Both the position numbers and the translations under genes were made by a program. From the NCBI GenBank assembly GCA_015062605.1, contig SUUI01000004.1, positions 19,251-83,250 of the forward strand: a stretch of 64,000 nt of DNA. Direction: 5' to 3'. The DNA comes from Eggerthellaceae bacterium. Lineage in GTDB: Bacteria > Actinomycetota > Coriobacteriia > Coriobacteriales > Eggerthellaceae. Each line of letters begins with the position of its first letter. Position 1 is the first letter of the stretch. Below are positions 1 through 64,000 of this stretch, piece after piece. The notes beneath the pieces are model-generated. The model saw only the letters and a program-made list of their open reading frames with translations. It did no database searches and had not been told where the DNA came from.

Positions 1-2577
1 GGGGTCGGCCTCGCCGAAGGACTTGGCCTTGTCGTCCGCAGCGATGGCGATAGCCGCGGGGCTGATGGTGAACGTGGACGATGCCGTGCCGGAAATGATG
101 TAGTTCGGGTTGGCGCCAGCCGCCGCGACCACGGTGATAGCATACTCGCCAACATCCTGGCCCTCCTCGCGGCTCAGGCTGTAGACCGGTGCGGCGCCCG
201 ATGCGGGGACGCCCGTGACGGTCGCCGTGAGCTCGGGGTCAGTCGCAGCGTCGTTGTCATAGACCTTTGTCTTTTCATTAGCAGCGATAGTGATCTCGGC
301 TGGAGAAATCTTGAAAGCAGCTTCCTTCGATCCATTAAATTTTCCGATGCCGGTAACGATCACGGTCGCCGTGCCCGCGTTGACGTTGTCGGAGTAGGAC
401 ACCGCGTAGTCGGTGCCAGCAGTAAGTGCGCGACCACCCGCAGCAACCGTGACTGCCGGAGTAAGCGCGGAGCCGGTGTAAGTTTGCCCTTCCACCGTAA
501 CCGTTGCGCCGATGATGCTCACTACCGTCTGCGTGTATTTGTTCGAGAACCACAGTGAACGCGTATGGATATAGGTGATCAGATTCGCAACATAGTTTGC
601 CCAGCGGGTCTTAGCATTCCCGGTAGCAAGATAAACCTGTTGGTATTGGCCAGACCCGAGAGGGGTTTGATTTTGGAAATAATGGTTGTCCTTTCCCCGT
701 CCAGTCCCCAAGTCGTTTACTTTTTGATGATTCATCTGAGCAGAGGCCGAGATGCTGTCTCTCATCAGCTCGACATCATCTTCGAAACCTTCGAACGCCC
801 ACTTGTAGTAGTTGTATTGGCGATAGACCTCTTCCATGAAATCCGAATGCTTGCCGAGGGTCTTGTAAATCGATGTCTTATATTCGGTGACATTGGGAAT
901 GAAGTCGCCCTCGCCACTTCTGCGATCCCCGTTTCGGCGGTCGTCCGCCTTTCCGAGCGAACTGTTTTGATATGTGGCGCCCATAGCATTGTCGAGATCC
1001 CATAAGGGACCGGCAATAAGCTTGTCGTCATCGCCTGTTCCATCGCGGTGGAACAGGATGCTGCCTGCGCAAACATCGTAGCTCTTCACATATTCGAACA
1101 TGAGATACATCTTGGCGAAGCTCTCGATGTCGATGTAGTCGGTATAGTACTTACCTTTTGAGTTGTAGCCTGTGTCAGAGCGGATGGCATCCCATGCATC
1201 CTGAAGCCATGCCTGGATTTCGGCAGCGACTCGCTCCATGTTCTCGGGACTCTCGTCAACCTCGCCCGACTCGTCTTCCCCTAATAGGTTGTCGCCTATC
1301 TTCTTGACGGTGATGCGGTTGTAGGCAGATGACCAACCAGAGGACTCTTTCAGACCTTCGAGAGTAAACTGGGGGTCGCCGCCCTGGGCAACGGGATCCT
1401 CCAAATAGTTATCCTGCTCGATCATGAAGCCGTCTTTGGTCACGAACGAGTCCGTCTTCGGCGTGATGGTATAGCAACCTTGGTACTCACCGTTCATCCA
1501 AACATCGACAGACGCAGTGTCCTGGCCGATACCAAGCTTATGTGCGAGCTCATAACCAGCACGATTGCACATCAGGCTCCGGTCGAGGCACTCAGCCAAA
1601 AGCGACCATTTCTTTGTCTTTTCGGAATCGATTCCAGGGAAGTTGATCTTCTTACCCAACGTGATGTTGTAGGGCTTCTTATCGTCTGCCTCCTGCCAGG
1701 TCGCGTTTCCGCGACCCTTCATTTTGGTCAGCTCGTACTCCGCACCGTTAATCCATATCGTGCCAGAACATTCGATATCGTGATTTGGATCACCGTCCAT
1801 CTGAGCAATAGTGGGCTTTCCATCGCTCTCATCTATCTCGATGAACACAGCTTGCACGGCAGCAGAACCCTGATAGGCAATGAGCTTATACGATTGGGTC
1901 GTGTTTCCGACGCTGAAAGAGTAGGTCACCTCTGTGCCGATACCCGGAATGGGACATGAACCGCTGGCGTAGGTGACATTGTTGAGAGTCACCGTAGCGC
2001 CGCCATCCCATGACAAGAAGCAGTTTGCAAGAACCGCGTTACCTGGCAGATATAGCTGGTAGGTATAGGTTGGATTATAAGTCGTGCCGCCAGTTTTCAT
2101 CTTGAACAGATCGATTGTTGCCGGAATACCGTTCGTCTCGGAAGGATCGACCCACAAAGAAGTTGGCGCGGTTACTGCTTTTGCATCGGACCCGTCATCG
2201 GACTCGGACGTCACGCCTGCTCTCAGCTCGAGGGGCTCCTTGATGTTGCTTCCATCGACCGCTTCCTCGGTCCCGACTAATTCGACCGTATCGCCCTTGA
2301 TAGCATCTAAAGCATCTGAAGCATCGGCGGCCTCAGGCATGTCAATAGATTCCAGAGAGTCATCGGCCTGCTGTTTTGCATCCTCCGCAATACCCGGCAC
2401 TGGCTCAGACTCATCGGCAGCTGCTTGTGCAAGACCTGGAGTCACCGAAGCTAGTTGCGTTTCAGGCAGATCGTTTACCGCTTCCGTTTGCGCCCAAGCA
2501 AGCGAAGGAACAAGTCCCGCCGTCAGAATAGTGAACACGAAAAGCAAGAATACGTTACGTACGAAACCCTTTTTCAT
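1..2577 (-). CDS. secreted CotH-kinase family protein with MBG-type repeats (3' end outside window)
   Basis: The frame is open from the ATG at 2577 to the window edge, 859 visible residues. It begins with a Sec signal peptide (MKKGFVRNVFLLF, then a hydrophobic stretch ending LAWA near residue 28), followed by an acidic Ala/Ser/Asp-rich linker to about residue 150. Residues about 230-545 read as a CotH-type atypical protein kinase: KMKGRGNATW near 286, CNRAGYELA, and GPLWDLDNAMG near 525, which carries the metal-binding Asp of the family. From about residue 690 there are immunoglobulin-like MBG repeats with NEKTKVYDN, DPELTATVTG and DDKAKSFGEADP. Spore-coat CotH proteins phosphorylate protein serines; in non-spore formers the family is usually a secreted surface protein. 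The domain order is read directly; the target is unknown. Confidence 0.85.
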   Translation of the reverse strand, partial: MKKGFVRNVFLLFVFTILTAGLVPSLAWAQTEAVNDLPETQLASVTPGLAQAAADESEPVPGIAEDAKQQADDSLESIDMPEAADASDALDAIKGDTVELVGTEEAVDGSNIKEPLELRAGVTSESDDGSDAKAVTAPTSLWVDPSETNGIPATIDLFKMKTGGTTYNPTYTYQLYLPGNAVLANCFLSWDGGATVTLNNVTYASGSCPIPGIGTEVTYSFSVGNTTQSYKLIAYQGSAAVQAVFIEIDESDGKPTIAQMDGDPNHDIECSGTIWINGAEYELTKMKGRGNATWQEADDKKPYNITLGKKINFPGIDSEKTKKWSLLAECLDRSLMCNRAGYELAHKLGIGQDTASVDVWMNGEYQGCYTITPKTDSFVTKDGFMIEQDNYLEDPVAQGGDPQFTLEGLKESSGWSSAYNRITVKKIGDNLLGEDESGEVDESPENMERVAAEIQAWLQDAWDAIRSDTGYNSKGKYYTDYIDIESFAKMYLMFEYVKSYDVCAGSILFHRDGTGDDDKLIAGPLWDLDNAMGATYQNSSLGKADDRRNGDRRSGEGDFIPNVTEYKTSIYKTLGKHSDFMEEVYRQYNYYKWAFEGFEDDVELMRDSISASAQMNHQKVNDLGTGRGKDNHYFQNQTPLGSGQYQQVYLATGNAKTRWANYVANLITYIHTRSLWFSNKYTQTVVSIIGATVTVEGQTYTGSALTPAVTVAAGGRALTAGTDYAVSYSDNVNAGTATVIVTGIGKFNGSKEAAFKISPAEITIAANEKTKVYDNDAATDPELTATVTGVPASGAAPVYSLSREEGQDVGEYAITVVAAAGANPNYIISGTASSTFTISPAAIAIAADDKAKSFGEADP

Positions 2578-3089
2578 GCCTGACACCCCATAATTAATCG
2601 ACTTAAACTCTTTGTCATGAGAAGCACATGCGGGAATAAGCACTCTAATCCCGCATGTTGGCCATAGAGCAGAACCGTTGCATCACATTATATGTTAATC
2701 ACACTGCCCAGAATGCCCACACAATCCGTTTCGTAGCCAAATCCAACGAGACGTTAGGCGAAACGATCCGAGAAACCCTTAGCCTTCATGCCAGCACCAG
2801 CAATGGACTATTGCATTCGTTTAACCTATGCAACCATTAGACCGTTCAGCAGCCCATCCGAACCGCTGAAAACCACCCCTAAACGAACTAACACACGTAA
2901 ATCTCCGTTTGTCGAGCGGTTTATAGCGCTTGTCGGAAGGTACGTCTCGCCTCGAGACAAAGATATATCGTAGTCACGGGTAGACTGGTGGCATTTGGAG
3001 CGCCAACTGCACTACCAGCTATGTGTTTTTCCTCAATGACGTGCACATTTGTTCACAAACTACTCAGGGAAAAACGAAGGGGGTCATAC
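2578..3089. other. intergenic region between divergent genes
   Basis: No convincing gene lies in these 512 bases. Two short open frames (2655-2840 and 2788-2973) lack a ribosome-binding site and any recognisable sequence. The notable element is the 10-bp inverted repeat listed at 2626-2658. The promoter for the NifX-like gene must be on the right side, but I see no clear -35/-10 pair. Confidence 0.6.
2626..2658. repeat. perfect 10-bp inverted repeat upstream of the CotH gene
   Basis: ACATGCGGGA (2626-2635) and TCCCGCATGT (2649-2658) are perfect complements separated by 13 bases, 49 bases upstream of the CotH-protein start. No T-tract follows on either strand, so it is more likely an operator or 5'-UTR hairpin than a terminator. 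Confidence 0.6.
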
Positions 3090-3449
3090 ATGCGAATCGC
3101 TATTGCGTGCGAGGGTCTGCGCGTTGCGCCTCGTTACGAATATTGCGAAAGCTACATGTGCTATACGGTTGACCATGGTGTCATCGTCGACTGCCAGAAT
3201 ATGCCAAGCCCCGGCGTCAATTACCATGAACTCGCTTCCACCCTCCACGAGATCGGCGTCCGCGTCCTCATCGTAGGAAAAATCGATGAATCAGTCGCCG
3301 ATCTGTATTGCGACAACGATATCGAAGTCATCGCGGGCGCGCATGGCGATGCCCGCCATCTCGCCGAACAGTACCTCACCGACAAGCTTACAGGCGTCGA
3401 TGAGCTGTGCAGCGACGATGACGAAGAGGGCTTCGACGATTTCGAATAA
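3090..3449 (+). CDS. NifB/NifX-type iron-molybdenum cofactor binding-domain protein
   Basis: 119 residues of the small dinitrogenase-cofactor family (NifX/NafY/NifB C-terminal domain): an N-terminal strand MRIAIACEGLRVAPRYEYC, a central HELASTLHEIGVRVLIVGKI, and AGAHGDARHLAEQYL, ending in a very acidic tail. No nitrogenase genes are nearby, and non-nif members of the family are thought to bind or carry metal clusters; the actual role here is not deducible. The start at 3090 is chosen because GAAGGGGG lies just upstream; the frame extends to 2988 without any RBS. A terminator hairpin follows at 3482. Confidence 0.75.
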   Translation: MRIAIACEGLRVAPRYEYCESYMCYTVDHGVIVDCQNMPSPGVNYHELASTLHEIGVRVLIVGKIDESVADLYCDNDIEVIAGAHGDARHLAEQYLTDKLTGVDELCSDDDEEGFDDFE

Positions 3450-3481
3450 GCGTACCGCTCTTCAACATAGCGCAGCAAAAT

Positions 3482-3508
3482 AAAAACGCCTCCGAAGAGG
3501 CGTTTTTT
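3482..3508. terminator. bidirectional rho-independent terminator
   Basis: AACGCCTC, short loop, GAGGCGTT flanked by A-run on the left and T-run on the right. It sits between the convergent NifX-like gene (+) and rplT (-) and can serve both. Confidence 0.85.
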
Positions 3509-3539
3509 CATATCGCTTAAGCGCTCTGTAATTTGTATC

Positions 3540-3893
3540 TTACAGGGCCTTCTTGGCGATTTCGGCCAAAGCGGCGAATGCCTGCGCATCCGTGACGGCC
3601 ATGTCTGCGAGAACCTTGCGGTCAAGCACGACGCCGGCCTTCTTCAGACCGTTCATGAAGCGAGAATAGGAAATGCCATTGATGCGGGCAGCGGCATTGA
3701 TGCGGGTGATCCACAGACGACGGATCTCGCGCTTCTTGTTGCGACGGTCGCGATACATATACTGCATCGACTTCATGACCTGCTGCTTGGCGTTGCGATA
3801 GGAACGGGACTTCGCTCCGTAGTAACCGCGAGCTTGCTTTAAGACGGTACGACGCTTCTTACGGGCGTTCAGGGAACGTTTGATACGTGCCAT
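3540..3893 (-). CDS. rplT: 50S ribosomal protein L20
   Basis: 117 residues, full length for L20, beginning [20 protein letters not shown] and continuing with [19 protein letters not shown], both diagnostic. L20 binds 23S rRNA early in assembly of the large subunit and in other bacteria represses its own operon by binding the leader. It is the last gene of the infC-rpmI-rplT operon, with 19 bases between it and rpmI, and the operon ends at the hairpin at 3482. Confidence 0.98.
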
Positions 3894-3912
3894 TGTTCAT
3901 CACTCCTATCGA

Positions 3913-4110
3913 TTAGCGAAGGCCAAGGTTGCGGGCGATTACCTTGTAATCGGCCGTGGCGACTTCGGTTTCATGGCGGAAGTTGCGCTTACGCTTCGGG
4001 CTCTTCTTGGTCAGGATGTGGCTCTTGTAAGCCTTCGCACGCATGATCTTGCCAGATCCGGTTACGCGGAAACGCTTCGCGGAACCGCGATGGGTTTTCA
4101 TCTTAGGCAT
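3913..4110 (-). CDS. rpmI: 50S ribosomal protein L35
   Basis: 65 residues beginning [21 protein letters not shown], the standard L35 N-terminus, and highly basic throughout. It directly abuts the stop codon of infC (infC ends at 4111), so translation is probably coupled. L35 is a structural protein of the large ribosomal subunit. Confidence 0.98.
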
Positions 4111-4716
4111 TTATTCGTCCTTTCCTTCTTTTTCAGGCTCTGCCTCGGCGCTCGCCTTAGCTTCTGCCTTTGCTTTCTTCTTTTTCTTTGCCGCCGAGGT
4201 CAAAGGAGCGATGAGCATGTGCATGTTACGGCCCTCCATCTTGGGCTGCGACTCAATCACCGCGACATCCTTCAAATCATCAGCCAGGCGCTCCAGAATC
4301 TGAAGACCCTGTTCCGGATGGGCCATTTCGCGACCGCGGAACATGATGGTGATCTTGACTTTGTTACCCGCATCCAAGAAGCGCAGCACGTGCTTCTTCT
4401 TGGTGGTGTAATCCCCCACATCGATCTTGGGGCGGAACTTCATTTCCTTCGTCTCAATCTTGCTCTGGTTCTTGCGAGCCTGCTTGGCCTTGATCGTCTG
4501 GTCGTACTTGAACTTTCCGTAGTCCATGATGCGGCACACTGGTGGATCAGCATTCGGCGCGATTTCAACAAGGTCGAGGCCCTCGTTATCGGCCGCGCGC
4601 TGTGCCTCAGCAAGCGATACGATTCCCATCTGCGTGCCGTCATAACTGATCAGGCGGCATTCTTTCAGGGTAATCTGCTCGTTAAGCCGTGGTTCTTGAG
4701 CTGCTATTGCGCTCAC
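4111..4716 (-). CDS. infC: translation initiation factor IF-3
   Basis: About 201 residues. RLNEQITLKECRLI starts the N-domain and DPPVCRIMDYGKFKYDQ and KITIMFRGREMAHPEQG are IF-3 signatures; the Lys/Ala/Glu tail is typical of actinobacterial forms. IF-3 keeps the 30S subunit free and checks start-codon and initiator-tRNA pairing. The frame stays open upstream through the leader to 5052, but that part overlaps the attenuator and tRNA-Leu and is not coding. I place the start at GTG 4716. The SD-like AAAGGA is only 2-3 bases from it, so an unusual codon slightly downstream (AUA at 4707) is possible; infC often uses a non-standard start. Confidence 0.93.
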   Translation of the reverse strand: MSAIAAQEPRLNEQITLKECRLISYDGTQMGIVSLAEAQRAADNEGLDLVEIAPNADPPVCRIMDYGKFKYDQTIKAKQARKNQSKIETKEMKFRPKIDVGDYTTKKKHVLRFLDAGNKVKITIMFRGREMAHPEQGLQILERLADDLKDVAVIESQPKMEGRNMHMLIAPLTSAAKKKKKAKAEAKASAEAEPEKEGKDE

Positions 4717-4747
4717 CGTCCTTTCTTTCTCACGTTGCGCTGCAAAT

Positions 4748-4775
4748 AAAAAACCCGCTGCTCGATGCAGGCGGG
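4748..4775 (-). terminator. leader terminator (attenuator) of infC-rpmI-rplT
   Basis: On the minus strand CCCGCCTGC, loop ATCGA, GCAGCGGG (one bulged C) is followed by TTTTTT, all between the promoter at 4874-4901 and infC. A terminator inside an operon leader implies conditional termination. Upstream leader sequences can form competing pairings (see findings). In other bacteria this operon is controlled by an L20-binding leader; the sequence here is not obviously that motif. Confidence 0.7.
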
Positions 4776-4873
4776 CACACGTTCGGCATATTGCCAAATC
4801 TTCGCATGACCCATCAGCTGCATACGCGCCGAACCAGGTGGAGGTTGCCCTCACTTGAATTAACAGCCTTATC

Positions 4874-4901
4874 ATTTTAGCAGGAGCGTTAAAGAATGCA
4901 A
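4874..4901 (-). promoter_or_regulatory. promoter of the infC operon
   Basis: Minus-strand TTGCAT (4901-4896), 16-bp spacer, TAAAAT (4879-4874). It lies between the 3' end of tRNA-Leu and infC and predicts a leader of about 150 nucleotides. Confidence 0.7.
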
Positions 4902-4916
4902 GGTCTTTTTTGATAA

Positions 4917-5000
4917 TGGTGCGGGCGAAAGGACTTGAACCTTCACGCCTTGCGGCAACGGCACCTAAAACCGTCGCGTCTGCCATTCCGCCACGCCCGC
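4917..5000 (-). tRNA. tRNA-Leu (anticodon UAG)
   Basis: Acceptor GCGGGCG pairs with CGCCCGC, discriminator A and encoded CCA. The anticodon loop TTTAGGT gives UAG, reading CUN leucine codons. A long variable arm (TTGCCGCAAGGCG) and a T-arm with GGTTCAAGTCC confirm the class II fold. Confidence 0.95.
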
Positions 5001-5021
5001 ACGCAGACCTAAAGCAGGGGT

Positions 5022-5052
5022 ATTGTAGCACAGCTTCGAGCTCACACGTCAA
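5022..5052 (-). promoter_or_regulatory. promoter of tRNA-Leu
   Basis: Minus-strand TTGACG (5052-5047) and TACAAT (5027-5022), spacer 19 bp, about 20 bases before the mature tRNA end. Confidence 0.5.
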
Positions 5053-5108
5053 AACCTTGCCCTGTAAAAGTCCACGGTCAGAGATTTCCGCTATTCGCAG
5101 ATTAAGGC

Positions 5109-5137
5109 TTGCACGTCAAATGATTAATCCGTATACT
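5109..5137 (+). promoter_or_regulatory. promoter of tRNA-His
   Basis: TTGCAC (5109-5114), 17-bp spacer, TATACT (5132-5137), 15 bases upstream of the tRNA. Confidence 0.8.
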
Positions 5138-5152
5138 TCATCGTTGCGCTAT

Positions 5153-5230
5153 GGTGGGTGTGGCCTAGTTGGCTAAGGCGCCAGATTGTGGCTCTGGAGA
5201 TCGAGGGTTCGAGTCCCTTCACCCACCCCA
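5153..5230 (+). tRNA. tRNA-His (anticodon GUG)
   Basis: Includes the extra G-1 characteristic of tRNA-His, acceptor GTGGGTG/CACCCAC, anticodon loop ATTGTGG with GUG, T-arm GGGTTCGAGTCCC and encoded CCA. Confidence 0.96.
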
Positions 5231-5245
5231 TCGCGCGCTTTGCGC

Positions 5246-5274
5246 TTGCGTTTGCGAAATGCTTGCTTTACAAT
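5246..5274 (+). promoter_or_regulatory. promoter of tRNA-Lys
   Basis: TTGCGT (5246-5251), 17-bp spacer, TACAAT (5269-5274), 27 bases upstream of the tRNA. Confidence 0.75.
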
Positions 5275-5301
5275 AGCGCAGCACTTTTAAAGAGCTTGTA
5301 T

Positions 5302-5377
5302 GGACCGTTAGCTTAGTTGGTAGAGCAGGGGACTCTTAATCCCAAGGTCCGGGGTTCGAGTCCCCGACGGTCCACCA
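5302..5377 (+). tRNA. tRNA-Lys (anticodon CUU)
   Basis: Acceptor GGACCGT/ACGGTCC, anticodon loop CTCTTAA giving CUU, T-arm GGGGTTCGAGTCCCC, encoded CCA. A terminator follows immediately. Confidence 0.95.
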
Positions 5378-5389
5378 TCTCGAAACATC

Positions 5390-5414
5390 ACCTCCCTATC
5401 GGGAGGTTTTTTCT
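5390..5414 (+). terminator. terminator of tRNA-Lys
   Basis: ACCTCCC, loop TATC, GGGAGGT, then TTTTT. Confidence 0.85.
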
Positions 5415-5553
5415 TTCTTCAACCCAGCACGCTCTTAAATCGTATGTGTGCCCACGGTATGGATTAAGGCTTCCAGCCATTGCGAACATGCCCCGTTTCG
5501 AGCTACCATACACTTCGAATCTGCACGCTCCGATTCATTTTTACGCACGGTTG

Positions 5554-6111
5554 ATGAGAGACCCATACTCATACAACGACCAGCACAGGTCCAGCTCCGC
5601 TTCATCGCGTCACGCAACGCGCGCTTCGCGCTACGACGATCCATATGCGGATTACAACGTATCCTACTCCCGTAAGACGAGCAGAACCTCTTATGGAACG
5701 ACCGAAGACGCCTACCGCGCAAAGCGGAATCGCGCTTCATCGCACGAGAGCATCGATGATTATCGCAATCGATCGAGATACGCTTCGAGAACCTCATCTG
5801 GCCGTTCTGGCAACCGAGTGCATAACGGCATAGATTCTCGCAAAGCACGCGAAAACAAACGCTCCACGCATTCCACTTCCACCAGTCGGCGCCAGCGTGC
5901 AGCTCAGATGCAACAAGCAGACGGAAATAGGCGGCCGCTCATCATCTGCATCATCATCCTTGTCATACTCGACATCGCACTCGCCATCGGCATCTACAGC
6001 TGCGGCGCATCGCTCGATGAGCAAGCCGCAGCAAGGGGAACAAAGGCCGCACCGCAGGCAAGCCAAGCGGCTTTCATCGTCGATAGCCCAGAGGGATCCA
6101 GCAATACGTAG
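5554..6111 (+). CDS. Ser/Arg-rich single-pass membrane protein, unknown function
   Basis: 185 residues from the ATG at 5554. Residues 1-125 are polar and probably disordered, dominated by Ser, Arg, Tyr and Asp. One membrane segment (RPLIICIIILVILDIALAIG, about 127-147) is followed by a short outside tail of about 35 residues. I recognise no family. The positive N-terminal side suggests that the long part is cytoplasmic. The frame opens earlier (into tRNA-Lys), but the RBS is weak at every candidate start, so the start is uncertain. It is convergent with the Hsp70 gene, only 12 bases away. Confidence 0.6.
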   Translation: MRDPYSYNDQHRSSSASSRHATRASRYDDPYADYNVSYSRKTSRTSYGTTEDAYRAKRNRASSHESIDDYRNRSRYASRTSSGRSGNRVHNGIDSRKARENKRSTHSTSTSRRQRAAQMQQADGNRRPLIICIIILVILDIALAIGIYSCGASLDEQAAARGTKAAPQASQAAFIVDSPEGSSNT

Positions 6112-6123
6112 GGCTTCTCTTCC

Positions 6124-7641
6124 CTATCTGTGTTTACGCTCGTAATTCTCAGCATCGCGGATGGCAAGCGAGAGCTCCCGATCGGTCATACGCTCGCTGT
6201 TCGTAATCACGACAGACTGAACCGCGCCCGTATCGAGATCCCGCGCCGTCACGCAAAGGATGCCGTTCGTATCGATATCGAAGGCCACCTCGATACGTGG
6301 CACACCTGCTGGAGCTCGCTTGATGCCCTGCAGAATGAACGTGCCGATCCTCTTGTTGTTGCATGCGAGCGGATCTTCGCCCTGCAGCACGTTGATCTCG
6401 ACATTCGTCTGATACGGAGCCGCCGTTGTGAACTCCTGTGCATAATGCGCCGGCAACGTCGTATTGCGCTCGATGATGCGGGCTGCTCCCCCTCCGAATA
6501 CCTCGACCGCGAAGCTCATCGGCGTCACGTCGAGTAACAGTATCTCCTTGCCGCTCACCGCAAGTGCATTTTGTGTGGACGAGAGCGTATCTGCCTGGAT
6601 TGCAGCGCCTTGGGCAACGCACTCGTCGGGGTTGATCGAAAGCGAGGGGTTCTTGCCCGTTAAGCGTTTCACATGCTCTTGAACCGCGGGAATGCGCGTA
6701 GATCCGCCTACGAGCAGCACCTGTCCAAGCTCGCTTGCGGCGATGCCCGCATCGTATAGGGCGCGCTCTACTGGTGCGGTCGTGCGCTCGATCAAATCAT
6801 GCGTGAGCGCGTTGAACTGAGCTCTGGTCAGCTTGACATCAAGATGCAAAGGCCCTTGCGCATTCGATGCCAAAAACGGCAGGTTGACCTGCGTCGTTTC
6901 CATCGACGAGAGCTCGCATTTGGCAGCCTGCGCCGCTTCGCGCACACGCAACCATGCGGTTGCGTCCTTGCGTACATCCACGCCTGTCTGCTTGGCGAAC
7001 TCGCTCGCCAGATGCTCGGCAACCCTGTTGTCGAAATCATCGCCACCGAGATGGTTATCGCCCGAAGTGGCAAGTACCTCGATGACCCCACCGCCGATTT
7101 CGATGATGGAAACATCGAACGTACCACCGCCCAGATCGTACACCATGACCTTTTGCGGCTGGCCGTTATCCAAACCATATGCGAGTGCAGCAGCAGTCGG
7201 TTCATTGATGATGCGAAGCACGTTGAGCCCCGCAATCGTCCCAGCATCCTTCGTCGCTTGCCGTTGCACGTCATCGAAATATGCCGGTACAGTGATGACC
7301 GCATCTTTCACCGTCGTTCCCAAGAAGCGTTCGGCATCTTGGCGCAGCTTGCGCAGGATCATCGCGGAAAGCTCCTGCGGAGTGTATTTCTTTCCATCGA
7401 CTTTCGCGCGCCACGTGCTTCCCATGTGGCGTTTGACGGAATAGAACGTGCGCGTGGGATTGATGGCGCTCTGCCTGACCGCCACCGAACCCACAAGGCG
7501 CTGGCCATCCTTCGTGAACGCAACGACGCTCGGCGTGGTGCGCGAACCCTCCGCATTCACGATGATGGAGGGCTTCCCGCCTTCCACGGTTGCAACACAG
7601 CTGTTGGTCGTTCCCAAATCGATGCCGATCGCCAAACTCAT
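6124..7641 (-). CDS. Hsp70 (DnaK) family chaperone without the C-terminal lid
   Basis: 505 residues from ATG 7641 (strong RBS GAGGAGG). The nucleotide-binding domain has [40 protein letters not shown] and [16 protein letters not shown]; the linker LLLDVTP is near 370; the beta-sandwich substrate domain ends with [10 protein letters not shown] at about 480. The protein stops 25 residues later, so the roughly 100-130-residue helical lid and disordered tail of a normal DnaK are missing. It lies upstream-coupled with a J-domain protein, pointing to a dedicated chaperone pair rather than the housekeeping DnaK, which is normally next to grpE and dnaJ; neither is here. No frameshift is visible at the end. 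Confidence 0.93.
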
Positions 7642-7716
7642 GAGTACCTCCTCATTATGCCGATTGCGCAAGCGAACTGCGCACTCAGGCTCCTTCAAAA
7701 CAATCGAGACGACGTC

Positions 7717-8538
7717 CTAACACGGAAAACAGCAGAATGGATTGCACAGCATGTTGAGCGCAAGGCAGCTGCAGCACGAAGATGATGGATTCGTATAGCC
7801 GGGCTGATAACCCTGCTGCTGAGCCTGCGTCTGATAGTTGCGCCCCGCCGACTGGAACTTCATGAACGTGCGCTGATACTCCACATTGTTCGGCTCCATG
7901 GTGACTGCGCGGCGGATCTGATCGAGCGCCAGCATGGTATTGCCAGCACCATGGTTCGCAACTGCGATGATGTAATACCAGCGGGCATTCCTGCCCGTGC
8001 TCGGAACATTATTAAGCTCAGAGACCGCCTGCGCGTACTGGCGTTTAGCGATGAGCTCGATGGCGTGCCTGATGGTTTGAGGATCGCTTGCCATCGCTTG
8101 CAGGTGTATGGGCCCAGAAACGTTGGCGTTTTGGGCATTCTGTGCATTGGCTGCAGCTTCGAAGAAGTCCGACCAATCGAAACCGAATCCGCCAGCGCCC
8201 CATCCGTTGGGTCCTGCCTGACTCGTGTACTGCCGTCCACCCGGCGTATAGGTGTACGTGTATGTTTGTCCAGCACCTGGCCTACCAGTGCCTTGATTCG
8301 CGCCTGGATATGTCGACTGGTTCCGCGCGGCGGTGTACGCATCCTGACGGCGATACTTCTCAGGATTCGTAATCCGATCGTACGCCTCATTGATCTCGTT
8401 CATGCGCTCGGCAGCCTTGGGGTCGTTCGGATTAAGGTCCGGATGATTCTCGCGGGCCTTCTTGCGATACGCCTTTTTGATCTCATCCGAAGATGCTTGA
8501 GGACTTACCCCCAGGATTTCATACGGTGACTTGTTCAT
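7717..8538 (-). CDS. J-domain protein with Cys-rich tail
   Basis: 273 residues. Residues 1-70 are a J domain: SPYEILGVSPQASSDEIKKAYRK, the HPD motif that stimulates Hsp70 ATPase, and MNEINEAYDRITNPEKY. A Gly/Tyr/Thr-rich linker follows, then a helical, TPR-like stretch (AIELIAKRQYAQAVSELNNV to AVTMEPNNVEYQRTF, about 150-225), then a Gln-rich segment and a tail with nine cysteines (SSCCSCLAL, CNPFCCFPC). It lacks the DnaJ zinc finger and C-terminal domains. ATG 8538 is preferred to GTG 8544 because GGAG is five bases away. It starts right after the DUF5685 stop and lies 75 bases before the Hsp70 gene. Confidence 0.9.
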   Translation of the reverse strand: MNKSPYEILGVSPQASSDEIKKAYRKKARENHPDLNPNDPKAAERMNEINEAYDRITNPEKYRRQDAYTAARNQSTYPGANQGTGRPGAGQTYTYTYTPGGRQYTSQAGPNGWGAGGFGFDWSDFFEAAANAQNAQNANVSGPIHLQAMASDPQTIRHAIELIAKRQYAQAVSELNNVPSTGRNARWYYIIAVANHGAGNTMLALDQIRRAVTMEPNNVEYQRTFMKFQSAGRNYQTQAQQQGYQPGYTNPSSSCCSCLALNMLCNPFCCFPC

Positions 8539-8540
8539 GC

Positions 8541-9500
8541 TCACTCCGTCTTGTTTATCGCGCTTTGATCAGCGCGCAGATTATCATCGCACGATTGCTG
8601 CGCTTTTAGCTGGTCTTGCTGCTGCTTGGCCAGTTTCTTTTCCTTTTCGAGCTGTTTGGCAGAAAGCTTTTGCCACACACCCGAATAAACGACGCTTCTC
8701 ATCAGATGCAGATCCCGTTCAAGCGGGAGCTTTTCAAAGGCAGATGCGGCCTGACCAATGATCGTGAATAGAAGTTCGCTTATCTCCTCGTCACTTAAAT
8801 CCACGTACACGAAGGGATTGTACGCGCCGCGTTTCTCATCCTCCTCGCGGTCGAATGCCGCATCCGCGAAATAGATGAAGCGCCCGAAGTGCATGCTGAA
8901 TGCCGTAAGCTCTTCCGCCCACACGATCGGCTGGGCCAAAAACACAGCCGCCATGATCGCGCCGAATCGATTCGCTGCCTCATCCGCCTTGTCGAAGAAG
9001 GCTTCTCTCTTCTCCTCCTCCGTTTTTGCTTCACGGAAACGCTGCATCGCGTCGCGCTCGATAGCGCTGATTGCCTTCAGGTTCTCCTCGATGGCAGCGC
9101 ACTGCATCGGATACTCCTTGCGCACGCGTCTATACTCACGACGCAATGCCGCGCTGTAGGCAACCTGCGTAATCGATCCGTCATCCACCCAGTCATCGAG
9201 GCACTTATGGAATGCGAGCGCAACGGTCATGGCGGCCGCATAATCGGTGAACCCTCCCTCGATGTACGTATGATCCTTTGTGGGATGCACGATGCATCGG
9301 GAGGTTCTTACGGCCTCGTCGGGCTCGAACAAAGAGCCTAAGACGATGGCCAAAAATGCCAAATCGTAGGTCAATGCGATACGGGAAAGCTGCCCATAGC
9401 GGTTTTTCAGCGCATGGCATACGCCGCAATAGAAGCTGCGATAGCGCTGCTTTTCGTCTTCAGACAGCTGCTCCGCATTCGCAATCGCGATTCCGAACAC
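8541..9500 (-). CDS. DUF5685 family protein
   Basis: 319 residues, mainly helical. The N-terminal SFYCGVCHALKNRYGQLSRI followed by TYDLAFLAIVLGSLFEP fits the DUF5685 family as I know it. FHKCLDDWVDD and DAAFDREEDEKRGAYNPF supply conserved acidic residues, and the C-terminus is a Lys/Gln-rich charged helix. No function is established for the family. It is the first gene of the tight DUF5685 / J-domain / Hsp70 set on the minus strand (the next ATG is two bases beyond its stop), which suggests a shared chaperone-linked role. Confidence 0.75.
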   Translation of the reverse strand: MFGIAIANAEQLSEDEKQRYRSFYCGVCHALKNRYGQLSRIALTYDLAFLAIVLGSLFEPDEAVRTSRCIVHPTKDHTYIEGGFTDYAAAMTVALAFHKCLDDWVDDGSITQVAYSAALRREYRRVRKEYPMQCAAIEENLKAISAIERDAMQRFREAKTEEEKREAFFDKADEAANRFGAIMAAVFLAQPIVWAEELTAFSMHFGRFIYFADAAFDREEDEKRGAYNPFVYVDLSDEEISELLFTIIGQAASAFEKLPLERDLHLMRSVVYSGVWQKLSAKQLEKEKKLAKQQQDQLKAQQSCDDNLRADQSAINKTE

Positions 9501-9541
9501 GTCTCATCCACCCCTCTTACGCTTTCACAGGATAGGATGAA

Positions 9542-9958
9542 TCAGGTGTTCTTGAACATCTCTTGCCCGCAGTTCGGACAGACGATGCGCACTTTGCCCT
9601 TGCCACGCGGCACGGAAAGCTTCGTCTTGCAGCCTTCGCAGTTGAAATACAAGGTCGTCTTGCGGTCACGCCAAGATCGGTCAGCCGACGCGATAGCGGC
9701 TGTGATCTCTTTCGACTTGCCTTCCCACCAGATGTTCTCCTTCGTGCGAGAGCCGTGATCGCGCGAAATGAAGCGCACGATCAGAAGGATGATCAAGATC
9801 CAGCTAATCACGCGGATGAAGAAGAATCCTAGAATCCGATAGATGACGTGCACGACGATTGCGGCAACGAGAATCGCCCAGTTAAGCTTATCCATGCCGT
9901 AACGCCCGACCATGAATTCCGAGTACCTGATGCGGAGATTGTTGAAGAATTCGAGCAT
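9542..9958 (-). CDS. small membrane protein with C-terminal zinc ribbon
   Basis: 138 residues from ATG 9958 (AGAGGTG six bases upstream; GTG 9967 overlaps that SD). Two hydrophobic segments (about 23-41 and 43-62) are followed by a basic cytoplasmic region and a CEGCKTKLSVPRGKGKVRIVC...C zinc ribbon (two CxxC pairs). The CxxC-x18-CxxC pattern is typical of small ribosome- or protein-binding ribbons. It precedes the DUF5685 gene in the same direction, 41 bases away. Function unknown. Confidence 0.75.
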   Translation of the reverse strand: MLEFFNNLRIRYSEFMVGRYGMDKLNWAILVAAIVVHVIYRILGFFFIRVISWILIILLIVRFISRDHGSRTKENIWWEGKSKEITAAIASADRSWRDRKTTLYFNCEGCKTKLSVPRGKGKVRIVCPNCGQEMFKNT

Positions 9959-10117
9959 TGCGTTCACCTCTTACGTACGTCTGCGTGTTTTTCGATGCGT
10001 ATCATAACGTTATTGCAAGATGTATGTGCACCAACCACGTGAAAAACATCAGATGACCGTGCATGGAGTGCACCTATGTCATGCGGATGTGATGGATATT
10101 GCTCTGCGCGAGCGCTT

Positions 10118-10140
10118 ATGCGCAGATAGCGCATTATACT
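10118..10140 (+). promoter_or_regulatory. candidate promoter with palindrome upstream of the antiporter
   Basis: The palindrome ATGCGC-AGATA-GCGCAT (10118-10134) lies directly against a TATACT -10 box (10135-10140). The -35 box is not clear. A repressor or activator site in this position would control the antiporter gene. Confidence 0.45.
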
Positions 10141-10179
10141 TGGGAGGAACAATCCCCCCATTGATACAGGAGATCACCC

Positions 10180-12216
10180 TTGGAAGCTCTCGAGCTCATA
10201 TTGTTGTATTTCATAGCAGTATTGGTATCTTCTATCGTCGACCAGCTCATTCCCAAGGTTTATTCCCCGCTCATCCAGATCATCTTAGGCCTTCTCATCG
10301 CGGTTTTCGCTATCGCACCCATCAGCCCATCGCTCGATCCCGAGCTCTTCCTCGTTTTATTCATAGCACCGCTTCTCTATGATGAAGCCCGTCGCGCGAA
10401 TCGCATCGAGCTCTGGAAGAACAAGGGCCCCGTACTCGCTTTGGCTATCGTTTTGGTATTCATCTCCACCTTCGTCGTGGGTGGCATCGTGCATCTGCTC
10501 ATCCCGTCGATTCCACTCGCTGCAGCGTTCGCCTTAGGTGCAACGCTCGGCCCTACCGATGCCGTGGCGGTCGCGGCGCTGCCCAAAGACATCGATATCG
10601 GCAAACGCCAACGCAGTATCCTCAAGGGTGAATCGCTTATCAACGATGCGTCAGGTATCGTCGCGTTCCAGTTCGCGATTGCGGCGGTCGTGACCGGCAC
10701 GTTCTCGATCGCCGATGCGAGCCTCACATTCTGTATCAGCTTCTTCGGCGGCTTGGCGATCGGCATCGTGCTCGGCTTCGCCGCCAACCTCATCGTCCGC
10801 TGGGTTCGCAGCCTCGGTCTCGATAACACCACGTTCCACGTCCTCATCGACGTGTTCTTGCCATTCGGCGTCTACCTCGCCGCCGAGACGTTCTCCGCAA
10901 GCGGCATCATCGCCGTCGTTGCAGCCGGCCTGACATTCTCAGCGACCAAACACGATATCGGCCCTACGTATTCGCGCACGAACATCGTTTCCTCAAGCGT
11001 ATGGAAAACCGTAAGCTTCACGCTTAACGGCATCGTGTTCGTTTTGCTCGGCACACAACTGCCGAAGGCCATGCAAGGCACATGGGACGATGTGAGTATC
11101 GGCAACCTAGAGCTGTTCGGATACATCATCGCCATCACGTTCTCCGTCGTGCTTTTCCGCTTTCTGTGGATCCTCGCGATGGAAGGCATCGGCGTTCTTC
11201 GCGACGATGACCAAAAGAAGATGAACAAAGAAAACCTCAGGAGCGCACTCATCATGACACTTGGTGGGTCTAAGGGCGCCGTCACGCTTGCCATCGCATT
11301 CACTATTCCCATGTACATTGCCCAAGACCAGCTCTTCCCGCAGCGCGAGCTAATCATATTCCTCGCCTGCGGCGTCATCTTGATCACGCTCCTGCTCTCG
11401 AATTTCATACTGCCACTATTCGCTATAAAGAAGGATCGGACCAAGGAAGACGAGCTCCAGCATGAGCAGGACGTCGAGGCGCACATCGATATCCTCAGGT
11501 CGGTTATCGAGGAACTCACCGCACGCCAAACGCCTCAGAACCGTCGTGCCGTCCAGAGCGTCGTTCACCAATACAACAAGCGCATAGCCCGCGTAAAGGA
11601 GACCCATGATATCGACGATGAAGTGGATCTCACAACGCGCATGCATGCAATCGGTTGGCAAAAGGAATACGTTGCACAGGCGATACAAGATCAAAGCATA
11701 AGCCCCAAGGTCGGTTACAAGTACCTCTCTGAGCTGGCGCGCACCGAAAAAACCTTAGAGCGTATCGACAAAAGCAAGCTTGTGAACATCCAGCTCTCCA
11801 CATCGCTTTTCCGGCCCATCGCGTGGATACGTAACCTGATCTCACGTTACACGATCATCAAGAACACCGACGAAGAGGAAGAGCTGCTCCAACTCAAAAT
11901 CGCTGCGCAAACGCATACGGCAAAACGCCTGCACGCCGACATCTCCGAGAGCGAGGCGGCCACGGAAGATGCGAGCGCACTATGGCTCCTCTATCAACGA
12001 TCGATCAACAGATTGCGTGCGGCACAGAACGAATCGACCCTTCCCTCACCCGCGAAAACGCGCAGCAAAACGCTCGCGATGCAACGTACCGCATACGAGC
12101 TGGAACTAGATGCCATCCGCGCCATGCGTGAAGAAGAGCGCTTAAGCCCACGCTATGCGAAGTATCTGCATAGCAACGTGATGCTGATGATGCTCGATTT
12201 GGAGGGTACGGTCTAG
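10180..12216 (+). CDS. Na+/H+ antiporter, CPA1 (NhaP-type) family
   Basis: 678 residues starting with TTG 10180; AGGAG lies seven bases upstream and no ATG is better placed. Residues 1-420 hold about twelve membrane segments with GPTDAVAVAALPKDI and GESLINDASGIVAF, where the Asn-Asp pair is typical of electroneutral CPA1 exchangers. Residues 425-678 form a large cytoplasmic, charged, helical domain probably used for regulation. It exchanges sodium (or potassium) for protons at the cytoplasmic membrane. It is a single gene, convergent with argS (6 bases between stops). Confidence 0.92.
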   Translation: MEALELILLYFIAVLVSSIVDQLIPKVYSPLIQIILGLLIAVFAIAPISPSLDPELFLVLFIAPLLYDEARRANRIELWKNKGPVLALAIVLVFISTFVVGGIVHLLIPSIPLAAAFALGATLGPTDAVAVAALPKDIDIGKRQRSILKGESLINDASGIVAFQFAIAAVVTGTFSIADASLTFCISFFGGLAIGIVLGFAANLIVRWVRSLGLDNTTFHVLIDVFLPFGVYLAAETFSASGIIAVVAAGLTFSATKHDIGPTYSRTNIVSSSVWKTVSFTLNGIVFVLLGTQLPKAMQGTWDDVSIGNLELFGYIIAITFSVVLFRFLWILAMEGIGVLRDDDQKKMNKENLRSALIMTLGGSKGAVTLAIAFTIPMYIAQDQLFPQRELIIFLACGVILITLLLSNFILPLFAIKKDRTKEDELQHEQDVEAHIDILRSVIEELTARQTPQNRRAVQSVVHQYNKRIARVKETHDIDDEVDLTTRMHAIGWQKEYVAQAIQDQSISPKVGYKYLSELARTEKTLERIDKSKLVNIQLSTSLFRPIAWIRNLISRYTIIKNTDEEEELLQLKIAAQTHTAKRLHADISESEAATEDASALWLLYQRSINRLRAAQNESTLPSPAKTRSKTLAMQRTAYELELDAIRAMREEERLSPRYAKYLHSNVMLMMLDLEGTV

Positions 12217-12222
12217 GCTCCG

Positions 12223-13902
12223 TTACATTTTGGACGGCGCACTCACTCCCAATAAACTGAGCGTTAGCGCTAATACGGTGCGCACGGCATCTATTAAAGC
12301 GAGACGCGAGAAACGGATCTTTGGCTCTTCGTCGATCACGCGGCAATTCGTGTAGAACACGTGGAATGCGCTGGCGAGCTCCTGCGCATAATGAGTCAAT
12401 TTAAATGGAGCGCGTTCGCGCGCAGCAAGTGCCACGAGATCGGTGAATTCATCCATCTTGGTGCACAGCGCCAACTCTTCAGGCTTATCGAGCAGGCCTA
12501 GGTCAGCCTCATCCATGTTATCTATGCGAATACCCATCTCTTCCGCTTTGCGCAGAATCGAGCAAATACGTGCATGCGCGTATTGCACATAGTAAACCGG
12601 GTTCGATGCATCCTGTTTCTTCGCCTCTTCGATATCGAAGTCGATCATCTGGTCGGACGAACGAGACAGCATCAAAAAGCGCGTCGCATCGACGCCGACT
12701 TCGTCGATCAGCTCTTTGAACGTCACCATCTCGCCTGTGCGTTTGGACATGCGAACCGGCTCGCCATTGCGGAGCAAGTTGACGAGCTGACCCAAAACGA
12801 CCTCGAGAGCGCCCGGGTAGCCCCATGCTTCAAGCATGGCTTCGCAACGCTTCACATAACCATGGTGATCTGCTCCCCAAATGTCGATGAGATGATCGAA
12901 GCTGCGTTGCATCTTGTTGTAGTGATACGCGCAATCGCTCATGAAATAGGTCATCTCGCCGTTTTCCTTGATGAGCACGCGATCCTTCTCGTCGCCGAAT
13001 GCCGTCGAGGCGAACCAGGTTGCTCCCGCATCCTCGTACACGTATCCCTTGTCTTTGAATGCCTGCAGGGCTCGATCGACCGCCGTGGCGCCCTGCTCAT
13101 CGGGCTCATACAGCGAACGCTCGGAAAAGAATCTCGAGAAATGGTTGCCGAAACGGGAAAGCGTATCCTTGACATCTTGGAGCATCGCTTTATATCCCAG
13201 CTCGCGGAATGCGACAAGGCGCTCCTTGGCACCGACGTTTTCCCACTTATCGCCATCGCGCCCAAGGATGCCACGTGCGATATCGGTCACATAAGAGCCA
13301 CCGTAGCAGTTTTCAGGAAGCTCGACATCATGACCGAGAAGCTGCAGATAGCGGATTGCGATGGAATTGCCGAACACATCCATCTGCACGCCATGATCGT
13401 TGACATAGAACTCCTCGTACACGTCATAGCCCGCATGACGCATGACACGCGCCGTGGCATCGCCCAAGGCAGCCCAGCGACCATGACCGACATGCATCGG
13501 ACCCGTCGGATTAGCAGACACGTACTCCAAGTTCACACGCATAGGCTCAGGCAAGGCACTCCGCCCGTAATCCTCGCCTGCTTCGCGAACATCTGCAACG
13601 ACATTGGCGAGCACTTTTGTGGTCAAGCGGAAGTTGATGAATCCAGGGCCTGCGATCTCGGTAGCGGCAATGATGTCGTTCTGAGGAATGGCATCGACGA
13701 TGAGCTTTGCGATTTCGCGTGGATTCTTGCGCGCAGCCTTCGAGCAGCGCATCGCAACCGTCGAAGCCCAGTCGCCATTCGCCATATCGCGCGGACGCTC
13801 GAGTGAAGGTGCGGGAACCTCATCAAGGGCAAGCTGCCCCGAGGCGACGCACTGGTCAAGCGCTTGACCGACGATGTGCTCAAGTTGCTCTTTGATCTGC
13901 AT
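12223..13902 (-). CDS. argS: arginyl-tRNA synthetase
   Basis: 559 residues, normal for a bacterial ArgRS. The additional N-terminal domain is followed by the class I signature HVGHGRWAALGD (the HIGH motif), FYVNDHGVQMDVFGNSI, YFMSDCAYHYNK, and RMSKRTGEMVTF in the KMSKS position. The C-terminus has the anticodon-binding YVQYAHARICSILRK. It charges tRNA-Arg with arginine. A tRNA-Arg gene lies just beyond on the other strand and ornithine carbamoyltransferase after it, so arginine functions are grouped here. Confidence 0.98.
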   Translation of the reverse strand: MQIKEQLEHIVGQALDQCVASGQLALDEVPAPSLERPRDMANGDWASTVAMRCSKAARKNPREIAKLIVDAIPQNDIIAATEIAGPGFINFRLTTKVLANVVADVREAGEDYGRSALPEPMRVNLEYVSANPTGPMHVGHGRWAALGDATARVMRHAGYDVYEEFYVNDHGVQMDVFGNSIAIRYLQLLGHDVELPENCYGGSYVTDIARGILGRDGDKWENVGAKERLVAFRELGYKAMLQDVKDTLSRFGNHFSRFFSERSLYEPDEQGATAVDRALQAFKDKGYVYEDAGATWFASTAFGDEKDRVLIKENGEMTYFMSDCAYHYNKMQRSFDHLIDIWGADHHGYVKRCEAMLEAWGYPGALEVVLGQLVNLLRNGEPVRMSKRTGEMVTFKELIDEVGVDATRFLMLSRSSDQMIDFDIEEAKKQDASNPVYYVQYAHARICSILRKAEEMGIRIDNMDEADLGLLDKPEELALCTKMDEFTDLVALAARERAPFKLTHYAQELASAFHVFYTNCRVIDEEPKIRFSRLALIDAVRTVLALTLSLLGVSAPSKM

Positions 13903-14037
13903 GCTGAATCCTTTTCATCGTTGAAATACCCGAATGAATATATTACCACGACCTACTTTGCCGCATTCCGAAGCATATGCGGAGCGTGCCAAGTTCGTGC
14001 ATCCTGCGGAGTTTTGCGCACAAGGGACGGCTTGGCT

Positions 14038-14067
14038 TTGCGCCTAAACGTCTTATGGTGCTATACT
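14038..14067 (+). promoter_or_regulatory. promoter of tRNA-Arg
   Basis: TTGCGC (14038-14043), 18-bp spacer, TATACT (14062-14067). Because no terminator separates tRNA-Arg from the following gene, transcription may continue into argF. Confidence 0.65.
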
Positions 14068-14125
14068 TTTGCGGCTTCACATGGGGTGCTTAGAAGCAAC
14101 TCCCCCATGCAGCATATGCTAGTGC

Positions 14126-14201
14126 GCGCCCGTGGCTCAATGGATAGAGCAGTGGACTTCTAATCCACCGGTTGTAGGTTCGATTCCTACCGGGCGTGCC
14201 A
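14126..14201 (+). tRNA. tRNA-Arg (anticodon UCU)
   Basis: Acceptor GCGCCCG/CGGGCGT (one G-U), anticodon loop CTTCTAA giving UCU, T-arm TAGGTTCGATTCCTA, encoded CCA. It reads AGA/AGG codons. Confidence 0.95.
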
Positions 14202-14231
14202 GTTTTTTCACAGACCCGCGAAAGGCGCGCT

Positions 14232-15251
14232 ATGACCATATCACTGAGCAATCGCAATTTCTTGAAACTGCTCGACTTCACTCCAGATGAGATCGAATAC
14301 CTCATCGATCTCGGCATGCGCTTCAAAAAGCTCAAGCACGAACGCATCCCCCACACCTACCTTGCGGGTAAGAACATCGTTCTTCTGTTCGAGAAGACCT
14401 CCACGCGTACGCGCTGCTCCTTCGAGGTCGCTGGCCACGACTTGGGCATGGGCGTCACCTATCTCGATCCGGCAAGCTCGCAGATGGGCAAGAAGGAATC
14501 CATTGCCGACACCGCACGCGTGCTCGGTCGCATGTTCGACGGCATCGAGTACCGCGGTTACAGCCAATCGATCGTAGAGGAACTCGCCGAGAAGTCTGGT
14601 GTCGTGGTATGGAACGGTCTTACGGACGAATTCCATCCCACGCAGATGATCGCCGACTTGATGACCATCGAGGAAAACTTCGTAGAAGGGCATCGCGGCC
14701 TTAAGCTCGTGTTCATGGGCGATGCCCGCAACAATGTTGCGAATTCGCTTATGGTCGTGTGCGCAAAACTCGGCATGCATTTCGTCGCCTGCGCTCCAAA
14801 AGAGCAGATGCCGAAAGCGAATCTTGTAGAAACTTGCCGCGAGATCGCAGCCCAAACAGGTGGCAGCGTCACGCTTGAAAGCGACCCCCAGATCGCGTGC
14901 GCTGGTGCGCATGTCATCTACACCGACATCTGGGTTTCGATGGGCGAACCTTATGAGCTGTGGGAGCAGCGCATCGAACTGCTCTCGCCCTATCAGGTCA
15001 ACGAGAAGCTCTTCTCCGTAGCAGCTGAAAACGCCATCTTCATGCATTGTCTTCCGGCATTCCACGATACGAAGACCACAATCGGCGCCGATATCGCCGA
15101 TAAGTTCGGCCTTGTTGAGATGGAAGTGACCGACGAGATCTTCGAGGGACCGCGTTCGCGCGTGTTCGACGAGGCGGAAAATCGCATGCATTCCATCAAG
15201 GCGATCATGTATGCAACGCTCGTAGACCCCGATGCGAAGGATTTCGAGTAA
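14232..15251 (+). CDS. argF: ornithine carbamoyltransferase
   Basis: 339 residues from ATG 14232 (AAAGG upstream). It has the carbamoyl-phosphate motif STRTRCSFEV, DEFHPTQMIADLMT, and the HCLPAF ornithine-site motif. The enzyme joins ornithine and carbamoyl phosphate to citrulline, or runs in reverse in the arginine deiminase pathway. The length and the C-terminal ENRMHSIKAIMYATL resemble catabolic ArcB-type enzymes, and no biosynthetic arg genes are nearby, but the direction cannot be settled from sequence. It lies 30 bases after tRNA-Arg and 33 bases before murI. Confidence 0.95.
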   Translation: MTISLSNRNFLKLLDFTPDEIEYLIDLGMRFKKLKHERIPHTYLAGKNIVLLFEKTSTRTRCSFEVAGHDLGMGVTYLDPASSQMGKKESIADTARVLGRMFDGIEYRGYSQSIVEELAEKSGVVVWNGLTDEFHPTQMIADLMTIEENFVEGHRGLKLVFMGDARNNVANSLMVVCAKLGMHFVACAPKEQMPKANLVETCREIAAQTGGSVTLESDPQIACAGAHVIYTDIWVSMGEPYELWEQRIELLSPYQVNEKLFSVAAENAIFMHCLPAFHDTKTTIGADIADKFGLVEMEVTDEIFEGPRSRVFDEAENRMHSIKAIMYATLVDPDAKDFE

Positions 15252-15284
15252 CGGAATCGAACGCCGTAAAACGGTATCAGGACT

Positions 15285-16166
15285 ATGACGGAATCAAAGG
15301 CAGCATCATTCGACAACGCCCCTATCGGCGTGTTCGACTCAGGCTTCGGCGGCTTGACCGTTGCCAGTGAGCTCGCGAAGGCGCTGCCGCACGAAAGCAT
15401 CATCTACTTGGGTGACTCAGCTCGCTGCCCCTATGGTCCGCGTGACCTTGACGAGGTCGACACCTTCGTGCAGCAGATTACCTCGTGGTTGGTCGACCGC
15501 AAGGTCAAGCTGATCGTCATCGCATGCAATACGGCTACCGCCGCTGGGCTTGCGCATGCCCAGCAAACGCTTGACATCCCCGTCATCGGCGTCATCGAAC
15601 CAGGTGCACGCGCTGCAGCCGCCACGACGCGTAACCGCCGCGTCGGCGTCATCGCAACCAAAGGCACCATCGATTCAGGCGCCTATACCGAGGCCATCCG
15701 CGCAATCGACCCGCAGATCACGGTGTTTTCCGTTCCGACCCCGCGATTCGTCATCATCGCTGAGCAGGGCATCCGCATGGCCCAAGGACCCATCGAAAGC
15801 TATACCTCGCTTGCATCGAAGGTCTACATCCGCCCGGAGTTCGAGGAGATCGCACGCGAATACCTCATTCCTCTCACCCAGTGCAACATCGACACGCTCG
15901 TCATGGGCTGCACGCATTTCCCACTGATCAAGACGCTCATCGGAGGTGTCGTCGGACGTGACGTGACGTTGATATCGTCAGCGGAAGAGGCTGCGCGCGA
16001 TGCCGCAAGCGTGCTTGAGGCGTGCGGTGCGCAAGCTTCGCCGAACGCAACGCCAACATATGAGTTTTACACCACGGGAAACGACATCGAGGAGTTCCGC
16101 TCATTCGGAAGCCGCGCGTTTTTGCATGAACTCGAAAACGTCTACCACGTCGATTTACCTCAATAA
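15285..16166 (+). CDS. murI: glutamate racemase
   Basis: 293 residues. GVFDSGFGGLTVASEL is the N-terminal signature, and the two catalytic cysteines are in VIACNTATAAG and VMGCTHFPLI. It interconverts L- and D-glutamate, supplying D-Glu for peptidoglycan. It is followed at 53 bases by rdgB, an arrangement (murI-rdgB) common in many bacteria, and is probably co-transcribed with argF upstream. Confidence 0.97.
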   Translation: MTESKAASFDNAPIGVFDSGFGGLTVASELAKALPHESIIYLGDSARCPYGPRDLDEVDTFVQQITSWLVDRKVKLIVIACNTATAAGLAHAQQTLDIPVIGVIEPGARAAAATTRNRRVGVIATKGTIDSGAYTEAIRAIDPQITVFSVPTPRFVIIAEQGIRMAQGPIESYTSLASKVYIRPEFEEIAREYLIPLTQCNIDTLVMGCTHFPLIKTLIGGVVGRDVTLISSAEEAARDAASVLEACGAQASPNATPTYEFYTTGNDIEEFRSFGSRAFLHELENVYHVDLPQ

Positions 16167-16218
16167 CCCATACCGAGCGGACTGTGAAACACCGATTCGC
16201 TTAAGAAAGGCCTCTTTC

Positions 16219-16821
16219 ATGACCAAGACCGTCGTCATCGCTTCCAACAACGCCCATAAGGCCGACGAGATTAGAAGCGCGCTCGATTTCGAGGGCTGGG
16301 AGTTTAAGACACTTGCAGAGCTCGGCATCATTTCCGACCCGGATGAAGACGCCGACTCCTTTGAAGGCAACGCCCGGATCAAGGCGCTCGCAGCCCATAC
16401 GGCAAGCGGCGGACTGGCAGCGCTGGCAGACGATTCAGGACTCGTCGTCGATGCGCTCGATGGAGCACCAGGAGTGTATTCGTCGCGCTATGCAGGCGAA
16501 CACGGAAATGATGGCGATAACAATGCGAAGCTGTTGTGCGAGCTTGAAAACGTCAAGCCAGCAGAACGTACGGCTCGATTCATGTGCTGTCTGGTATTTA
16601 TCGACGAGGATGGCACCGAGACCGTTGCCTCAGGTACGGTCGAGGGTCATATCGGCTATGAGGCGCGCGGCGAAAACGGTTTCGGATATGATCCTTTGTT
16701 TTTGCCCGTAGAGCTCGATGGCGAAACGACGTTCGCACAGATTTCACAGGATGAGAAGGCGAAGCTCTCCCACCGCGGGAATGCGCTGCGCCAACTCAAA
16801 AGGAAGCTGTCGGTCGAATAG
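16219..16821 (+). CDS. rdgB: XTP/dITP diphosphatase (RdgB/HAM1)
   Basis: 200 residues from ATG 16219 (AAGAAAGG upstream). The motifs are VIASNNAHKADEIRSAL at the N-terminus, DDSGLVVDALDGAPGVYSSRYAG, and ENGFGYDPLFLP, ending KAKLSHRGNALRQL. It hydrolyses non-canonical purine nucleoside triphosphates (XTP, ITP, dITP) to the monophosphate and pyrophosphate, keeping them out of nucleic acids. Full length with every conserved block present. Confidence 0.97.
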   Translation: MTKTVVIASNNAHKADEIRSALDFEGWEFKTLAELGIISDPDEDADSFEGNARIKALAAHTASGGLAALADDSGLVVDALDGAPGVYSSRYAGEHGNDGDNNAKLLCELENVKPAERTARFMCCLVFIDEDGTETVASGTVEGHIGYEARGENGFGYDPLFLPVELDGETTFAQISQDEKAKLSHRGNALRQLKRKLSVE

Positions 16822-16851
16822 GCTCGTTGGACGAAATCTGTCGATTGCTCT

Positions 16852-16878
16852 TTGCAGCAACGGCAAATGGAGTATAAT
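16852..16878 (+). promoter_or_regulatory. promoter of the tRNA-Pro/tRNA-Gly unit
   Basis: TTGCAG (16852-16857), 15-bp spacer, perfect TATAAT (16873-16878). The spacer is short, but the -10 is consensus and 18 bases before the tRNA. Confidence 0.65.
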
Positions 16879-16895
16879 AGCCTGCGCTGCAAAGT

Positions 16896-16972
16896 CGGGA
16901 TGTGGCGCAGTTTGGTAGCGCGCTTGCTTTGGGAGCAAGATGTCGCAGGTTCGAATCCTGTCATCCCGACCA
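16896..16972 (+). tRNA. tRNA-Pro (anticodon UGG)
   Basis: Acceptor CGGGATG/CATCCCG, anticodon loop TTTGGGA giving UGG, T-arm CAGGTTCGAATCCTG, encoded CCA. Confidence 0.96.
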
Positions 16973-16977
16973 GAATC

Positions 16978-17051
16978 GCGGGTGTGGTTCAATGGTAGAA
17001 CTGCAGCCTTCCAAGCTGCTAACGCGGGTTCGATTCCCGTCACCCGCTCCA
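16978..17051 (+). tRNA. tRNA-Gly (anticodon UCC)
   Basis: Acceptor GCGGGTG/CACCCGC, anticodon loop CTTCCAA giving UCC, T-arm GGGTTCGATTCCC, encoded CCA. It lies five bases after tRNA-Pro, so the two are processed from one transcript. Confidence 0.96.
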
Positions 17052-17060
17052 TCGAGAGCA

Positions 17061-17093
17061 AAGCCGCAAGCCATCGAGACTTGCGGCTTTTTT
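17061..17093 (+). terminator. terminator of the tRNA-Pro/Gly unit
   Basis: AAGCCGCAAG, loop of nine, CTTGCGGCTT, then TTTT. Confidence 0.9.
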
Positions 17094-17215
17094 GCACCCA
17101 TACGAGAAACAAGCTTGAAGACAAACAAATGCGCAACTTCTAGTTGTGTAGTCAAACATCTTTTCGTTTCTATATGATTGCGTCAGAACACCATACACTC
17201 TAATGCGTTAGGTTC

Positions 17216-17239
17216 TTGCACAGTTCGAAGCCTGTGCAA
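17216..17239. promoter_or_regulatory. inverted repeat upstream of the first molybdoenzyme
   Basis: TTGCACAG (17216-17223) and CTGTGCAA (17232-17239) are perfect complements with an 8-base centre (TTCGAAGC). It stands 112 bases upstream of the gene in an otherwise featureless 17.1-17.35 kb gap. It could be an operator or leader hairpin; no dedicated regulator gene is adjacent. Confidence 0.5.
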
Positions 17240-17350
17240 AGCTCCATCATAGGCTTTCCTTCCGTGCGAGAGTTGTTTTCGCGCTGCAGCATGAAGCACA
17301 GGCAGCGCAAGTAAGCAGAAGCAAGCGATAAGAGAAGAGGAGGAAAGCGT

Positions 17351-19738
17351 ATGTTGAAGGAAGGCGAGTCTTTCGTCTACACCGCATGTCCTGGGTGGGG
17401 CGACCACGACTACTGTGCGCTGAAGACCATCGTCAAGGATGGCAAGATCGTACGCACTGAAGCCGTGGATTACTTCGGCCCAGAGGCCGCCGACGGTCAC
17501 ATCTGCCAGAAAGGATGCCTTTCCGGCCGTCAGCCGTACGATCCCAAGCGCCTGAAGAAGCCTCTCAAACGCGTTGGCGAACGCGGTGAAGGCAAGTGGG
17601 AAGAAATCAGCTGGGATCAAGCACTCGACGAAATCGGCGCCAAGATGGTCGAGCTCCGTGACCAGTATGGCCCACAGTCAATCGTCATGTGGAACCTGCG
17701 TGCAGGCGTTCCGCCTGCGTACAGCCTCGAAGCCCTCATGCCTGAGCGCTTTGGCAATACGTTCGGCATGACATGCCCGATGCAGTCAATCGGCCTTGAC
17801 AACGGTCCGTTCTACACCGAGTTCTACAGCGTCGGCTCGACCGCCGCGCACGTTCTTATCGATCCGCGTGTTCTTGACGACACTGATCTGGTGTACATCT
17901 GGGGCTGCAACCCCATCGAGAACCAGATGCGCTTCGCGCAGCACTTGGTGAAAGCACGCGAGGGTGGCGCGAAGATCATCGACATCGGACTGATCTTCGA
18001 TGGCACGGCCGGCTTCGCCGATGAGTTCTACGGCATCCATCCGTCCACCGACGGCTATCTGGCCATCGGCATGATCAACTACATCCTCGAGAACGGCCTC
18101 GAGGATACCGCGTACCTGACCCGCCGCTCCATCGCGGCGTACATGGTACGTCAGGATACCGGCGACCTCGCCCGCGATGAGAACGGCAACTTCATCGTAT
18201 TCGACAACGATGCCCAAGCGTTCATGGCCGTTGCTCCGAAGGGCGGCGAGCTGCCGAGCGAGAATCTGGCGATTTACGGCGAATTCGAATGGGAGGGCAT
18301 CGCCTTGAAGCCCGCCCTGCAGTGCATCAAAGAATGCGCTGCGCAATACCCGCTCGACTGCGTCTCCGAGAAGACCGGCTTGCCAGTTTACATCATCGAG
18401 AAGCTTGCAAAGGATTGGGCAACCACTGAGAAGGCCTTTATTTGCAGTGGCTACGGTCTGCGCTATCACAACACCAACGAAACCTATCGACTCCAGCACT
18501 TATTGGGCATTATCACCGGTAAGTTCAGCCGACCTGGCGCAGGTGTCATAGAGGGTCTGCAGTTGCAGGGCTTCCCGTTGAACTTCAACGACACCGCAAT
18601 CGTGCTGCCAGAGGGCACGCTTGCTTCCGTCAAGTCCGTTCCCGTACGCATGGCGAACTGGTTCGCCGAGGCTGAAGCGCCCGGAAGCCCTTACAAAGCG
18701 CTGATCGTCGCTGGCGGCAACCCGGTTCATCAGCAGCCCGACCGCAAGCGTTGGCTCGACATCGTCAATCAAATGGAGCTCGTCGTCGATTACGATATCT
18801 GGCTGACCGATACTGGTGAAATCGCCGACTACGTATTACCCGACTGCATGCCGTTCGAGCGCGAGGACCTCATCACTGGCGCTTGCTATAACCACCTCGT
18901 ATTGCAAGAAGCGGCTATCGAGCCGCCTGAAGGTTGCGATCCACGTGAACCCGTGTGGTACTGGTCCGAGCTTGCCAAGCGCGTCGGTCTGGGCGATTAC
19001 TTCGACAAGAGCCTCAGCGAATGGATTGATATCCGCCTCGACACCGATTATCCGCTCATCGCCGGCATCCAGCCGAAGGTCACGTATGCACGATTGAAGG
19101 AAGAAAAGATGATTCGCGCGGCTGCTCCCGAATTCCCATGGAACCCGTGGATGAATCCGAACGAGATCTTCCCGAACGAAACCGGCCGTTTCGAGATTTA
19201 CGCAGAGCGCTTGAAGGAATTCGGTCTCGCCGTTCCTCATCCGATCGAGCCCAACTACGTTGGCAAGTTCCCGGAGTACCCGTATCAGCTGTTCACCGGT
19301 CGTCAACGCTTCTTCATGCAGTCGAGCTTCACCGACGATCCCGTTACCGTCGAACTATCCGGCGGTACGCCGTCGACGCGCATCAATCCGATCGATGCAC
19401 GCGAACTCGGCTTGAAGTACGGCGACAAAGTCGAAGTCTACAACAGCCGCGGCCATGTGGTCACCCGCCTCGAGATCGACGAGTGCGTCCCCGCAGGCAC
19501 CATCCACGTTTGGTTCGGCTGGCGCCGTCATCACTTCGAGGAAGGCACCTACGCGGAGATGGTGCACCAGTGCCCGAACCTCGATTCCCAAACGGAAGTC
19601 GAAGACAAGTGGTACAACGACTGGATCGCCGCAGGCCATATAGGCAATTCGTGGGTTGAGTTCATGGCAACCGAAATCGGCGGAACCGACTGCTACTGGG
19701 ATTCGGTCTGCAATATCCGTAAATACGAGACCGCGTAA
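17351..19738 (+). CDS. molybdopterin-dependent oxidoreductase, catalytic subunit (DMSO-reductase superfamily), copy 1
   Basis: 795 residues, start at 17351 with GAGGAGG upstream. No Tat or Sec signal, so cytoplasmic. The N-terminal Fe-S domain reads C13-x5-H19-x2-C22-x29-C52 (CPGWGDHDYC and ICQKGC) in place of the usual CxxCxxxC...C. RGEGKWEEISWDQALDEIG, NPIENQ, GGNPVHQQPDRKRW, YVLPDCMPFER and ELGLKYGDKVEVYNSRGHV are standard bis-MGD enzyme blocks. The metal-ligand region FGMTCPMQSIGLDNGPF does not align cleanly with a Ser, Cys or Sec ligand. Overall style recalls acetylene-hydratase/pyrogallol-transhydroxylase/catechol-dehydroxylase relatives; the substrate is unknown. The ferredoxin subunit follows 12 bases later. 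Confidence 0.9.
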   Translation: MLKEGESFVYTACPGWGDHDYCALKTIVKDGKIVRTEAVDYFGPEAADGHICQKGCLSGRQPYDPKRLKKPLKRVGERGEGKWEEISWDQALDEIGAKMVELRDQYGPQSIVMWNLRAGVPPAYSLEALMPERFGNTFGMTCPMQSIGLDNGPFYTEFYSVGSTAAHVLIDPRVLDDTDLVYIWGCNPIENQMRFAQHLVKAREGGAKIIDIGLIFDGTAGFADEFYGIHPSTDGYLAIGMINYILENGLEDTAYLTRRSIAAYMVRQDTGDLARDENGNFIVFDNDAQAFMAVAPKGGELPSENLAIYGEFEWEGIALKPALQCIKECAAQYPLDCVSEKTGLPVYIIEKLAKDWATTEKAFICSGYGLRYHNTNETYRLQHLLGIITGKFSRPGAGVIEGLQLQGFPLNFNDTAIVLPEGTLASVKSVPVRMANWFAEAEAPGSPYKALIVAGGNPVHQQPDRKRWLDIVNQMELVVDYDIWLTDTGEIADYVLPDCMPFEREDLITGACYNHLVLQEAAIEPPEGCDPREPVWYWSELAKRVGLGDYFDKSLSEWIDIRLDTDYPLIAGIQPKVTYARLKEEKMIRAAAPEFPWNPWMNPNEIFPNETGRFEIYAERLKEFGLAVPHPIEPNYVGKFPEYPYQLFTGRQRFFMQSSFTDDPVTVELSGGTPSTRINPIDARELGLKYGDKVEVYNSRGHVVTRLEIDECVPAGTIHVWFGWRRHHFEEGTYAEMVHQCPNLDSQTEVEDKWYNDWIAAGHIGNSWVEFMATEIGGTDCYWDSVCNIRKYETA

Positions 19739-19750
19739 GGAGGAATCACT

Positions 19751-20164
19751 ATGGCTAAGAAGATGTTGGTCGACCTCCAACGCTGCGTTGGATGCTGGAC
19801 ATGCGCCATGGCCTGCAAGGTTGGCAACGGTCTTGATGACGACGATTATCGCATCATCGTCCGCACGAACGGCTCCGGTGCGGGTATCGACCGTCCGCAA
19901 GGAACCTACCCGAACCTTCGCATGGGATGGCAGCCCATCTATCAGAAGAGCTGCACGTTCTGCGCTCAGAACGTAGCCGAAGGCAACGTGCAGTATTGCG
20001 TGCAGGATTGCCCAACACATGCACTCGCATGGGGCGATGACGCCGATCCCGAAGGTGCTTACTGCCAGGCAGTGCAACGTTGCCTCGATTTGCACTATCA
20101 CCTGTTCGAGCTTCCGGTTCGCGAGGGAACGCGTGCGAACGTCACCTACGCGGTGCGAGAGTAG
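19751..20164 (+). CDS. 4Fe-4S ferredoxin subunit of molybdoenzyme copy 1
   Basis: 137 residues, with GGAGG nine bases before the ATG. Cluster 1 is CVGCWTCAMACKVGN (C12, C15, C18, C22); cluster 2 is CTFC...YCVQDCPTHAL. Two [4Fe-4S] sites are therefore predicted, fewer than the four in DmsB/PhsB-type partners of about 200 residues. It would pass electrons to or from the catalytic subunit. It has no signal or membrane segment and no membrane-anchor gene follows, so the electron partner is probably soluble. Confidence 0.9.
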   Translation: MAKKMLVDLQRCVGCWTCAMACKVGNGLDDDDYRIIVRTNGSGAGIDRPQGTYPNLRMGWQPIYQKSCTFCAQNVAEGNVQYCVQDCPTHALAWGDDADPEGAYCQAVQRCLDLHYHLFELPVREGTRANVTYAVRE

Positions 20165-20225
20165 CAAAGCGAAAAGGGATGCAGACAGTCGCTTTCAGCG
20201 TTACGCATGCATCGTCTGCATGAAT

Positions 20226-20253
20226 AGAGGGGCCGCCTTCGGGCGGCCCCTCT
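20226..20253. terminator. strong hairpin between convergent genes
   Basis: AGAGGGGCCGCC, tetraloop TTCG, GGCGGCCCCTCT: a 12-bp perfect stem with an ultra-stable loop. The T-tract is poor on both sides, so termination is probable but not certain. It separates the ferredoxin gene (+) from the L,D-transpeptidase (-). Confidence 0.7.
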
Positions 20254-20263
20254 CATTGCGTGC

Positions 20264-22192
20264 TTAGTAGTGCGTAATGACTACATCGCCGATTTCGATG
20301 ATGTTGAAAAGATCCGCAGCCGCATACGTCGGCAAATTGATGCACCCATGGCTTCCCAAGCCATCCAGATACGCGCTTCCTCCGAAATACGGCTGCCACC
20401 AAGCATCGTGCAGGCCGATCATGTTGCCGATGAACGGCATCCAATACGTCACGTAGGTCGGCTCCTCGACTTGCCTGCCGTTCTCCCATGGACGGAGCGG
20501 AACGTTGTTAGCCTTGTTCGTCACCGCATACACACCTTCAGGCGTGATGCGCTCGTAATCGTAACCAGCTCCGGTGATGCAGTCGCTTTCCCAAATGATC
20601 TCGCCGCCATCATAGAAGCGCACATACTGCTCGCTGATGTCGACATCGACATAACGCGAACCCCAATCCTGCTCCCCGGGAGCCGTGAACACCTGGGCTG
20701 ACTGCCAAACGGGAACCTCGATATTTCCCACGGTATTGTTCGCCACAGCATCCTTGACAGCCGCGAGCAGAGAATCGGTATCAGCTTCCCAGCCGTATGA
20801 TCCACCCGAGACCGTGATGACCTTGCCATCAGGTCGCGTGTATGTTCGCGTTGAGCCGACTGTACTGAAGCTAGCGCATAGATCTGAGAGATAGTCGTTC
20901 ATCTTCCCCTCGTCGAGCGAGACCGAATAGTCCTCGCCGACAGAAAGCCATTCGGCGTACTGCTTCGCGTTGATCTCCGCGACCGGCTCATCGTTTATCG
21001 TCAGTTTCACATCCGCATGAGAAATCTTCTGAGCGTTCTCGGCAGCCTTCTTCAAGCCTTGATCGGTAGAGAGAACGCGCGGCTCGACAACATCCTTGTC
21101 GTCAAGCGTCACCTTTCGCTGGGCGCGCATGACTCCGTCGCTGATCTTCGTCACGACCTTTTGGGGAACAAGTTCGGTGCCATATGACTCGGGAACGACG
21201 CCTATCTTGCCCGATGATTCGACGAATCCGAGCTTTGCATCCTTAGTTGGCACTGCCGTTTCATTATGCTCGGCAATCGCCTTTTCGCATATCTCGGCCA
21301 ACTTCGCCTCATTGAAATCGGTCGTATACGCATCGCTTACATCATGCGTCTGGAATATCTCATAGGGCCATAACCACGGATTGGATTTATCGAGCATCTT
21401 CGAAGCGACGTTCTCGCCGCTTAAACTGAAGTCGATGTCGTTACCGGAGATGACGAGGTCCATGTCCTTGCCGTCAACAGCAAGGTTATAATCCACCACA
21501 TTCGCCTCAAGGGCGGAGGATGCCTCATCGACCGTCTTCATTGATAAATCGACGCCTGCGCCCGTCGTGTTGGGATAGAAATGCCCCATGAACACTCCAA
21601 CGCCTACGCCATAGGCGACAGCGATAGCGCACGCAGCCGAGATGCCCGCGATCTTGAGTCCGCGATGCTTGCTCTTCTTGGAATCACCGGACATATCGAA
21701 GCCATTCTCTGCAAAGAACGTATCCTCGAATGAAGCGGGCTCGGCCGATTCCTTTGCTTCCAAAGGCGCAAGAGCACCAGCGCCAGCATCTTTTGGCACG
21801 ATGATCTCCGCCTCTGCTGCATGAGCGGGCGATTTCTCCGTCTCTGACGCGATCTGCGGAAGATCGTCTACGCGCGCGTGCTTTCCACGCGGCGCATCAC
21901 CCAGGATTATGCCCGATTGCGTTTTCTCCTCCGCAGATGGAATCTCGATAGTTGGTAAAGCTTGTGCATCTAAGGTCGCCTCAGCTGGCGGAATCACTGG
22001 TGGCGGCACGGGTATGGGAGGAATGACGGGATGAGTCGGCGCAGTCTCGGGAGCCTGAACGGAAGCCGCGTTTGATGCCTCTTCCCCAGATGGGGCAACA
22101 CCCGCGAATTGCTCGGGCGTCAGAATAGGACCGGTGGTAAACACCGATTCCCCATCATCCTTTTTCGCACGGAATTTGGCAAATAAACCCAC
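20264..22192 (-). CDS. L,D-transpeptidase with membrane anchor
   Basis: 642 residues from GTG 22192 (AGGA seven bases upstream). Residues 1-170 are a cytoplasmic Pro/Ala/Glu-rich region, about 175-203 is the membrane segment (HRGLKIAGISAACAIAVAYG), then an extracellular region with VanW/PG-binding-like repeats, and a C-terminal YkuD domain. The catalytic motif is complete: GLHDAWW with the His and SHGCINLP with the Cys near residue 620. Such enzymes make 3-3 cross-links in peptidoglycan or attach proteins to it. Single gene on the minus strand. Confidence 0.92.
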   Translation of the reverse strand: MGLFAKFRAKKDDGESVFTTGPILTPEQFAGVAPSGEEASNAASVQAPETAPTHPVIPPIPVPPPVIPPAEATLDAQALPTIEIPSAEEKTQSGIILGDAPRGKHARVDDLPQIASETEKSPAHAAEAEIIVPKDAGAGALAPLEAKESAEPASFEDTFFAENGFDMSGDSKKSKHRGLKIAGISAACAIAVAYGVGVGVFMGHFYPNTTGAGVDLSMKTVDEASSALEANVVDYNLAVDGKDMDLVISGNDIDFSLSGENVASKMLDKSNPWLWPYEIFQTHDVSDAYTTDFNEAKLAEICEKAIAEHNETAVPTKDAKLGFVESSGKIGVVPESYGTELVPQKVVTKISDGVMRAQRKVTLDDKDVVEPRVLSTDQGLKKAAENAQKISHADVKLTINDEPVAEINAKQYAEWLSVGEDYSVSLDEGKMNDYLSDLCASFSTVGSTRTYTRPDGKVITVSGGSYGWEADTDSLLAAVKDAVANNTVGNIEVPVWQSAQVFTAPGEQDWGSRYVDVDISEQYVRFYDGGEIIWESDCITGAGYDYERITPEGVYAVTNKANNVPLRPWENGRQVEEPTYVTYWMPFIGNMIGLHDAWWQPYFGGSAYLDGLGSHGCINLPTYAAADLFNIIEIGDVVITHY

Positions 22193-22363
22193 TGAGCTAT
22201 CCTCTCATTTTTATCATGCACATTTTATCAGGCAAACAATTCGAAAACCACCATATATGGTGTTCGGCAGAAAAAACATGCGCATCTTACAGCGTTCCTG
22301 AAGAATTGCGCATCATGATCGCACAAAGCAACGCGAATCCAAATAAAAGCCTGCCTCAAAAGC

Positions 22364-22392
22364 TTGTCTGCAGCATCCAGACGTGCTATGAT
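22364..22392 (+). promoter_or_regulatory. promoter of tmRNA
   Basis: TTGTCT (22364-22369), 17-bp spacer, TATGAT (22387-22392), ending 15 bases before the mature tmRNA 5' end. Confidence 0.8.
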
Positions 22393-22407
22393 GCATCTCC
22401 CACTTTT

Positions 22408-22770
22408 GGGGGTGACTGGTTTCGACATGGTACGTTGAAAATGAGGAGCAGGCCGTGGTCTCCTCGCCACGTTAAACAGGGGTACCTGTCATAATTAAAT
22501 GGCAAAACCAACACTGGCCGTTTGGCCCTCGCTGCTTAATATAAGCTAGCGCGCTGAAGCAGGGTTTTCTCCCGCCCCTGTGGACGCGTCATCTCAGGGA
22601 GACGCTCTTGGGAACGTAGACGGTATATCCCAAGCTAAGATCGAACCGGCTCGGATGAGGTCCGCCAGTCGACGGGCAGACCGATTCTTAAACTGAAACG
22701 CCGACTAAGCTTGTAGAGCCTCGTGGACAGGGTAGTATGGACCGGAGTTCGATTCTCCGCGCCTCCACCA
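22408..22770 (+). ncRNA. ssrA: transfer-messenger RNA
   Basis: The 5' end GGGGGTGACTGGTTTCGAC and 3' end GGAGTTCGATTCTCC...CCA form the alanine-tRNA-like half, with acceptor pairing GGGGGUG/CGCCUCC. The tag frame at 22501-22539 encodes GKTNTGRLALAA followed by TAA, ending in the LALAA degron recognised by ClpXP-type proteases; the resume codon is GGC (or the preceding AAT). tmRNA with SmpB rescues stalled ribosomes; smpB is 2 kb away in the same window. A strong terminator follows. Confidence 0.97.
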
Positions 22771-22779
22771 GTCAATTCA

Positions 22780-22807
22780 AAGGCCGCCCAGTGGGCGGCC
22801 TTTTTCT
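22780..22807. terminator. bidirectional terminator after tmRNA
   Basis: AAAGGCCGCCC, loop AGT, GGGCGGCC followed by TTTTT, with A bases on the left arm, able to serve tmRNA (+) and the EEP-family gene (-). Confidence 0.9.
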
Positions 22808-22826
22808 GTTCGATTGTCCCTCGCAC

Positions 22827-23957
22827 CTATAGCAGTGTCACCCGCATGACTACGGGATTATGATCGGAATTGACGAAGCCCAAATTATGCGTTTTCACCA
22901 TGTCAACGCGCACGTTGCTGCTCACAATGAAGCCGTCGATCATGTAGTACTGGATCGGCAAATCGCTTGGCGTGCCATCTGCATTCACGAGCGGATGGTC
23001 GAGCAAGCGACACGTCGGCTCAGAATTATCCATAACGAATTGCCAACCCTCGCCGAAGTCCTCGATATTGATATGACCGGCTTCCCACTCGGTTGTAGGA
23101 AGCAAGGGATACGCGCTCACATCGATGTTGCTGAATGTATGGTTCCAGTCACCACCTGAAATGACATAGTTGCCCTTTGCGGCCTCAGCTTCGAGAGTTT
23201 CAAGGATCGCTGCAACCTGCATAGCGTGGTGCTCCTCATCGGTGTAGGCATCCGGATGCTGGTTGATGATGACGAGCTGTTTGTCGGAACCCTGTACGGG
23301 GATGCGTGTGATGAGCTCGCAGCGTTTGAGCTGGAACAAGCTCATCGGCCATGAATACGAATTGGGAAGGCTCACACGTTCGGCCGCATCGACAGCAAAG
23401 GTCGAGAAGCTCATGATGCCGCCATCTATGGAACCGTAGAGCGGCCAGCCCAAAGGCACCATGAGCGTTTTATAGTTCGTGCCGAACATGGTCTGCGCTG
23501 CGCCCATCGCAGAAGCAGCCGAGGCCTCTTTCAAAAGCACCGACTCATCGATATGCTCGCTTCGATCGCTATCCTGGTCGACCTCTTGGAAGATGGCGAT
23601 ATCGGGAGAGGTGCTCTTGAAGAACTCGGTAATGGCGTTCATGTTCTGCTGCACGCGTGCTTTATCGGCGGTTCGCACCATCGTGCCGCCGTCCATGAAG
23701 AAGTCCGCATTGTCGCCCAATGCACCATAACCGATGTTCCATGTCATGATGGTGAAGCTGTCACCCGAAGAAACGGTTTTCGTAGGTGCCGTCGCCGTCG
23801 TGTTCGACAACTCCGCCTTCTCAAGCGCAGCCGGCTTGTATTCCGTGACGCTCATCACGATCAGGAAAATCGCGAACGCTGCGACGATAATGCAGATGAT
23901 CCACAAAATGGCGCGGAGGATCTTGCCTCCTATCGATTTCGCCTTCGCTGCCGTCAT
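22827..23957 (-). CDS. membrane-anchored endonuclease/exonuclease/phosphatase (EEP) family protein
   Basis: 376 residues. An N-terminal membrane segment (ILRAILWIICIIVAAFAIFL, about 13-36) precedes an extracellular EEP fold: TIMTWNIGYGAL, IFQEVDQDSD (metal Glu), NQHPDAY, GGDWNHTFSN and the terminal NSDHNPVVMRV with the catalytic Asp-His. EEP members include DNase I, sphingomyelinases and inositol phosphatases; the substrate here is not deducible, but the outward location argues for extracellular nucleic acid or phospho-ester hydrolysis. Single gene. Confidence 0.88.
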   Translation of the reverse strand: MTAAKAKSIGGKILRAILWIICIIVAAFAIFLIVMSVTEYKPAALEKAELSNTTATAPTKTVSSGDSFTIMTWNIGYGALGDNADFFMDGGTMVRTADKARVQQNMNAITEFFKSTSPDIAIFQEVDQDSDRSEHIDESVLLKEASAASAMGAAQTMFGTNYKTLMVPLGWPLYGSIDGGIMSFSTFAVDAAERVSLPNSYSWPMSLFQLKRCELITRIPVQGSDKQLVIINQHPDAYTDEEHHAMQVAAILETLEAEAAKGNYVISGGDWNHTFSNIDVSAYPLLPTTEWEAGHINIEDFGEGWQFVMDNSEPTCRLLDHPLVNADGTPSDLPIQYYMIDGFIVSSNVRVDMVKTHNLGFVNSDHNPVVMRVTLL

Positions 23958-24033
23958 GGCTCCCCCTCTCCCTTCCTAATGTGGCTATACGTAAGCGTGG
24001 ATGTCGGCCTAGACCGTATCACGCGCAAGGTGA

Positions 24034-24729
24034 TTAACGGTGCTTCTTCTTTATGGGTAGGAAATCGAGCACATCACTGAATTCATCGTATGTGGATTTC
24101 AGTTCCTTGGCAATCGAAGCGCCGTCTTTAAGCAATTCGACCATATCGTCCTTGAAATCAGCGATCTCTTCAGCGGTGAACAGTGCACCATCCTTGCCGT
24201 CCACCTTCTCTTCGGTTGCGGCAACAGGTTCGCTTTTGGCTTTTGGCTCAGCCTCGTCCGCATCTGCCTCGGCAGCAACGTCGATCTCCTCATCGACGTA
24301 ATAGTATTCGACCTCCTTGCCATCCTCTAAGATGGCGAACCCGATCTCATTGTCTTCTTCGTCGACGAGGTAATACAGGATATCGTCATCGTTGATCTCC
24401 ATCTCGATGAGCAGCTCGTCTTCCTCGTCAACCTCATCATCATCGCTCTCGGCGTCTTCGTACACGTCCTCGAGCACTTCGGCGATACGGTAATCCTCAT
24501 CGGTCTCGTAGTAGTACTCGACTTCCTTGCCATCCTCTAAGATAGCGAACCCGATTTCGTTATCGTCTTGATCGGTGATGTAGTACAGGATGTCATCCTC
24601 ATCGATTTCGAGCTCGATAACCTCAGATTCGATGTACTCGTCGAGGAGTTCGTCCGCTGCCTCGATCGTTTTCTCGACTGTCTCTTCGATAGCATCGAGA
24701 AGATTTCCGGATTGTCCGTCAGCGACCAT
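24034..24729 (-). CDS. acidic protein with internal tandem duplication, unknown function
   Basis: About 231 residues, rich in Asp and Glu. Two near-identical units of about 45 residues, DDILYYITDQDDNEIGFAIL and DDILYYLVDEEDNEIGFAIL, each continuing EDGKEVEYYY, fill residues 45-155; the C-terminal quarter is helical (EEIADFKDDMVELLKDG) with a basic end. The unit loosely recalls small DUF1292-type beta proteins, but I cannot confirm it. The start codons (ATGATG at 24732/24729) overlap the smpB stop, so translation is coupled to smpB. Could bind a basic partner such as a ribosomal or nucleic-acid protein; that is inference only. Confidence 0.75.
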   Translation of the reverse strand: MVADGQSGNLLDAIEETVEKTIEAADELLDEYIESEVIELEIDEDDILYYITDQDDNEIGFAILEDGKEVEYYYETDEDYRIAEVLEDVYEDAESDDDEVDEEDELLIEMEINDDDILYYLVDEEDNEIGFAILEDGKEVEYYYVDEEIDVAAEADADEAEPKAKSEPVAATEEKVDGKDGALFTAEEIADFKDDMVELLKDGASIAKELKSTYDEFSDVLDFLPIKKKHR

Positions 24730-25196
24730 CATCTGCTCCGTTCCTTTAGGGCGCGCTCAATCGCCAAGCGCGTATCACGCTCGGCCATGCTGGCGCGCTT
24801 GTCGTACAGCTTCTTGCCGCGAGCTATCGCGAGCTCGACTTTGACTAAGGAATTCTCCTTGAAATACATGCGCAACGGCACCAATGCCATGCCCTTCTCG
24901 CGCGTAAGCTCGTTAAGACGACGAATCTCCTTGCGATGCAAGAGCAACTTGCGCTTGCGATCGGGGTCGACGTTGTTGAGATTACCATGCGAATACGGCG
25001 GAATATGCACGTTGTGCAGCCACACCTCACCATCGCGCACGAGTGCGAAGCAATCCGTCAGCTGGCAGTTGTTTTCACGCAAGGAACGCACTTCCGTGCC
25101 CTTGAGCTCGATGCCAGCCTCAAAGGATTCCAGAATCTCGTACTCGTGATACGCACGACGATTCTTCGCGATGGTTTTCTCTTCGCGTTTAACCAT
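24729..25196 (-). CDS. smpB: SsrA-binding protein SmpB
   Basis: 155 residues from ATG 25196 (GGTGGAGG upstream). IAKNRRAYHEYEILESFEAGI, GTEVRSLRENNCQLTDCF, VWLHNVHIPPYSHGN and RKLLLHRKEIRRL are diagnostic. It binds tmRNA and delivers it to stalled ribosomes. The start overlaps the end of the M42 peptidase gene by 8 bases and its stop overlaps the next gene, so three genes are translationally linked. A longer upstream start (25226) would only extend the overlap. Confidence 0.97.
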   Translation of the reverse strand: MVKREEKTIAKNRRAYHEYEILESFEAGIELKGTEVRSLRENNCQLTDCFALVRDGEVWLHNVHIPPYSHGNLNNVDPDRKRKLLLHRKEIRRLNELTREKGMALVPLRMYFKENSLVKVELAIARGKKLYDKRASMAERDTRLAIERALKERSR

Positions 25197-26268
25197 GTGC
25201 CTCCACCCCGGGAACAAAGCATGCATCTTCGCTCATATCGAGCACGAAACGCGCAATAAGCTCGGCTGCCGCCTCAAGATCGGCAAGGCAGATAACCTCG
25301 GTTGAAGTATGCATGTACCGAAGCGGCACTGAGACAAGGCCCGTGGGGATGCCGCAGCGCGTCACCTGGATGGCGCGCGCATCGGTACCAGTGACGCTTG
25401 GCTCTGCCTCGAGCTGATAGGCTATGCCGCACGCTTCGGCAGCAGCAATCAGACGATCGAATACGACCGGATTGATGTTGGGCCCGCGCGCGATCACAGG
25501 GCCTTTCCCGCAGATGATTTGACCGTATTCGGTCTTGTCGATGCCCGGATAATCCGTTGCATGCGTCACATCGAATGCAAGCGCGACATCGGGTTGCACG
25601 CTATAGGCGCTCGTCATCGCACCGCGTGTACCAATCTCCTCCTGCACGGTCGACACGGCGATGAATGCACCAGCCGCTCGTCCGGCATCCTTGATCTTCT
25701 CCATGGCACGCGTCGCAACCCACACGCCGGCCTTATCGTCGAAGCCGCGCGAGACGGCCATACCATCCCCGAACTCCTCGAAGCCGACACCATAGGTAAT
25801 CGTATCGCCGATACGCACGAGCTCCTTCACACGTTCGGCAGGCATACCCAAATCGATGACAAGCTTTTCTAGCGGCGTGACCGTCTTGCGATCATCGGCT
25901 TTTATGAGATGGATGGGCTTGCGACCGACAACGCCGCGAAGCGTACCGTCCTTCGTATGCACATCGACGCGCAAACCAGGCAGTATCGCCGCATCCACGC
26001 CGCCGACTGCAGCGACGGAAAGAAACCCGTCGTCGCTTATATACGTCACCATCATGCCGACTTCATCCATATGGGCGGCCAACATCACACTCGGACCACC
26101 TTGAGCGCCATCGAGGATCGCCTGCACCGAACCCATCGTGTCAGTGCGTATCTCGTCAGCGGTATCGGCAAGGCGCGTTCGCACAACTTCTGCCACGCGC
26201 TGCTCGCATCCTGTCGGCGAGGGCGTCTCAAGCAATTCCTTCAGGTAATCCATATCGCTTCGTTCCAT
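25189..26268 (-). CDS. M42 family metallo-aminopeptidase
   Basis: 359 residues from ATG 26268, where GAGGTGGTAGGT gives a good SD. Conserved blocks are TPSPTGCEQRVAEVV, MLAAHMDEVGMMV (first metal His/Asp), SRGFDDKAGVWVA (bridging Asp), VSTVQEEIGTRGA (catalytic Glu-Glu), AFDVTHATDYPG and YMHTSTEVI (last His). It forms large tetrahedral cytosolic aminopeptidases that clear short peptides (TET/FrvX type). Immediately followed by smpB; a link to degradation of tagged peptides is possible but unproven. Confidence 0.93.
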   Translation of the reverse strand: MERSDMDYLKELLETPSPTGCEQRVAEVVRTRLADTADEIRTDTMGSVQAILDGAQGGPSVMLAAHMDEVGMMVTYISDDGFLSVAAVGGVDAAILPGLRVDVHTKDGTLRGVVGRKPIHLIKADDRKTVTPLEKLVIDLGMPAERVKELVRIGDTITYGVGFEEFGDGMAVSRGFDDKAGVWVATRAMEKIKDAGRAAGAFIAVSTVQEEIGTRGAMTSAYSVQPDVALAFDVTHATDYPGIDKTEYGQIICGKGPVIARGPNINPVVFDRLIAAAEACGIAYQLEAEPSVTGTDARAIQVTRCGIPTGLVSVPLRYMHTSTEVICLADLEAAAELIARFVLDMSEDACFVPGVEAHG

Positions 26269-26295
26269 ACCTACCACCTCATATCCGCACACGGT

Positions 26296-26583
26296 TTAGA
26301 GTCGTCCGCGTACAACTTTCCTCGCATGCTTCGGCTGCTCAACCGGCTCACGGAAATCAAGCGCGAGCTGACCATCCAAATCCTTTGACGCCGCCGTCTT
26401 CCGCTCGATGGAATCTATCGTCCACGACACAGCATCATTACCGAATTGCGTGAGCATGGCCATACGAGCGTCGTGCGTATTCTCCTTCGAGCCGACCCTC
26501 CCCTCGCTTTCAAACTCGAACAGCCCGACAGAGCGCTGAGCGGAAGCGTTGGGAGAATGATAATGTGCGATAAACGTTTGCAT
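26296..26583 (-). CDS. hypothetical protein
   Basis: 95 residues from ATG 26583 (GAGAG upstream) beginning MQTFIAHYHSPNASAQRSVG and containing FEFESEGRVGSKENTHDARM, then a basic C-terminus. I recognise no family. The FEFES...N.HDAR pattern suggests a small beta protein that may act on nucleic acid or ribosomes, but this is a guess. It is the first gene of the M42/smpB/acidic-protein row, 27 bases upstream of the M42 gene. A longer start at 26622 has a weaker RBS. Confidence 0.6.
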   Translation of the reverse strand: MQTFIAHYHSPNASAQRSVGLFEFESEGRVGSKENTHDARMAMLTQFGNDAVSWTIDSIERKTAASKDLDGQLALDFREPVEQPKHARKVVRGRL

Positions 26584-26808
26584 GGGCTCTCTGTTCTTTG
26601 TCGCGTTGTTCACTGGCGCCATACCATGGCATACCTGTGATTATTCTATCACTGCAACCGACGTGTGCCTCCAACGATTGATTCCTGCGACCCGCAGAAA
26701 ATGAACCGTTCAAATAGCGAAAACATAGTAAAGTGTAGAGGTACGAATACAATGCGCTTACGCAGCAATCGCTTACGGAACGCGTCGAACACACGATCAG
26801 GAGGAACC

Positions 26809-27795
26809 ATGGATTCTAACGTACGTCCCGCCGATATGGCTCGTATAACGACCCCCGAGCTCGCACAGGCATTCATCGATGAACAAGTCGCCGCACTCAA
26901 AGAGCAGATCGGCGATGGCAAGGTTCTGCTCGCTTTATCGGGCGGCGTCGATTCCAGCGTGTGCGCCGCACTGCTCATCCGCGCCATCGGTCAGAACCTC
27001 GTGTGCGTGCACGTGAACCACGGGCTTCTGCGCAAAGGCGAACCCGAGCAAGTCGTAAAGGTGTTTAGAGACGAGCTGGGCGCAAACCTGATTTATGTCG
27101 ATGCTGTCGACCGTTTCCTCGACAAGCTCGAAGGCGTTGACGAGCCGGAGACGAAACGCAAGATCATCGGCGCTGAGTTCATCCGCGTGTTCGAAGAGGA
27201 AGCCCGCAAGGTCGCCGATGACGTTTCGTTCCTCGGCCAGGGCACCATCTATCCCGACATCCTCGAAAGCGAAGCAGGCATAAAGGCGCATCACAACGTT
27301 GGTGGTCTGCCTGACGATCTGCAATTCGAGCTCGTCGAGCCCGTCAAACTGCTTTACAAGGATGAGGTGCGCGTAGTCGGAAAGCAGCTCGGCTTACCCG
27401 ACTCCATGGTATATCGCCAACCATTCCCTGGTCCCGGTCTGGGAGTTCGCTGCCTCGGTGCCATCACGCGCGACAGGCTCGAAGCGCTCCGCGAAGCCGA
27501 TGCCATCGTGCGCGAGGAAATCGGCACCGCCGGTCTGGGCGACAAGATCTGGCAATACTTCGCCATCGTTCCCGATTTCCGTGTAACCGGCATCGTCGAC
27601 AATCAGCGCGCCTATGATTGGATGTGCATCATCCGTGCCGTGAACTCCATCGATGCCATCACGGCCGAAGTACCCGAGCTCGATTGGCCACTGCTTAAGA
27701 AGATGACATCTCGCATCATGACCGAAGTGCCGGGAATCTGCCGCGTCGCATACGACTTAAGCCCCAAACCCACCGCAACCATTGAGTGCGAGTAG
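26809..27795 (+). CDS. guaA: GMP synthase ATP-pyrophosphatase subunit (no amidotransferase domain)
   Basis: 328 residues from ATG 26809 (AGGAGGAACC just upstream). It contains the PP-loop LLALSGGVDSSVCAALL, HVNHGLLRKGE, FLGQGTIYPDILES, KAHHNVGGLP and the dimerisation domain ending KPTATIECE. The roughly 190-residue class I glutamine amidotransferase domain present in ordinary bacterial GuaA (about 510-530 residues) is absent, as in archaeal two-subunit enzymes. The enzyme adenylates XMP and aminates it to GMP using ammonia, from a separate glutaminase subunit or free. No such subunit is in this window. Confidence 0.93.
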   Translation: MDSNVRPADMARITTPELAQAFIDEQVAALKEQIGDGKVLLALSGGVDSSVCAALLIRAIGQNLVCVHVNHGLLRKGEPEQVVKVFRDELGANLIYVDAVDRFLDKLEGVDEPETKRKIIGAEFIRVFEEEARKVADDVSFLGQGTIYPDILESEAGIKAHHNVGGLPDDLQFELVEPVKLLYKDEVRVVGKQLGLPDSMVYRQPFPGPGLGVRCLGAITRDRLEALREADAIVREEIGTAGLGDKIWQYFAIVPDFRVTGIVDNQRAYDWMCIIRAVNSIDAITAEVPELDWPLLKKMTSRIMTEVPGICRVAYDLSPKPTATIECE

Positions 27796-27854
27796 GCGCT
27801 TTCAGCAAGGCTGATGCATCCGCCGGATACACCCGTATCCCATAAAGACAAACG

Positions 27855-27880
27855 AAGGGCTCGTCGAAAGACGAGCCCTT
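27855..27880. terminator. hairpin terminator between guaA and desulfoferrodoxin
   Basis: AAGGGCTCGTC, loop GAAA, GACGAGCCCTT; T-rich sequence follows. It separates two convergent genes. Confidence 0.8.
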
Positions 27881-27908
27881 CCCGTTTCTTGAGCAGCAAG
27901 AACGCCGA

Positions 27909-28292
27909 TTAAGCCTCAGCGCGCCACAAACCATGCTTGTTACAGTACTCGAGCGCAGCTATCGCCTCGTCGTCCTCTAAGGCGAACGTAGCTAAAGGCT
28001 CTTCGCCTGGCTTCAGGCACTTCGCCTGAACACCTTTTGCGGTGACGAGGTAAATCCACTGGATGAAGTGGTCCTCCTCCATTGGATGGATGACTTCGCC
28101 GACAGTCACGCGAACCACATTGCCGTCGATTTGGATAACGGGGACATGCTTCTCGCCCGCCGCATCGAACGTGTTCGGCTCGATTGCTTCCATCTTCTGG
28201 CCGCAGCACATGACCGGTACGCCACCGTCAACAACCTTGACGATGATGTTGCCGCACCTCTTGCATACATAGAACGTTTCGCGCTTCTTCAT
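27909..28292 (-). CDS. dfx: desulfoferrodoxin (superoxide reductase)
   Basis: 127 residues. The N-terminal desulforedoxin centre has CKRCG and MCCG (C10, C13, C29, C30). The catalytic neelaredoxin domain has EKHVPVIQ, HPMEEDHFIQWI and the terminal CNKHGLW, giving the His4-Cys iron site and the conserved Glu-Lys-His. It reduces superoxide to peroxide without making oxygen, using rubredoxin or another donor; this is typical of anaerobes. A TATACT -10 box reads leftward at 28352-28347. Confidence 0.96.
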   Translation of the reverse strand: MKKRETFYVCKRCGNIIVKVVDGGVPVMCCGQKMEAIEPNTFDAAGEKHVPVIQIDGNVVRVTVGEVIHPMEEDHFIQWIYLVTAKGVQAKCLKPGEEPLATFALEDDEAIAALEYCNKHGLWRAEA

Positions 28293-28635
28293 CGGCTTCC
28301 CCTTTCATCCTCAATCGATAATCGCACGTATTAGAACAACATTTTTAGTATACCGTACCGGGTGTTTCCACATGTCTATCGTTTTCGTACGGCAACTGCT
28401 TACACATCCATCACGCACTTTGCGCCAGAGTTTTTAAAACGCGCCACACGTGTCGCGAATCGCCCATTTGGCGCTATTTTTCTCTTGACAAACGTAATTG
28501 TTCCCCCAGTTCGCTATAGTACAGTATTACGGCTTAACGGCATTTGCCCGCACCTGGGCGCATTCCATCAGCCGAACGCAACGGAAAAACCGCGGGGCAA
28601 TAGGTGCCTCGCCCGAGCAAAGAAAGGAAGCCGTT
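28293..28635. other. divergent intergenic region
   Basis: 343 bases without a gene. A leftward -10 (TATACT on the minus strand, 28352-28347) can serve dfx. For the rightward operon there is a TTGACA at 28485-28490 and TATAGT at 28515-28520, but the spacer is 24 bp, too long for a standard promoter, so an activator or a different pairing may be involved. RBS GAAAGGAAG precedes 28636. Confidence 0.5.
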
Positions 28636-30051
28636 ATGCGTACTATCATGATCAGCGACGTCACGATGCAACAAACCGTGGAAGCAGGCGGCATCCTTCT
28701 TAGCTTCCGCGAGAAGATCGAACTAGCGAAGCTACTAGATAAGCTGGGCGCTTCCGTCATAGAGCTTTCCCCCATCGAGAATCCTCGTAGCGATCGTCTG
28801 CTCATCAAGTCTATCGCCAGTGCCGTGAAAGACAGCATCGTCGCTGTACCCGTAAGCGTGACTGAAGACAACACCGCATTTACATGGGATGCGCTTACGC
28901 AAGCTGCCCATCCCCGTCTGCAGGTGTGCCTGCCTGTAAGCGATGTGCAAATGGAATACTTCCTGCACAAGAAGGCAGATGCCGTTCCGACGTTCATCGC
29001 CGAGAAAATCGCGGCCTGTGCCGCTATCTGCTCCGATGTGGAGTTCGTCGCGCAGGATGCCACTCGCGCTGACGAGGCGTTCCTGGCACATGCCCTCGAA
29101 GCGGCTGCACAAGCTGGTGCCACGCTTATCACTATCAAAGACGATGCCGGTGCCATGCTCGTCGAGGAGTTCGGTGCATTCATCGCGCGAATCCGTGCCG
29201 CCCTGCCCGAAAACGTGCGCCTCGGCGTCGCATGTTCGAATGCGCTGTTCATGGCCGACGCGAACTCCATCGCGGCCATTCAGGCTGGCGCGTGCGAGGT
29301 GAAGGCATCTGCAAACGCCACATTCACCGCTTCTTTACCCAACATCGCGCGCGTCATCGACACGAAGGGCTCGTCCTTCGGCGTAGCCTCCGGCGTACGC
29401 ACTGTGGAACTCGACCGCATCGTGAAGCAAATCGCATGGATGTGCGAGACTCAACGTTCCGACAATTCCCCGTTCGATAACGGCGTACGCGACAACGGAG
29501 ACGAGGCGACATTCACAGCCCACGACTCGATCGAAGAAGTCGCCCGCGCCATCGAAGCAATGGGATATGACCTGCCCGAAGAGGACATCACGAAGGTCTA
29601 TGACGCGTTTTGCCAGTTGGCAGCCCGTAAGGATACCATCAGCGCAACCGAGCTCGATGCCATCGTGGCAACCGAGGCTCTGCAGGTTCCCCAGACCTTC
29701 AAGCTCGAAAGCTTCGTCATCAATTCTGGCAACACCATCATGGCAACGAGCCACATGCGCCTTCGCCGTGATGGTGAAATCCTTGACAGCGTTGCCCTCG
29801 GCGATGGTCCCGTCGATGCGTCCTTCCTCGCGATCGAGCAGATCGTCGGTCACCACTACGAACTGGATGATTTCAAGATCCGCGCCGTCACCGAAGGGCG
29901 CGAAGCCTTAGGCGAGACGGTCATTCGTCTCCGCGCCGATGATGGACGCGTGTATTCCGGCCGCGGTCTTTCGACCGACGTCATCGGATCGTCCATCCTC
30001 GCGTACATCTCCGCTGTCAACAAGATCGTCTACGAGGAAGCAGGCGAATAA
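28636..30051 (+). CDS. 2-isopropylmalate-synthase-like protein with altered metal site
   Basis: 471 residues from ATG 28636. Residues 1-275 are a DRE-TIM (HMGL-like) barrel and about 365-471 a LeuA dimer/allosteric domain (FKLESFVINSGN, VALGDGPVDASFLAIEQI, GRGLSTDVIGSSILAYISA). The active-site motifs are altered: the D-x-T-L-R-D-G motif reads DVTMQQTVEAG, and the HxHND metal motif reads ACSNA (within LGVACSNALFMADANSIAA). The catalytic Arg and both metal-ligand His are therefore missing. It may be a pseudoenzyme, a regulatory sensor, or have other chemistry; it is not a normal LeuA. It overlaps the next gene by one base (TAATG). Confidence 0.85.
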   Translation: MRTIMISDVTMQQTVEAGGILLSFREKIELAKLLDKLGASVIELSPIENPRSDRLLIKSIASAVKDSIVAVPVSVTEDNTAFTWDALTQAAHPRLQVCLPVSDVQMEYFLHKKADAVPTFIAEKIAACAAICSDVEFVAQDATRADEAFLAHALEAAAQAGATLITIKDDAGAMLVEEFGAFIARIRAALPENVRLGVACSNALFMADANSIAAIQAGACEVKASANATFTASLPNIARVIDTKGSSFGVASGVRTVELDRIVKQIAWMCETQRSDNSPFDNGVRDNGDEATFTAHDSIEEVARAIEAMGYDLPEEDITKVYDAFCQLAARKDTISATELDAIVATEALQVPQTFKLESFVINSGNTIMATSHMRLRRDGEILDSVALGDGPVDASFLAIEQIVGHHYELDDFKIRAVTEGREALGETVIRLRADDGRVYSGRGLSTDVIGSSILAYISAVNKIVYEEAGE

Positions 30052-32570
30052 TGAAACTCTCATTCTCCACCCGCGGTTGGGCGGGTATGACCTGGGACGA
30101 ATGGGTCCAGGCAGCTACAAGCATGCATTTCAACGGCATCGAGGTTTACAACCCCGTAAAAACACCTGAGCTCATGGCGAAGGACGGTCCGCTGCACAAG
30201 TACGCCGTGGCAGCGACCGTGCGCAAGCTGCGCGCAGAAAATCTTGAGATCCCGTGTTTTGACACTTATATCGACCTCGCAGGAAAAGCCGAAGGAATCG
30301 ATGGCGAAGATCCTTTAGGCCAGCTCGAGATGCTCATCGCCCTCGCGCATGACGCGCACGTGCCATATGTGAGTGCATACGCGACTGAGGAGAACGAACA
30401 GGTTGACGCCGTGCTTTCCGCGCTCATCCCGAAAGCTACGAAAGCAGGCGTCACCGTGCTTATCAAAACGAGCTACGCATTCGCAGATACTGCACGCTTG
30501 CGCGAACTTTTGAATCGATTCGCCTGCGATGAACTGGGAGCGCTCTGGGATGTGCATCATCCCGTACGCGACGTCAACGAGATGCCTTCGAAAACCATCG
30601 AGAATCTCGGCAGCTATGTGAAGCACGTGCACCTGCGCGACAGCATCGTCGACAAGAAGACCGGGGAGCTGTCCTACCAGGTCATCGGCGAGGGAACGCT
30701 GCCCATTGACGACGTGATGCGGGCACTGCGCTCCATCGACTACGATGGCTACATCTCGCAGGAATGGAAGCCGCAGTGGATGGATGACCTCGATGATCCC
30801 GAGATCATCTTCCCCTACTTCGTGAACTACATGGCACGCTACGATGCTGGTCGCGACAAAAAGCGAATGACGATACCGAATCACGATGGCAGCGGTCAGT
30901 ACGTATGGGAGAAGTTCGAGCTCATCAACCATACCTTCCCCGAAGTGCTCGACATCATGGCCGAGACCTTCCCGGATCAGTATTGCTTCAAATACACGAC
31001 GCTCGATTACACGCGTACATATTCGCAGTTCCGCGACGACGTGAACAACTTCGCCCGCGCCCTCGTGAGCTTGGGTGTGAAGCCCGGCAGCAAGGTCGCC
31101 ATCTGGGCAGGCAACATCCCCGCATGGTTCCTCACGTTCTGGGCAACCGTGAAGATCGGTGCCGTCTTGGTCACGGTGAACTCCGCATATAAAATCCACG
31201 AGGCCGAATACCTGTTCCGCCAATCCGATACGCATACGCTTGTCATGGAGCACAGCAGCCTCGATTCCAACTACCAGGAGATCATCAACGAGCTGTGTCC
31301 CGAAATCGCACAGACAAAGGCCGGCGAGCCCCTGCATTGCAAGAAGCTCCCCTTCCTGCGCAACGTCATCACGGTCGGTTTCCGCCAACCAGGCAGCCTC
31401 ACATTCGAGGAAGCTATGGCACGTGCCGACCTCGTGCCCGCCGCCGAAGTGGAGCGTCTCGCCGCACAGGTACGTCCGGATGATGTATGCAACATGCAGT
31501 ACACCTCCGGAACCACGGGCTTCCCGAAGGGCGTCATGCTCACGCACTACAACGTCGTGAACGATGGCAAGTGCATCGGTGATCGCATGGGCCTTTCCAC
31601 GGCAGACCGTATGATGATCCAGGTGCCGATGTTCCACTGCTTCGGCATGGTGCTCTCCATGACATCGTCCATGACGCATGGCGCCACCATGTGCCCAATG
31701 CCCTACTTCAACGCGAAGGCGAGCCTTGCGTGCATCAACCAAGAGCGCATCACGTGCTTCAATGGCGTACCGACGATGTTCATCGCCATGTTTAACCACG
31801 AGAACTACCGTAAGACGGACTTCTCGTACATCCGCACGGGCATCATGGCTGGTGCAGGCTGCCCGCCCGAACTCATGCGCCGCGCTGCGAGACCTGATGA
31901 GATGAACATGACCGGTATCATCAGCGTGTACGGACAGACCGAAAGCTCGCCTGGTTCCACGATGAGCGCATGGACCGACACTGAGTATGTCCGCATCGAA
32001 ACCGTTGGTTACGCGTTCCCGCATGTCGAGTGCAAGATCATCGACCCTGACACGGGCGAAGAGGTCCCACACGGCGAGAACGGCGAATTCTGCAGCCGCG
32101 GCTACAACACGATGAAGGGTTATTACAAGATGCCCATCGCCACGCGCAAGGCGATCGACTCCGATGGTTGGCTGCATTCGGGCGACCTCGCCCGCAACGA
32201 TGGCCAGGGTAATTACATCATCACCGGCCGTCTGAAAGACATGATCATCCGCGGCGGCGAGAACCTGTATCCAAAGGAGATTGAAGAGTTCTTCCTCGAG
32301 CATCCGAAGGTCAGCGACTGCCAGGTCATCGCGGTTCCGGACGAGAAGTATGGTGAAGAAGCCATGGCGTGCATCATCCTGATGGACGGCGAAGAGACCA
32401 CCGAGGAAGAGATGCGCGAATACGCCATTTCGCACATCGCTCGCCATAAGGTGCCACGCTACATCGAGTTCGTCGACAGTTTCCCGATGAATGCAGCTGG
32501 AAAGATCCAGAAACACCTCATGCGCGCCTGGGCAGCCGAACATCTGGGATTGGCCAAGAAGGAAGATTAG
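30051..32570 (+). CDS. fusion of xylose-isomerase-like TIM barrel and acyl-CoA synthetase
   Basis: 839 residues. Residues 1-270 are an AP-endonuclease-2/xylose-isomerase-type barrel: KLSFSTRGWAGMTWDEW, GALWDVHHPVRD, VKHVHLRDS, GEGTLPIDDVMRALR, QEWKPQW; the first acidic metal ligand position (usually E in LALEN) reads LIKTS. Residues about 290-839 are a complete acyl-CoA ligase: YTSGTTGFPKGVMLTHYN (AMP-binding), VYGQTESSPG, DGWLHSGDLA, GRLKDMIIRGGENLYPKEIE and the catalytic PMNAAGKIQKH Lys. The ligase half resembles medium/long-chain FadD-type enzymes. There is no frameshift or internal stop. Start coupled to the LeuA-like gene; the two probably act together. Confidence 0.92.
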   Translation: MKLSFSTRGWAGMTWDEWVQAATSMHFNGIEVYNPVKTPELMAKDGPLHKYAVAATVRKLRAENLEIPCFDTYIDLAGKAEGIDGEDPLGQLEMLIALAHDAHVPYVSAYATEENEQVDAVLSALIPKATKAGVTVLIKTSYAFADTARLRELLNRFACDELGALWDVHHPVRDVNEMPSKTIENLGSYVKHVHLRDSIVDKKTGELSYQVIGEGTLPIDDVMRALRSIDYDGYISQEWKPQWMDDLDDPEIIFPYFVNYMARYDAGRDKKRMTIPNHDGSGQYVWEKFELINHTFPEVLDIMAETFPDQYCFKYTTLDYTRTYSQFRDDVNNFARALVSLGVKPGSKVAIWAGNIPAWFLTFWATVKIGAVLVTVNSAYKIHEAEYLFRQSDTHTLVMEHSSLDSNYQEIINELCPEIAQTKAGEPLHCKKLPFLRNVITVGFRQPGSLTFEEAMARADLVPAAEVERLAAQVRPDDVCNMQYTSGTTGFPKGVMLTHYNVVNDGKCIGDRMGLSTADRMMIQVPMFHCFGMVLSMTSSMTHGATMCPMPYFNAKASLACINQERITCFNGVPTMFIAMFNHENYRKTDFSYIRTGIMAGAGCPPELMRRAARPDEMNMTGIISVYGQTESSPGSTMSAWTDTEYVRIETVGYAFPHVECKIIDPDTGEEVPHGENGEFCSRGYNTMKGYYKMPIATRKAIDSDGWLHSGDLARNDGQGNYIITGRLKDMIIRGGENLYPKEIEEFFLEHPKVSDCQVIAVPDEKYGEEAMACIILMDGEETTEEEMREYAISHIARHKVPRYIEFVDSFPMNAAGKIQKHLMRAWAAEHLGLAKKED

Positions 32571-32630
32571 CGCTCAAGCAGTATGTCGGCTGAAAGACAC
32601 GGGTCCTCTCGTCGACTAGCCAGCCGAGCA

Positions 32631-32671
32631 AGACGGCTCCTTTGTGCGATTACGCGCAACAGGAGCCGTCT
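32631..32671. terminator. long hairpin after the fusion gene
   Basis: AGACGGCTCCT (32631-32641) and AGGAGCCGTCT (32661-32671) pair perfectly, and the inner TTGTGCG/CGCGCAA extends the stem to about 18 bp around loop ATTA. There is no T-tract. Probably a transcript end shared with the convergent TetR gene. Confidence 0.6.
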
Positions 32672-32755
32672 GCACATTCTATACGGGCAATCGCGTGGGT
32701 CATGGAGAATGCACTTCGCGAAAGCAAACGCGATATGGCAACTTCAAAATCACGA

Positions 32756-33364
32756 TTATTTGGTTGAGTTGGCAGCGGTGTAATCCCTGAGGCCCGTAAG
32801 ACCACTCGTGATCAAAACGCTCAAGAGCTCGGCAAGCTCGCTCATGTCGTATTCCGAATTGTCGGAAAGCCAACGATGGTACACGCTGATGAGGCCAGAA
32901 TAGACGAAGGTGACAAGATAGCGCATCTTCTCTTCCGGAACGTCCCCATAGACTTCATGAACGCTTTCGGAAGAAACGCGCACCAAAACGGGTTCGAAGT
33001 GACGGATGAACTTTTCGGTATCGACATTCGCGAGTGCAGACCCGTTGAGGCGAGCCATTTCAGCGATCTTCGCACTCAGCACCTGAAACAGCTGCATGAC
33101 ATCGATCTCGCCATTCTCATTGCGCATGCCCTCTCGTATCGCACCTGCAGCGCCTCTCGCCTCCTCTTCGAGGATTTCGTCAAGGAGCGATTCGATGGAA
33201 TCGTAATGATGATAGAAGGTCTTTCTGTTGATGTCAGCCCGATCGGCGATATCCGAAACGGTGACCTTCTCGAGGCCCTTCTCACGTGCAAGCTCGAAAA
33301 ACGCCTGCCTTATCGCCTTGATGGTGCGCCTTGTACGTCTATCGTCTGTATGCTCCTCATTCAT
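32756..33364 (-). CDS. TetR family transcriptional regulator
   Basis: 202 residues from ATG 33364. The N-terminal helix-turn-helix is RRTIKAIRQAFFELAREKGL then VTVSDIADRADINRKTFYHHY, a standard TetR pattern. The C-terminal ligand domain includes FEPVLVRVSSESVHEVYG and MRYLVTFVYSGLISVYHRWL, like TetR_C-type fatty-acid or aromatic responders. It is divergent from the radical SAM gene (143 bases between starts) and faces the LeuA-like/ligase operon tail, so it could control either; the effector is unknown. Confidence 0.9.
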   Translation of the reverse strand: MNEEHTDDRRTRRTIKAIRQAFFELAREKGLEKVTVSDIADRADINRKTFYHHYDSIESLLDEILEEEARGAAGAIREGMRNENGEIDVMQLFQVLSAKIAEMARLNGSALANVDTEKFIRHFEPVLVRVSSESVHEVYGDVPEEKMRYLVTFVYSGLISVYHRWLSDNSEYDMSELAELLSVLITSGLTGLRDYTAANSTK

Positions 33365-33507
33365 TCTTGACCATTTCCCATCTGCATGGGGCAATTGCCA
33401 CACTCGGTATTTGGTTGGCCATTGCCCCCTGACCTGCGAAAGCGTTATTTATTACACAGAGTTACTTTTACCACATTGTTACAGATTTTGGAAGCGGTGA
33501 TGCACTT

Positions 33508-34938
33508 ATGAAGGCAGCGGATCAAATCAAGCGAGCCGCCATGTACAAAGTGGTGGATGGTCTTACAAGCGACCCGGAGAAGAACATCCCAAAGGTGATG
33601 GAGCTTCTCGACAAAGTTGCCCCTGCCGAGCTTTTTCCCGAGCAGCGCAAAGCATTCCGGGAATCCATCAAAAGCAAGGACAATTGGTATCAGCTCATCA
33701 TGCGGCTTATGGATATGCCATTCGAATTCAGGAAGCATTTCGTACGCACTCTCGCCGTCGACGCGAACCTGCTGGCGTGGCCAGTGCAGGAGGAGATGCG
33801 CAACACGCACCATTGTAACATCCCCTGGGCCATCCTGCTCGACCCGACCAGCGCCTGCAACCTCCATTGCAAGGGCTGCTGGGCGGCTGACTACGGGCAC
33901 AGCCTCAACCTGAGCTACGATGATATCGATTCGATTATCAAGCAGGGCAAAGAACTCGGCACGCACATTTACATCTATACGGGTGGAGAGCCACTGGTGC
34001 GTAAGAAGGACATCATCAAGCTCTGCGAAGCACATCCCGATTGCGTGTTCCTGTGCTTCACCAACGCGACCCTCATCGACGAGGAATTCTGCCAGGAAAT
34101 GCTGCGCGTGAAGAACTTCGTCCCCGCAATCAGCGCCGAGGGAGACGAGGCGTCCACAGACTCCCGACGCGGCGAAGGCACGTACCAAAGCATCATAAAG
34201 GCAATGACCTTGCTCAAATCGCACGGATTGCCCTTCGGCATCTCGGCATGCTACACCAGTCAAAATGCCGAAAGCATCGCATGCGAGGAATACTACGACT
34301 GGATGATCGAGCAAGGTGCGCTCTTTTGCTGGATATTCACGTACATGCCCGTCGGATCCGATGCACTCCCAGAGCTCATGCCGACGGTCGAGCAACGCAT
34401 CAGGCTCTACGATATCGTTCGCGAAATGCGCTACAAGAAACCGCTGTTCGTCCTCGACTTCCAAAACGATGGCGAATATGTTGGCGGCTGCATAGCCGGC
34501 GGACGGCGCTACCTTCACATCAATGCGCGAGGCGATGTCGAGCCTTGCGTGTTCATCCACTATGCGAACGCGAACATCCACGATGTTTCGTTGCTCGAGG
34601 CTCTCAAGTCGCCTATTTTCATGGAGTACTACAAGGGTCAACCATTCAACGACAACCTCCTAAGGCCATGCCCGATGCTCGAGAACCCAGACTGCCTGCC
34701 TGCCCTTGTAGAGCGCTCGGGTGCAACGTGCACGAACCTCACAGCGCGCGAAAGCGCCGAGGAGCTCTGCGGAAAATGCCGCAGATTTGCCGAGGAATGG
34801 GCACCGGTTTCGCTCGAGATGTGGAAGGATGAAAACGATCCGCGCTACCAAAAGCGCCTCACCCCACTAAACAGCATGTCGGCCTCCGACCTTGTGAAGT
34901 TCGAGGAAATCGGGCGTACGATGGAATGCCTGATATAG
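33508..34938 (+). CDS. radical SAM protein
   Basis: 476 residues. After a helical N-terminal region of about 105 residues comes PTSACNLHCKGCW with the Cx3Cx2C cluster motif, YTGGEPLVRKKDI (SAM-binding GGEP), CFTNATLID, and ISAEGDEASTDSRRG. The C-terminal part has more cysteines (GGCIAGGRRYLHINARGDVE, EPCVFIHYANANIHD, RPCPMLENPDCL, CGKCRRF), suggesting a SPASM/twitch-type auxiliary cluster. Substrate unknown. In other anaerobes similar proteins modify lipids or peptides; no precursor peptide is visible here. Likely regulated by the divergent TetR. Confidence 0.88.
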   Translation: MKAADQIKRAAMYKVVDGLTSDPEKNIPKVMELLDKVAPAELFPEQRKAFRESIKSKDNWYQLIMRLMDMPFEFRKHFVRTLAVDANLLAWPVQEEMRNTHHCNIPWAILLDPTSACNLHCKGCWAADYGHSLNLSYDDIDSIIKQGKELGTHIYIYTGGEPLVRKKDIIKLCEAHPDCVFLCFTNATLIDEEFCQEMLRVKNFVPAISAEGDEASTDSRRGEGTYQSIIKAMTLLKSHGLPFGISACYTSQNAESIACEEYYDWMIEQGALFCWIFTYMPVGSDALPELMPTVEQRIRLYDIVREMRYKKPLFVLDFQNDGEYVGGCIAGGRRYLHINARGDVEPCVFIHYANANIHDVSLLEALKSPIFMEYYKGQPFNDNLLRPCPMLENPDCLPALVERSGATCTNLTARESAEELCGKCRRFAEEWAPVSLEMWKDENDPRYQKRLTPLNSMSASDLVKFEEIGRTMECLI

Positions 34939-35015
34939 CGTCTCTGTGACTCTCGGATGCGAATCGTTGCGGTATCGTGAACGCTGAGCACCACTCGATT
35001 ACGTCACCCCTCGTA

Positions 35016-35051
35016 ATGCCCCGCGCAGATTGCTGTGCGGGGCATGTTTTT
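35016..35051 (+). terminator. terminator of the radical SAM gene
   Basis: ATGCCCCGCGCAG, loop ATTG, CTGTGCGGGGCAT (one G-U) then GTTTTT. Confidence 0.9.
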
Positions 35052-35133
35052 CCTTAACGCAAGGGAAAGCGCACGGGCTTAGTGTCGTATACTGGATTCG
35101 TTAACAATCACCCATGAAATGAAGGAGGTCTTT

Positions 35134-35649
35134 ATGGACAAGAAGATCGCAAAGCTCATCAACGAGCAAATCAATGCAGAGCTCTACAGCGCATATCTGT
35201 ACCTCGCCTTCGCTGACTATTATGCCGAAGAGGGTTTAGGCGGTTATGCGAACTATTTCGAGATTCAGGCTGCTGAGGAACGCGACCATGCGCTCATCTT
35301 CCGCAAGTATCTGCACGAGAATGGCGAGAACGTCAAGCTGACCGAGATTGCAGCGCCCGATGTGTCGTTCGACAACTTCCTTGAGCCTCTCGAGAAGGCA
35401 CTCGAGCATGAGAAGTTCGTAACCGCGCTCATCAACAAGATCTACGATGCAGCGTTCAAGGAGAAGGACTTCCGCACGATGAACTTCCTGAACTGGTTCG
35501 TTGATGAGCAAATGGAGGAAGAGGACAACGCCGAGAGCATGATTTCGAATATGAAGCTCTTCGGCAGCGACCCGAAGGGTCTGTACGACCTGAACGCCGA
35601 GTGCGCCGCACGCGTCTATTCGGTTCCTTCACCTCTTGCGGCCGAGTAA
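35134..35649 (+). CDS. ftn: ferritin
   Basis: 171 residues from ATG 35134 (AAGGAGG seven bases upstream; an upstream in-frame ATG at 35119 is part of the leader). The ferroxidase site is intact: NEQINAELYSAYLYLAFADY (Glu17-type ligand), QAAEERDHALIFRKYL (Glu/His) and WFVDEQMEEEDNAESM. It oxidises and stores iron in a 24-mer. A TATACT -10 lies at 35088-35093. A nitroreductase and oxidative-stress proteins are close by. Confidence 0.95.
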   Translation: MDKKIAKLINEQINAELYSAYLYLAFADYYAEEGLGGYANYFEIQAAEERDHALIFRKYLHENGENVKLTEIAAPDVSFDNFLEPLEKALEHEKFVTALINKIYDAAFKEKDFRTMNFLNWFVDEQMEEEDNAESMISNMKLFGSDPKGLYDLNAECAARVYSVPSPLAAE

Positions 35650-35669
35650 GGATTCCGCTCAAGTACGAA

Positions 35670-35697
35670 ACGAGCCAGTTCGAAAGAGCTGGCTCGT
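35670..35697 (+). terminator. terminator of ferritin
   Basis: ACGAGCCAG, 10-base loop TTCGAAAGAG (its ends can pair further), CTGGCTCGT, then CCCTTATT. Confidence 0.75.
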
Positions 35698-35749
35698 CCC
35701 TTATTAGATGTAAGATCCTCACGATCGAGCAATAAGAATAGGAGTCGCT

Positions 35750-36271
35750 ATGGAAACATTGGAATGCATCAAAACGCGTCGCTCATATCGTAAGTACAAG
35801 GCCGACCCCATCCCCGAAGATTTGCTGGAGAAGATAATCGAAGCGGGTATGTGGGCCCCGACTGGCATGAATAAACAGGCTCCCATCATCATCGTCATTA
35901 CCGACAAGGAACAGCGCGATCGCCTCATGCGCCTGAATGCCGAGATCATGGGAAAACCAGAAGCCGATGGCTTCTATGGCGCGCCGTGCGTCTTGGTCGT
36001 GCTGGTTGACAAGAACGTTCCCACCTACCCGAACGACGGTGAGCTCGTCATCGAGAACATGCTCTTGGCCGCCCATGACCTGGGTCTTGCCGGTTGCTAC
36101 ATCTGGCGTGCGAAGCCTGAGTTCGAGATGGACGAAGGCAAAGCGATGCTTGCCGACTGGGGCATCCCCGAAGGCGACTGGGAAGGCGTTGGACACGTCA
36201 TCGTCGGCTATCCGGACTGCGATGAGCCAAAGGCACCCGCCCGCAAGGAAGGCTGGGTGTATCGCGTTTAG
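35750..36271 (+). CDS. nitroreductase family protein
   Basis: 173 residues. METLECIKTRRSYRKYKADPIPEDLLEKI with the RRS-R FMN-binding motif, EAGMWAPTGMNKQAP, ENMLLAAHDLGLAGCYIW and VGHVIVGYPD are standard. It is short, like the minimal Firmicute-type FMN oxidoreductases. These reduce nitroaromatics, quinones or other electrophiles with NAD(P)H; the natural substrate is not shown by sequence. Single gene closed by the hairpin at 36300. Confidence 0.93.
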   Translation: METLECIKTRRSYRKYKADPIPEDLLEKIIEAGMWAPTGMNKQAPIIIVITDKEQRDRLMRLNAEIMGKPEADGFYGAPCVLVVLVDKNVPTYPNDGELVIENMLLAAHDLGLAGCYIWRAKPEFEMDEGKAMLADWGIPEGDWEGVGHVIVGYPDCDEPKAPARKEGWVYRV

Positions 36272-36299
36272 CGTGCGAACGCATATCAGCCAATGCAAG

Positions 36300-36327
36300 A
36301 AGGGACTGCTAGATGCAGTCCCTTCCT
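36300..36327 (+). terminator. terminator of the nitroreductase gene
   Basis: AAGGGACTGC, loop TAGAT, GCAGTCCCTT, then CCTTTA. Confidence 0.8.
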
Positions 36328-36394
36328 TTACTCGATTGACGTGATTCGAATTGCACGGAAATCGCCCGCGCCACCACTTCGCTTGTACGACACA

Positions 36395-36793
36395 CTATTT
36401 CTTCTCGGCGTAAAGCACGTCCTCCTTCGAGTTCTCCCATGCAGGTAACGTGAAGAATCTGAAGCCCCTATCACGCAGTTCGGCTTCCTTTTTCTCGGCA
36501 GCATCTCCGATAGAAAGAGCGCGATTCGGGCACGAATTCACGCAATATGGCTCGAGTCCCTCTTTGATGCGCGCAGGGCATTTGATGCATTTCGTCGACC
36601 AAATGGGCATCCAGCTCATGTGCAGGTTCGGCCACGTGCCGCCTGGACGGTCGATTCCCTCGCCAGAACCGAGCGTACGCACCGTCAGCCAGAAGTCGGA
36701 GTCGGGCAGGTTGTTGCCCACCTTGCAGGCGAGCGAGCAGGTCCAGCAGCCAGTGCAACGCTGCAGGTCAACTAAGATGGTCTTCTCGTTCAT
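36395..36793 (-). CDS. 4Fe-4S ferredoxin subunit of molybdoenzyme copy 2
   Basis: 132 residues. CTGCWTCSLACKVGN and CIKC...YCVNSCPNRAL give two [4Fe-4S] clusters, matching the partner of copy 1 in length and spacing (both begin ...LVDLQRCxGCWTC). It starts 12 bases after the catalytic gene, the same gap as in copy 1. It is cytoplasmic and has no membrane partner in the neighbourhood. Confidence 0.9.
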   Translation of the reverse strand: MNEKTILVDLQRCTGCWTCSLACKVGNNLPDSDFWLTVRTLGSGEGIDRPGGTWPNLHMSWMPIWSTKCIKCPARIKEGLEPYCVNSCPNRALSIGDAAEKKEAELRDRGFRFFTLPAWENSKEDVLYAEKK

Positions 36794-36805
36794 GGCAACT
36801 CCTCC

Positions 36806-39199
36806 CTATTCCTCGACCTTGCGTACGTCGCATGCGCAGTCCCAGATCGTATCCCATGCACCGGCCATGCCGCCGATGCCGCCAGTTGCGAAGCCGGGCT
36901 GATAACCGCCGATAGCCTCGACGCATTTCACCCAGTTCTCTGCGCGGTCATCGATGGTCTCATAGCTTCCCAAAGGAACGATGAGCTCAGAATACATGCC
37001 CTCTTCGAAGGCCTCATGACGCCAGCCGAACCATACCTGAACCGTTCCAGGCGGGATAACCTGATCGAGTTTCATCTCGATGACAACGTGTCCGCGTCCA
37101 TTGAAGACCTCGACCTTGTCGCCATCCTTGATGCCCTCGGCCGCGGCATCGATCGGGTTCATACGGCCCGTCGGCTTCCCGCCGGAGAGCTGTGCCATAA
37201 CCGGGTCGTCGGTGAACATCGACTGCATGAAGAAGCGTTGGCGGCCGCTGAAGAAGTGGTACTTGCCCTTCGCTGTGCCGTCCGCAAGGGTCGTAGGCGT
37301 CGGCGCCTCGAGCGGCGGCAGATACTTGGCAAGCGCGTCGTCAACGGCGACCAAGCGCTCGCAATAGAATTCCATGCGCTTATGCGGCGTATCGAATTGC
37401 ATGCCGAGGAACGGATCCCAATTGAACGGCGGCGTGGCTGCACGCACCATCTTCTCTTCCTTGAGGCGCTCGTAAGTGAGCGGCGGCTGGATGCCGGCAA
37501 TCAGCGGGTACTGCGACTGCAGGCGTACCGCAATCCACTCTTCGGTCGTCTTGTCGAAGTACTCACCTAAACCGACACGCTTAGCAAGCTCGGAGTACAC
37601 GAAGGTCGCATCCCTCGCCTCGCCAATCGGCTCGATGGCCGGTTCCTGCAAGACGACATGGTTATACGATGCTGAAGCGACAAGCTCGTATCTCTCGAAC
37701 GGCATGCAATCGGGCAGCACGTAGTCGGCGTACTCGCCCGTGTCCGTCATCCAGATGTCGATATCGACGATGAGCTCCATCTGCGGGAAGATCTCGTTAA
37801 GCCAAAGCCCGCGGTTCGGGCAGTTGTGTACAGGATTGCCCGCGATAACCCAGAACGCCTTGATCGGATACGGCTCCTGCGACTTGACTTGCTCGATGAA
37901 GTCGGCCTGACGCAAGAGCTTGCCCTTGTACTCCGCGCGACCGAGCGGCATCGTGATCGGAGCATCGTTGAAGATGAGCGGATAGCCCGCGGGAAGCATC
38001 TCGGACGTGACTCCGGCACCCGGACGGCCCAGATTGCCTGTAAGTGCGCCGAGCAGGTAGAACGAGCGGTACGACTCGCCTTGGTTCTGATAGCGCAAGC
38101 CGAGCGCGCCGAAGATGTAGGCATTCGGAGCCGCAACGTACTCATCGGTCAGGCGGATGGCCACTTCGGCGGGAACGCCGGTGATGGGCTCCTGCCACTC
38201 GGGCGTGAACTGCGCGGCATGTTCGCGCAGACGCGCGAACGCGGTCTTGCAGGCAACGCCGTCGACCACATGCGCGCCGTCGAGCTCGGGATTGGCGACG
38301 GGTAATGCCTGCTGTCCCATAACGGTCGCAGCAGGAGCATCCGCATCGAGATCCCACACCAGGTAGTTGCCATCCGCATCGCGCATGAACATTCCATCAT
38401 CATCGCGTACGAGGAACGGAGCGACGGTATACGTCAGCAGGAAGTCGGCCTTGTACTGCTTGCGCTGGATGATGAGGTTGACCATGGTCATCGAAAGCGC
38501 TGGATCGGAACCGGGCTTGACGGGGATGAACTCATCGGCGAAACCGGCCGTCGCATCGAAGAGCAAGCCAATGTCGACGATCTTCGCGCCATTGGCGCGC
38601 GCCTCCACCAGATGCTTTGCGATGCGCTGCTGGTTCTCAACGGGATTCGCGCCCCATACGATAATGTAGTTGGACGTATCGAAGTTCTTCGGGTCGGTCG
38701 TCATGTACTTGTAGAAGTTCCCGAAATCGAAGAACGCCGCATAGAACGGGCCGTTATCCAAGCCATATGCTTGGATGGGGTCGGTAGCACCCCACAAGCC
38801 GATGAAACGCGATGCGAGGACGGCCTGCAAACCCTGTGACGGCGGAACGGATGCGACGACGTCCCACATGGCGAGCGCCTCAGGACCGTATTTGTCGCGG
38901 ATCTCGAGCAGCTTGGTGGCGATCTCGTCCATCGCCTGATCCCAGCTGATCTTCTCCCACTTCCCTTCGCCGCGCTCGCCCACGCGCTTTAAGGGATGAG
39001 TAAGGCGCTTCTCGTTGTAGGGCTGGCGGCATGACATGATTCCCTTTTGACAGATATAGCCTTCATCGGCTTCGGCGCCTGTGTATTGCGCCTTCTCGGT
39101 TCTTACGATCTTGCCATCGCGCACGATGGTCTTAATCGCGCAGAACTCATGGTCACCCCAACCTGGGCAACAGGTGTAGACAAAAGATTCCTCGCCCAT
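36806..39199 (-). CDS. molybdopterin-dependent oxidoreductase, catalytic subunit, copy 2
   Basis: 797 residues, start ATG 39199 with GGAGG upstream, no export signal. Clearly a paralogue of the gene at 17351: the N-terminus SFVYTCCPGWGDHEFCAIKT gives C11-x5-H17-x2-C20 and ICQKG the last Cys, so the same non-canonical Fe-S pattern. RGEGKWEKISWDQAMDEIA, GANPVENQQR, AGNPVHNCPNRGLW, YVLPDCMPFERYEL and KDGDKVEVFNGRGHVV are conserved. The metal-ligand region reads WGATDPIQAYGLDNGPF against GMTCPMQSIGLDNGPF in copy 1, a Cys-to-Asp change close to the active site. It probably acts on a different substrate. Confidence 0.9.
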   Translation of the reverse strand: MGEESFVYTCCPGWGDHEFCAIKTIVRDGKIVRTEKAQYTGAEADEGYICQKGIMSCRQPYNEKRLTHPLKRVGERGEGKWEKISWDQAMDEIATKLLEIRDKYGPEALAMWDVVASVPPSQGLQAVLASRFIGLWGATDPIQAYGLDNGPFYAAFFDFGNFYKYMTTDPKNFDTSNYIIVWGANPVENQQRIAKHLVEARANGAKIVDIGLLFDATAGFADEFIPVKPGSDPALSMTMVNLIIQRKQYKADFLLTYTVAPFLVRDDDGMFMRDADGNYLVWDLDADAPAATVMGQQALPVANPELDGAHVVDGVACKTAFARLREHAAQFTPEWQEPITGVPAEVAIRLTDEYVAAPNAYIFGALGLRYQNQGESYRSFYLLGALTGNLGRPGAGVTSEMLPAGYPLIFNDAPITMPLGRAEYKGKLLRQADFIEQVKSQEPYPIKAFWVIAGNPVHNCPNRGLWLNEIFPQMELIVDIDIWMTDTGEYADYVLPDCMPFERYELVASASYNHVVLQEPAIEPIGEARDATFVYSELAKRVGLGEYFDKTTEEWIAVRLQSQYPLIAGIQPPLTYERLKEEKMVRAATPPFNWDPFLGMQFDTPHKRMEFYCERLVAVDDALAKYLPPLEAPTPTTLADGTAKGKYHFFSGRQRFFMQSMFTDDPVMAQLSGGKPTGRMNPIDAAAEGIKDGDKVEVFNGRGHVVIEMKLDQVIPPGTVQVWFGWRHEAFEEGMYSELIVPLGSYETIDDRAENWVKCVEAIGGYQPGFATGGIGGMAGAWDTIWDCACDVRKVEE

Positions 39200-39547
39200 G
39201 CACTTCCTCCTTTTCTCCCTTATCTCTCATTACCGGATGATGCGGCGTAAAAACACGCCTCCAGCAAGCATCTGCGCTGGCAGCGCGCTATCGCCTCTTC
39301 CTCCTCCGGAAATTTACCTAAAGTTAAGTTTACTGGTGTTATCACGGCGGGTATAAGCAACTGTTTGTTGCTTATATACAAAAGGTGAGATTGTCTATAT
39401 CGGACATGGAACAGCATGCCCATCGCAAATGCCATCCACACGTGGGCTTTGTGGCATGGCTTATCCGCTCCCTTTGCTAAAATGGCACCGAAAACAATAT
39501 GCATCGATGCTAACGATGCGGTAAAACCACCACGGAAAGGCAGGGAA
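39200..39547. other. divergent intergenic region with inverted repeat
   Basis: 348 bases. Contains the TATAAGCAAC/GTTGCTTATA repeat at 39352-39376 and no gene of its own. Start of the flavodoxin gene is to the right, molybdoenzyme copy 2 to the left. Confidence 0.6.
39352..39376. promoter_or_regulatory. 10-bp inverted repeat between molybdoenzyme copy 2 and flavodoxin
   Basis: TATAAGCAAC (39352-39361), spacer TGTTT, GTTGCTTATA (39367-39376). About 155 bases upstream of the molybdoenzyme and 170 upstream of flavodoxin. AT-rich arms around a short spacer look like a dimeric regulator site. Confidence 0.5.
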
Positions 39548-40006
39548 ATGACCAAGCTCGTAGCATACTTCTCAGCAACTGGAACGACCGAGGAGAAAGC
39601 GCAGCAGCTCGCGAAGCTCATCGGCGCCGATTTGTACAAAATCGAAGCCGCATTACCTTATAACAGGCTCGACCTCGATTGGATGAACCGCGATAGCCGC
39701 GCAACCATGGAAATGCGCGACTGGTCCGAGAAGCCTGATATCGCTGACCATGAAGCCGATTTCAGCGGATACGATGTAGTTTATCTGGGCTTCCCCATCT
39801 GGTGGTACACCGCACCGACGCTCATCCACACCTTCCTCGATACCTACGACCTGTCCGGCAAGCAAATCAAAATCTTCGCCACCTCGGGCGGTTCGAGAAT
39901 CGATCGTCCCTTAAAGGATCTGAGGAGGCTCTTCCCCGATCTGACCATCGTAGATGGAAAGCTTTTGAACAAAGACCTTTCCGAGGTCATCGCGGAGCAA
40001 GCGTAA
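39548..40006 (+). CDS. flavodoxin
   Basis: 152 residues from ATG 39548 (AAAGGCAGGG upstream). The FMN phosphate loop is SATGTTEEKAQQLA, then GFPIWWYTAPTLIHTFLDTYDL and FATSGGSRIDRPLKDL. This is the Flavodoxin_4 type of anaerobes. It carries low-potential electrons and could serve the nearby molybdoenzyme, which has no membrane partner; that link is inferred from position only. Confidence 0.92.
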   Translation: MTKLVAYFSATGTTEEKAQQLAKLIGADLYKIEAALPYNRLDLDWMNRDSRATMEMRDWSEKPDIADHEADFSGYDVVYLGFPIWWYTAPTLIHTFLDTYDLSGKQIKIFATSGGSRIDRPLKDLRRLFPDLTIVDGKLLNKDLSEVIAEQA

Positions 40007-40012
40007 AAAAGC

Positions 40013-40037
40013 ATGGCCCTCGGAATCCGAGGGCCAT
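40013..40037 (-). terminator. terminator of the VTC/DUF4956/lipoprotein operon
   Basis: ATGGCCCTCGG, loop AAT, CCGAGGGCCAT; on the minus strand it is followed by GCTTTTTT. It can also stop flavodoxin read-through. Confidence 0.85.
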
Positions 40038-40085
40038 AAAAGGAAGGGACCGAATAAACAAGCTTCGGCAAAGAAGCTATTGGTT

Positions 40086-41609
40086 TTACGGACGCATACC
40101 GCCTTTCGAGCCACCCATGCCGCCCATCATGGAACTGGTAATTTGCGTGACTTGCTGTCCGTTGACTGTAACCGTTCCACCGTTCAGCTCACCACCTAGT
40201 TCGTAGTCGAATGCAGACTGTGCACTGATGGAGACCGTTCCACCGTTGATCTTGATATAGCCGTTGGAATCAATCGCATCAGTATCGCCTTGCCCCATAG
40301 TGATATTGAGCGTGCCGCCATTGATCTCGACCAGACAGTCAGCAGATACCTCCGGCTCGTTCATGCCGCCCCAGCCTTGCTGGTTGCCAGAGTTCGAACT
40401 GCTCGATGAATCCTCTTCGGTATAGAGCTCGCCCACGCTGGCGTTCACGCCATCATCGGTGGCATAGAGGGTCACATCTCCCCCGTTCATGCGCACGACC
40501 TCGCCTTCAAGCGCCTCCGTGCACGTGGAGATATCAATCGTCCCAGCATCGATTGTCAGGCCAAACTCACCATGGATTGCATCGTCACCTGCACTGATCT
40601 TCATGGCACCGCCTGCAATATACATCTCAATATCGCTCTTCACTGCGTCATCGCCGCTTTGGATGTCGAAGATGCCGTCGGTAATCGCAACGAACGTGAC
40701 CGCGCTGATCGCGTCTCCATCGGCTTTGATGGAGAATGTGCCGCCATCGACAAGGATAAAGCCCTTCGCTGGCTCGAGTTCCTCGCTCGACGTGATGCCG
40801 TCATCACCCGCATTCAGCGAGAATGTGCCATCGAGGATCTTCACACAGTCCTTGCCTTTCAGGCAGTCACCGGTTGCAGTGATGTCGAAGGTTCCACCTG
40901 TGATGACAAGGTCATCCTTGCTTTTGATGCCGTTCGCGTAGTTCGCGGTGATGGAAAGCGAGCCGCTGCCGTTGATCGTCAAATCGTCCTTGCTGAAAAT
41001 GACAGCATCGGGCTCGTCCTCGCCGTCTTCAAGCGTGTAGTCGCCACCGTCTTTCAAGATGTTCTGAGAACCATTCGCGAGGGTGATAAACACCTTGTCG
41101 GCCTGCTTCACGTAGATCGCCGGACCGTCATCGTTCGTGATGGTCACTCCGTTCAGCACGATCTGAACCTTATCTGCGCTGGTTGCCTCTACAACGATCT
41201 GCCCGTCTGACAGCGTGCCACTCACCACATAGGTGCCCGCAGCGGTGATCGTAACCGTGGAGCCATCGATCGTCACACCCGAGGTCGAACTGGATGTCGC
41301 CGAGCCGCCCGACAACGTGATGGTCGTCGCAGACGAAGCATCATAGCTTGCATCCTGGTCGCTCTTCGAATACTCGAAATCCATTTGGCTGACATCGAGA
41401 TAAGTCTTGTCACTATAGATCTGCGTGTAGCTTGAGGCCTTACTCGTCACCTTTCCGGCGCTGGACGTAGTCGACGCGGCGGTTGTAGCGGAACTAGAAC
41501 TGGAGCCCGATGTGGTCGCTGCGGCGCAGGCGGGAAGACCCAGTCCCGCTACTAGGAGGAGTGCAGCTACGCCCGTTGCAATCCTCTTGGTCCTTTTCAG
41601 TGTCGTCAT
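40086..41609 (-). CDS. lipoprotein with Cthe_2159-type carbohydrate-binding beta-helix domain
   Basis: 507 residues from ATG 41609. A lipoprotein signal ends LGLPACAAA (lipobox Cys). After a Ser/Thr linker come parallel beta-helix turns, each with a GGT-(F/L)-x-I or DDAI/DDGI step (VITGGTFDITATGD, ILDGTFSLNAGDDGI, INGGTLNITMGQGDTDAID). This matches Cthe_2159-like polysaccharide-binding proteins. The C-terminus is Gly/Met-rich (MMGGMGGSKGGMRP). Last gene of the VTC/DUF4956 operon; probably a cell-wall surface protein working with them. Confidence 0.88.
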   Translation of the reverse strand: MTTLKRTKRIATGVAALLLVAGLGLPACAAATTSGSSSSSATTAASTTSSAGKVTSKASSYTQIYSDKTYLDVSQMDFEYSKSDQDASYDASSATTITLSGGSATSSSTSGVTIDGSTVTITAAGTYVVSGTLSDGQIVVEATSADKVQIVLNGVTITNDDGPAIYVKQADKVFITLANGSQNILKDGGDYTLEDGEDEPDAVIFSKDDLTINGSGSLSITANYANGIKSKDDLVITGGTFDITATGDCLKGKDCVKILDGTFSLNAGDDGITSSEELEPAKGFILVDGGTFSIKADGDAISAVTFVAITDGIFDIQSGDDAVKSDIEMYIAGGAMKISAGDDAIHGEFGLTIDAGTIDISTCTEALEGEVVRMNGGDVTLYATDDGVNASVGELYTEEDSSSSSNSGNQQGWGGMNEPEVSADCLVEINGGTLNITMGQGDTDAIDSNGYIKINGGTVSISAQSAFDYELGGELNGGTVTVNGQQVTQITSSMMGGMGGSKGGMRP

Positions 41610-41676
41610 GGATATCACCTTCCTATCTGTTAAATCCTCTCTATTCCGCACGATGGCGAAGAGCGGATGGTTTACC

Positions 41677-42372
41677 TTATAGTACGTCCTTCGTTGCGGC
41701 AGCGCGGCCGAGCGTGATTTTGAGGTTTCCGTTCAGGCAACGGAGTTCGTCGATCAACTGCTTCTCCATACCCATCTGCCTCATACGGATGTCGTAGCGC
41801 AAACGATAGAGACTGCCCATGTTGGAGGTCGAGACCTCGACAAGCTCACAGCGATCGGTATAGCGCTCAAGCACCTCATCGAAGACACCCTCGTACGGAA
41901 GATCCTCGGGAATGGTCACCGTGAGAGCCTTCGTCGGCTCCTTCTGCTGACCAAGAGGCGAAAGGACGAAGATGAGGTTCGCGATGGCGACGATGATGGT
42001 GAACACGACCGCAAGCGCAAGATACCCCATTCCCGTTGCCAGGCCGATGGCCATGGCCAGGAACACGCTGCCGATATCCTTCGCAGATCCGGGGATGCTG
42101 CGGAACCTCACGAGGTTGAACACGCCCATCACCGCGATGCCTGCGCCGATGTTGCCGTTGACCAAGGTGATTACCATCTGCACGATCAAAGGCATGAGCG
42201 CCAATGTCACGACGAAGTTCTTCGAGTAGTTGTGGCGGTACATGTAGATGAACGCAACCGCTACACCGAGCACGATGGAGAACAGACTGCAGAGCAGGAA
42301 CTCGAACGAGGTAACGCTGCCCGCAAGCGAGTCAGCGCTCCCGTAGACGCTGGTTACGAGGCTTTCAAACAT
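41677..42372 (-). CDS. DUF4956 membrane protein
   Basis: 231 residues. Three or four membrane segments in residues 20-140 (FEFLLCSLFSIVLGVAVAFI, VVTLALMPLIVQMVITLV, IGSVFLAMAIGLATGMGYLA) with the conserved VFNLVRFRSIPGSAKDIGSV loop, and a cytoplasmic C-terminal domain of about 90 residues. DUF4956 proteins are regularly next to VTC-domain and CotH genes; their function is not established. It overlaps the VTC gene end by 19 bases with its SD inside that gene. Confidence 0.88.
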   Translation of the reverse strand: MFESLVTSVYGSADSLAGSVTSFEFLLCSLFSIVLGVAVAFIYMYRHNYSKNFVVTLALMPLIVQMVITLVNGNIGAGIAVMGVFNLVRFRSIPGSAKDIGSVFLAMAIGLATGMGYLALAVVFTIIVAIANLIFVLSPLGQQKEPTKALTVTIPEDLPYEGVFDEVLERYTDRCELVEVSTSNMGSLYRLRYDIRMRQMGMEKQLIDELRCLNGNLKITLGRAAATKDVL

Positions 42373-43310
42373 GATGCACTTCCTTTCACAATAGCTGCGC
42401 TAGACGCGGCAGCAAGGGCAGTTACAACGGGTTTTGCAGGTTGGGCGAAGCGCGATGCGCCCGAGTTAGCCGTCTTAATCTTCGATGGCCTCACAACGCG
42501 CCTCACAGCAGATTGCGTTTGCAGATCGGAAAGCGACTGGAAGCTTTGCCTATACGCTTCGCCGTACTTGCTGAACGATTGAGGATAAATCTTGTTATCG
42601 GAGAGCGCCTCAACCAGCCATAGCGGATATGAACCAGCGCTCTTGATTTCCATAACCGCTTCCCCGCTTCCCGCAAGCTTATAGATTGGCATACCATCCC
42701 GCATCAGGTCGCGTCCGCGCATGTGCATGTCGAAGGTGATCCGCAAATCGGTGCTTGGCGCACCCTCGAGCGTCACTGCGCTTCCTGCGGCGTGCAAAGC
42801 AGGCTCATAAGAGCGGCGCACAACAGAGATATCCATGGAAGGCACGAGACCCGGGTACCGCAAGCAGAATGAGCGGAGTTCGGCAGCGATCTGATGTCCA
42901 CGAGCGCTGAGAAGCTCGCCTTGCAGTTGGGCATCCGCCAACGGATACCGTATTGCCGCCTCTTCGAAATCCATGCCGGCAATGAAAGCCTGTGCGGCCT
43001 GCTTAGACATTCCTACGCGGCGCTTGTACACGATGCCCTTGTATTTCTTCTTGAGCTCCACGTACACGACCTCTGCCTGAGCATACGGTCCGTAACTACG
43101 TAACCTGAGCTTTTCCTTGTAGAGAGGCTTATCGAGCGAACGCTCTATAAGCTCACGGTGCGGAGTGTCCAAATAGCGGCTCTCGATGATGGTGTCACCG
43201 TATTTGTCGACTTTCATGTGACCTTCGATGGCGACAAGCATCGCCTGCAATTGCGCAGGACTCAAACGGTATTTCACTTCCTTGCGCTGGAAGGTGCTGT
43301 TGCTCGCCAT
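42354..43310 (-). CDS. VTC-domain (polyphosphate-polymerase-like) protein
   Basis: 318 residues from ATG 43310 (GGAGG upstream). RKEVKYRLSPAQLQAML, ESRYLDTPHRELIERS, KEKLRLRSYG, VYVELKKKYKGIVYKRRV, ITFDMHMRG and VMEIKSAGSYPLWL are the basic/acidic tunnel motifs of the VTC/triphosphate-tunnel fold. In yeast, Vtc4 makes polyphosphate; bacterial VTC/DUF4956/CotH sets are not characterised. First gene of the operon, with candidate regulator boxes upstream (43372-43389 and 43431-43448). Confidence 0.9.
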   Translation of the reverse strand: MASNSTFQRKEVKYRLSPAQLQAMLVAIEGHMKVDKYGDTIIESRYLDTPHRELIERSLDKPLYKEKLRLRSYGPYAQAEVVYVELKKKYKGIVYKRRVGMSKQAAQAFIAGMDFEEAAIRYPLADAQLQGELLSARGHQIAAELRSFCLRYPGLVPSMDISVVRRSYEPALHAAGSAVTLEGAPSTDLRITFDMHMRGRDLMRDGMPIYKLAGSGEAVMEIKSAGSYPLWLVEALSDNKIYPQSFSKYGEAYRQSFQSLSDLQTQSAVRRVVRPSKIKTANSGASRFAQPAKPVVTALAAASSAAIVKGSASCLKAS

Positions 43311-43355
43311 TGTTCGCCTCCTAACGATGCGTTTCCGCTTAATCTGACAGCTTGC

Positions 43356-43389
43356 ATTCTGCGCAGGCAAGCTGAAAACAATCTGAAAG
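43356..43389 (-). promoter_or_regulatory. response-regulator box and promoter of the VTC operon (box A)
   Basis: On the minus strand CTTTCAGATTGTTTTCAG (43389-43372) is a direct repeat of TTTCAG with 11-bp period; 10 bases further is CAGAAT (43361-43356) as a -10. The same arrangement is found in front of the response regulator gene. Confidence 0.65.
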
Positions 43390-43430
43390 GTCACGGTACG
43401 TTTCATCAGATTCATAATTCCCCCAAGTTT

Positions 43431-43448
43431 CTTTCAGGTTCTTTTCAG
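43431..43448 (+). promoter_or_regulatory. response-regulator box B
   Basis: CTTTCAGGTTCTTTTCAG, identical over 18 bases to box C at 44945. It lies upstream of both the VTC operon and moeA. No good -10 follows at the standard distance, so it may be an accessory site for box A. Confidence 0.6.
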
Positions 43449-43604
43449 GATGACTCCAGGGAAACCTCTGCCTATGCTGGTTCGATGTGAATGACTTTTC
43501 TTTTTCCGTCGCAACGGTCGTTGAGAAAGAGTATTATTGTTAAGTAAGAACCATCTGCGTGCTGTGCATGCATTATCTAAATACACCGAAAACGAGGTCT
43601 TACC

Positions 43605-44870
43605 ATGAGACAAGCCCCCACTCCGATTTCCATCAAAGAAGCCCGAAAGATCGTTCGCAACCATATCAAACCAGGACGCACGGAAACCGTTTTGGTCACG
43701 GATGCAGTTGGACGAGTCGTAGCCCACGACCTGACAAGCGATATCGATGTCACCCCATTCGATGACAGCGCCATGGACGGGTTCGCGGTTCGCGCTGCCG
43801 ATATCGAAACGGCAACCGATGATGCTCCTGTCGCACTTGAATGCGTCGACCATATCGGCGCCGGCGGCGTGTTCGAAGGCGTTCTGCAGCCCGAACAAAC
43901 AGCTCGCATCATGACTGGCGCGATCATCCCCGAGGGTGCAGACGCCGTCGTGAAGATCGAAGATGTCACGTTCACGGGAGAAGGAACCATCGGAGATATC
44001 GTCACGTTCTGCGCGCCAACAACCGTTGGCAAGAACATCCGCTACGCGGGAGAAGAAGCAAAAGCGGGAGACGTAGTCGTCGAGGCAGGCGAAGTCATCA
44101 CGGCCGCAGGCGCCGGCCTGCTCTCCGCATGCGGCAACCTGTACGTCGAGGTCTACGCACGTCCTGTCGTAGGACTCATCTCCATCGGTAGCGAGCTCGT
44201 TGAGGCCGACGAAGTTCCCAGTCGCGGCATGATCCGCAATTCGAACGTATGGGCGATGCAAGCATATGTGGCAGCCGCAGGCGGAATCTCGAAGGTCTAC
44301 CCCACCGTTCCCGATGATGTCGATGCGATCAAGGAGGTTTATCTTAGGGCCGTTGAAGAATGCGATCTCGTTGTTTCCACCGGCGGGGCATGCCTGGGCG
44401 ATTTCGATCTGACACCCGGCATCCTTATGGAGCTCGGCACCATGCATTTCGAGCGTGTGAGTGTGAAACCAGGCAAATCGCAACCATTCGGAGAAATCAA
44501 CGGAACACCGGTGTTCGTGCTTTCCGGCAATCCAGCAGCATCTTCGATGGGCTTCGAACTATACGTACGGCTTGCCATGCGTATCATGCAGGGGTATACG
44601 CAACTTGATCGCCCAACCGTACAAGCACGCATCACCTGCGACATTCGCAAGAAAGATCCCCGTGTGTTCCTCGAACGAGCCGTGCTTTCGCGGGTAGATG
44701 ATGGATTCGAAGTCGTCACGCTGAAAAACCAATCGTCGGCCTTGTTCGGCGCGCTCCAACGTTGCAACTGCTTCGCCGTGATTCCCGAAGGTCTGGACGG
44801 TGTGCGTATGGGCGATATCGTAACGTGCATCGTGTGCACAGCCGACGAAAGCCTGCCAATGGGAAAATAG
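43605..44870 (+). CDS. moeA: molybdopterin molybdenumtransferase
   Basis: 421 residues. VTPFDDSAMDGFAVRA, ARIMTGAIIPEGADAVV, VGLISIGSELVEADE, STGGACLGDFDLT, VKPGKSQPFG and VLSGNPAASS are the MoeA/MogA-fold signatures. It inserts molybdate into adenylated molybdopterin. This is the last common step of cofactor synthesis and serves the two molybdoenzymes of this window. Unusually placed between the VTC operon and its presumed regulator genes. Confidence 0.96.
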   Translation: MRQAPTPISIKEARKIVRNHIKPGRTETVLVTDAVGRVVAHDLTSDIDVTPFDDSAMDGFAVRAADIETATDDAPVALECVDHIGAGGVFEGVLQPEQTARIMTGAIIPEGADAVVKIEDVTFTGEGTIGDIVTFCAPTTVGKNIRYAGEEAKAGDVVVEAGEVITAAGAGLLSACGNLYVEVYARPVVGLISIGSELVEADEVPSRGMIRNSNVWAMQAYVAAAGGISKVYPTVPDDVDAIKEVYLRAVEECDLVVSTGGACLGDFDLTPGILMELGTMHFERVSVKPGKSQPFGEINGTPVFVLSGNPAASSMGFELYVRLAMRIMQGYTQLDRPTVQARITCDIRKKDPRVFLERAVLSRVDDGFEVVTLKNQSSALFGALQRCNCFAVIPEGLDGVRMGDIVTCIVCTADESLPMGK

Positions 44871-44944
44871 GGGCAGATTCGTTCCAAAATCGCCTCCAGG
44901 CAGCCATCCCAGCGCAGACACTGGTTCATATTTACCCTATATTT

Positions 44945-44977
44945 CTTTCAGGTTCTTTTCAGACGGACTAGTAGAAT
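44945..44977 (+). promoter_or_regulatory. response-regulator box and promoter of the two-component genes (box C)
   Basis: CTTTCAGGTTCTTTTCAG (44945-44962), then 9 bases, then TAGAAT (44972-44977). The direct repeat takes the place of a -35, as at class II activator promoters. Suggests autoregulation. Confidence 0.7.
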
Positions 44978-45037
44978 ATGGTGTAGCGCACCGCATGAAA
45001 GCGATGCAATACTTACATACGATTCAAAAGGACGCAT

Positions 45038-45775
45038 ATGAGAATCCTAGTTGTAGAAGACGATATAGCTTTAGCACGCGCTTTAGAGCAGGTGCTTCGC
45101 CACAACGGCTACGAAGCCGAGTCTGTGCATAACGGGCAAGACGGACTCGATTGGGCAGCAAGTGGCATCTATGACGTCATCGTTCTCGATGTGATGCTGC
45201 CGAAAATGAATGGTTTCGAGGTCGTGGCAAGTCTGCGTCGCAAGAACATCAGCACACCGGTTCTCATGCTCACCGCACGCGATCAGGTACGCGATAAGAT
45301 CACCGGGCTCGACAGCGGAGCCGATGACTACATGACCAAGCCCTTCGAGCCGGCAGAACTTCTCGCGCACATTCGTGCGCTCACCAGACGCCAAGGCGAA
45401 GTCATCTTCGAGAAACTCACGTTCTCTGACCTTTCACTCGATCTCAAGAGCTATGACTTGAGCTGTGACAATAAAAGCATCCATCTCAGTTTCAAGGAAT
45501 TCGGCATCATGAAGACCTTTATGAGCAACCCGCGTCAGACCATCAGCAAGGAGCTGCTGATCGACCGCGTATGGGGCTCGGATTCCACCGCAGAAGACAA
45601 CAATGTGGAATCCTACATCAGGTTCGTACGCAAGAAGCTCGACTTTCTAGGTTCGGATGCGCACATCGAAACGCTGCGCAAAGCGGGCTATCGCCTCGTA
45701 GAAACCGTCAAAGACATAGACGGAAATGACCTAGAGACTTCCCCTGCACAGGCGGACGGGGATGCCGATGCTTAA
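45038..45775 (+). CDS. OmpR-family response regulator
   Basis: 245 residues. The receiver has the acidic pocket VVEDD, the phospho-acceptor Asp in VIVLDVMLPKMNG, LTARD and the switch Lys in YMTKPF. The winged-helix DNA-binding domain is FKEFGIMKTFMSNPRQTISKELLIDRVWG through VESYIRFVRKKLD. It overlaps the histidine kinase gene by 14 bases. The TTTCAG boxes at 43372, 43431 and 44945 are its likely targets. Confidence 0.95.
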   Translation: MRILVVEDDIALARALEQVLRHNGYEAESVHNGQDGLDWAASGIYDVIVLDVMLPKMNGFEVVASLRRKNISTPVLMLTARDQVRDKITGLDSGADDYMTKPFEPAELLAHIRALTRRQGEVIFEKLTFSDLSLDLKSYDLSCDNKSIHLSFKEFGIMKTFMSNPRQTISKELLIDRVWGSDSTAEDNNVESYIRFVRKKLDFLGSDAHIETLRKAGYRLVETVKDIDGNDLETSPAQADGDADA

Positions 45776-47117
45776 GAAGCTACGCCAGAAATTCATCGCA
45801 CTCAACATGGTGACGGTTGCCGCCGTCATCATCGTCGTATTCTCGGGGATTGTCGCTATCAACCACCAACAAACCCTCACCAACGTCCATGAAGCAATGG
45901 AAGCATCGATCAACGATGCGGCATTCCGTCAAACAAACAATCGTGATGGCGGCAACTTCGGCGGCGGGCTCGATGCAAACGGAATGGCTTCACGCGAAGG
46001 AGAGGTTCCCAACAACGAAGGCACCATTCCACCAGAGCCTCCGAACGAGGGCGGTGACCAAGGTATGACGCCGCGCATAGGAGGCAAAGATGGCCGAATG
46101 AGCTCGATTCCTGTGGCTGTCTACCGCATCTCTGGCGATAAGCTCACGTTAGCGAGCGCTTCGAGTTCGGCATATCTGATCGACACCGATTTGAGCACGG
46201 CAAGCAGTACCATCATTGACCAAGCAGCGCAGGATGGCACCATCGACACCCTCGGTGTGCACTATTTGAAACGCACCGTGAATCAGACGACCTACGTCGC
46301 ATTCGTTGACGAAAGCGAAACATCTGGATGGAAGGACCTTGCGGCCACGTTGGCGCTCGTTGGCATCGGCGCGCTTTTGATCTTCTTCATCATCAGCTTA
46401 TTCTTCAGCCGTTGGGCATTGCGTCCCGTTGAAGAAGCATGGGATAAGCAGCGGCAGTTCGTGAGCGATGCCTCGCATGACCTCAAGACCCCGCTCACGG
46501 TCATCCTTGCGAACAGCTCCATCCTTCTTGACAACGCCGACGAGACCATCGCGAAGAACTCGCAATGGGTGGAAAGCACGAAGACCGAGGCAGAGCATAT
46601 GAAGCAGCTGGTCGGCGACTTGCTTACCATGGCGCAGATCGATGAAGGAGATGCAACGATGCCGCGCGAGGACATCGATTTCAGTACAATGGTCCAAGGC
46701 GAGTTCCTCGAATTCGAGAGCGTCGCATTCGAGCGCAACGTGGAATTCGCGAGCACGGTTGCCCCCGACATCCACGTTGTCGGCACGCCATCGCGCGTCC
46801 GCAGGCTCGTGCAAACGCTCATCGACAACGCGTGCAAGTATGCACCAGCCGGATCCGTGGTCACATTGAAGCTCGAGCGTGAGGGCCGCATGGCACGGAT
46901 GACCGTGCACAACGAGGGTGATCCGATTCCGGCAGAGGACCTGCCGCACATCTTCGATCGCTTCTATCGTGTGGATAAGGCACGCGCAAACGATGGCGAC
47001 AGCCATGGGCTCGGCTTAGCCATCGCATACGGCATCGCACAAGAGCATGGCGGTTCACTCGAAGTTGCAAGCACTGCTGAAGCAGGCACGACCTTCACAG
47101 CAAGGCTCCCATTGTAA
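45762..47117 (+). CDS. sensor histidine kinase
   Basis: 451 residues. Two membrane segments (about 14-34 and 193-215) flank an outside sensor of about 160 residues containing a Gly/Asn/Pro-rich low-complexity stretch. The kinase core has VSDASHDLKTPLTVIL (H-box), LVQTLIDNACKYA (N-box), HIFDRFYRVDKA and SHGLGLAIAYGIAQEHGG (G-box). It phosphorylates the regulator encoded just upstream. Start may be 45762 or the next ATG, 45768; both are in frame. The signal is unknown. Confidence 0.94.
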   Translation: MPMLKKLRQKFIALNMVTVAAVIIVVFSGIVAINHQQTLTNVHEAMEASINDAAFRQTNNRDGGNFGGGLDANGMASREGEVPNNEGTIPPEPPNEGGDQGMTPRIGGKDGRMSSIPVAVYRISGDKLTLASASSSAYLIDTDLSTASSTIIDQAAQDGTIDTLGVHYLKRTVNQTTYVAFVDESETSGWKDLAATLALVGIGALLIFFIISLFFSRWALRPVEEAWDKQRQFVSDASHDLKTPLTVILANSSILLDNADETIAKNSQWVESTKTEAEHMKQLVGDLLTMAQIDEGDATMPREDIDFSTMVQGEFLEFESVAFERNVEFASTVAPDIHVVGTPSRVRRLVQTLIDNACKYAPAGSVVTLKLEREGRMARMTVHNEGDPIPAEDLPHIFDRFYRVDKARANDGDSHGLGLAIAYGIAQEHGGSLEVASTAEAGTTFTARLPL

Positions 47118-47242
47118 GCAAACCACCCCTTAAGACGAAAAGGTATACTATACGGCAGCGGCAGTCACCCCGAATGTCGCCATGAATCACAACGCATTGG
47201 AACGTCACCTCATATCGATAATCCAGCGAGGAAGGGACTACT

Positions 47243-48007
47243 ATGGACGTTCAGCTGATCCAGATGCTCCACCTTGAACTTGAACCCGTAGGCGTTTTTC
47301 TTGGCAACACAGATGCCGAATGCGACATCGCCGCCTCACCCGAAAAGCGCAATTGCATCGTTCCACTCCTGTTGTCGGCGGCACGCGGCAAGGTGATTTC
47401 AGTAGACGAGGAGAGCTGCAACTGCCCTGGAGGCGCTGTCGGTTGCTGTTTCGGAGATGGGTTTTCCCGTGGGAACCCGAATATCCACATTATGCTTTCG
47501 CAAGGCATGGGTGATGCTGCGCCGCCAACCGCGCCCATCCATATGAAAGAAGGAGAGCGTTTTTACTGCACCGAAGAGCTTGCTCTGAAATGGCGGGCCG
47601 AAATGCCTTACTCCGAGAAGGGTTACCCACGCGTCGTCTTTGCGCCACAAAGCCGCTGGGAAGGCATCGGCGACCCCGATCTCGTGCTCGTGTTCGCGAA
47701 TGCAGATCAGATTTCAGCAATGGTGGCTCTACTCGGGTTCCATAACGGGCGCGCGCTCAACGCCATCGCGCCTTTCGGTGCCGCATGCCATTCCATCGTG
47801 TATTCAGTAGAACAGATGGAGAAAGACGAGCCCTGCGCTGTCATGGGCCTGTTCGATATCTCCCAGCGCAACAGGGCAATTAAAGATTATCTCTCACTCA
47901 CAATGCCATTTGCGATGTGGGAGGATTTGTCGTGCGACTTGGATAAGAGCTGTCTTACCACGCACGCATGGAAGGCGATTGAAGAGCGCCTGCAGGCTGA
48001 ACGATAA
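47243..48007 (+). CDS. DUF169 family protein
   Basis: 254 residues, start supported by GAGGAAGGG. LELEPVGVFL, the Cys-rich ESCNCPGGAVGCCFG and PFGAACHSIVYSV fit DUF169, a family of unknown function found in anaerobes and archaea. The clustered cysteines (CNCPG...GCC, SC) may bind metal or a cluster. A TATACT box at 47144-47149 may be its promoter. Single gene. Confidence 0.82.
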   Translation: MDVQLIQMLHLELEPVGVFLGNTDAECDIAASPEKRNCIVPLLLSAARGKVISVDEESCNCPGGAVGCCFGDGFSRGNPNIHIMLSQGMGDAAPPTAPIHMKEGERFYCTEELALKWRAEMPYSEKGYPRVVFAPQSRWEGIGDPDLVLVFANADQISAMVALLGFHNGRALNAIAPFGAACHSIVYSVEQMEKDEPCAVMGLFDISQRNRAIKDYLSLTMPFAMWEDLSCDLDKSCLTTHAWKAIEERLQAER

Positions 48008-48013
48008 ACATGA

Positions 48014-48042
48014 ATAAGGCAGGTACCAAGTACCTGCCTTAT
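48014..48042. repeat. dispersed palindrome, copy 1
   Basis: ATAAGGCAGGTA, loop CCAAG, TACCTGCCTTAT. The same 12-bp arms occur at 57473-57502, and a decayed copy at 53508-53531. It stands between convergent genes but has no T-tract. Confidence 0.7.
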
Positions 48043-48102
48043 CAAGCGAAAAAGGAAACGTCGCGCGCTTGCAACGAAGCGAGGCAACACTAAGACGTAG
48101 CG

Positions 48103-49023
48103 CTACTTTCCTTTGTGTACGACCACCTGTGGGAACGGAATCTCCACACCTGTCTGGCTGAACAGCACGCGGACATCTCGATTGAGCTGGCGGCGTGCCT
48201 TGAAAACGTCAGCTTCCCGCGTCGTCGCGATGATTTTAAGCTTGATTCCGCTATCGCCGAGCTCCTCGACGCCGAGGTAAATCGGCGGTTCCAGGTACAA
48301 ATCGCGATGCGCATCGTACATCTTCGGGAATGCATCGGCAAGAATCGCCTCCATACGCGGAATATCGGTATCGTAAGCAACGCTCACTTCGCAAATCGCC
48401 TTCGAAAGAGCTTTGGAGCGGTTCTGAAGATTGCGGATGTCGGAATTGTTCACGATCTTGAGGTTGCCACCTGGGTCTTCAATCGTCGTCGTACGCACGC
48501 CGATGGATTTCACCACGCCGCGGAAATCACCCAAGATGATGATGTCGCCGATCTCGTACTGACGCTCGAAGATGACGAACAGACCGGTGATGATATCCTC
48601 GATAAGGCTTTGCGCACCGAAGCCTAGGATCAATCCGATGATGCCGATGCCGGCAAGAACCGCCGTGGTGTTCACGCCGAGAATGCTCAAACCCCACACG
48701 ATCGCGATGATCACGGCAATGTATTTGAGCGCGCTCGCAACGAGCGTGGTGACGGTTGCCGTATGGTTATTACGATCTCCTATCACACCCAAGATGAGTT
48801 TGATGACCGTGTAGACCAGCCATACAACCGCGCATGCAAGCACAAGCGTAAGGATGTGCGCCACGGTAATCGACCCGCTTCCATCGATCAGGAAATGCTG
48901 GATCTCAAGTTCGTTCATCGTGCCGATCGTCGTCGCCGAAAGCGGCAACCACTCGGGGTTAACTAACACCACGATCAAGATGATCGCGATCACGATTCCT
49001 ATCAGGCTCTTTACGTATTTCAT
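48103..49023 (-). CDS. MscS-family mechanosensitive channel
   Basis: 306 residues. Membrane segments at about 5-22, 55-76, 94-113 and 118-140; the pore-lining helix TAVLAGIGIIGLILGFGAQSLIEDIITGLFVIFE has the Gly/Ala packing of MscS TM3, followed by the beta-domain GDFRGVVKSIGVRTTTIED and NNSDIRNLQNRS. It opens under hypo-osmotic membrane tension to release solutes. Short for the family and with no extra domain. Confidence 0.94.
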   Translation of the reverse strand: MKYVKSLIGIVIAIILIVVLVNPEWLPLSATTIGTMNELEIQHFLIDGSGSITVAHILTLVLACAVVWLVYTVIKLILGVIGDRNNHTATVTTLVASALKYIAVIIAIVWGLSILGVNTTAVLAGIGIIGLILGFGAQSLIEDIITGLFVIFERQYEIGDIIILGDFRGVVKSIGVRTTTIEDPGGNLKIVNNSDIRNLQNRSKALSKAICEVSVAYDTDIPRMEAILADAFPKMYDAHRDLYLEPPIYLGVEELGDSGIKLKIIATTREADVFKARRQLNRDVRVLFSQTGVEIPFPQVVVHKGK

Positions 49024-49076
49024 CCTTATACTCCTTGCCTCGCTCTACCTATCTGAACCAAGTTTATGCTGGCTTA

Positions 49077-52000
49077 TTAGCTGAATCGAATATACAACTG
49101 CGTCGGAAATGCCTCCCACATGCCACTCTCGCCGCCGTCATTATTGAAGTAATACACCACACCCCGATAATCGTAAGCATAAGCCGTGTTAATCTCATCG
49201 AGCGTGTAGGTAATCGTCACATGGGTTTTGCCGTCATCGCCCGTGTATGTATTCATCGTGGGCTGTCCTTCGATCGTCACCCAGCCGTGCGTATCATCGG
49301 GCGGGTCCTTGTAACGCTCCGAATTGTAGGAACCATCGCTCACATCCTGCCAGTGAAGGCTATTATCATTCCAATGGACATCATCGGAATTGATTGCGTA
49401 CGAGCCGCCGTCGATGATGAAATCCATGCTGATGGTTTTCTCTTCGGTATTCGTAATCACGCCCAAGCTGCCATAATCGGTGTTCGTGCTCACGAAACCG
49501 CCACTGAACACACGCATCGGATTGCCCTCCGCCGTACCCGTCGTCCCATCCGGATACTCGTAATCCATGACGGGCTTGATCAATGTGCTTACTGGCTCCC
49601 ACGTTGGATTCTCGGGCAGATGATACATCATGGACGCGAACATGGAGTCGCTGTCGCCCAGCTCGATCATCGCAGTCGGATCCGAAGCGGTGCTCACCGT
49701 GGTGCTTGAGTCATCCCCATCTTTATACAGATATACGACGTCGCCGAAGAACATCTGCTTATCGCCGATCGTTACCTTGGTCGGATCCGACCACGGCTTC
49801 GCGTCGTTGGCTTCCCATTCTGCGGCCGAGATGAAGTCGATATCCACCCATGCGTCCGCGTCTTCGTCATAGCGCATGAACTTGATGCGCGCCTTGCCGC
49901 CCTTGAGATCATCCGGAATGCCAGTCGTTTCGTCAGTGCCCACGATGCCGAAACCGATATGCCAATCTCCGCTATCGCCGCCATACTCATAGCTCGAGTA
50001 GATGCCGATCGTAGGCTTCTCATGCGCATCCGAAGCCGGGAACTCCATGTCGAATCGGTATGCAGAGGTTTCCCAATTGTTCCAGTGCGTAGAATCGCCC
50101 CATTCGTCATCGAGAACCTTGGCCTGGTAGGTATAGTAGGAATCACTGGAGATATCATCTTCACCGAGCGTGTACGTCACAGTCACATGATGGACGCCGC
50201 CTTCGTCAGAATGGACTACCGTCGGCGTGAGACCCGTGATCTCGGTGCCGTAGTCGGAGGACGTATCGCTCTTGGGTTTTTTGTACAGATGATGCTCAAG
50301 CCACGTGACCTTATCGGGATCAATCTCGCCGCCTTCGACAAGATGGTAGATGAAGTCCATCGTGATGGTTCCGGCATCACGGTCGAGTACGGGCGTGCCA
50401 TTCCCTTGAACGAAGCTGCCCCTATACAGGAAAAATTCGCTCGTTGTCACTTCGCCTACCCTGTTGTCCGGGAACGTGTATTCGAACGCAATCTTCGACT
50501 TCACGCGTATGCCCCCCATCCCACCGGGAGGAATGAGGCTACGCGTCATGTCCGCGCGAAGCTGTGTCGCATCTGCGGGGATTTCGTATTCGACATTCAG
50601 GTCGCTCGGAGCGTCAAGCGCGACCCATGCGCTCCCGTTGTAATACTCGAGATCAACAACATTCGCAGCCTTATCGTCGCCAAGCGTTTCAAAAACCCAT
50701 ACGTCGGGATCGTCAGGATCCTCGCGCAGAAGCGCAAGCATGCCCGTGCTGCCCGCAACGTCGTTTAAGGTCACCTCCGATGCAACATGCGCGATGCTGC
50801 CAGCGCTGCCATGGTCGTACGCAATGCTCGAACTCGAAATCGGAGAGATGGTCGGCTCCACATAATCGATATCGAACTCCATGGGATCATACGTGCTGTG
50901 GGAGATCACCCAATTGTTCCAATGATCCGCGTCATCGACACCGTAATCGCTGTAGATGACCTGGGCGGTGAAATCGTATTTTTTACCGGGAACGAGGGTA
51001 TCGAAGGTATAGACCAGCTTGTCACCGACGGTGCCATCATCGTTGTTGATGCGGGTTATCACAGGCGTCATATCGAACTCTTCGCCCGTCGCATGATCAT
51101 ACAGATGGGGATGCCAGTAGATGTTATCGTAGTTGAGAGGTCCACCGTAATCGACTTCGTATTGGTAATAGAGCGTGATCGTCTTCGCGGTTTCATCGAG
51201 CACCGGCTTGTCGATTTGACCGAAGAACCAATCCTGGTACAGATAGAAATCATCGGCAAGCGAAACCGTGCCTGTTTCCCCGTTAGGCAGCACATAATCG
51301 AATGCGAGGCTCATGGTCTCGCGGACGCTCCAGCAGAAATTGCCCTCATCATCGATATACCACGGGAAACGCCAGCCGATATCCGCCTCAAGGCCCTCGG
51401 CATCTTCGGGGATATCGTAGAGGGCGTTGTAGTCGCTGGGAGATAGCGCCGTGCGCTCTCCATCCTTCGTGGTATAGAGCTGCACATAGGCGAGGAAGTC
51501 CGCGAAGACCTCGCTCGTATCATCGGTGAGCGCCACCCATACCCATTCGCCCTTAAAGGCATCGTATTTCTTGAGCTTTAATTGGCCTGTGCTGCCCGCA
51601 ACATCGTTCAAATCGACGGTGGCCGTGAAGTCGACGAAGTGGTCATCCCCACCTTCATAGTAGTACAGCTCATGTACGAGATCGATGGTCGGTGCCACAT
51701 ATTCGGGGCCGACGTACTCTATACCCCATTCCTGAGTATATGACAACCAATTATTCCAGTGCTCTTCATCGCCGTAATCGCTGTAGATGGCATCAGCGTT
51801 GAATCTGTATGTGCTACCAGGGACGAGCGTGTCGAACGTGTATACGATCTTGGCTACGACCGTACCGTCCGCTTCCGTGTAATTGGATATCTCGTACGGT
51901 ATGTTGAGCTCGGCACCCGTCTCTTCGTCATATAGATGCGGATACCAGTAGATGCTGTCGTAATCGAGCGGCCCGCCACGATCGACCTGGTACGGGATGG

Positions 52001-53486
52001 TGAGCGTGAGCGTCTTGGTGGATGAGTCGAATTCCCATTCGTTGGCGTATTCGCCTTCGAAGAACCAATCATAGTATACGTAGAAGAAATCTTCGGGTAG
52101 CTTCGCGGTTCCCGTTTCGCCATTAGGGAATTCGTAATCGAAGACGAGGCGCACGATGTCACGAGTTCTGTGCCCCTCTAGCCATACTCCCTCGTCATCG
52201 AATAAGGGGAGAAGCCAAATGATTTCTGCCTCGAGGGTCTTGGCATCTTCGGGGATGTCGTAGAGAGCGTTCTTGTCGCTCGGCGATAACAGCGTTCCCG
52301 CGTCATCCTCGCTTGTCTTGGCGTAGAGGTCCACATAACCTTCTGGCCAGCCCTCATCGCCATCATTGTAGAACGACACATCGTCCCACTCTTGCGTGTC
52401 ATAGTTATAGTGCTGAAGCTTCAGCTGGCCGACGTTTCCCGCAACGTCGTTCAACGTAACTATCGACGTGAAGATGGCGCCAGGCCAGTCTCCTGTCCCA
52501 TCGGTTTCGATCTTAGGCACGAGCTCGATTGTCGGAGCGGAATAGGCGATGGGGGTCGCCGTGTATGTCGCCGTATACGTGGCATCGCCCGTAACCTCGG
52601 CTAAGTCAGGACTCCAGCCCGCAAACGTATAGTCATAGCTTGCATCGGAAGGCTTCGTGGGCGTGGTCGGCTGCGAGATGTCAGCAGCGGCCGTTCCGTA
52701 ATCGTAAGCCGTAGCCGGCAAGAGCTCCGTGGAACCATCCTCGTCGACGAAGGTCACATTGTACTGGCGCAGCGTCTCGTCATAAGTGGCCGTATACGTG
52801 GCATCGCCCGTGACGTCCGAAACCTCAGGCGACCAACCAGCAAAGACGTAATCGTATTGAGCTGTGGAAGCACGCGTCGGTGTGGCAGGCTGGACGATAT
52901 CGGCCGCCTTCGTGCCCTCGGCATAAGATGTTTCAGCTTGGAGCACCGTCATACCGTCATAATCGACGAACGTGACATTGTAGCGAGGGAGCTCCTCTGT
53001 AAGATATGCGGCGGTATACGTTGCATCGCCCGTCACATCCGCGAGCTCGGGCGTCCAAGCGATGAAGATGTAACTGAACTCATCGTCATTCGGACGGACC
53101 GGATCGTCGGGAACGGAGATGTCCGAGGCTTTCGTACCCTCATCATATTTGGCAGATGAGATCGTGGAGGCGTCCCAATCAACGAATGTCACCGTGTATT
53201 GGATGACATCCGGTTCTTCTGGAGGCGGCGTCGGCTCTTCAGGCGGATTGATGATTTCAGGAGGTGGCGTCTGCTCTTCGGTTACGACGATCTCCGGTGT
53301 GGTCAATATGGGCTCTGGGATGTCAGGGATGAATGGCGCGGGATGCACGAGAGCTACAAGCAGGATCAAAAGGAAACCCGAAAAGGCGAACCCTCCCCAT
53401 GTCAGGCCCTTCCGATGCTTCCCGAGCCCTTCAGGAGCATACGGCGCTGCGAACTCCGGATAGCGATCGTCTATCTCTAAGGTCAT
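49077..53486 (-). CDS. membrane-anchored giant repeat protein (three InlB-like and four large novel repeats)
   Basis: 1469 residues from ATG 53486 (CAGGAG seven bases upstream; GTG/ATG at 53519 lacks one). Residues 1-30 cytoplasmic, 31-52 a membrane segment (GGFAFSGFLLILLVALVHPA), 53-96 a Pro/Glu linker. Three InlB_B-type repeats of about 72 residues follow (YNVTFVDYDG, FAGWSPEVSDVTGDATYTA; 97-316). Then four modules of about 280 residues (317, 595, 877 and 1157 on), three carrying LNDVAGxxGxL-L and each with a YxYQVDYGGPL-type and a VTYTLxxxxxxxxYxYxA block. No LPXTG or S-layer motif: the N-terminal helix is the only anchor, so the protein sticks outward. Probably an adhesin or cell-surface scaffold; unproven. 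Confidence 0.9.
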   Translation of the reverse strand: MTLEIDDRYPEFAAPYAPEGLGKHRKGLTWGGFAFSGFLLILLVALVHPAPFIPDIPEPILTTPEIVVTEEQTPPPEIINPPEEPTPPPEEPDVIQYTVTFVDWDASTISSAKYDEGTKASDISVPDDPVRPNDDEFSYIFIAWTPELADVTGDATYTAAYLTEELPRYNVTFVDYDGMTVLQAETSYAEGTKAADIVQPATPTRASTAQYDYVFAGWSPEVSDVTGDATYTATYDETLRQYNVTFVDEDGSTELLPATAYDYGTAAADISQPTTPTKPSDASYDYTFAGWSPDLAEVTGDATYTATYTATPIAYSAPTIELVPKIETDGTGDWPGAIFTSIVTLNDVAGNVGQLKLQHYNYDTQEWDDVSFYNDGDEGWPEGYVDLYAKTSEDDAGTLLSPSDKNALYDIPEDAKTLEAEIIWLLPLFDDEGVWLEGHRTRDIVRLVFDYEFPNGETGTAKLPEDFFYVYYDWFFEGEYANEWEFDSSTKTLTLTIPYQVDRGGPLDYDSIYWYPHLYDEETGAELNIPYEISNYTEADGTVVAKIVYTFDTLVPGSTYRFNADAIYSDYGDEEHWNNWLSYTQEWGIEYVGPEYVAPTIDLVHELYYYEGGDDHFVDFTATVDLNDVAGSTGQLKLKKYDAFKGEWVWVALTDDTSEVFADFLAYVQLYTTKDGERTALSPSDYNALYDIPEDAEGLEADIGWRFPWYIDDEGNFCWSVRETMSLAFDYVLPNGETGTVSLADDFYLYQDWFFGQIDKPVLDETAKTITLYYQYEVDYGGPLNYDNIYWHPHLYDHATGEEFDMTPVITRINNDDGTVGDKLVYTFDTLVPGKKYDFTAQVIYSDYGVDDADHWNNWVISHSTYDPMEFDIDYVEPTISPISSSSIAYDHGSAGSIAHVASEVTLNDVAGSTGMLALLREDPDDPDVWVFETLGDDKAANVVDLEYYNGSAWVALDAPSDLNVEYEIPADATQLRADMTRSLIPPGGMGGIRVKSKIAFEYTFPDNRVGEVTTSEFFLYRGSFVQGNGTPVLDRDAGTITMDFIYHLVEGGEIDPDKVTWLEHHLYKKPKSDTSSDYGTEITGLTPTVVHSDEGGVHHVTVTYTLGEDDISSDSYYTYQAKVLDDEWGDSTHWNNWETSAYRFDMEFPASDAHEKPTIGIYSSYEYGGDSGDWHIGFGIVGTDETTGIPDDLKGGKARIKFMRYDEDADAWVDIDFISAAEWEANDAKPWSDPTKVTIGDKQMFFGDVVYLYKDGDDSSTTVSTASDPTAMIELGDSDSMFASMMYHLPENPTWEPVSTLIKPVMDYEYPDGTTGTAEGNPMRVFSGGFVSTNTDYGSLGVITNTEEKTISMDFIIDGGSYAINSDDVHWNDNSLHWQDVSDGSYNSERYKDPPDDTHGWVTIEGQPTMNTYTGDDGKTHVTITYTLDEINTAYAYDYRGVVYYFNNDGGESGMWEAFPTQLYIRFS

Positions 53487-53507
53487 GCGCCGTCTCCTGA
53501 CAATGCC

Positions 53508-53531
53508 TAAGGCAGGCAATGGATACCTGCC
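53508..53531. repeat. dispersed palindrome, decayed copy
   Basis: TAAGGCAGGCAATGGATACC plus TGCC: same left arm as copies at 48014 and 57473 and a right arm of GGATACCTGCC. It overlaps the leader of the repeat-protein gene. Confidence 0.55.
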
Positions 53532-53626
53532 AAATTACATGCGATTGAACACAGAAAAACCACATTCCATTGTACCCTGCGCACGGTGTACGGCGCAGGA
53601 CGATTTCGGAATTATCGGTGGCGATG

Positions 53627-54562
53627 CTATGCACGGATTTGAGGCGCATGCTCGAAAGAGCTCCCCCTCGGAATACGACCGATTCTCACGATGCAGATCA
53701 CGCCGAGCGCAAGCAGCGGGATACCGGCAACCAAGGCAAGCGGCGAAGGACCGAAGATGTCAATCGCACCCACGTTGAACATTACGCCGAGATTGGCAAT
53801 CGCATTGAAGGCGCCATGTGCGAGCGCGCAGGGCCACACGCTTTTCGTGCGCAGACGTAAGATCGCCAGCCATGAACCGAATGCCGTGCAGGTAAGCGTC
53901 ATGACCAAGATGCCTGCAATGGGAAAGCCCGAATACCCCATCCCAAAATTGTGCCCCATGGCGATGATCGGAGCATGCCACAGTCCCCAGATGACACCCG
54001 AAACGATCGCAGCAGCACGCACGGGCATGCACTCGGCAAGCGTCGGGAACAGCATGCCTCGCCAACCCGCCTCCTCGCCGAAAGCGAATATCATGTTGAT
54101 GAAGGGCCCATAGGTAAGCGATGAGAACAAGACCCCAGCGATCAGAATCGGTGTCGGGGGCATCGTTGTCACAAGCTCATCGATAGATGCGCCCATCTGG
54201 GCGGCAGTCGCTTCCAGATAGGTCATCATCGTCGGGTCGAACCTGTCGGGATTCAGCACGTAGAACACGGCGATCCCGAGAAGAGAGATCAGCGCCGGCA
54301 AGAACCAAGCGGCAAGATAATGCTTCACGTTCCCCTTAATATGCGGCTTGAAGCAAAGATCGATGCGCTTCTCTGGCTTGCATGCGAAATTGGCGATGAG
54401 CGCGCCGATGAGCGGGAAGAACATGCCCACGGCGATAAGCACGATCATGAGCGTCGACGATGCCTCACCGGCTTCAAACGTTCCCAGCGCAAAGCCTGCG
54501 GGAATCCAAAGGCCCCAAGATAAACCGAACGTGACGACCAGATAGATGACTAGGCGCTTCAT
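53627..54562 (-). CDS. CPBP-family intramembrane metalloprotease
   Basis: 311 residues with about eight membrane segments. The family motifs are present: FGEEAGWRGMLFP (EExxxR), SGVIWGLWHAPII (FxxxH-like with His) and CALAHGAFNAIANL (HxxxN). Such proteases process prenylated or other membrane proteins; bacterial ones often affect peptides or immunity to bacteriocins. Its ATG overlaps the stop of the XRE regulator gene (ATGA), so the two are co-translated. Confidence 0.92.
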   Translation of the reverse strand: MKRLVIYLVVTFGLSWGLWIPAGFALGTFEAGEASSTLMIVLIAVGMFFPLIGALIANFACKPEKRIDLCFKPHIKGNVKHYLAAWFLPALISLLGIAVFYVLNPDRFDPTMMTYLEATAAQMGASIDELVTTMPPTPILIAGVLFSSLTYGPFINMIFAFGEEAGWRGMLFPTLAECMPVRAAAIVSGVIWGLWHAPIIAMGHNFGMGYSGFPIAGILVMTLTCTAFGSWLAILRLRTKSVWPCALAHGAFNAIANLGVMFNVGAIDIFGPSPLALVAGIPLLALGVICIVRIGRIPRGSSFEHAPQIRA

Positions 54563-55668
54563 CGAGCGATTTCCTCCAAGCTCGCGACAATGCGCAAAAA
54601 CCGCGGATCGTCCGCAAGCACGGCGAACGCGGGATTCGCCGTTACGCTTTCTACCATGCTCTTCTTGATGAGCGCATCATCACGAGGCACACTAGCATCC
54701 ATCGTGGTCTGCTCCTCGATCCAATCCTCAAGCTTGTCGAAGTAGGCATCGCCGTGAAGCTTAAGCGGAAACTCGAGCTTTCTTAAGGCACGCTCGTAAT
54801 CCTCAAGGCAATCGAGCGCTGCCTGCGCATCTCCCTCTTTGAGATACGCCATCGCGAACGAAAGATGGATAACCCCGCAATTCAGATAAATCGATTCCAT
54901 TTCGAAGGCTTCGATGAGCGCAAGTGCGCGGGTGTGCGTTTGATCGAGCTTTTCACGATCAGCAGCATGGAGCATGCCGAGCTGCGAGAGCCGGTTCACG
55001 TCAAGCACGAGCGATTGGAAGAGCGAGCTTTGCAGCGTCTTATCGGCCGCCTCGAGCTGACCAAGCGCGGAATACGCATTCGAGAGAACAATATCCGCTC
55101 CTACATCGACCTCAACCGTATCGTGCAACAGCTCGATGACCTCTTCGGGCTTCTCCATCATGAGCAGGACGCCCGATTCGATGCCCTCTGCCTGCTTGAC
55201 ATCTGCGGACGAACTAGCGTTACGCCTTATGTGCCGGCAAATCGAGAGTGCCTCGTCTAAAAGCGCCATGCGCGCATCCATATCGGCAAGACTCGCGTGG
55301 TTGATGTAGAGACTAACGATCGAAGCAAGCAGCGGAAAGCATGAATAGTAGTCACGCACGAGCTGCTGGCATTCTGCATGCACCTCTTCGAACGGCTTTT
55401 CGGCGAACGCCGCACGCAAGCGAGCGCACTCACGCGAGATCTCCTGCTTCGACATCTGCGGCTCATAGCCGATGATCTCATCTGTCGTCACACCGAAGTA
55501 CGTAGCGATCTTGGGCAAAAGCTCGATATCCGGATAGCTTTGCCCCGTCTCCCATTTCGAGACCGATGCCTTCGTCACGCCGAGGAAGGACGCAAGGTCA
55601 TCCTGCGTGAGACGTGCCTCCTTGCGCAGCGAGAAGATGTTCTTGCCAAGGGTTATCGACGATGCCAT
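54559..55668 (-). CDS. XRE-family regulator with TPR-like ligand domain
   Basis: 369 residues from ATG 55668 (AAAAGGAG upstream). Residues 6-66 are a helix-turn-helix (IFSLRKEARLTQDDLASFL, TKASVSKWETGQSYPDIELL). The rest is helical repeats similar to TPR-type sensors (ALLDEALSICRHIRR, ALGQLEAADKTLQSSLF, GDAQAALDCLEDYERAL), as in Rgg/PlcR-like regulators that bind a signal peptide. It probably governs the CPBP gene overlapping its end. Confidence 0.9.
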   Translation of the reverse strand: MASSITLGKNIFSLRKEARLTQDDLASFLGVTKASVSKWETGQSYPDIELLPKIATYFGVTTDEIIGYEPQMSKQEISRECARLRAAFAEKPFEEVHAECQQLVRDYYSCFPLLASIVSLYINHASLADMDARMALLDEALSICRHIRRNASSSADVKQAEGIESGVLLMMEKPEEVIELLHDTVEVDVGADIVLSNAYSALGQLEAADKTLQSSLFQSLVLDVNRLSQLGMLHAADREKLDQTHTRALALIEAFEMESIYLNCGVIHLSFAMAYLKEGDAQAALDCLEDYERALRKLEFPLKLHGDAYFDKLEDWIEEQTTMDASVPRDDALIKKSMVESVTANPAFAVLADDPRFLRIVASLEEIAR

Positions 55669-55809
55669 GGATGCTCCTTTTGACGTTGTGCACGCAAACG
55701 CTTCGGTAATGCGTTTCACTTCACGTATTCAGAATGCGCTGTCATCGCGCTTATGGCAAGCGATTATGCGTTGATTTTGGTAGAAAAAATCAACCAATGG
55801 TTGACTTCG

Positions 55810-56481
55810 CTACCAAATGAAGTTCGATTTGAGCATCTCGCCGTTATCAATGAGAATGTCCTCGCCCGTGATGGAGCGATTCGTCACCGTAAGGAAGTAA
55901 GCCAGATCCGCTATCTCCTCAGGCTGCGCCCACTTGCCGAGAAGCGTCTCGGCTTTAACCGCCGTATAGAGCTCATCGCTTTTCATGATGTGATCGTTGA
56001 TCGGCGTCACCACTCCGCCTGGGGAGATGCTATTCACGGTGATGCCCCGCGGCGCGAGCTGCAAAGCGAGGTTCTTCATGTAGCCGACCACGCCGGCCTT
56101 GCTGGCCACGTAACGCGGAAACTCTGCACCGTTTCGCGCAGAGGCCGATGCGATGAACAGAACCGATTTGAGCGCAGAACTGTCGATGAAGGCCCTCGTG
56201 AAACGGATGGTGCCCTCAAGGTTGACATCAATCGCCAGCGCGTCATCCTGCGTGCCGGCATTGTTGATCAGGTAATCTGGATCGGGCACACATGTCCCAT
56301 CCTGCGCTACGAGCCGAGCTTGAATCTCATCGCGGATATCGTGGATGACATGATGATAGCGCTCATTTTCGATAGCGCTATCCGCCGAGTCGAAACCGAA
56401 GACCTCGAAACCGCTTGCAAGGAACATACGCGCTATGGCCAGACCGATGCCCGAGCTTGTTCCAGAGATGATCACGTTCAT
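55810..56481 (-). CDS. short-chain dehydrogenase/reductase in a preQ1-controlled operon
   Basis: 223 residues. NAD(P)-binding GTSSGIGLAIARMF, LINNAG, catalytic Ser in FIASASARNG and YVASKAG (Tyr-x3-Lys), and SPGGVVTP; short for an SDR. It begins two bases after the transporter stop, with GGGAGGA inside the transporter end, so both genes come from the transcript that carries the preQ1 riboswitch. The substrate is unknown; a role in queuosine-precursor salvage is suggested only by this position. Confidence 0.92.
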   Translation of the reverse strand: MNVIISGTSSGIGLAIARMFLASGFEVFGFDSADSAIENERYHHVIHDIRDEIQARLVAQDGTCVPDPDYLINNAGTQDDALAIDVNLEGTIRFTRAFIDSSALKSVLFIASASARNGAEFPRYVASKAGVVGYMKNLALQLAPRGITVNSISPGGVVTPINDHIMKSDELYTAVKAETLLGKWAQPEEIADLAYFLTVTNRSITGEDILIDNGEMLKSNFIW

Positions 56482-56483
56482 GG

Positions 56484-57398
56484 CTATTCCTCCCGCATAT
56501 CGTTAGCGAATCGCGATGCTTCCTCGAGCGCGATCTGCGTTGCATTCCCAACCCGTGCAGCCCTAATACCGGTCGCAACTCCGACATAGGCCGCATCATT
56601 GGTGGCACGCGCCGCCGCTCCAAGCGCAGCATCGCTCTCATTGTCCGCTCGCTCCGCCAAGATACCCTGTGCCATGCGGTATCCGAGCGGCGAGAATACC
56701 ACTTCGAAGAGAAGCTCCATCAAAGCGCCCGTGAGCGCGCACGTGAAGCATTGCAGAAGCGTCCATCCGAAAAAGACTTGGCTGACGAGGATGGCGAAGA
56801 CCAGATTGTCCGCAACCTGCGCCACGAAGGTCGACACATACGAACGCAATGCGAATGCACCGAAGCCCGTATCGTCGGAGAGGCGATTGCCGATGGCGGC
56901 ATTGAGGTAGTTGTTGATGAATGCGGAAACGATGAATGCAACCGAGCTACCAAGGATGATGAACCATGTGCCGCTGAACATACCGTCAAGCGAGCCATTG
57001 ATAATTGCCTCGCTCCCCTCCACGTAGCTCGCACTCCACATGCCGGGAATGATGCTCGCAACGAAGAAGATCAACGCCACCACCCAATTCGCCACGAGCG
57101 CGACAATGGACAGGAGCGTAGTCGCACGCGGACCGAAGCAGCGAGTCAGCACGTCCATCGACAAAAAGCACATCCACGAGAACAGGATCCCGCAATCGAG
57201 CGCAAGCCAATCGAGGCCTGTGTCGATGCTCTTGTTTGCCAAAAGGTTCATGCCCACGATGGAAAGGATCATCATGGCCACGATGAGCGGCGGGGTATTT
57301 CGCAAGAGATAGCGGAAATCGGAAACGACGGAAGGTTTTTTAAAACCCCCGGTCTCATGTGCGGCAGAGCCTAAAGCCGCAAGGCTGAATGAAAGCAT
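56484..57398 (-). CDS. VUT-family queuosine-precursor transporter (YhhQ-like)
   Basis: 304 residues from ATG 57398 (AAGGAG inside the riboswitch). Six or seven membrane segments with the family's LDCGILFSWMCFLSMDVLTRCFG, GSSVAFIVSAFINNYLN, SYVSTFVAQVADNLVFAIL and LMELLFEVVFSPLGYRM. YhhQ-type proteins import preQ0/preQ1 or queuine. The riboswitch strongly supports this assignment. A C-terminal Ala-rich tail of about 45 residues is unusual. Confidence 0.93.
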   Translation of the reverse strand: MLSFSLAALGSAAHETGGFKKPSVVSDFRYLLRNTPPLIVAMMILSIVGMNLLANKSIDTGLDWLALDCGILFSWMCFLSMDVLTRCFGPRATTLLSIVALVANWVVALIFFVASIIPGMWSASYVEGSEAIINGSLDGMFSGTWFIILGSSVAFIVSAFINNYLNAAIGNRLSDDTGFGAFALRSYVSTFVAQVADNLVFAILVSQVFFGWTLLQCFTCALTGALMELLFEVVFSPLGYRMAQGILAERADNESDAALGAAARATNDAAYVGVATGIRAARVGNATQIALEEASRFANDMREE

Positions 57399-57406
57399 GA
57401 ATGAAA

Positions 57407-57444
57407 CTCCTTGTTTTTTAGAGGTGGTTATCAAGAGACACCTG
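57407..57444 (-). promoter_or_regulatory. preQ1-I riboswitch
   Basis: On the minus strand CAGGUG, loop UCUCUUGAUAAC, CACCUC, then UAAAAAACAAGGAG. P1 pairs AGGUG with CACCU, the A-rich tail matches the class I consensus, and loop bases CUCUU can pair with AAGGAG to form the pseudoknot, which hides the Shine-Dalgarno of the transporter. Ligand binding would switch translation off. Confidence 0.8.
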
Positions 57445-57472
57445 TTATTCAATTGCCCACGCATGATAGCAC

Positions 57473-57502
57473 ATAAGGCAGGTATCGGATACCTGCCTTA
57501 TG
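57473..57502. repeat. dispersed palindrome, copy 2
   Basis: ATAAGGCAGGTAT, loop CGGA, TACCTGCCTTAT; arms identical to those at 48014-48042. Between cydB and the riboswitch. Confidence 0.7.
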
Positions 57503-57535
57503 CGAAGGGCATCGTGTTTACCGAAAGCGTTGAAG

Positions 57536-58549
57536 CTACTCGATTCTCCCCCTGAATGCACGGTACACGATGACATGGTAAATCAGCACGAGCGGCACGC
57601 CGATGCACGCGATGATCGTCATGGCGAGAAGAGCCGTATCGCTCGAGGCAGCATTGGCGATCGTAATCGAATACGCAGGGTTGATTGCGGGAATGATATT
57701 CGGGAACAAGCTCGCAAAAGTCATGCCCACGAGTCCTACGCAGCCCACACCAGCCGAAACGATACCGAACACATCGCGCTTAGGATCGTCCATTCCACAC
57801 GCGATCACGCCAACATCGCCGATGATGAAGATCACGGCGAAGATGACGGCAAGCACGTTGACGGACAGGGTCCCATTGGAATTCGGCAGCACTGCGACGA
57901 AGAAGATGATAGCCGCCACAACGAACACAACCAAATCGATGGCAGCGAACAGCCTGCGCAGGCGACTGGCCTTTCCGCGCAGCGCTTCGCCGAGCGGAGC
58001 TTTCAAGGCAAGCCATGCCGCGCCTTGGGTGAGCATATGGACGAGCCCGAGCACGCCACAGATAAGCGCGAACGGATTGAGCAGCGCAAGGAATGTACCT
58101 GTATAGTCACCATGCGCATTGAGCGGCAGACCCTCGATGACGTTGCCGACCGCGACGCCGAACAAAAGCGCAGGGAGCAGGCTGCCTACGAAGAAGCACA
58201 CGTCCCACAGTTTCTCGTGTCCAGGCTCATGCGAGCGATACTCGACCGAAATCGCACGGATGATCAAGCCGAACAAGACGAGCATGATCGCCAGGTAGAA
58301 GCCCGAGAAGCTCGTCGCGTACGCAGGCGCGAATGCTGCGAACAACGCCCCGCCTGCCGTAAGCAGCCATACCTCGTTTCCATCCCAAATCGGTCCGACG
58401 GAGTCGCGCATGATGCGCTTTTCCCTCTCGTTTTTCCCGAGGAATGGATAGAGGACACCGACTCCTAAATCGAATCCATCGAGAGCGAAGTACCCGATGA
58501 TGAGCACGGCGATCAGGATGAACCAAAGGATTCCGAAACCAGTCATCAC
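57536..58549 (-). CDS. cydB: cytochrome bd oxidase subunit II
   Basis: 337 residues. [48 protein letters not shown]-like and [12 protein letters not shown] are typical CydB blocks, with about nine membrane segments. It overlaps the cydA stop by four bases. It assembles with CydA into the bd quinol oxidase, which reduces oxygen to water at high affinity. Confidence 0.96.
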   Translation of the reverse strand: [337 protein letters not shown]

Positions 58550-59922
58550 TCAAGCACCCCCTCTCCCTCAAAGGAAACAGGTGCATCTGCCACCATGTAT
58601 TTCTCAGGACCTTCTTTCACAGCACGAGTGAAGGTCTTCCACCAGATGACGTAGATGACCGTATAAATCACAAGGAAAAGGATGAGTGTAATGATAAGCA
58701 TCCACGGATCGACCGAAAGAGAGATCGCATCCGCCGTCTTAAGTTCACCATAGACGATCCACGGCTGACGACCGAGCTCGGCAGTAAGCCAACCCATTTG
58801 TATAGCTACGATGGCCGCAACGGGGCCTATAAGAATGATGCGCAAGGGCCATTTCTTTCCCGCGAACATACCGCGCCAAACTGCAAGGCCTAGCAAGACA
58901 ACGATCGCGAGCACACCGATCAAGGCAACCATGAGGTGATACACTTGGAATATCGCATTGATGCCGCCAGGCACCTCGTCAGCCGGAAAGTCATTCAAAC
59001 CTGGATACTGCGTATCGAAATCCCATGAAGCCAGAAACGATGTGAAGCCGGGAATCGAAATCGCATGTAGTTCTTGCCCCTTTTCATCAACCCATCCTAT
59101 GAGAGACAGATCGGCTGCTTGGGTTTCGAACTGGCCCTCCATGGCCGCAAGTTTGGCAGGTTGTTCTTCCGCAACCACAACCGCCTGCATATGAGCCGCA
59201 GGGAGCATCAGGATGCCCGTGATGAGACCCGCGATGGCACCGATCTTGATGAGCTTATCAGCAGCCTTTCCGTCGCGACCCTTCAGCTTATAGTAGGCAC
59301 CCACGGCCAGACACGTCAACGCACCTGTGATGAACAGCGCCAGTAGCACATGAGCATAGCGTTGCAACGTGGACGGGTTGAACGCTGCCTCAAAGAAGCT
59401 CGTGAGCACCGCTTTGGCCGCTGAACCCGTGCCGATCACTTCGTAGCCAGCTGGCGTTTGCATCCATGAGTTCGCGATGATGATCCACAGCGCCGAAAGG
59501 CAGGAGCCAAGCCACACCAGCCAGGCACTCACTAAATAGAACTTCGACGAGACCTTGCCTTTGCCGAACAACAACACGCCCAGAAACACCGACTCGAGGA
59601 AGAAGGCGAACAGCGCCTCAGCTGCCAGGGGAGCTCCGAAGATATCTCCCACAAACCTCGAATAATCCGCCCAATTCGTACCAAACGAGAATTCGAGGGT
59701 GATACCCGTCGCCACACCGACGACAAAGGTCCCCGCGAACAAACGTAGCCAGAACCGAGCGAGTGCCTCATCATGAGCGTCTTTCGTCTTGAAGGCCTTA
59801 GTTTGCAGTATCGCGAGAATCATACCGAAGCCGATGGAGAGCGGAACGAACATGTAGTGATATATCGCCGTTCCTGCAAACTGAAGCCTCGCCAAAAAGG
59901 TGGCATCGAATAGGACGTCCAT
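58546..59922 (-). CDS. cydA: cytochrome bd oxidase subunit I
   Basis: 458 residues from ATG 59922 (GGGAGGAGG upstream). RLQFAGTAIYHYMFVPLSIG carries the haem b595 His, GTNWADYSRFVGDIFGAP and LESVFLGVL follow, and ELGRQPWIVYGELKT is the GRQPW quinol motif. The Q-loop is short, as in Gram-positive forms. In this anaerobe the enzyme would scavenge oxygen. The divergent cydDC genes start 230 bases upstream. Confidence 0.97.
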   Translation of the reverse strand: MDVLFDATFLARLQFAGTAIYHYMFVPLSIGFGMILAILQTKAFKTKDAHDEALARFWLRLFAGTFVVGVATGITLEFSFGTNWADYSRFVGDIFGAPLAAEALFAFFLESVFLGVLLFGKGKVSSKFYLVSAWLVWLGSCLSALWIIIANSWMQTPAGYEVIGTGSAAKAVLTSFFEAAFNPSTLQRYAHVLLALFITGALTCLAVGAYYKLKGRDGKAADKLIKIGAIAGLITGILMLPAAHMQAVVVAEEQPAKLAAMEGQFETQAADLSLIGWVDEKGQELHAISIPGFTSFLASWDFDTQYPGLNDFPADEVPGGINAIFQVYHLMVALIGVLAIVVLLGLAVWRGMFAGKKWPLRIILIGPVAAIVAIQMGWLTAELGRQPWIVYGELKTADAISLSVDPWMLIITLILFLVIYTVIYVIWWKTFTRAVKEGPEKYMVADAPVSFEGEGVLE

Positions 59923-60087
59923 GAGCACCTCCTCCCTTTTATACGCACGAACAACGCCCTGGATGGGTCTTGCATTCCATGCCCGCTATTGCACGAAGCA
60001 CAGCCACTGAACACGAAAGGCATCCCTCGTCCAAAGCAAGCAGGTCCACGACGCAAACGATGTCTGCTCTACCCAACTCATTGCATT

Positions 60088-60111
60088 TATAATAGCAGGA
60101 TATAGACCTGC
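60088..60111 (+). promoter_or_regulatory. promoter and palindrome of cydDC
   Basis: Consensus TATAAT (60088-60093) followed by the palindrome GCAGG-ATATAGA-CCTGC (60095-60111) at the likely transcription start, a position suited to a repressor. The -35 is weak. Confidence 0.5.
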
Positions 60112-60151
60112 AAAATACGGGAACATGTCCAAGAAATGAGTTTGCCGAAGC

Positions 60152-61909
60152 ATGCAATTGCTCGATAATCAGATACTGGAATTTGACGGAAGCAAGCGCG
60201 TGCTCGTATTGCTTATCGCATCAGGCGTGGCGGATGCCGCAGCGATATTCGGACAGGCCATCGGGTTGGCATCTGCTATTACAAATGTCTGGTACGGAGC
60301 TCAAATCGCAGACCAATGGCTATACCTTGCTATCTTCCTTGTCTGTTATGTTGCGCGCCAGATCATTGCGACGGCACGGTCCTCGGCCATGGAACGGTTC
60401 TCGCAGCGCATCGGCACCGATTTGCGCCGCAGCCTGACCGAACATGCCTTCGATCAGGGCCAGGCGTTCGTGTCGCGTTTCGGCAGCGGTGCGGTAACCA
60501 CGACGCTTATCGAGGGCGTCACGCAGGTTGAAAACTATCTCTTGCTCATCTTACCCAAGGTTGCTGACCTGTTCGCCATTCCGATTGCGCTCGCGGTGGC
60601 GCTATTTGCGCTCGACTGGGTCAGCGGCATCATCGCGCTTGCCATGCTTCCCTTCATCATGCTGTATATGCGCTTTTTGGGACTTAACGCGAAGATGGCA
60701 GCCGAAGCACAGCACGACCGCTACGAAAAGATGGCAAATCATTTCTCGGATACGCTGCGCGGCATCTCGACACTGAAGTTCTTCGGCGTAAGCAAGTCAT
60801 ATGCCGAAAAGGTCTACGACATCAGCGAACGATTCCGCAAAGCAACCATCAAGACCATCAGGGTCGCAACGCTATCAAGCTTGGTCATCGACCTATTTCG
60901 CACCTTCGCACTCGCCGCAATCGCCATCATGCTGGGCTTCCGACTTATGGATGGTTCAGTTGCGCTCATGCCTGCGCTCGCCGTGCTTATCATCGTGCCC
61001 GAGTTCTTCGGAGCGGTCCGCCGGTTCTCGACCGATTTCCACGCATCGCTCGATGGGAAGAATCAGCTCGCAACCATCATGGTGATGCTGAACAGCTCTT
61101 CCGACAACATGCCAAAAATGCCAAAACAGGCTACTGAAACCTTGCCTTGGAATATGAACAGCCAGTTGGAATTGTGCGGCATCGGGCTTTCGCATGCAGA
61201 AGAAAATGATGCGCTGCACCACGTACTCACGAACGTCAACGCAAGGGCACGCGGCTTTGCGCGCATCGGCATCGTGGGAGCAAGCGGTGCGGGCAAGTCG
61301 ACGCTCGCACAGATGCTCGCTGGCTTCTCGGACCCCGAATGCGGCTCGATCAAACTGAATGACAGGGATGTTTCAACCTTGCATGCGGATGAATGGTGCA
61401 AGCATGTGGCGTTCATCCCGCAAAACCCGTACATATTCCATGCGTCGCTTGCTGATAACTTGCGTTTTTACGCACCGAACGCCACCGACGAAGCGCTTGC
61501 GCGAGCTATCGACGCCATGCAGCTCGGTGAGCTGATCAACGAGCTCCCCTACGGCCTTGATACCGTCATCGGCCAGGGTGAGCGCCCACTTTCCGGAGGA
61601 CAGGCGCAACGCATCGCGCTCGCACGGGCATTCCTCGACGAATCACGAACGATCGTTGTATTCGATGAACCGACCGCGCACCTCGATATCGAAACCGAAT
61701 ACGCACTCAAGCAACCAATGCTGAACCTCATGCACGGCAAACTCGTGTTCTTCGCAACGCATCGTCTCCACTGGATGGCAGACATGGACGAGATCTGGGT
61801 ACTCGACGGCGGCACTATCGCCGAACATGGAACGCTTGATGAGCTTCTTACCCGCGAAGGCGCATACCGCAAATTATCTGCCCAATTGCGTGGAGGTGAG
61901 TCCGTATGA
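60152..61909 (+). CDS. cydD: ABC exporter CydD-type half-transporter
   Basis: 585 residues. Six membrane segments in residues 15-300, then an ATPase: Walker A GASGAGKSTLAQML, signature LSGGQAQRIALARAF, Walker B IVVFDEP and ATHRLHW (H-loop). With CydC it exports cysteine/glutathione and is needed to assemble cytochrome bd. The divergent cydAB gene pair supports this rather than a drug exporter. Overlaps cydC by four bases. Confidence 0.9.
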   Translation: MQLLDNQILEFDGSKRVLVLLIASGVADAAAIFGQAIGLASAITNVWYGAQIADQWLYLAIFLVCYVARQIIATARSSAMERFSQRIGTDLRRSLTEHAFDQGQAFVSRFGSGAVTTTLIEGVTQVENYLLLILPKVADLFAIPIALAVALFALDWVSGIIALAMLPFIMLYMRFLGLNAKMAAEAQHDRYEKMANHFSDTLRGISTLKFFGVSKSYAEKVYDISERFRKATIKTIRVATLSSLVIDLFRTFALAAIAIMLGFRLMDGSVALMPALAVLIIVPEFFGAVRRFSTDFHASLDGKNQLATIMVMLNSSSDNMPKMPKQATETLPWNMNSQLELCGIGLSHAEENDALHHVLTNVNARARGFARIGIVGASGAGKSTLAQMLAGFSDPECGSIKLNDRDVSTLHADEWCKHVAFIPQNPYIFHASLADNLRFYAPNATDEALARAIDAMQLGELINELPYGLDTVIGQGERPLSGGQAQRIALARAFLDESRTIVVFDEPTAHLDIETEYALKQPMLNLMHGKLVFFATHRLHWMADMDEIWVLDGGTIAEHGTLDELLTREGAYRKLSAQLRGGESV

Positions 61910-63741
61910 CGCGCCCATTCTCCTCCACCATTGAAAGCGTCCGTCAGACCCTCGCACGCGATAGGTGGGTCAAACCCTATTTCAAATTGTATCGAAAGGC
62001 GCTCATCGTCTCGCTTTTGCTCGGCATCCTCGCTATGGTGTTCGCCAGTGCTCTCATGTTCACATCGGGATATCTCATCTCGCTTTCTGCTGAGCGTCCC
62101 GAAATCGGCGTCTGGGCATTGTTCATCCCGCTCGCATTCGTGCAGATCTTCGGAATCGGCAAGCCGTTCTTAAGCTTCTTCGAGCGCTTGGAAAGCCACG
62201 ACTGGATCTTGCATATGACGAGCAAGCTGAGGTTGCGCCTCTACCTCTCGGTTGAGAAAGATGCGGCGTTCTGGAGCCTCACGAAACGTCTCGGCGATAC
62301 GCTCGGCCTGCTTTCGGAAGATACTGACCATCTTCAGAACCTGTATCTGCGCACCATCTTCCCCACCATCATTGCCACCGCAATCTGGTTCATCGTCACG
62401 ATCGCGCTTGGCATTATCTCGCCTTTGGTCGGACTTTGCACCTTCATCATCATCGGCATCTACACCATCGCACTGCCCATCCTGTCCGTCTGCATCAATG
62501 GCGCGCACCAACAGCGCATCAAATCGCACACAAACGAGCTGTACGCCGATGTCTACGATAACGTGCTGGGCATTGCCGACTGGACATTCTCGGGACGCAA
62601 GGACGAGTTCACCCGTCGCGTCTTGGATGCCCATGAAGCGATTCATCGGGAAGCGCACGCGATACACGCATTCAGCAGGAAGCGCGACTTCGCAGGTCAG
62701 ACGTTATTCGCGCTCTTCGTGATAGGAATGTGCATTTGGGCAAGCTATCACTTCGCTTCTGTTGCTCAAGCTCCTGCCGCCATTGGCGTTCTCGATCGCC
62801 CTGCGGATTGGGTTGCTGCCTTCGTGCTCGGTCTGTTCCCGCTGCTTGAGGCATTCGTACCGCTCTCGGATGCCGCTACGCAAGGTTTCTCGCGCATCGA
62901 TTCCATTAAGCGCCTCAACGAGCTCGACAGTGTGCCAGCCATCCACGATGAGCCATCTAGCGATGCGCAATCAACGGCAGACGAACACACAGGAAACTGC
63001 AGAGAGAATGCCAAATATGCTCAGATCGAACTCAAAGACGTCTCGTTCTCGCACGATGGAAAGCCCGTTCTCGATTCGATTACTTTAAGAATCGATCCAA
63101 GCGAGAAGCTCGCCATCCTCGGACCGAGCGGAGCGGGCAAGTCAACGCTTGCCTCGCTTCTACGCGGAGACCTTACACCCACATCGGGTGACATAAGCGT
63201 TAACGGGGAAAACCCTGCGATGCTCGCAGATGATATTGCAAATCGCATCGGCATTATCCAGCAAGAAACCTACCTGTTCAATGCAACACTCCTCGGCAAT
63301 CTACGCCTTGGCGATTCGTCGATTACGCACGAACAAGCTCAAGAAGCGCTTATCGCGGTGGGCCTCGCAGAACTCTTAAACAGACTCCCGAAAGGCCTTG
63401 ACACGATGGTTGACGAGGCAGGATGGCGTTTCTCCGGTGGAGAGAGGCACCGCATCGCCATCGCTCGAGTCTTGCTAAGGCAGACGCCGGTCATAATCCT
63501 CGACGAACCGATGGTCGGCCTCGATCCGCAAACAGAGCACGACCTGCTCTCCACCATCTTCGAGGTGTTCGCCGACCGCACCGTCATTATGATTACGCAT
63601 CATCTGCTCGACATCGACCGATTCGACAAGGTCATCTTCATCGAGCAAGGCACCATCGCCTTGGAAGGATCCCCTGCAAATCTCGCGCAAACGAACAGTC
63701 GATTCCGCAAACTGCTTGCTTTCGATCAGGGTGTATCATAG
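61906..63741 (+). CDS. cydC: ABC exporter CydC-type half-transporter
   Basis: 611 residues. Six membrane segments in residues 30-320 with the typical MFTSGYLISLSAERPE of CydC, a charged linker, and an ATPase with GPSGAGKSTLASLL, FSGGERHRIAIARVL, VIILDEPMVGLDP and ITHHLLD. Partner of CydD. No further cyd gene follows; the next ORF is of another family, 17 bases later. Confidence 0.92.
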   Translation: MTRPFSSTIESVRQTLARDRWVKPYFKLYRKALIVSLLLGILAMVFASALMFTSGYLISLSAERPEIGVWALFIPLAFVQIFGIGKPFLSFFERLESHDWILHMTSKLRLRLYLSVEKDAAFWSLTKRLGDTLGLLSEDTDHLQNLYLRTIFPTIIATAIWFIVTIALGIISPLVGLCTFIIIGIYTIALPILSVCINGAHQQRIKSHTNELYADVYDNVLGIADWTFSGRKDEFTRRVLDAHEAIHREAHAIHAFSRKRDFAGQTLFALFVIGMCIWASYHFASVAQAPAAIGVLDRPADWVAAFVLGLFPLLEAFVPLSDAATQGFSRIDSIKRLNELDSVPAIHDEPSSDAQSTADEHTGNCRENAKYAQIELKDVSFSHDGKPVLDSITLRIDPSEKLAILGPSGAGKSTLASLLRGDLTPTSGDISVNGENPAMLADDIANRIGIIQQETYLFNATLLGNLRLGDSSITHEQAQEALIAVGLAELLNRLPKGLDTMVDEAGWRFSGGERHRIAIARVLLRQTPVIILDEPMVGLDPQTEHDLLSTIFEVFADRTVIMITHHLLDIDRFDKVIFIEQGTIALEGSPANLAQTNSRFRKLLAFDQGVS

Positions 63742-63758
63742 GAACGTAGGAGGTCATT

Positions 63759-64000
63759 ATGCGGATTCTCATCGTTCCCATGTTCGCGCTTTCACCCATG
63801 AACGGGCCCTGGTCGCGTACGCAAACGATTGCCCGCGCATTTCTCGCGGCAGGTCACGATGCGGCAATCGCTCGTGCAGCCGACGGCAACTGTCATCATC
63901 CAGTAAGCTCAAAGGTGCTCACCCTGCCTGCACCTTCACCGCTCGGCCTTCCCATGGCGATTGCATCACGCACGTTCCCCATCGCGACCAAGCTCGGCAT
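63759..64000 (+). CDS. glycosyltransferase-like protein (5' part only, cut by window edge)
   Basis: 80 residues from ATG 63759 (GTAGGAGGTC upstream), ending at the window edge. MRILIVPMFALSPMNGPWSR then TIARAFLAAGHDAAIARAAD resembles the nucleotide-sugar glycosyltransferase (GT-B) N-terminus, with GPWSR in place of the common GH-x-P loop. It closely follows cydC and could be on the same transcript. Assignment is tentative because most of the gene is outside. Confidence 0.55.
   Translation, partial: MRILIVPMFALSPMNGPWSRTQTIARAFLAAGHDAAIARAADGNCHHPVSSKVLTLPAPSPLGLPMAIASRTFPIATKLG

Follow-up and report, generated by a model that had tools for sequence, protein, structure and literature searches.

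A conserved direct-repeat promoter box marks a predicted two-component module for a VTC-DUF4956-Cthe_2159 operon

The window described here, meaning the whole 64,000-nucleotide stretch of Eggerthellaceae DNA that was analysed, contains two groups of genes that point away from each other, with moeA lying between them. These genes, together with a CotH-type gene at the window edge that bears on the argument below, are the following.

40086-41609, minus strand: Cthe_2159-family secreted protein, possible lipoprotein (LPAC); PF14262, E=1.2e-93
41677-42372, minus strand: DUF4956 membrane protein; PF16316
42354-43313, minus strand: VTC-domain protein, polyphosphate-polymerase-like; PF09359, E=8.6e-30
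43605-44870, plus strand: moeA; MoeA_N/MoCF/MoeA_C
45038-45775, plus strand: OmpR/PhoB-family response regulator; Pfam Response_reg and Trans_reg_C
45762-47117, plus strand: sensor histidine kinase, overlapping the regulator gene; HisKA and HATPase_c
1-2577, minus strand: CotH-kinase protein, a 1057-aa open frame running past the window edge

The minus-strand genes for VTC, DUF4956, and Cthe_2159 overlap or stand close together, and GGAGG precedes the VTC start codon, an ATG at 43313. The signal sequence of the Cthe_2159 protein was recognised by inspection, and DUF4956 is 48-95% identical across relatives. On the plus strand, the regulator, composed of a receiver domain and Trans_reg_C, adjoins its HisKA/HATPase kinase as is usual in OmpR/PhoB-family two-component systems. 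Its recognition helix reads NNVESYIRFVRKKL, with NNVEAY.SFLRKKL as the consensus among orthologues, and an alignment of kinase orthologues shows the N-terminal sensor part to be conserved. In a comparison with NCBIfam, neither regulator nor kinase matched an equivalog at or above its cut-off. A protein of 1480 aa encoded elsewhere in the window (49077-53519, minus strand) contains repeated segments and matched nothing in Pfam.

What connects the two groups? An earlier note had pointed to one direct-repeat box occurring at three places, two of them 9 to 10 bases before a -10 element. The exact matches and the spacing are both as claimed.

43372-43389, minus strand: box A, in the VTC operon promoter; CTTTCAGATTGTTTTCAG, exact match
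43356-43361, minus strand: -10 element CAGAAT of the VTC promoter, 10 bp past box A
43431-43448, plus strand: box B, between box A and moeA; identical to box C
43411-43455, plus strand: 45-nt copy, 82% identical, of the promoter stretch around box C (44925-44969)
44945-44962, plus strand: box C, in the regulator promoter; CTTTCAGGTTCTTTTCAG, exact match
44972-44977, plus strand: -10 element TAGAAT of the regulator promoter, 9 bp past box C

Box A points to the VTC gene and box C to the OmpR-type regulator gene; the VTC -10 deviates from TANNAT. With up to three mismatches allowed, the window holds boxes A, B, and C and no further match. The note had stated that a random frequency genome-wide would refute its proposal. 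The box is rare: the 1.70 Mb genome has four copies of TTTCAG-N5-TTTCAG, of which three lie in the window and one on contig 29, and a reversed control pattern does not occur at all. Three congeneric genomes agree at 18/18 positions of each box, although the spacer around the boxes differs among them.

How widely is this arrangement conserved? Eighty loci were collected, nearly all by a VTC-family match in members of the same order and with the boxes disregarded. When one mismatch to TTTCAG-N5-TTTCAG is tolerated, a box precedes 38/44 regulator orthologues. It precedes 36/44 VTC genes whose locus also includes the regulator and 12/28 VTC genes whose locus does not, set against 1 of 2,400 shuffled 560-bp segments. 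Several of the failures show correctly placed TTTAAG half-sites, which widens the consensus to TTTMAG-N5-TTTMAG; a good box is absent at some loci with the regulator nearby (L094, L100, and L113, for example). Spacing is equally regular. The gap from box to -10 is 10 bp in the VTC promoters of all 59 relatives that allowed scoring, and in regulator promoters it is 9 bp in 47 relatives and 10 bp in 17. All of these counts, of boxes as well as of gaps, overstate independence because the compared genomes are related. The window promoters match the relatives' values at both genes (10 bp for VTC, 9 bp for the regulator). A direct-repeat site of 11-bp period upstream of the regulator's own gene is also what is seen in autoregulated OmpR/PhoB-family systems.

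The box follows the genes when they are separated, and no other computational result argues as strongly that every one of them is a target. Regulators that stand apart from VTC have a box of their own (L157-L163), and VTC usually retains one. DUF4956 genes away from VTC likewise carry their own box at five loci, as do separate Cthe_2159 genes at two (L340 and L267).

The module also extends beyond the class. A scan of named genomes found it in Gordonibacter, Slackia, Adlercreutzia, Raoultibacter, Enteroscipio, and Senegalimassilia and, among the Bacillota, in Peptostreptococcus, Marasmitruncus, Clostridium minihomine, and Desulforamulus, among others. The Bacillota loci often share the divergent two-box layout. 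Their VTC promoters have a box with a spaced -10 in 17/24 cases (against 0.25% of shuffles) and their regulator promoters in 8/17 (against 0.09%). In a regulator tree, the Bacillota and Coriobacteriia members form one group (SH-aLRT 96) with other OmpR paralogues outside, a topology compatible with old inheritance or with transfer between Bacillota and Coriobacteriia.

Which genes, then, make up the regulon in this genome? Allowing one mismatch to TTTMAG-N5-TTTMAG yields 23 sites, of which 19 are inexact. These 19 were rejected as members because a TANN[AT]T spaced 8-11 bp away is absent from all of them, which leaves the predicted regulon almost closed. The fourth exact site, on contig 29 at about 20.9 kb, is followed by TAGGAT and precedes a gene for a DUF4405 membrane protein (630-1433, minus strand, of locus L038) with a Cys-rich tail and a C-terminal CxxCxxxC. 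The gene has a box and -10 upstream in one congeneric genome (L275) too, as does a 34% identical relative in another genus (L258). The predicted regulon therefore comprises the regulator, the kinase, VTC, DUF4956, and Cthe_2159, plus the DUF4405 gene. The earlier note had named the first five as a closed regulon, tied together by boxes in the layout of an OmpR-type activator. The tie and the layout hold up well, with the same box, spacing, and gene arrangement in most relatives examined, which supports a regulatory role; closure survives in part, in that the five genes do stand behind boxed promoters and the inexact sites lack a -10, but the DUF4405 gene has to be added. The note had suggested a search upstream of CotH genes outside the window; the CotH gene in the window (556-2577) was rejected as a member, its upstream region having no site at one mismatch or fewer.

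Who binds the boxes? The regulator encoded beside them is the predicted binder. One could argue instead that a paralogous OmpR-family regulator is the main binder and that the neighbouring regulator is merely one of its targets. Paralogous Eggerthellaceae regulators at eleven loci do carry TTTCAG-N5-TTTCAG and a -10 in their own promoters; the motif is thus not exclusive, cross-talk is possible, and another regulator could bind. We nevertheless regard this alternative as unlikely, given that in two phyla the box is linked to the regulator, VTC, DUF4956, and Cthe_2159 and accompanies each of these genes where they lie apart, and that in the window genome the sole exact site off the locus precedes the DUF4405 gene rather than another regulator. 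Single boxes with a -10 occur at seven further loci, where the genes, named by sequence inspection, resemble MreB, a PpiC-type foldase lipoprotein, an HtrA-like protease, PspA, and an FtsX-like permease. These have an envelope-stress flavour and are possibly targets of the paralogous regulators.

If the neighbouring regulator does bind, does it activate or repress? The box covers the -35 position, where a bound protein could block RNA polymerase. Repression seems improbable to us all the same: no -35 consensus was found at the normal distance that would serve polymerase alone (the best match to TTGACA is at most 3/6 in nearly all promoters), and in activated PhoB, PmrA, and CiaR promoters the direct repeat likewise ends about 10 bp before the -10. 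Activation is what we infer. A third reading, in which the boxes arose as T-rich matches by chance or are mere duplicated sequence with no part in regulation, can be set aside with near certainty: boxes B and C do lie within a single 45-nt duplication, yet three boxes in the window compare with 0.11 expected from shuffles, and the whole-genome count and the recurrence of promoter footprints at fixed spacing in many genomes reject a chance repeat.

The position of moeA, between boxes B and C, was passed over in the earlier note. In relatives, the usual order is Cthe_2159, DUF4956, and VTC reading away from one box and regulator and kinase reading away from the other, the two divergent boxes typically standing 25-220 bp apart in the collected loci. 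moeA separates them in the window's genus alone, represented by three genomes; in the other genera tested, its orthologues are about 50% identical and sited at other loci. moeA was therefore rejected as an old member of the module and is better explained as having entered a divergent promoter. It is flanked by the 45-nt direct repeat, made of the regulator promoter including boxes B and C, and box B resembles a second copy of that promoter, now lacking a -10 (a TANNNT at 8-11 bp from box B was looked for and is absent). Because box B is unchanged while the spacer diverged, it may retain a role.

Taken together, these observations make it very probable that the locus encodes a self-contained, autoregulated two-component module activating its own genes and the VTC operon. 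The kinase would sense a signal, probably from the envelope, and then phosphorylate the regulator, which in that state would bind TTTMAG-N5-TTTMAG, an 11-bp direct repeat, as a head-to-tail dimer. Placed 9-10 bp upstream of the -10, the box would replace the -35 element, and the regulator would activate two promoters, that of regulator-kinase and that of VTC-DUF4956-Cthe_2159. In the ancestor, the two promoters would have stood back to back; in the window's genus, moeA would have come between them, and a duplication would have left the box of the regulator promoter on either side of it.

What might the operon do? Yeast Vtc4 is matched by the profile of the VTC family at E=2.5e-14, the catalytic domain being common to both, and the basic and acidic tunnel residues are invariant in the bacterial family, so polyphosphate synthesis by the module's VTC protein is plausible. 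A Pfam search found no SPX domain in the bacterial protein. Yeast VTC has the membrane partner Vtc1, and DUF4956 is likely its counterpart here; by conjecture, DUF4956 could be the membrane partner of VTC and Cthe_2159 could be a surface polymer-binding protein. The operon likely makes or handles polyphosphate or another anionic surface polymer. More tentatively, the whole might be a dedicated module, ancient or transferred, whose two-component system forms a class of its own and turns on a bacterial equivalent of the VTC polymerase (VTC, DUF4956, and Cthe_2159), so that polyphosphate or another anionic polymer is made at the envelope under regulation. Related genes have been met elsewhere. 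Gram-positive Pel clusters have CotH-PPP-DUF4956 accessory genes, pairing a VTC-type protein with DUF4956 as here, and VTC genes lie near CotH in Clostridium perfringens NELoc-2 (PMC7112168, PMC2879425). In the portions of those two papers available to us, VTC goes with CotH, with DUF4832, or with the synthesis of Pel, whereas the window's VTC accompanies a two-component system and Cthe_2159, and neither the box nor the regulator is described. The open-access literature, as far as it was available, names DUF4956 in just three papers and yielded no regulator of a VTC-DUF4956-Cthe_2159 operon and no description of the window regulator or box.

As judged by sequence comparison, then, this is a real, conserved cis-regulatory module, largely uncharacterised, whose type of mechanism is familiar and whose regulon is newly assigned. 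The conserved promoter supplies a widespread operon with a predicted regulator, a predicted autoregulatory loop, and a short target list. The function of the operon thereby becomes testable via the signal of a single kinase, with the operon promoter as reporter.

How does the module compare with known systems? PhoB, PmrA (BasR), and Mycobacterium tuberculosis PhoP recognise tandem half-sites with an 11-bp period, and in these regulators, as in CiaR, two head-to-tail winged helices adjoin the -10 and replace the -35 contact. The window regulator is related to PhoB, PmrA, and PhoP in sequence and resembles them in winged-helix architecture, recognition helix, and site geometry but differs from them in half-site sequence and targets. 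In CiaRH of streptococci and in BAS0540-BAS0541, regulator and kinase share one autoregulated operon, and the window module appears to be alike in this. CiaR and its Bacillus anthracis homologue BAS0540 use NTTAAG-N5-TTTAAG, to which binding of BAS0540 was demonstrated by gel shift (PMC4938410). Streptococcal CiaR regulates htrA and csRNAs; in the window genome, no htrA gene follows any of the four exact boxes. The CiaR half-site TTTAAG falls within the TTTMAG of the present module, and TTTAAG half-sites occur in many of the window's relatives, four loci having the full TTTAAG-N5-TTTAAG. The lineage differs, and the half-sites here are mostly TTTCAG. Finally, CiaR and BAS0540 are reported to control many genes, whereas the window regulator appears to be devoted essentially to VTC-DUF4956-Cthe_2159.
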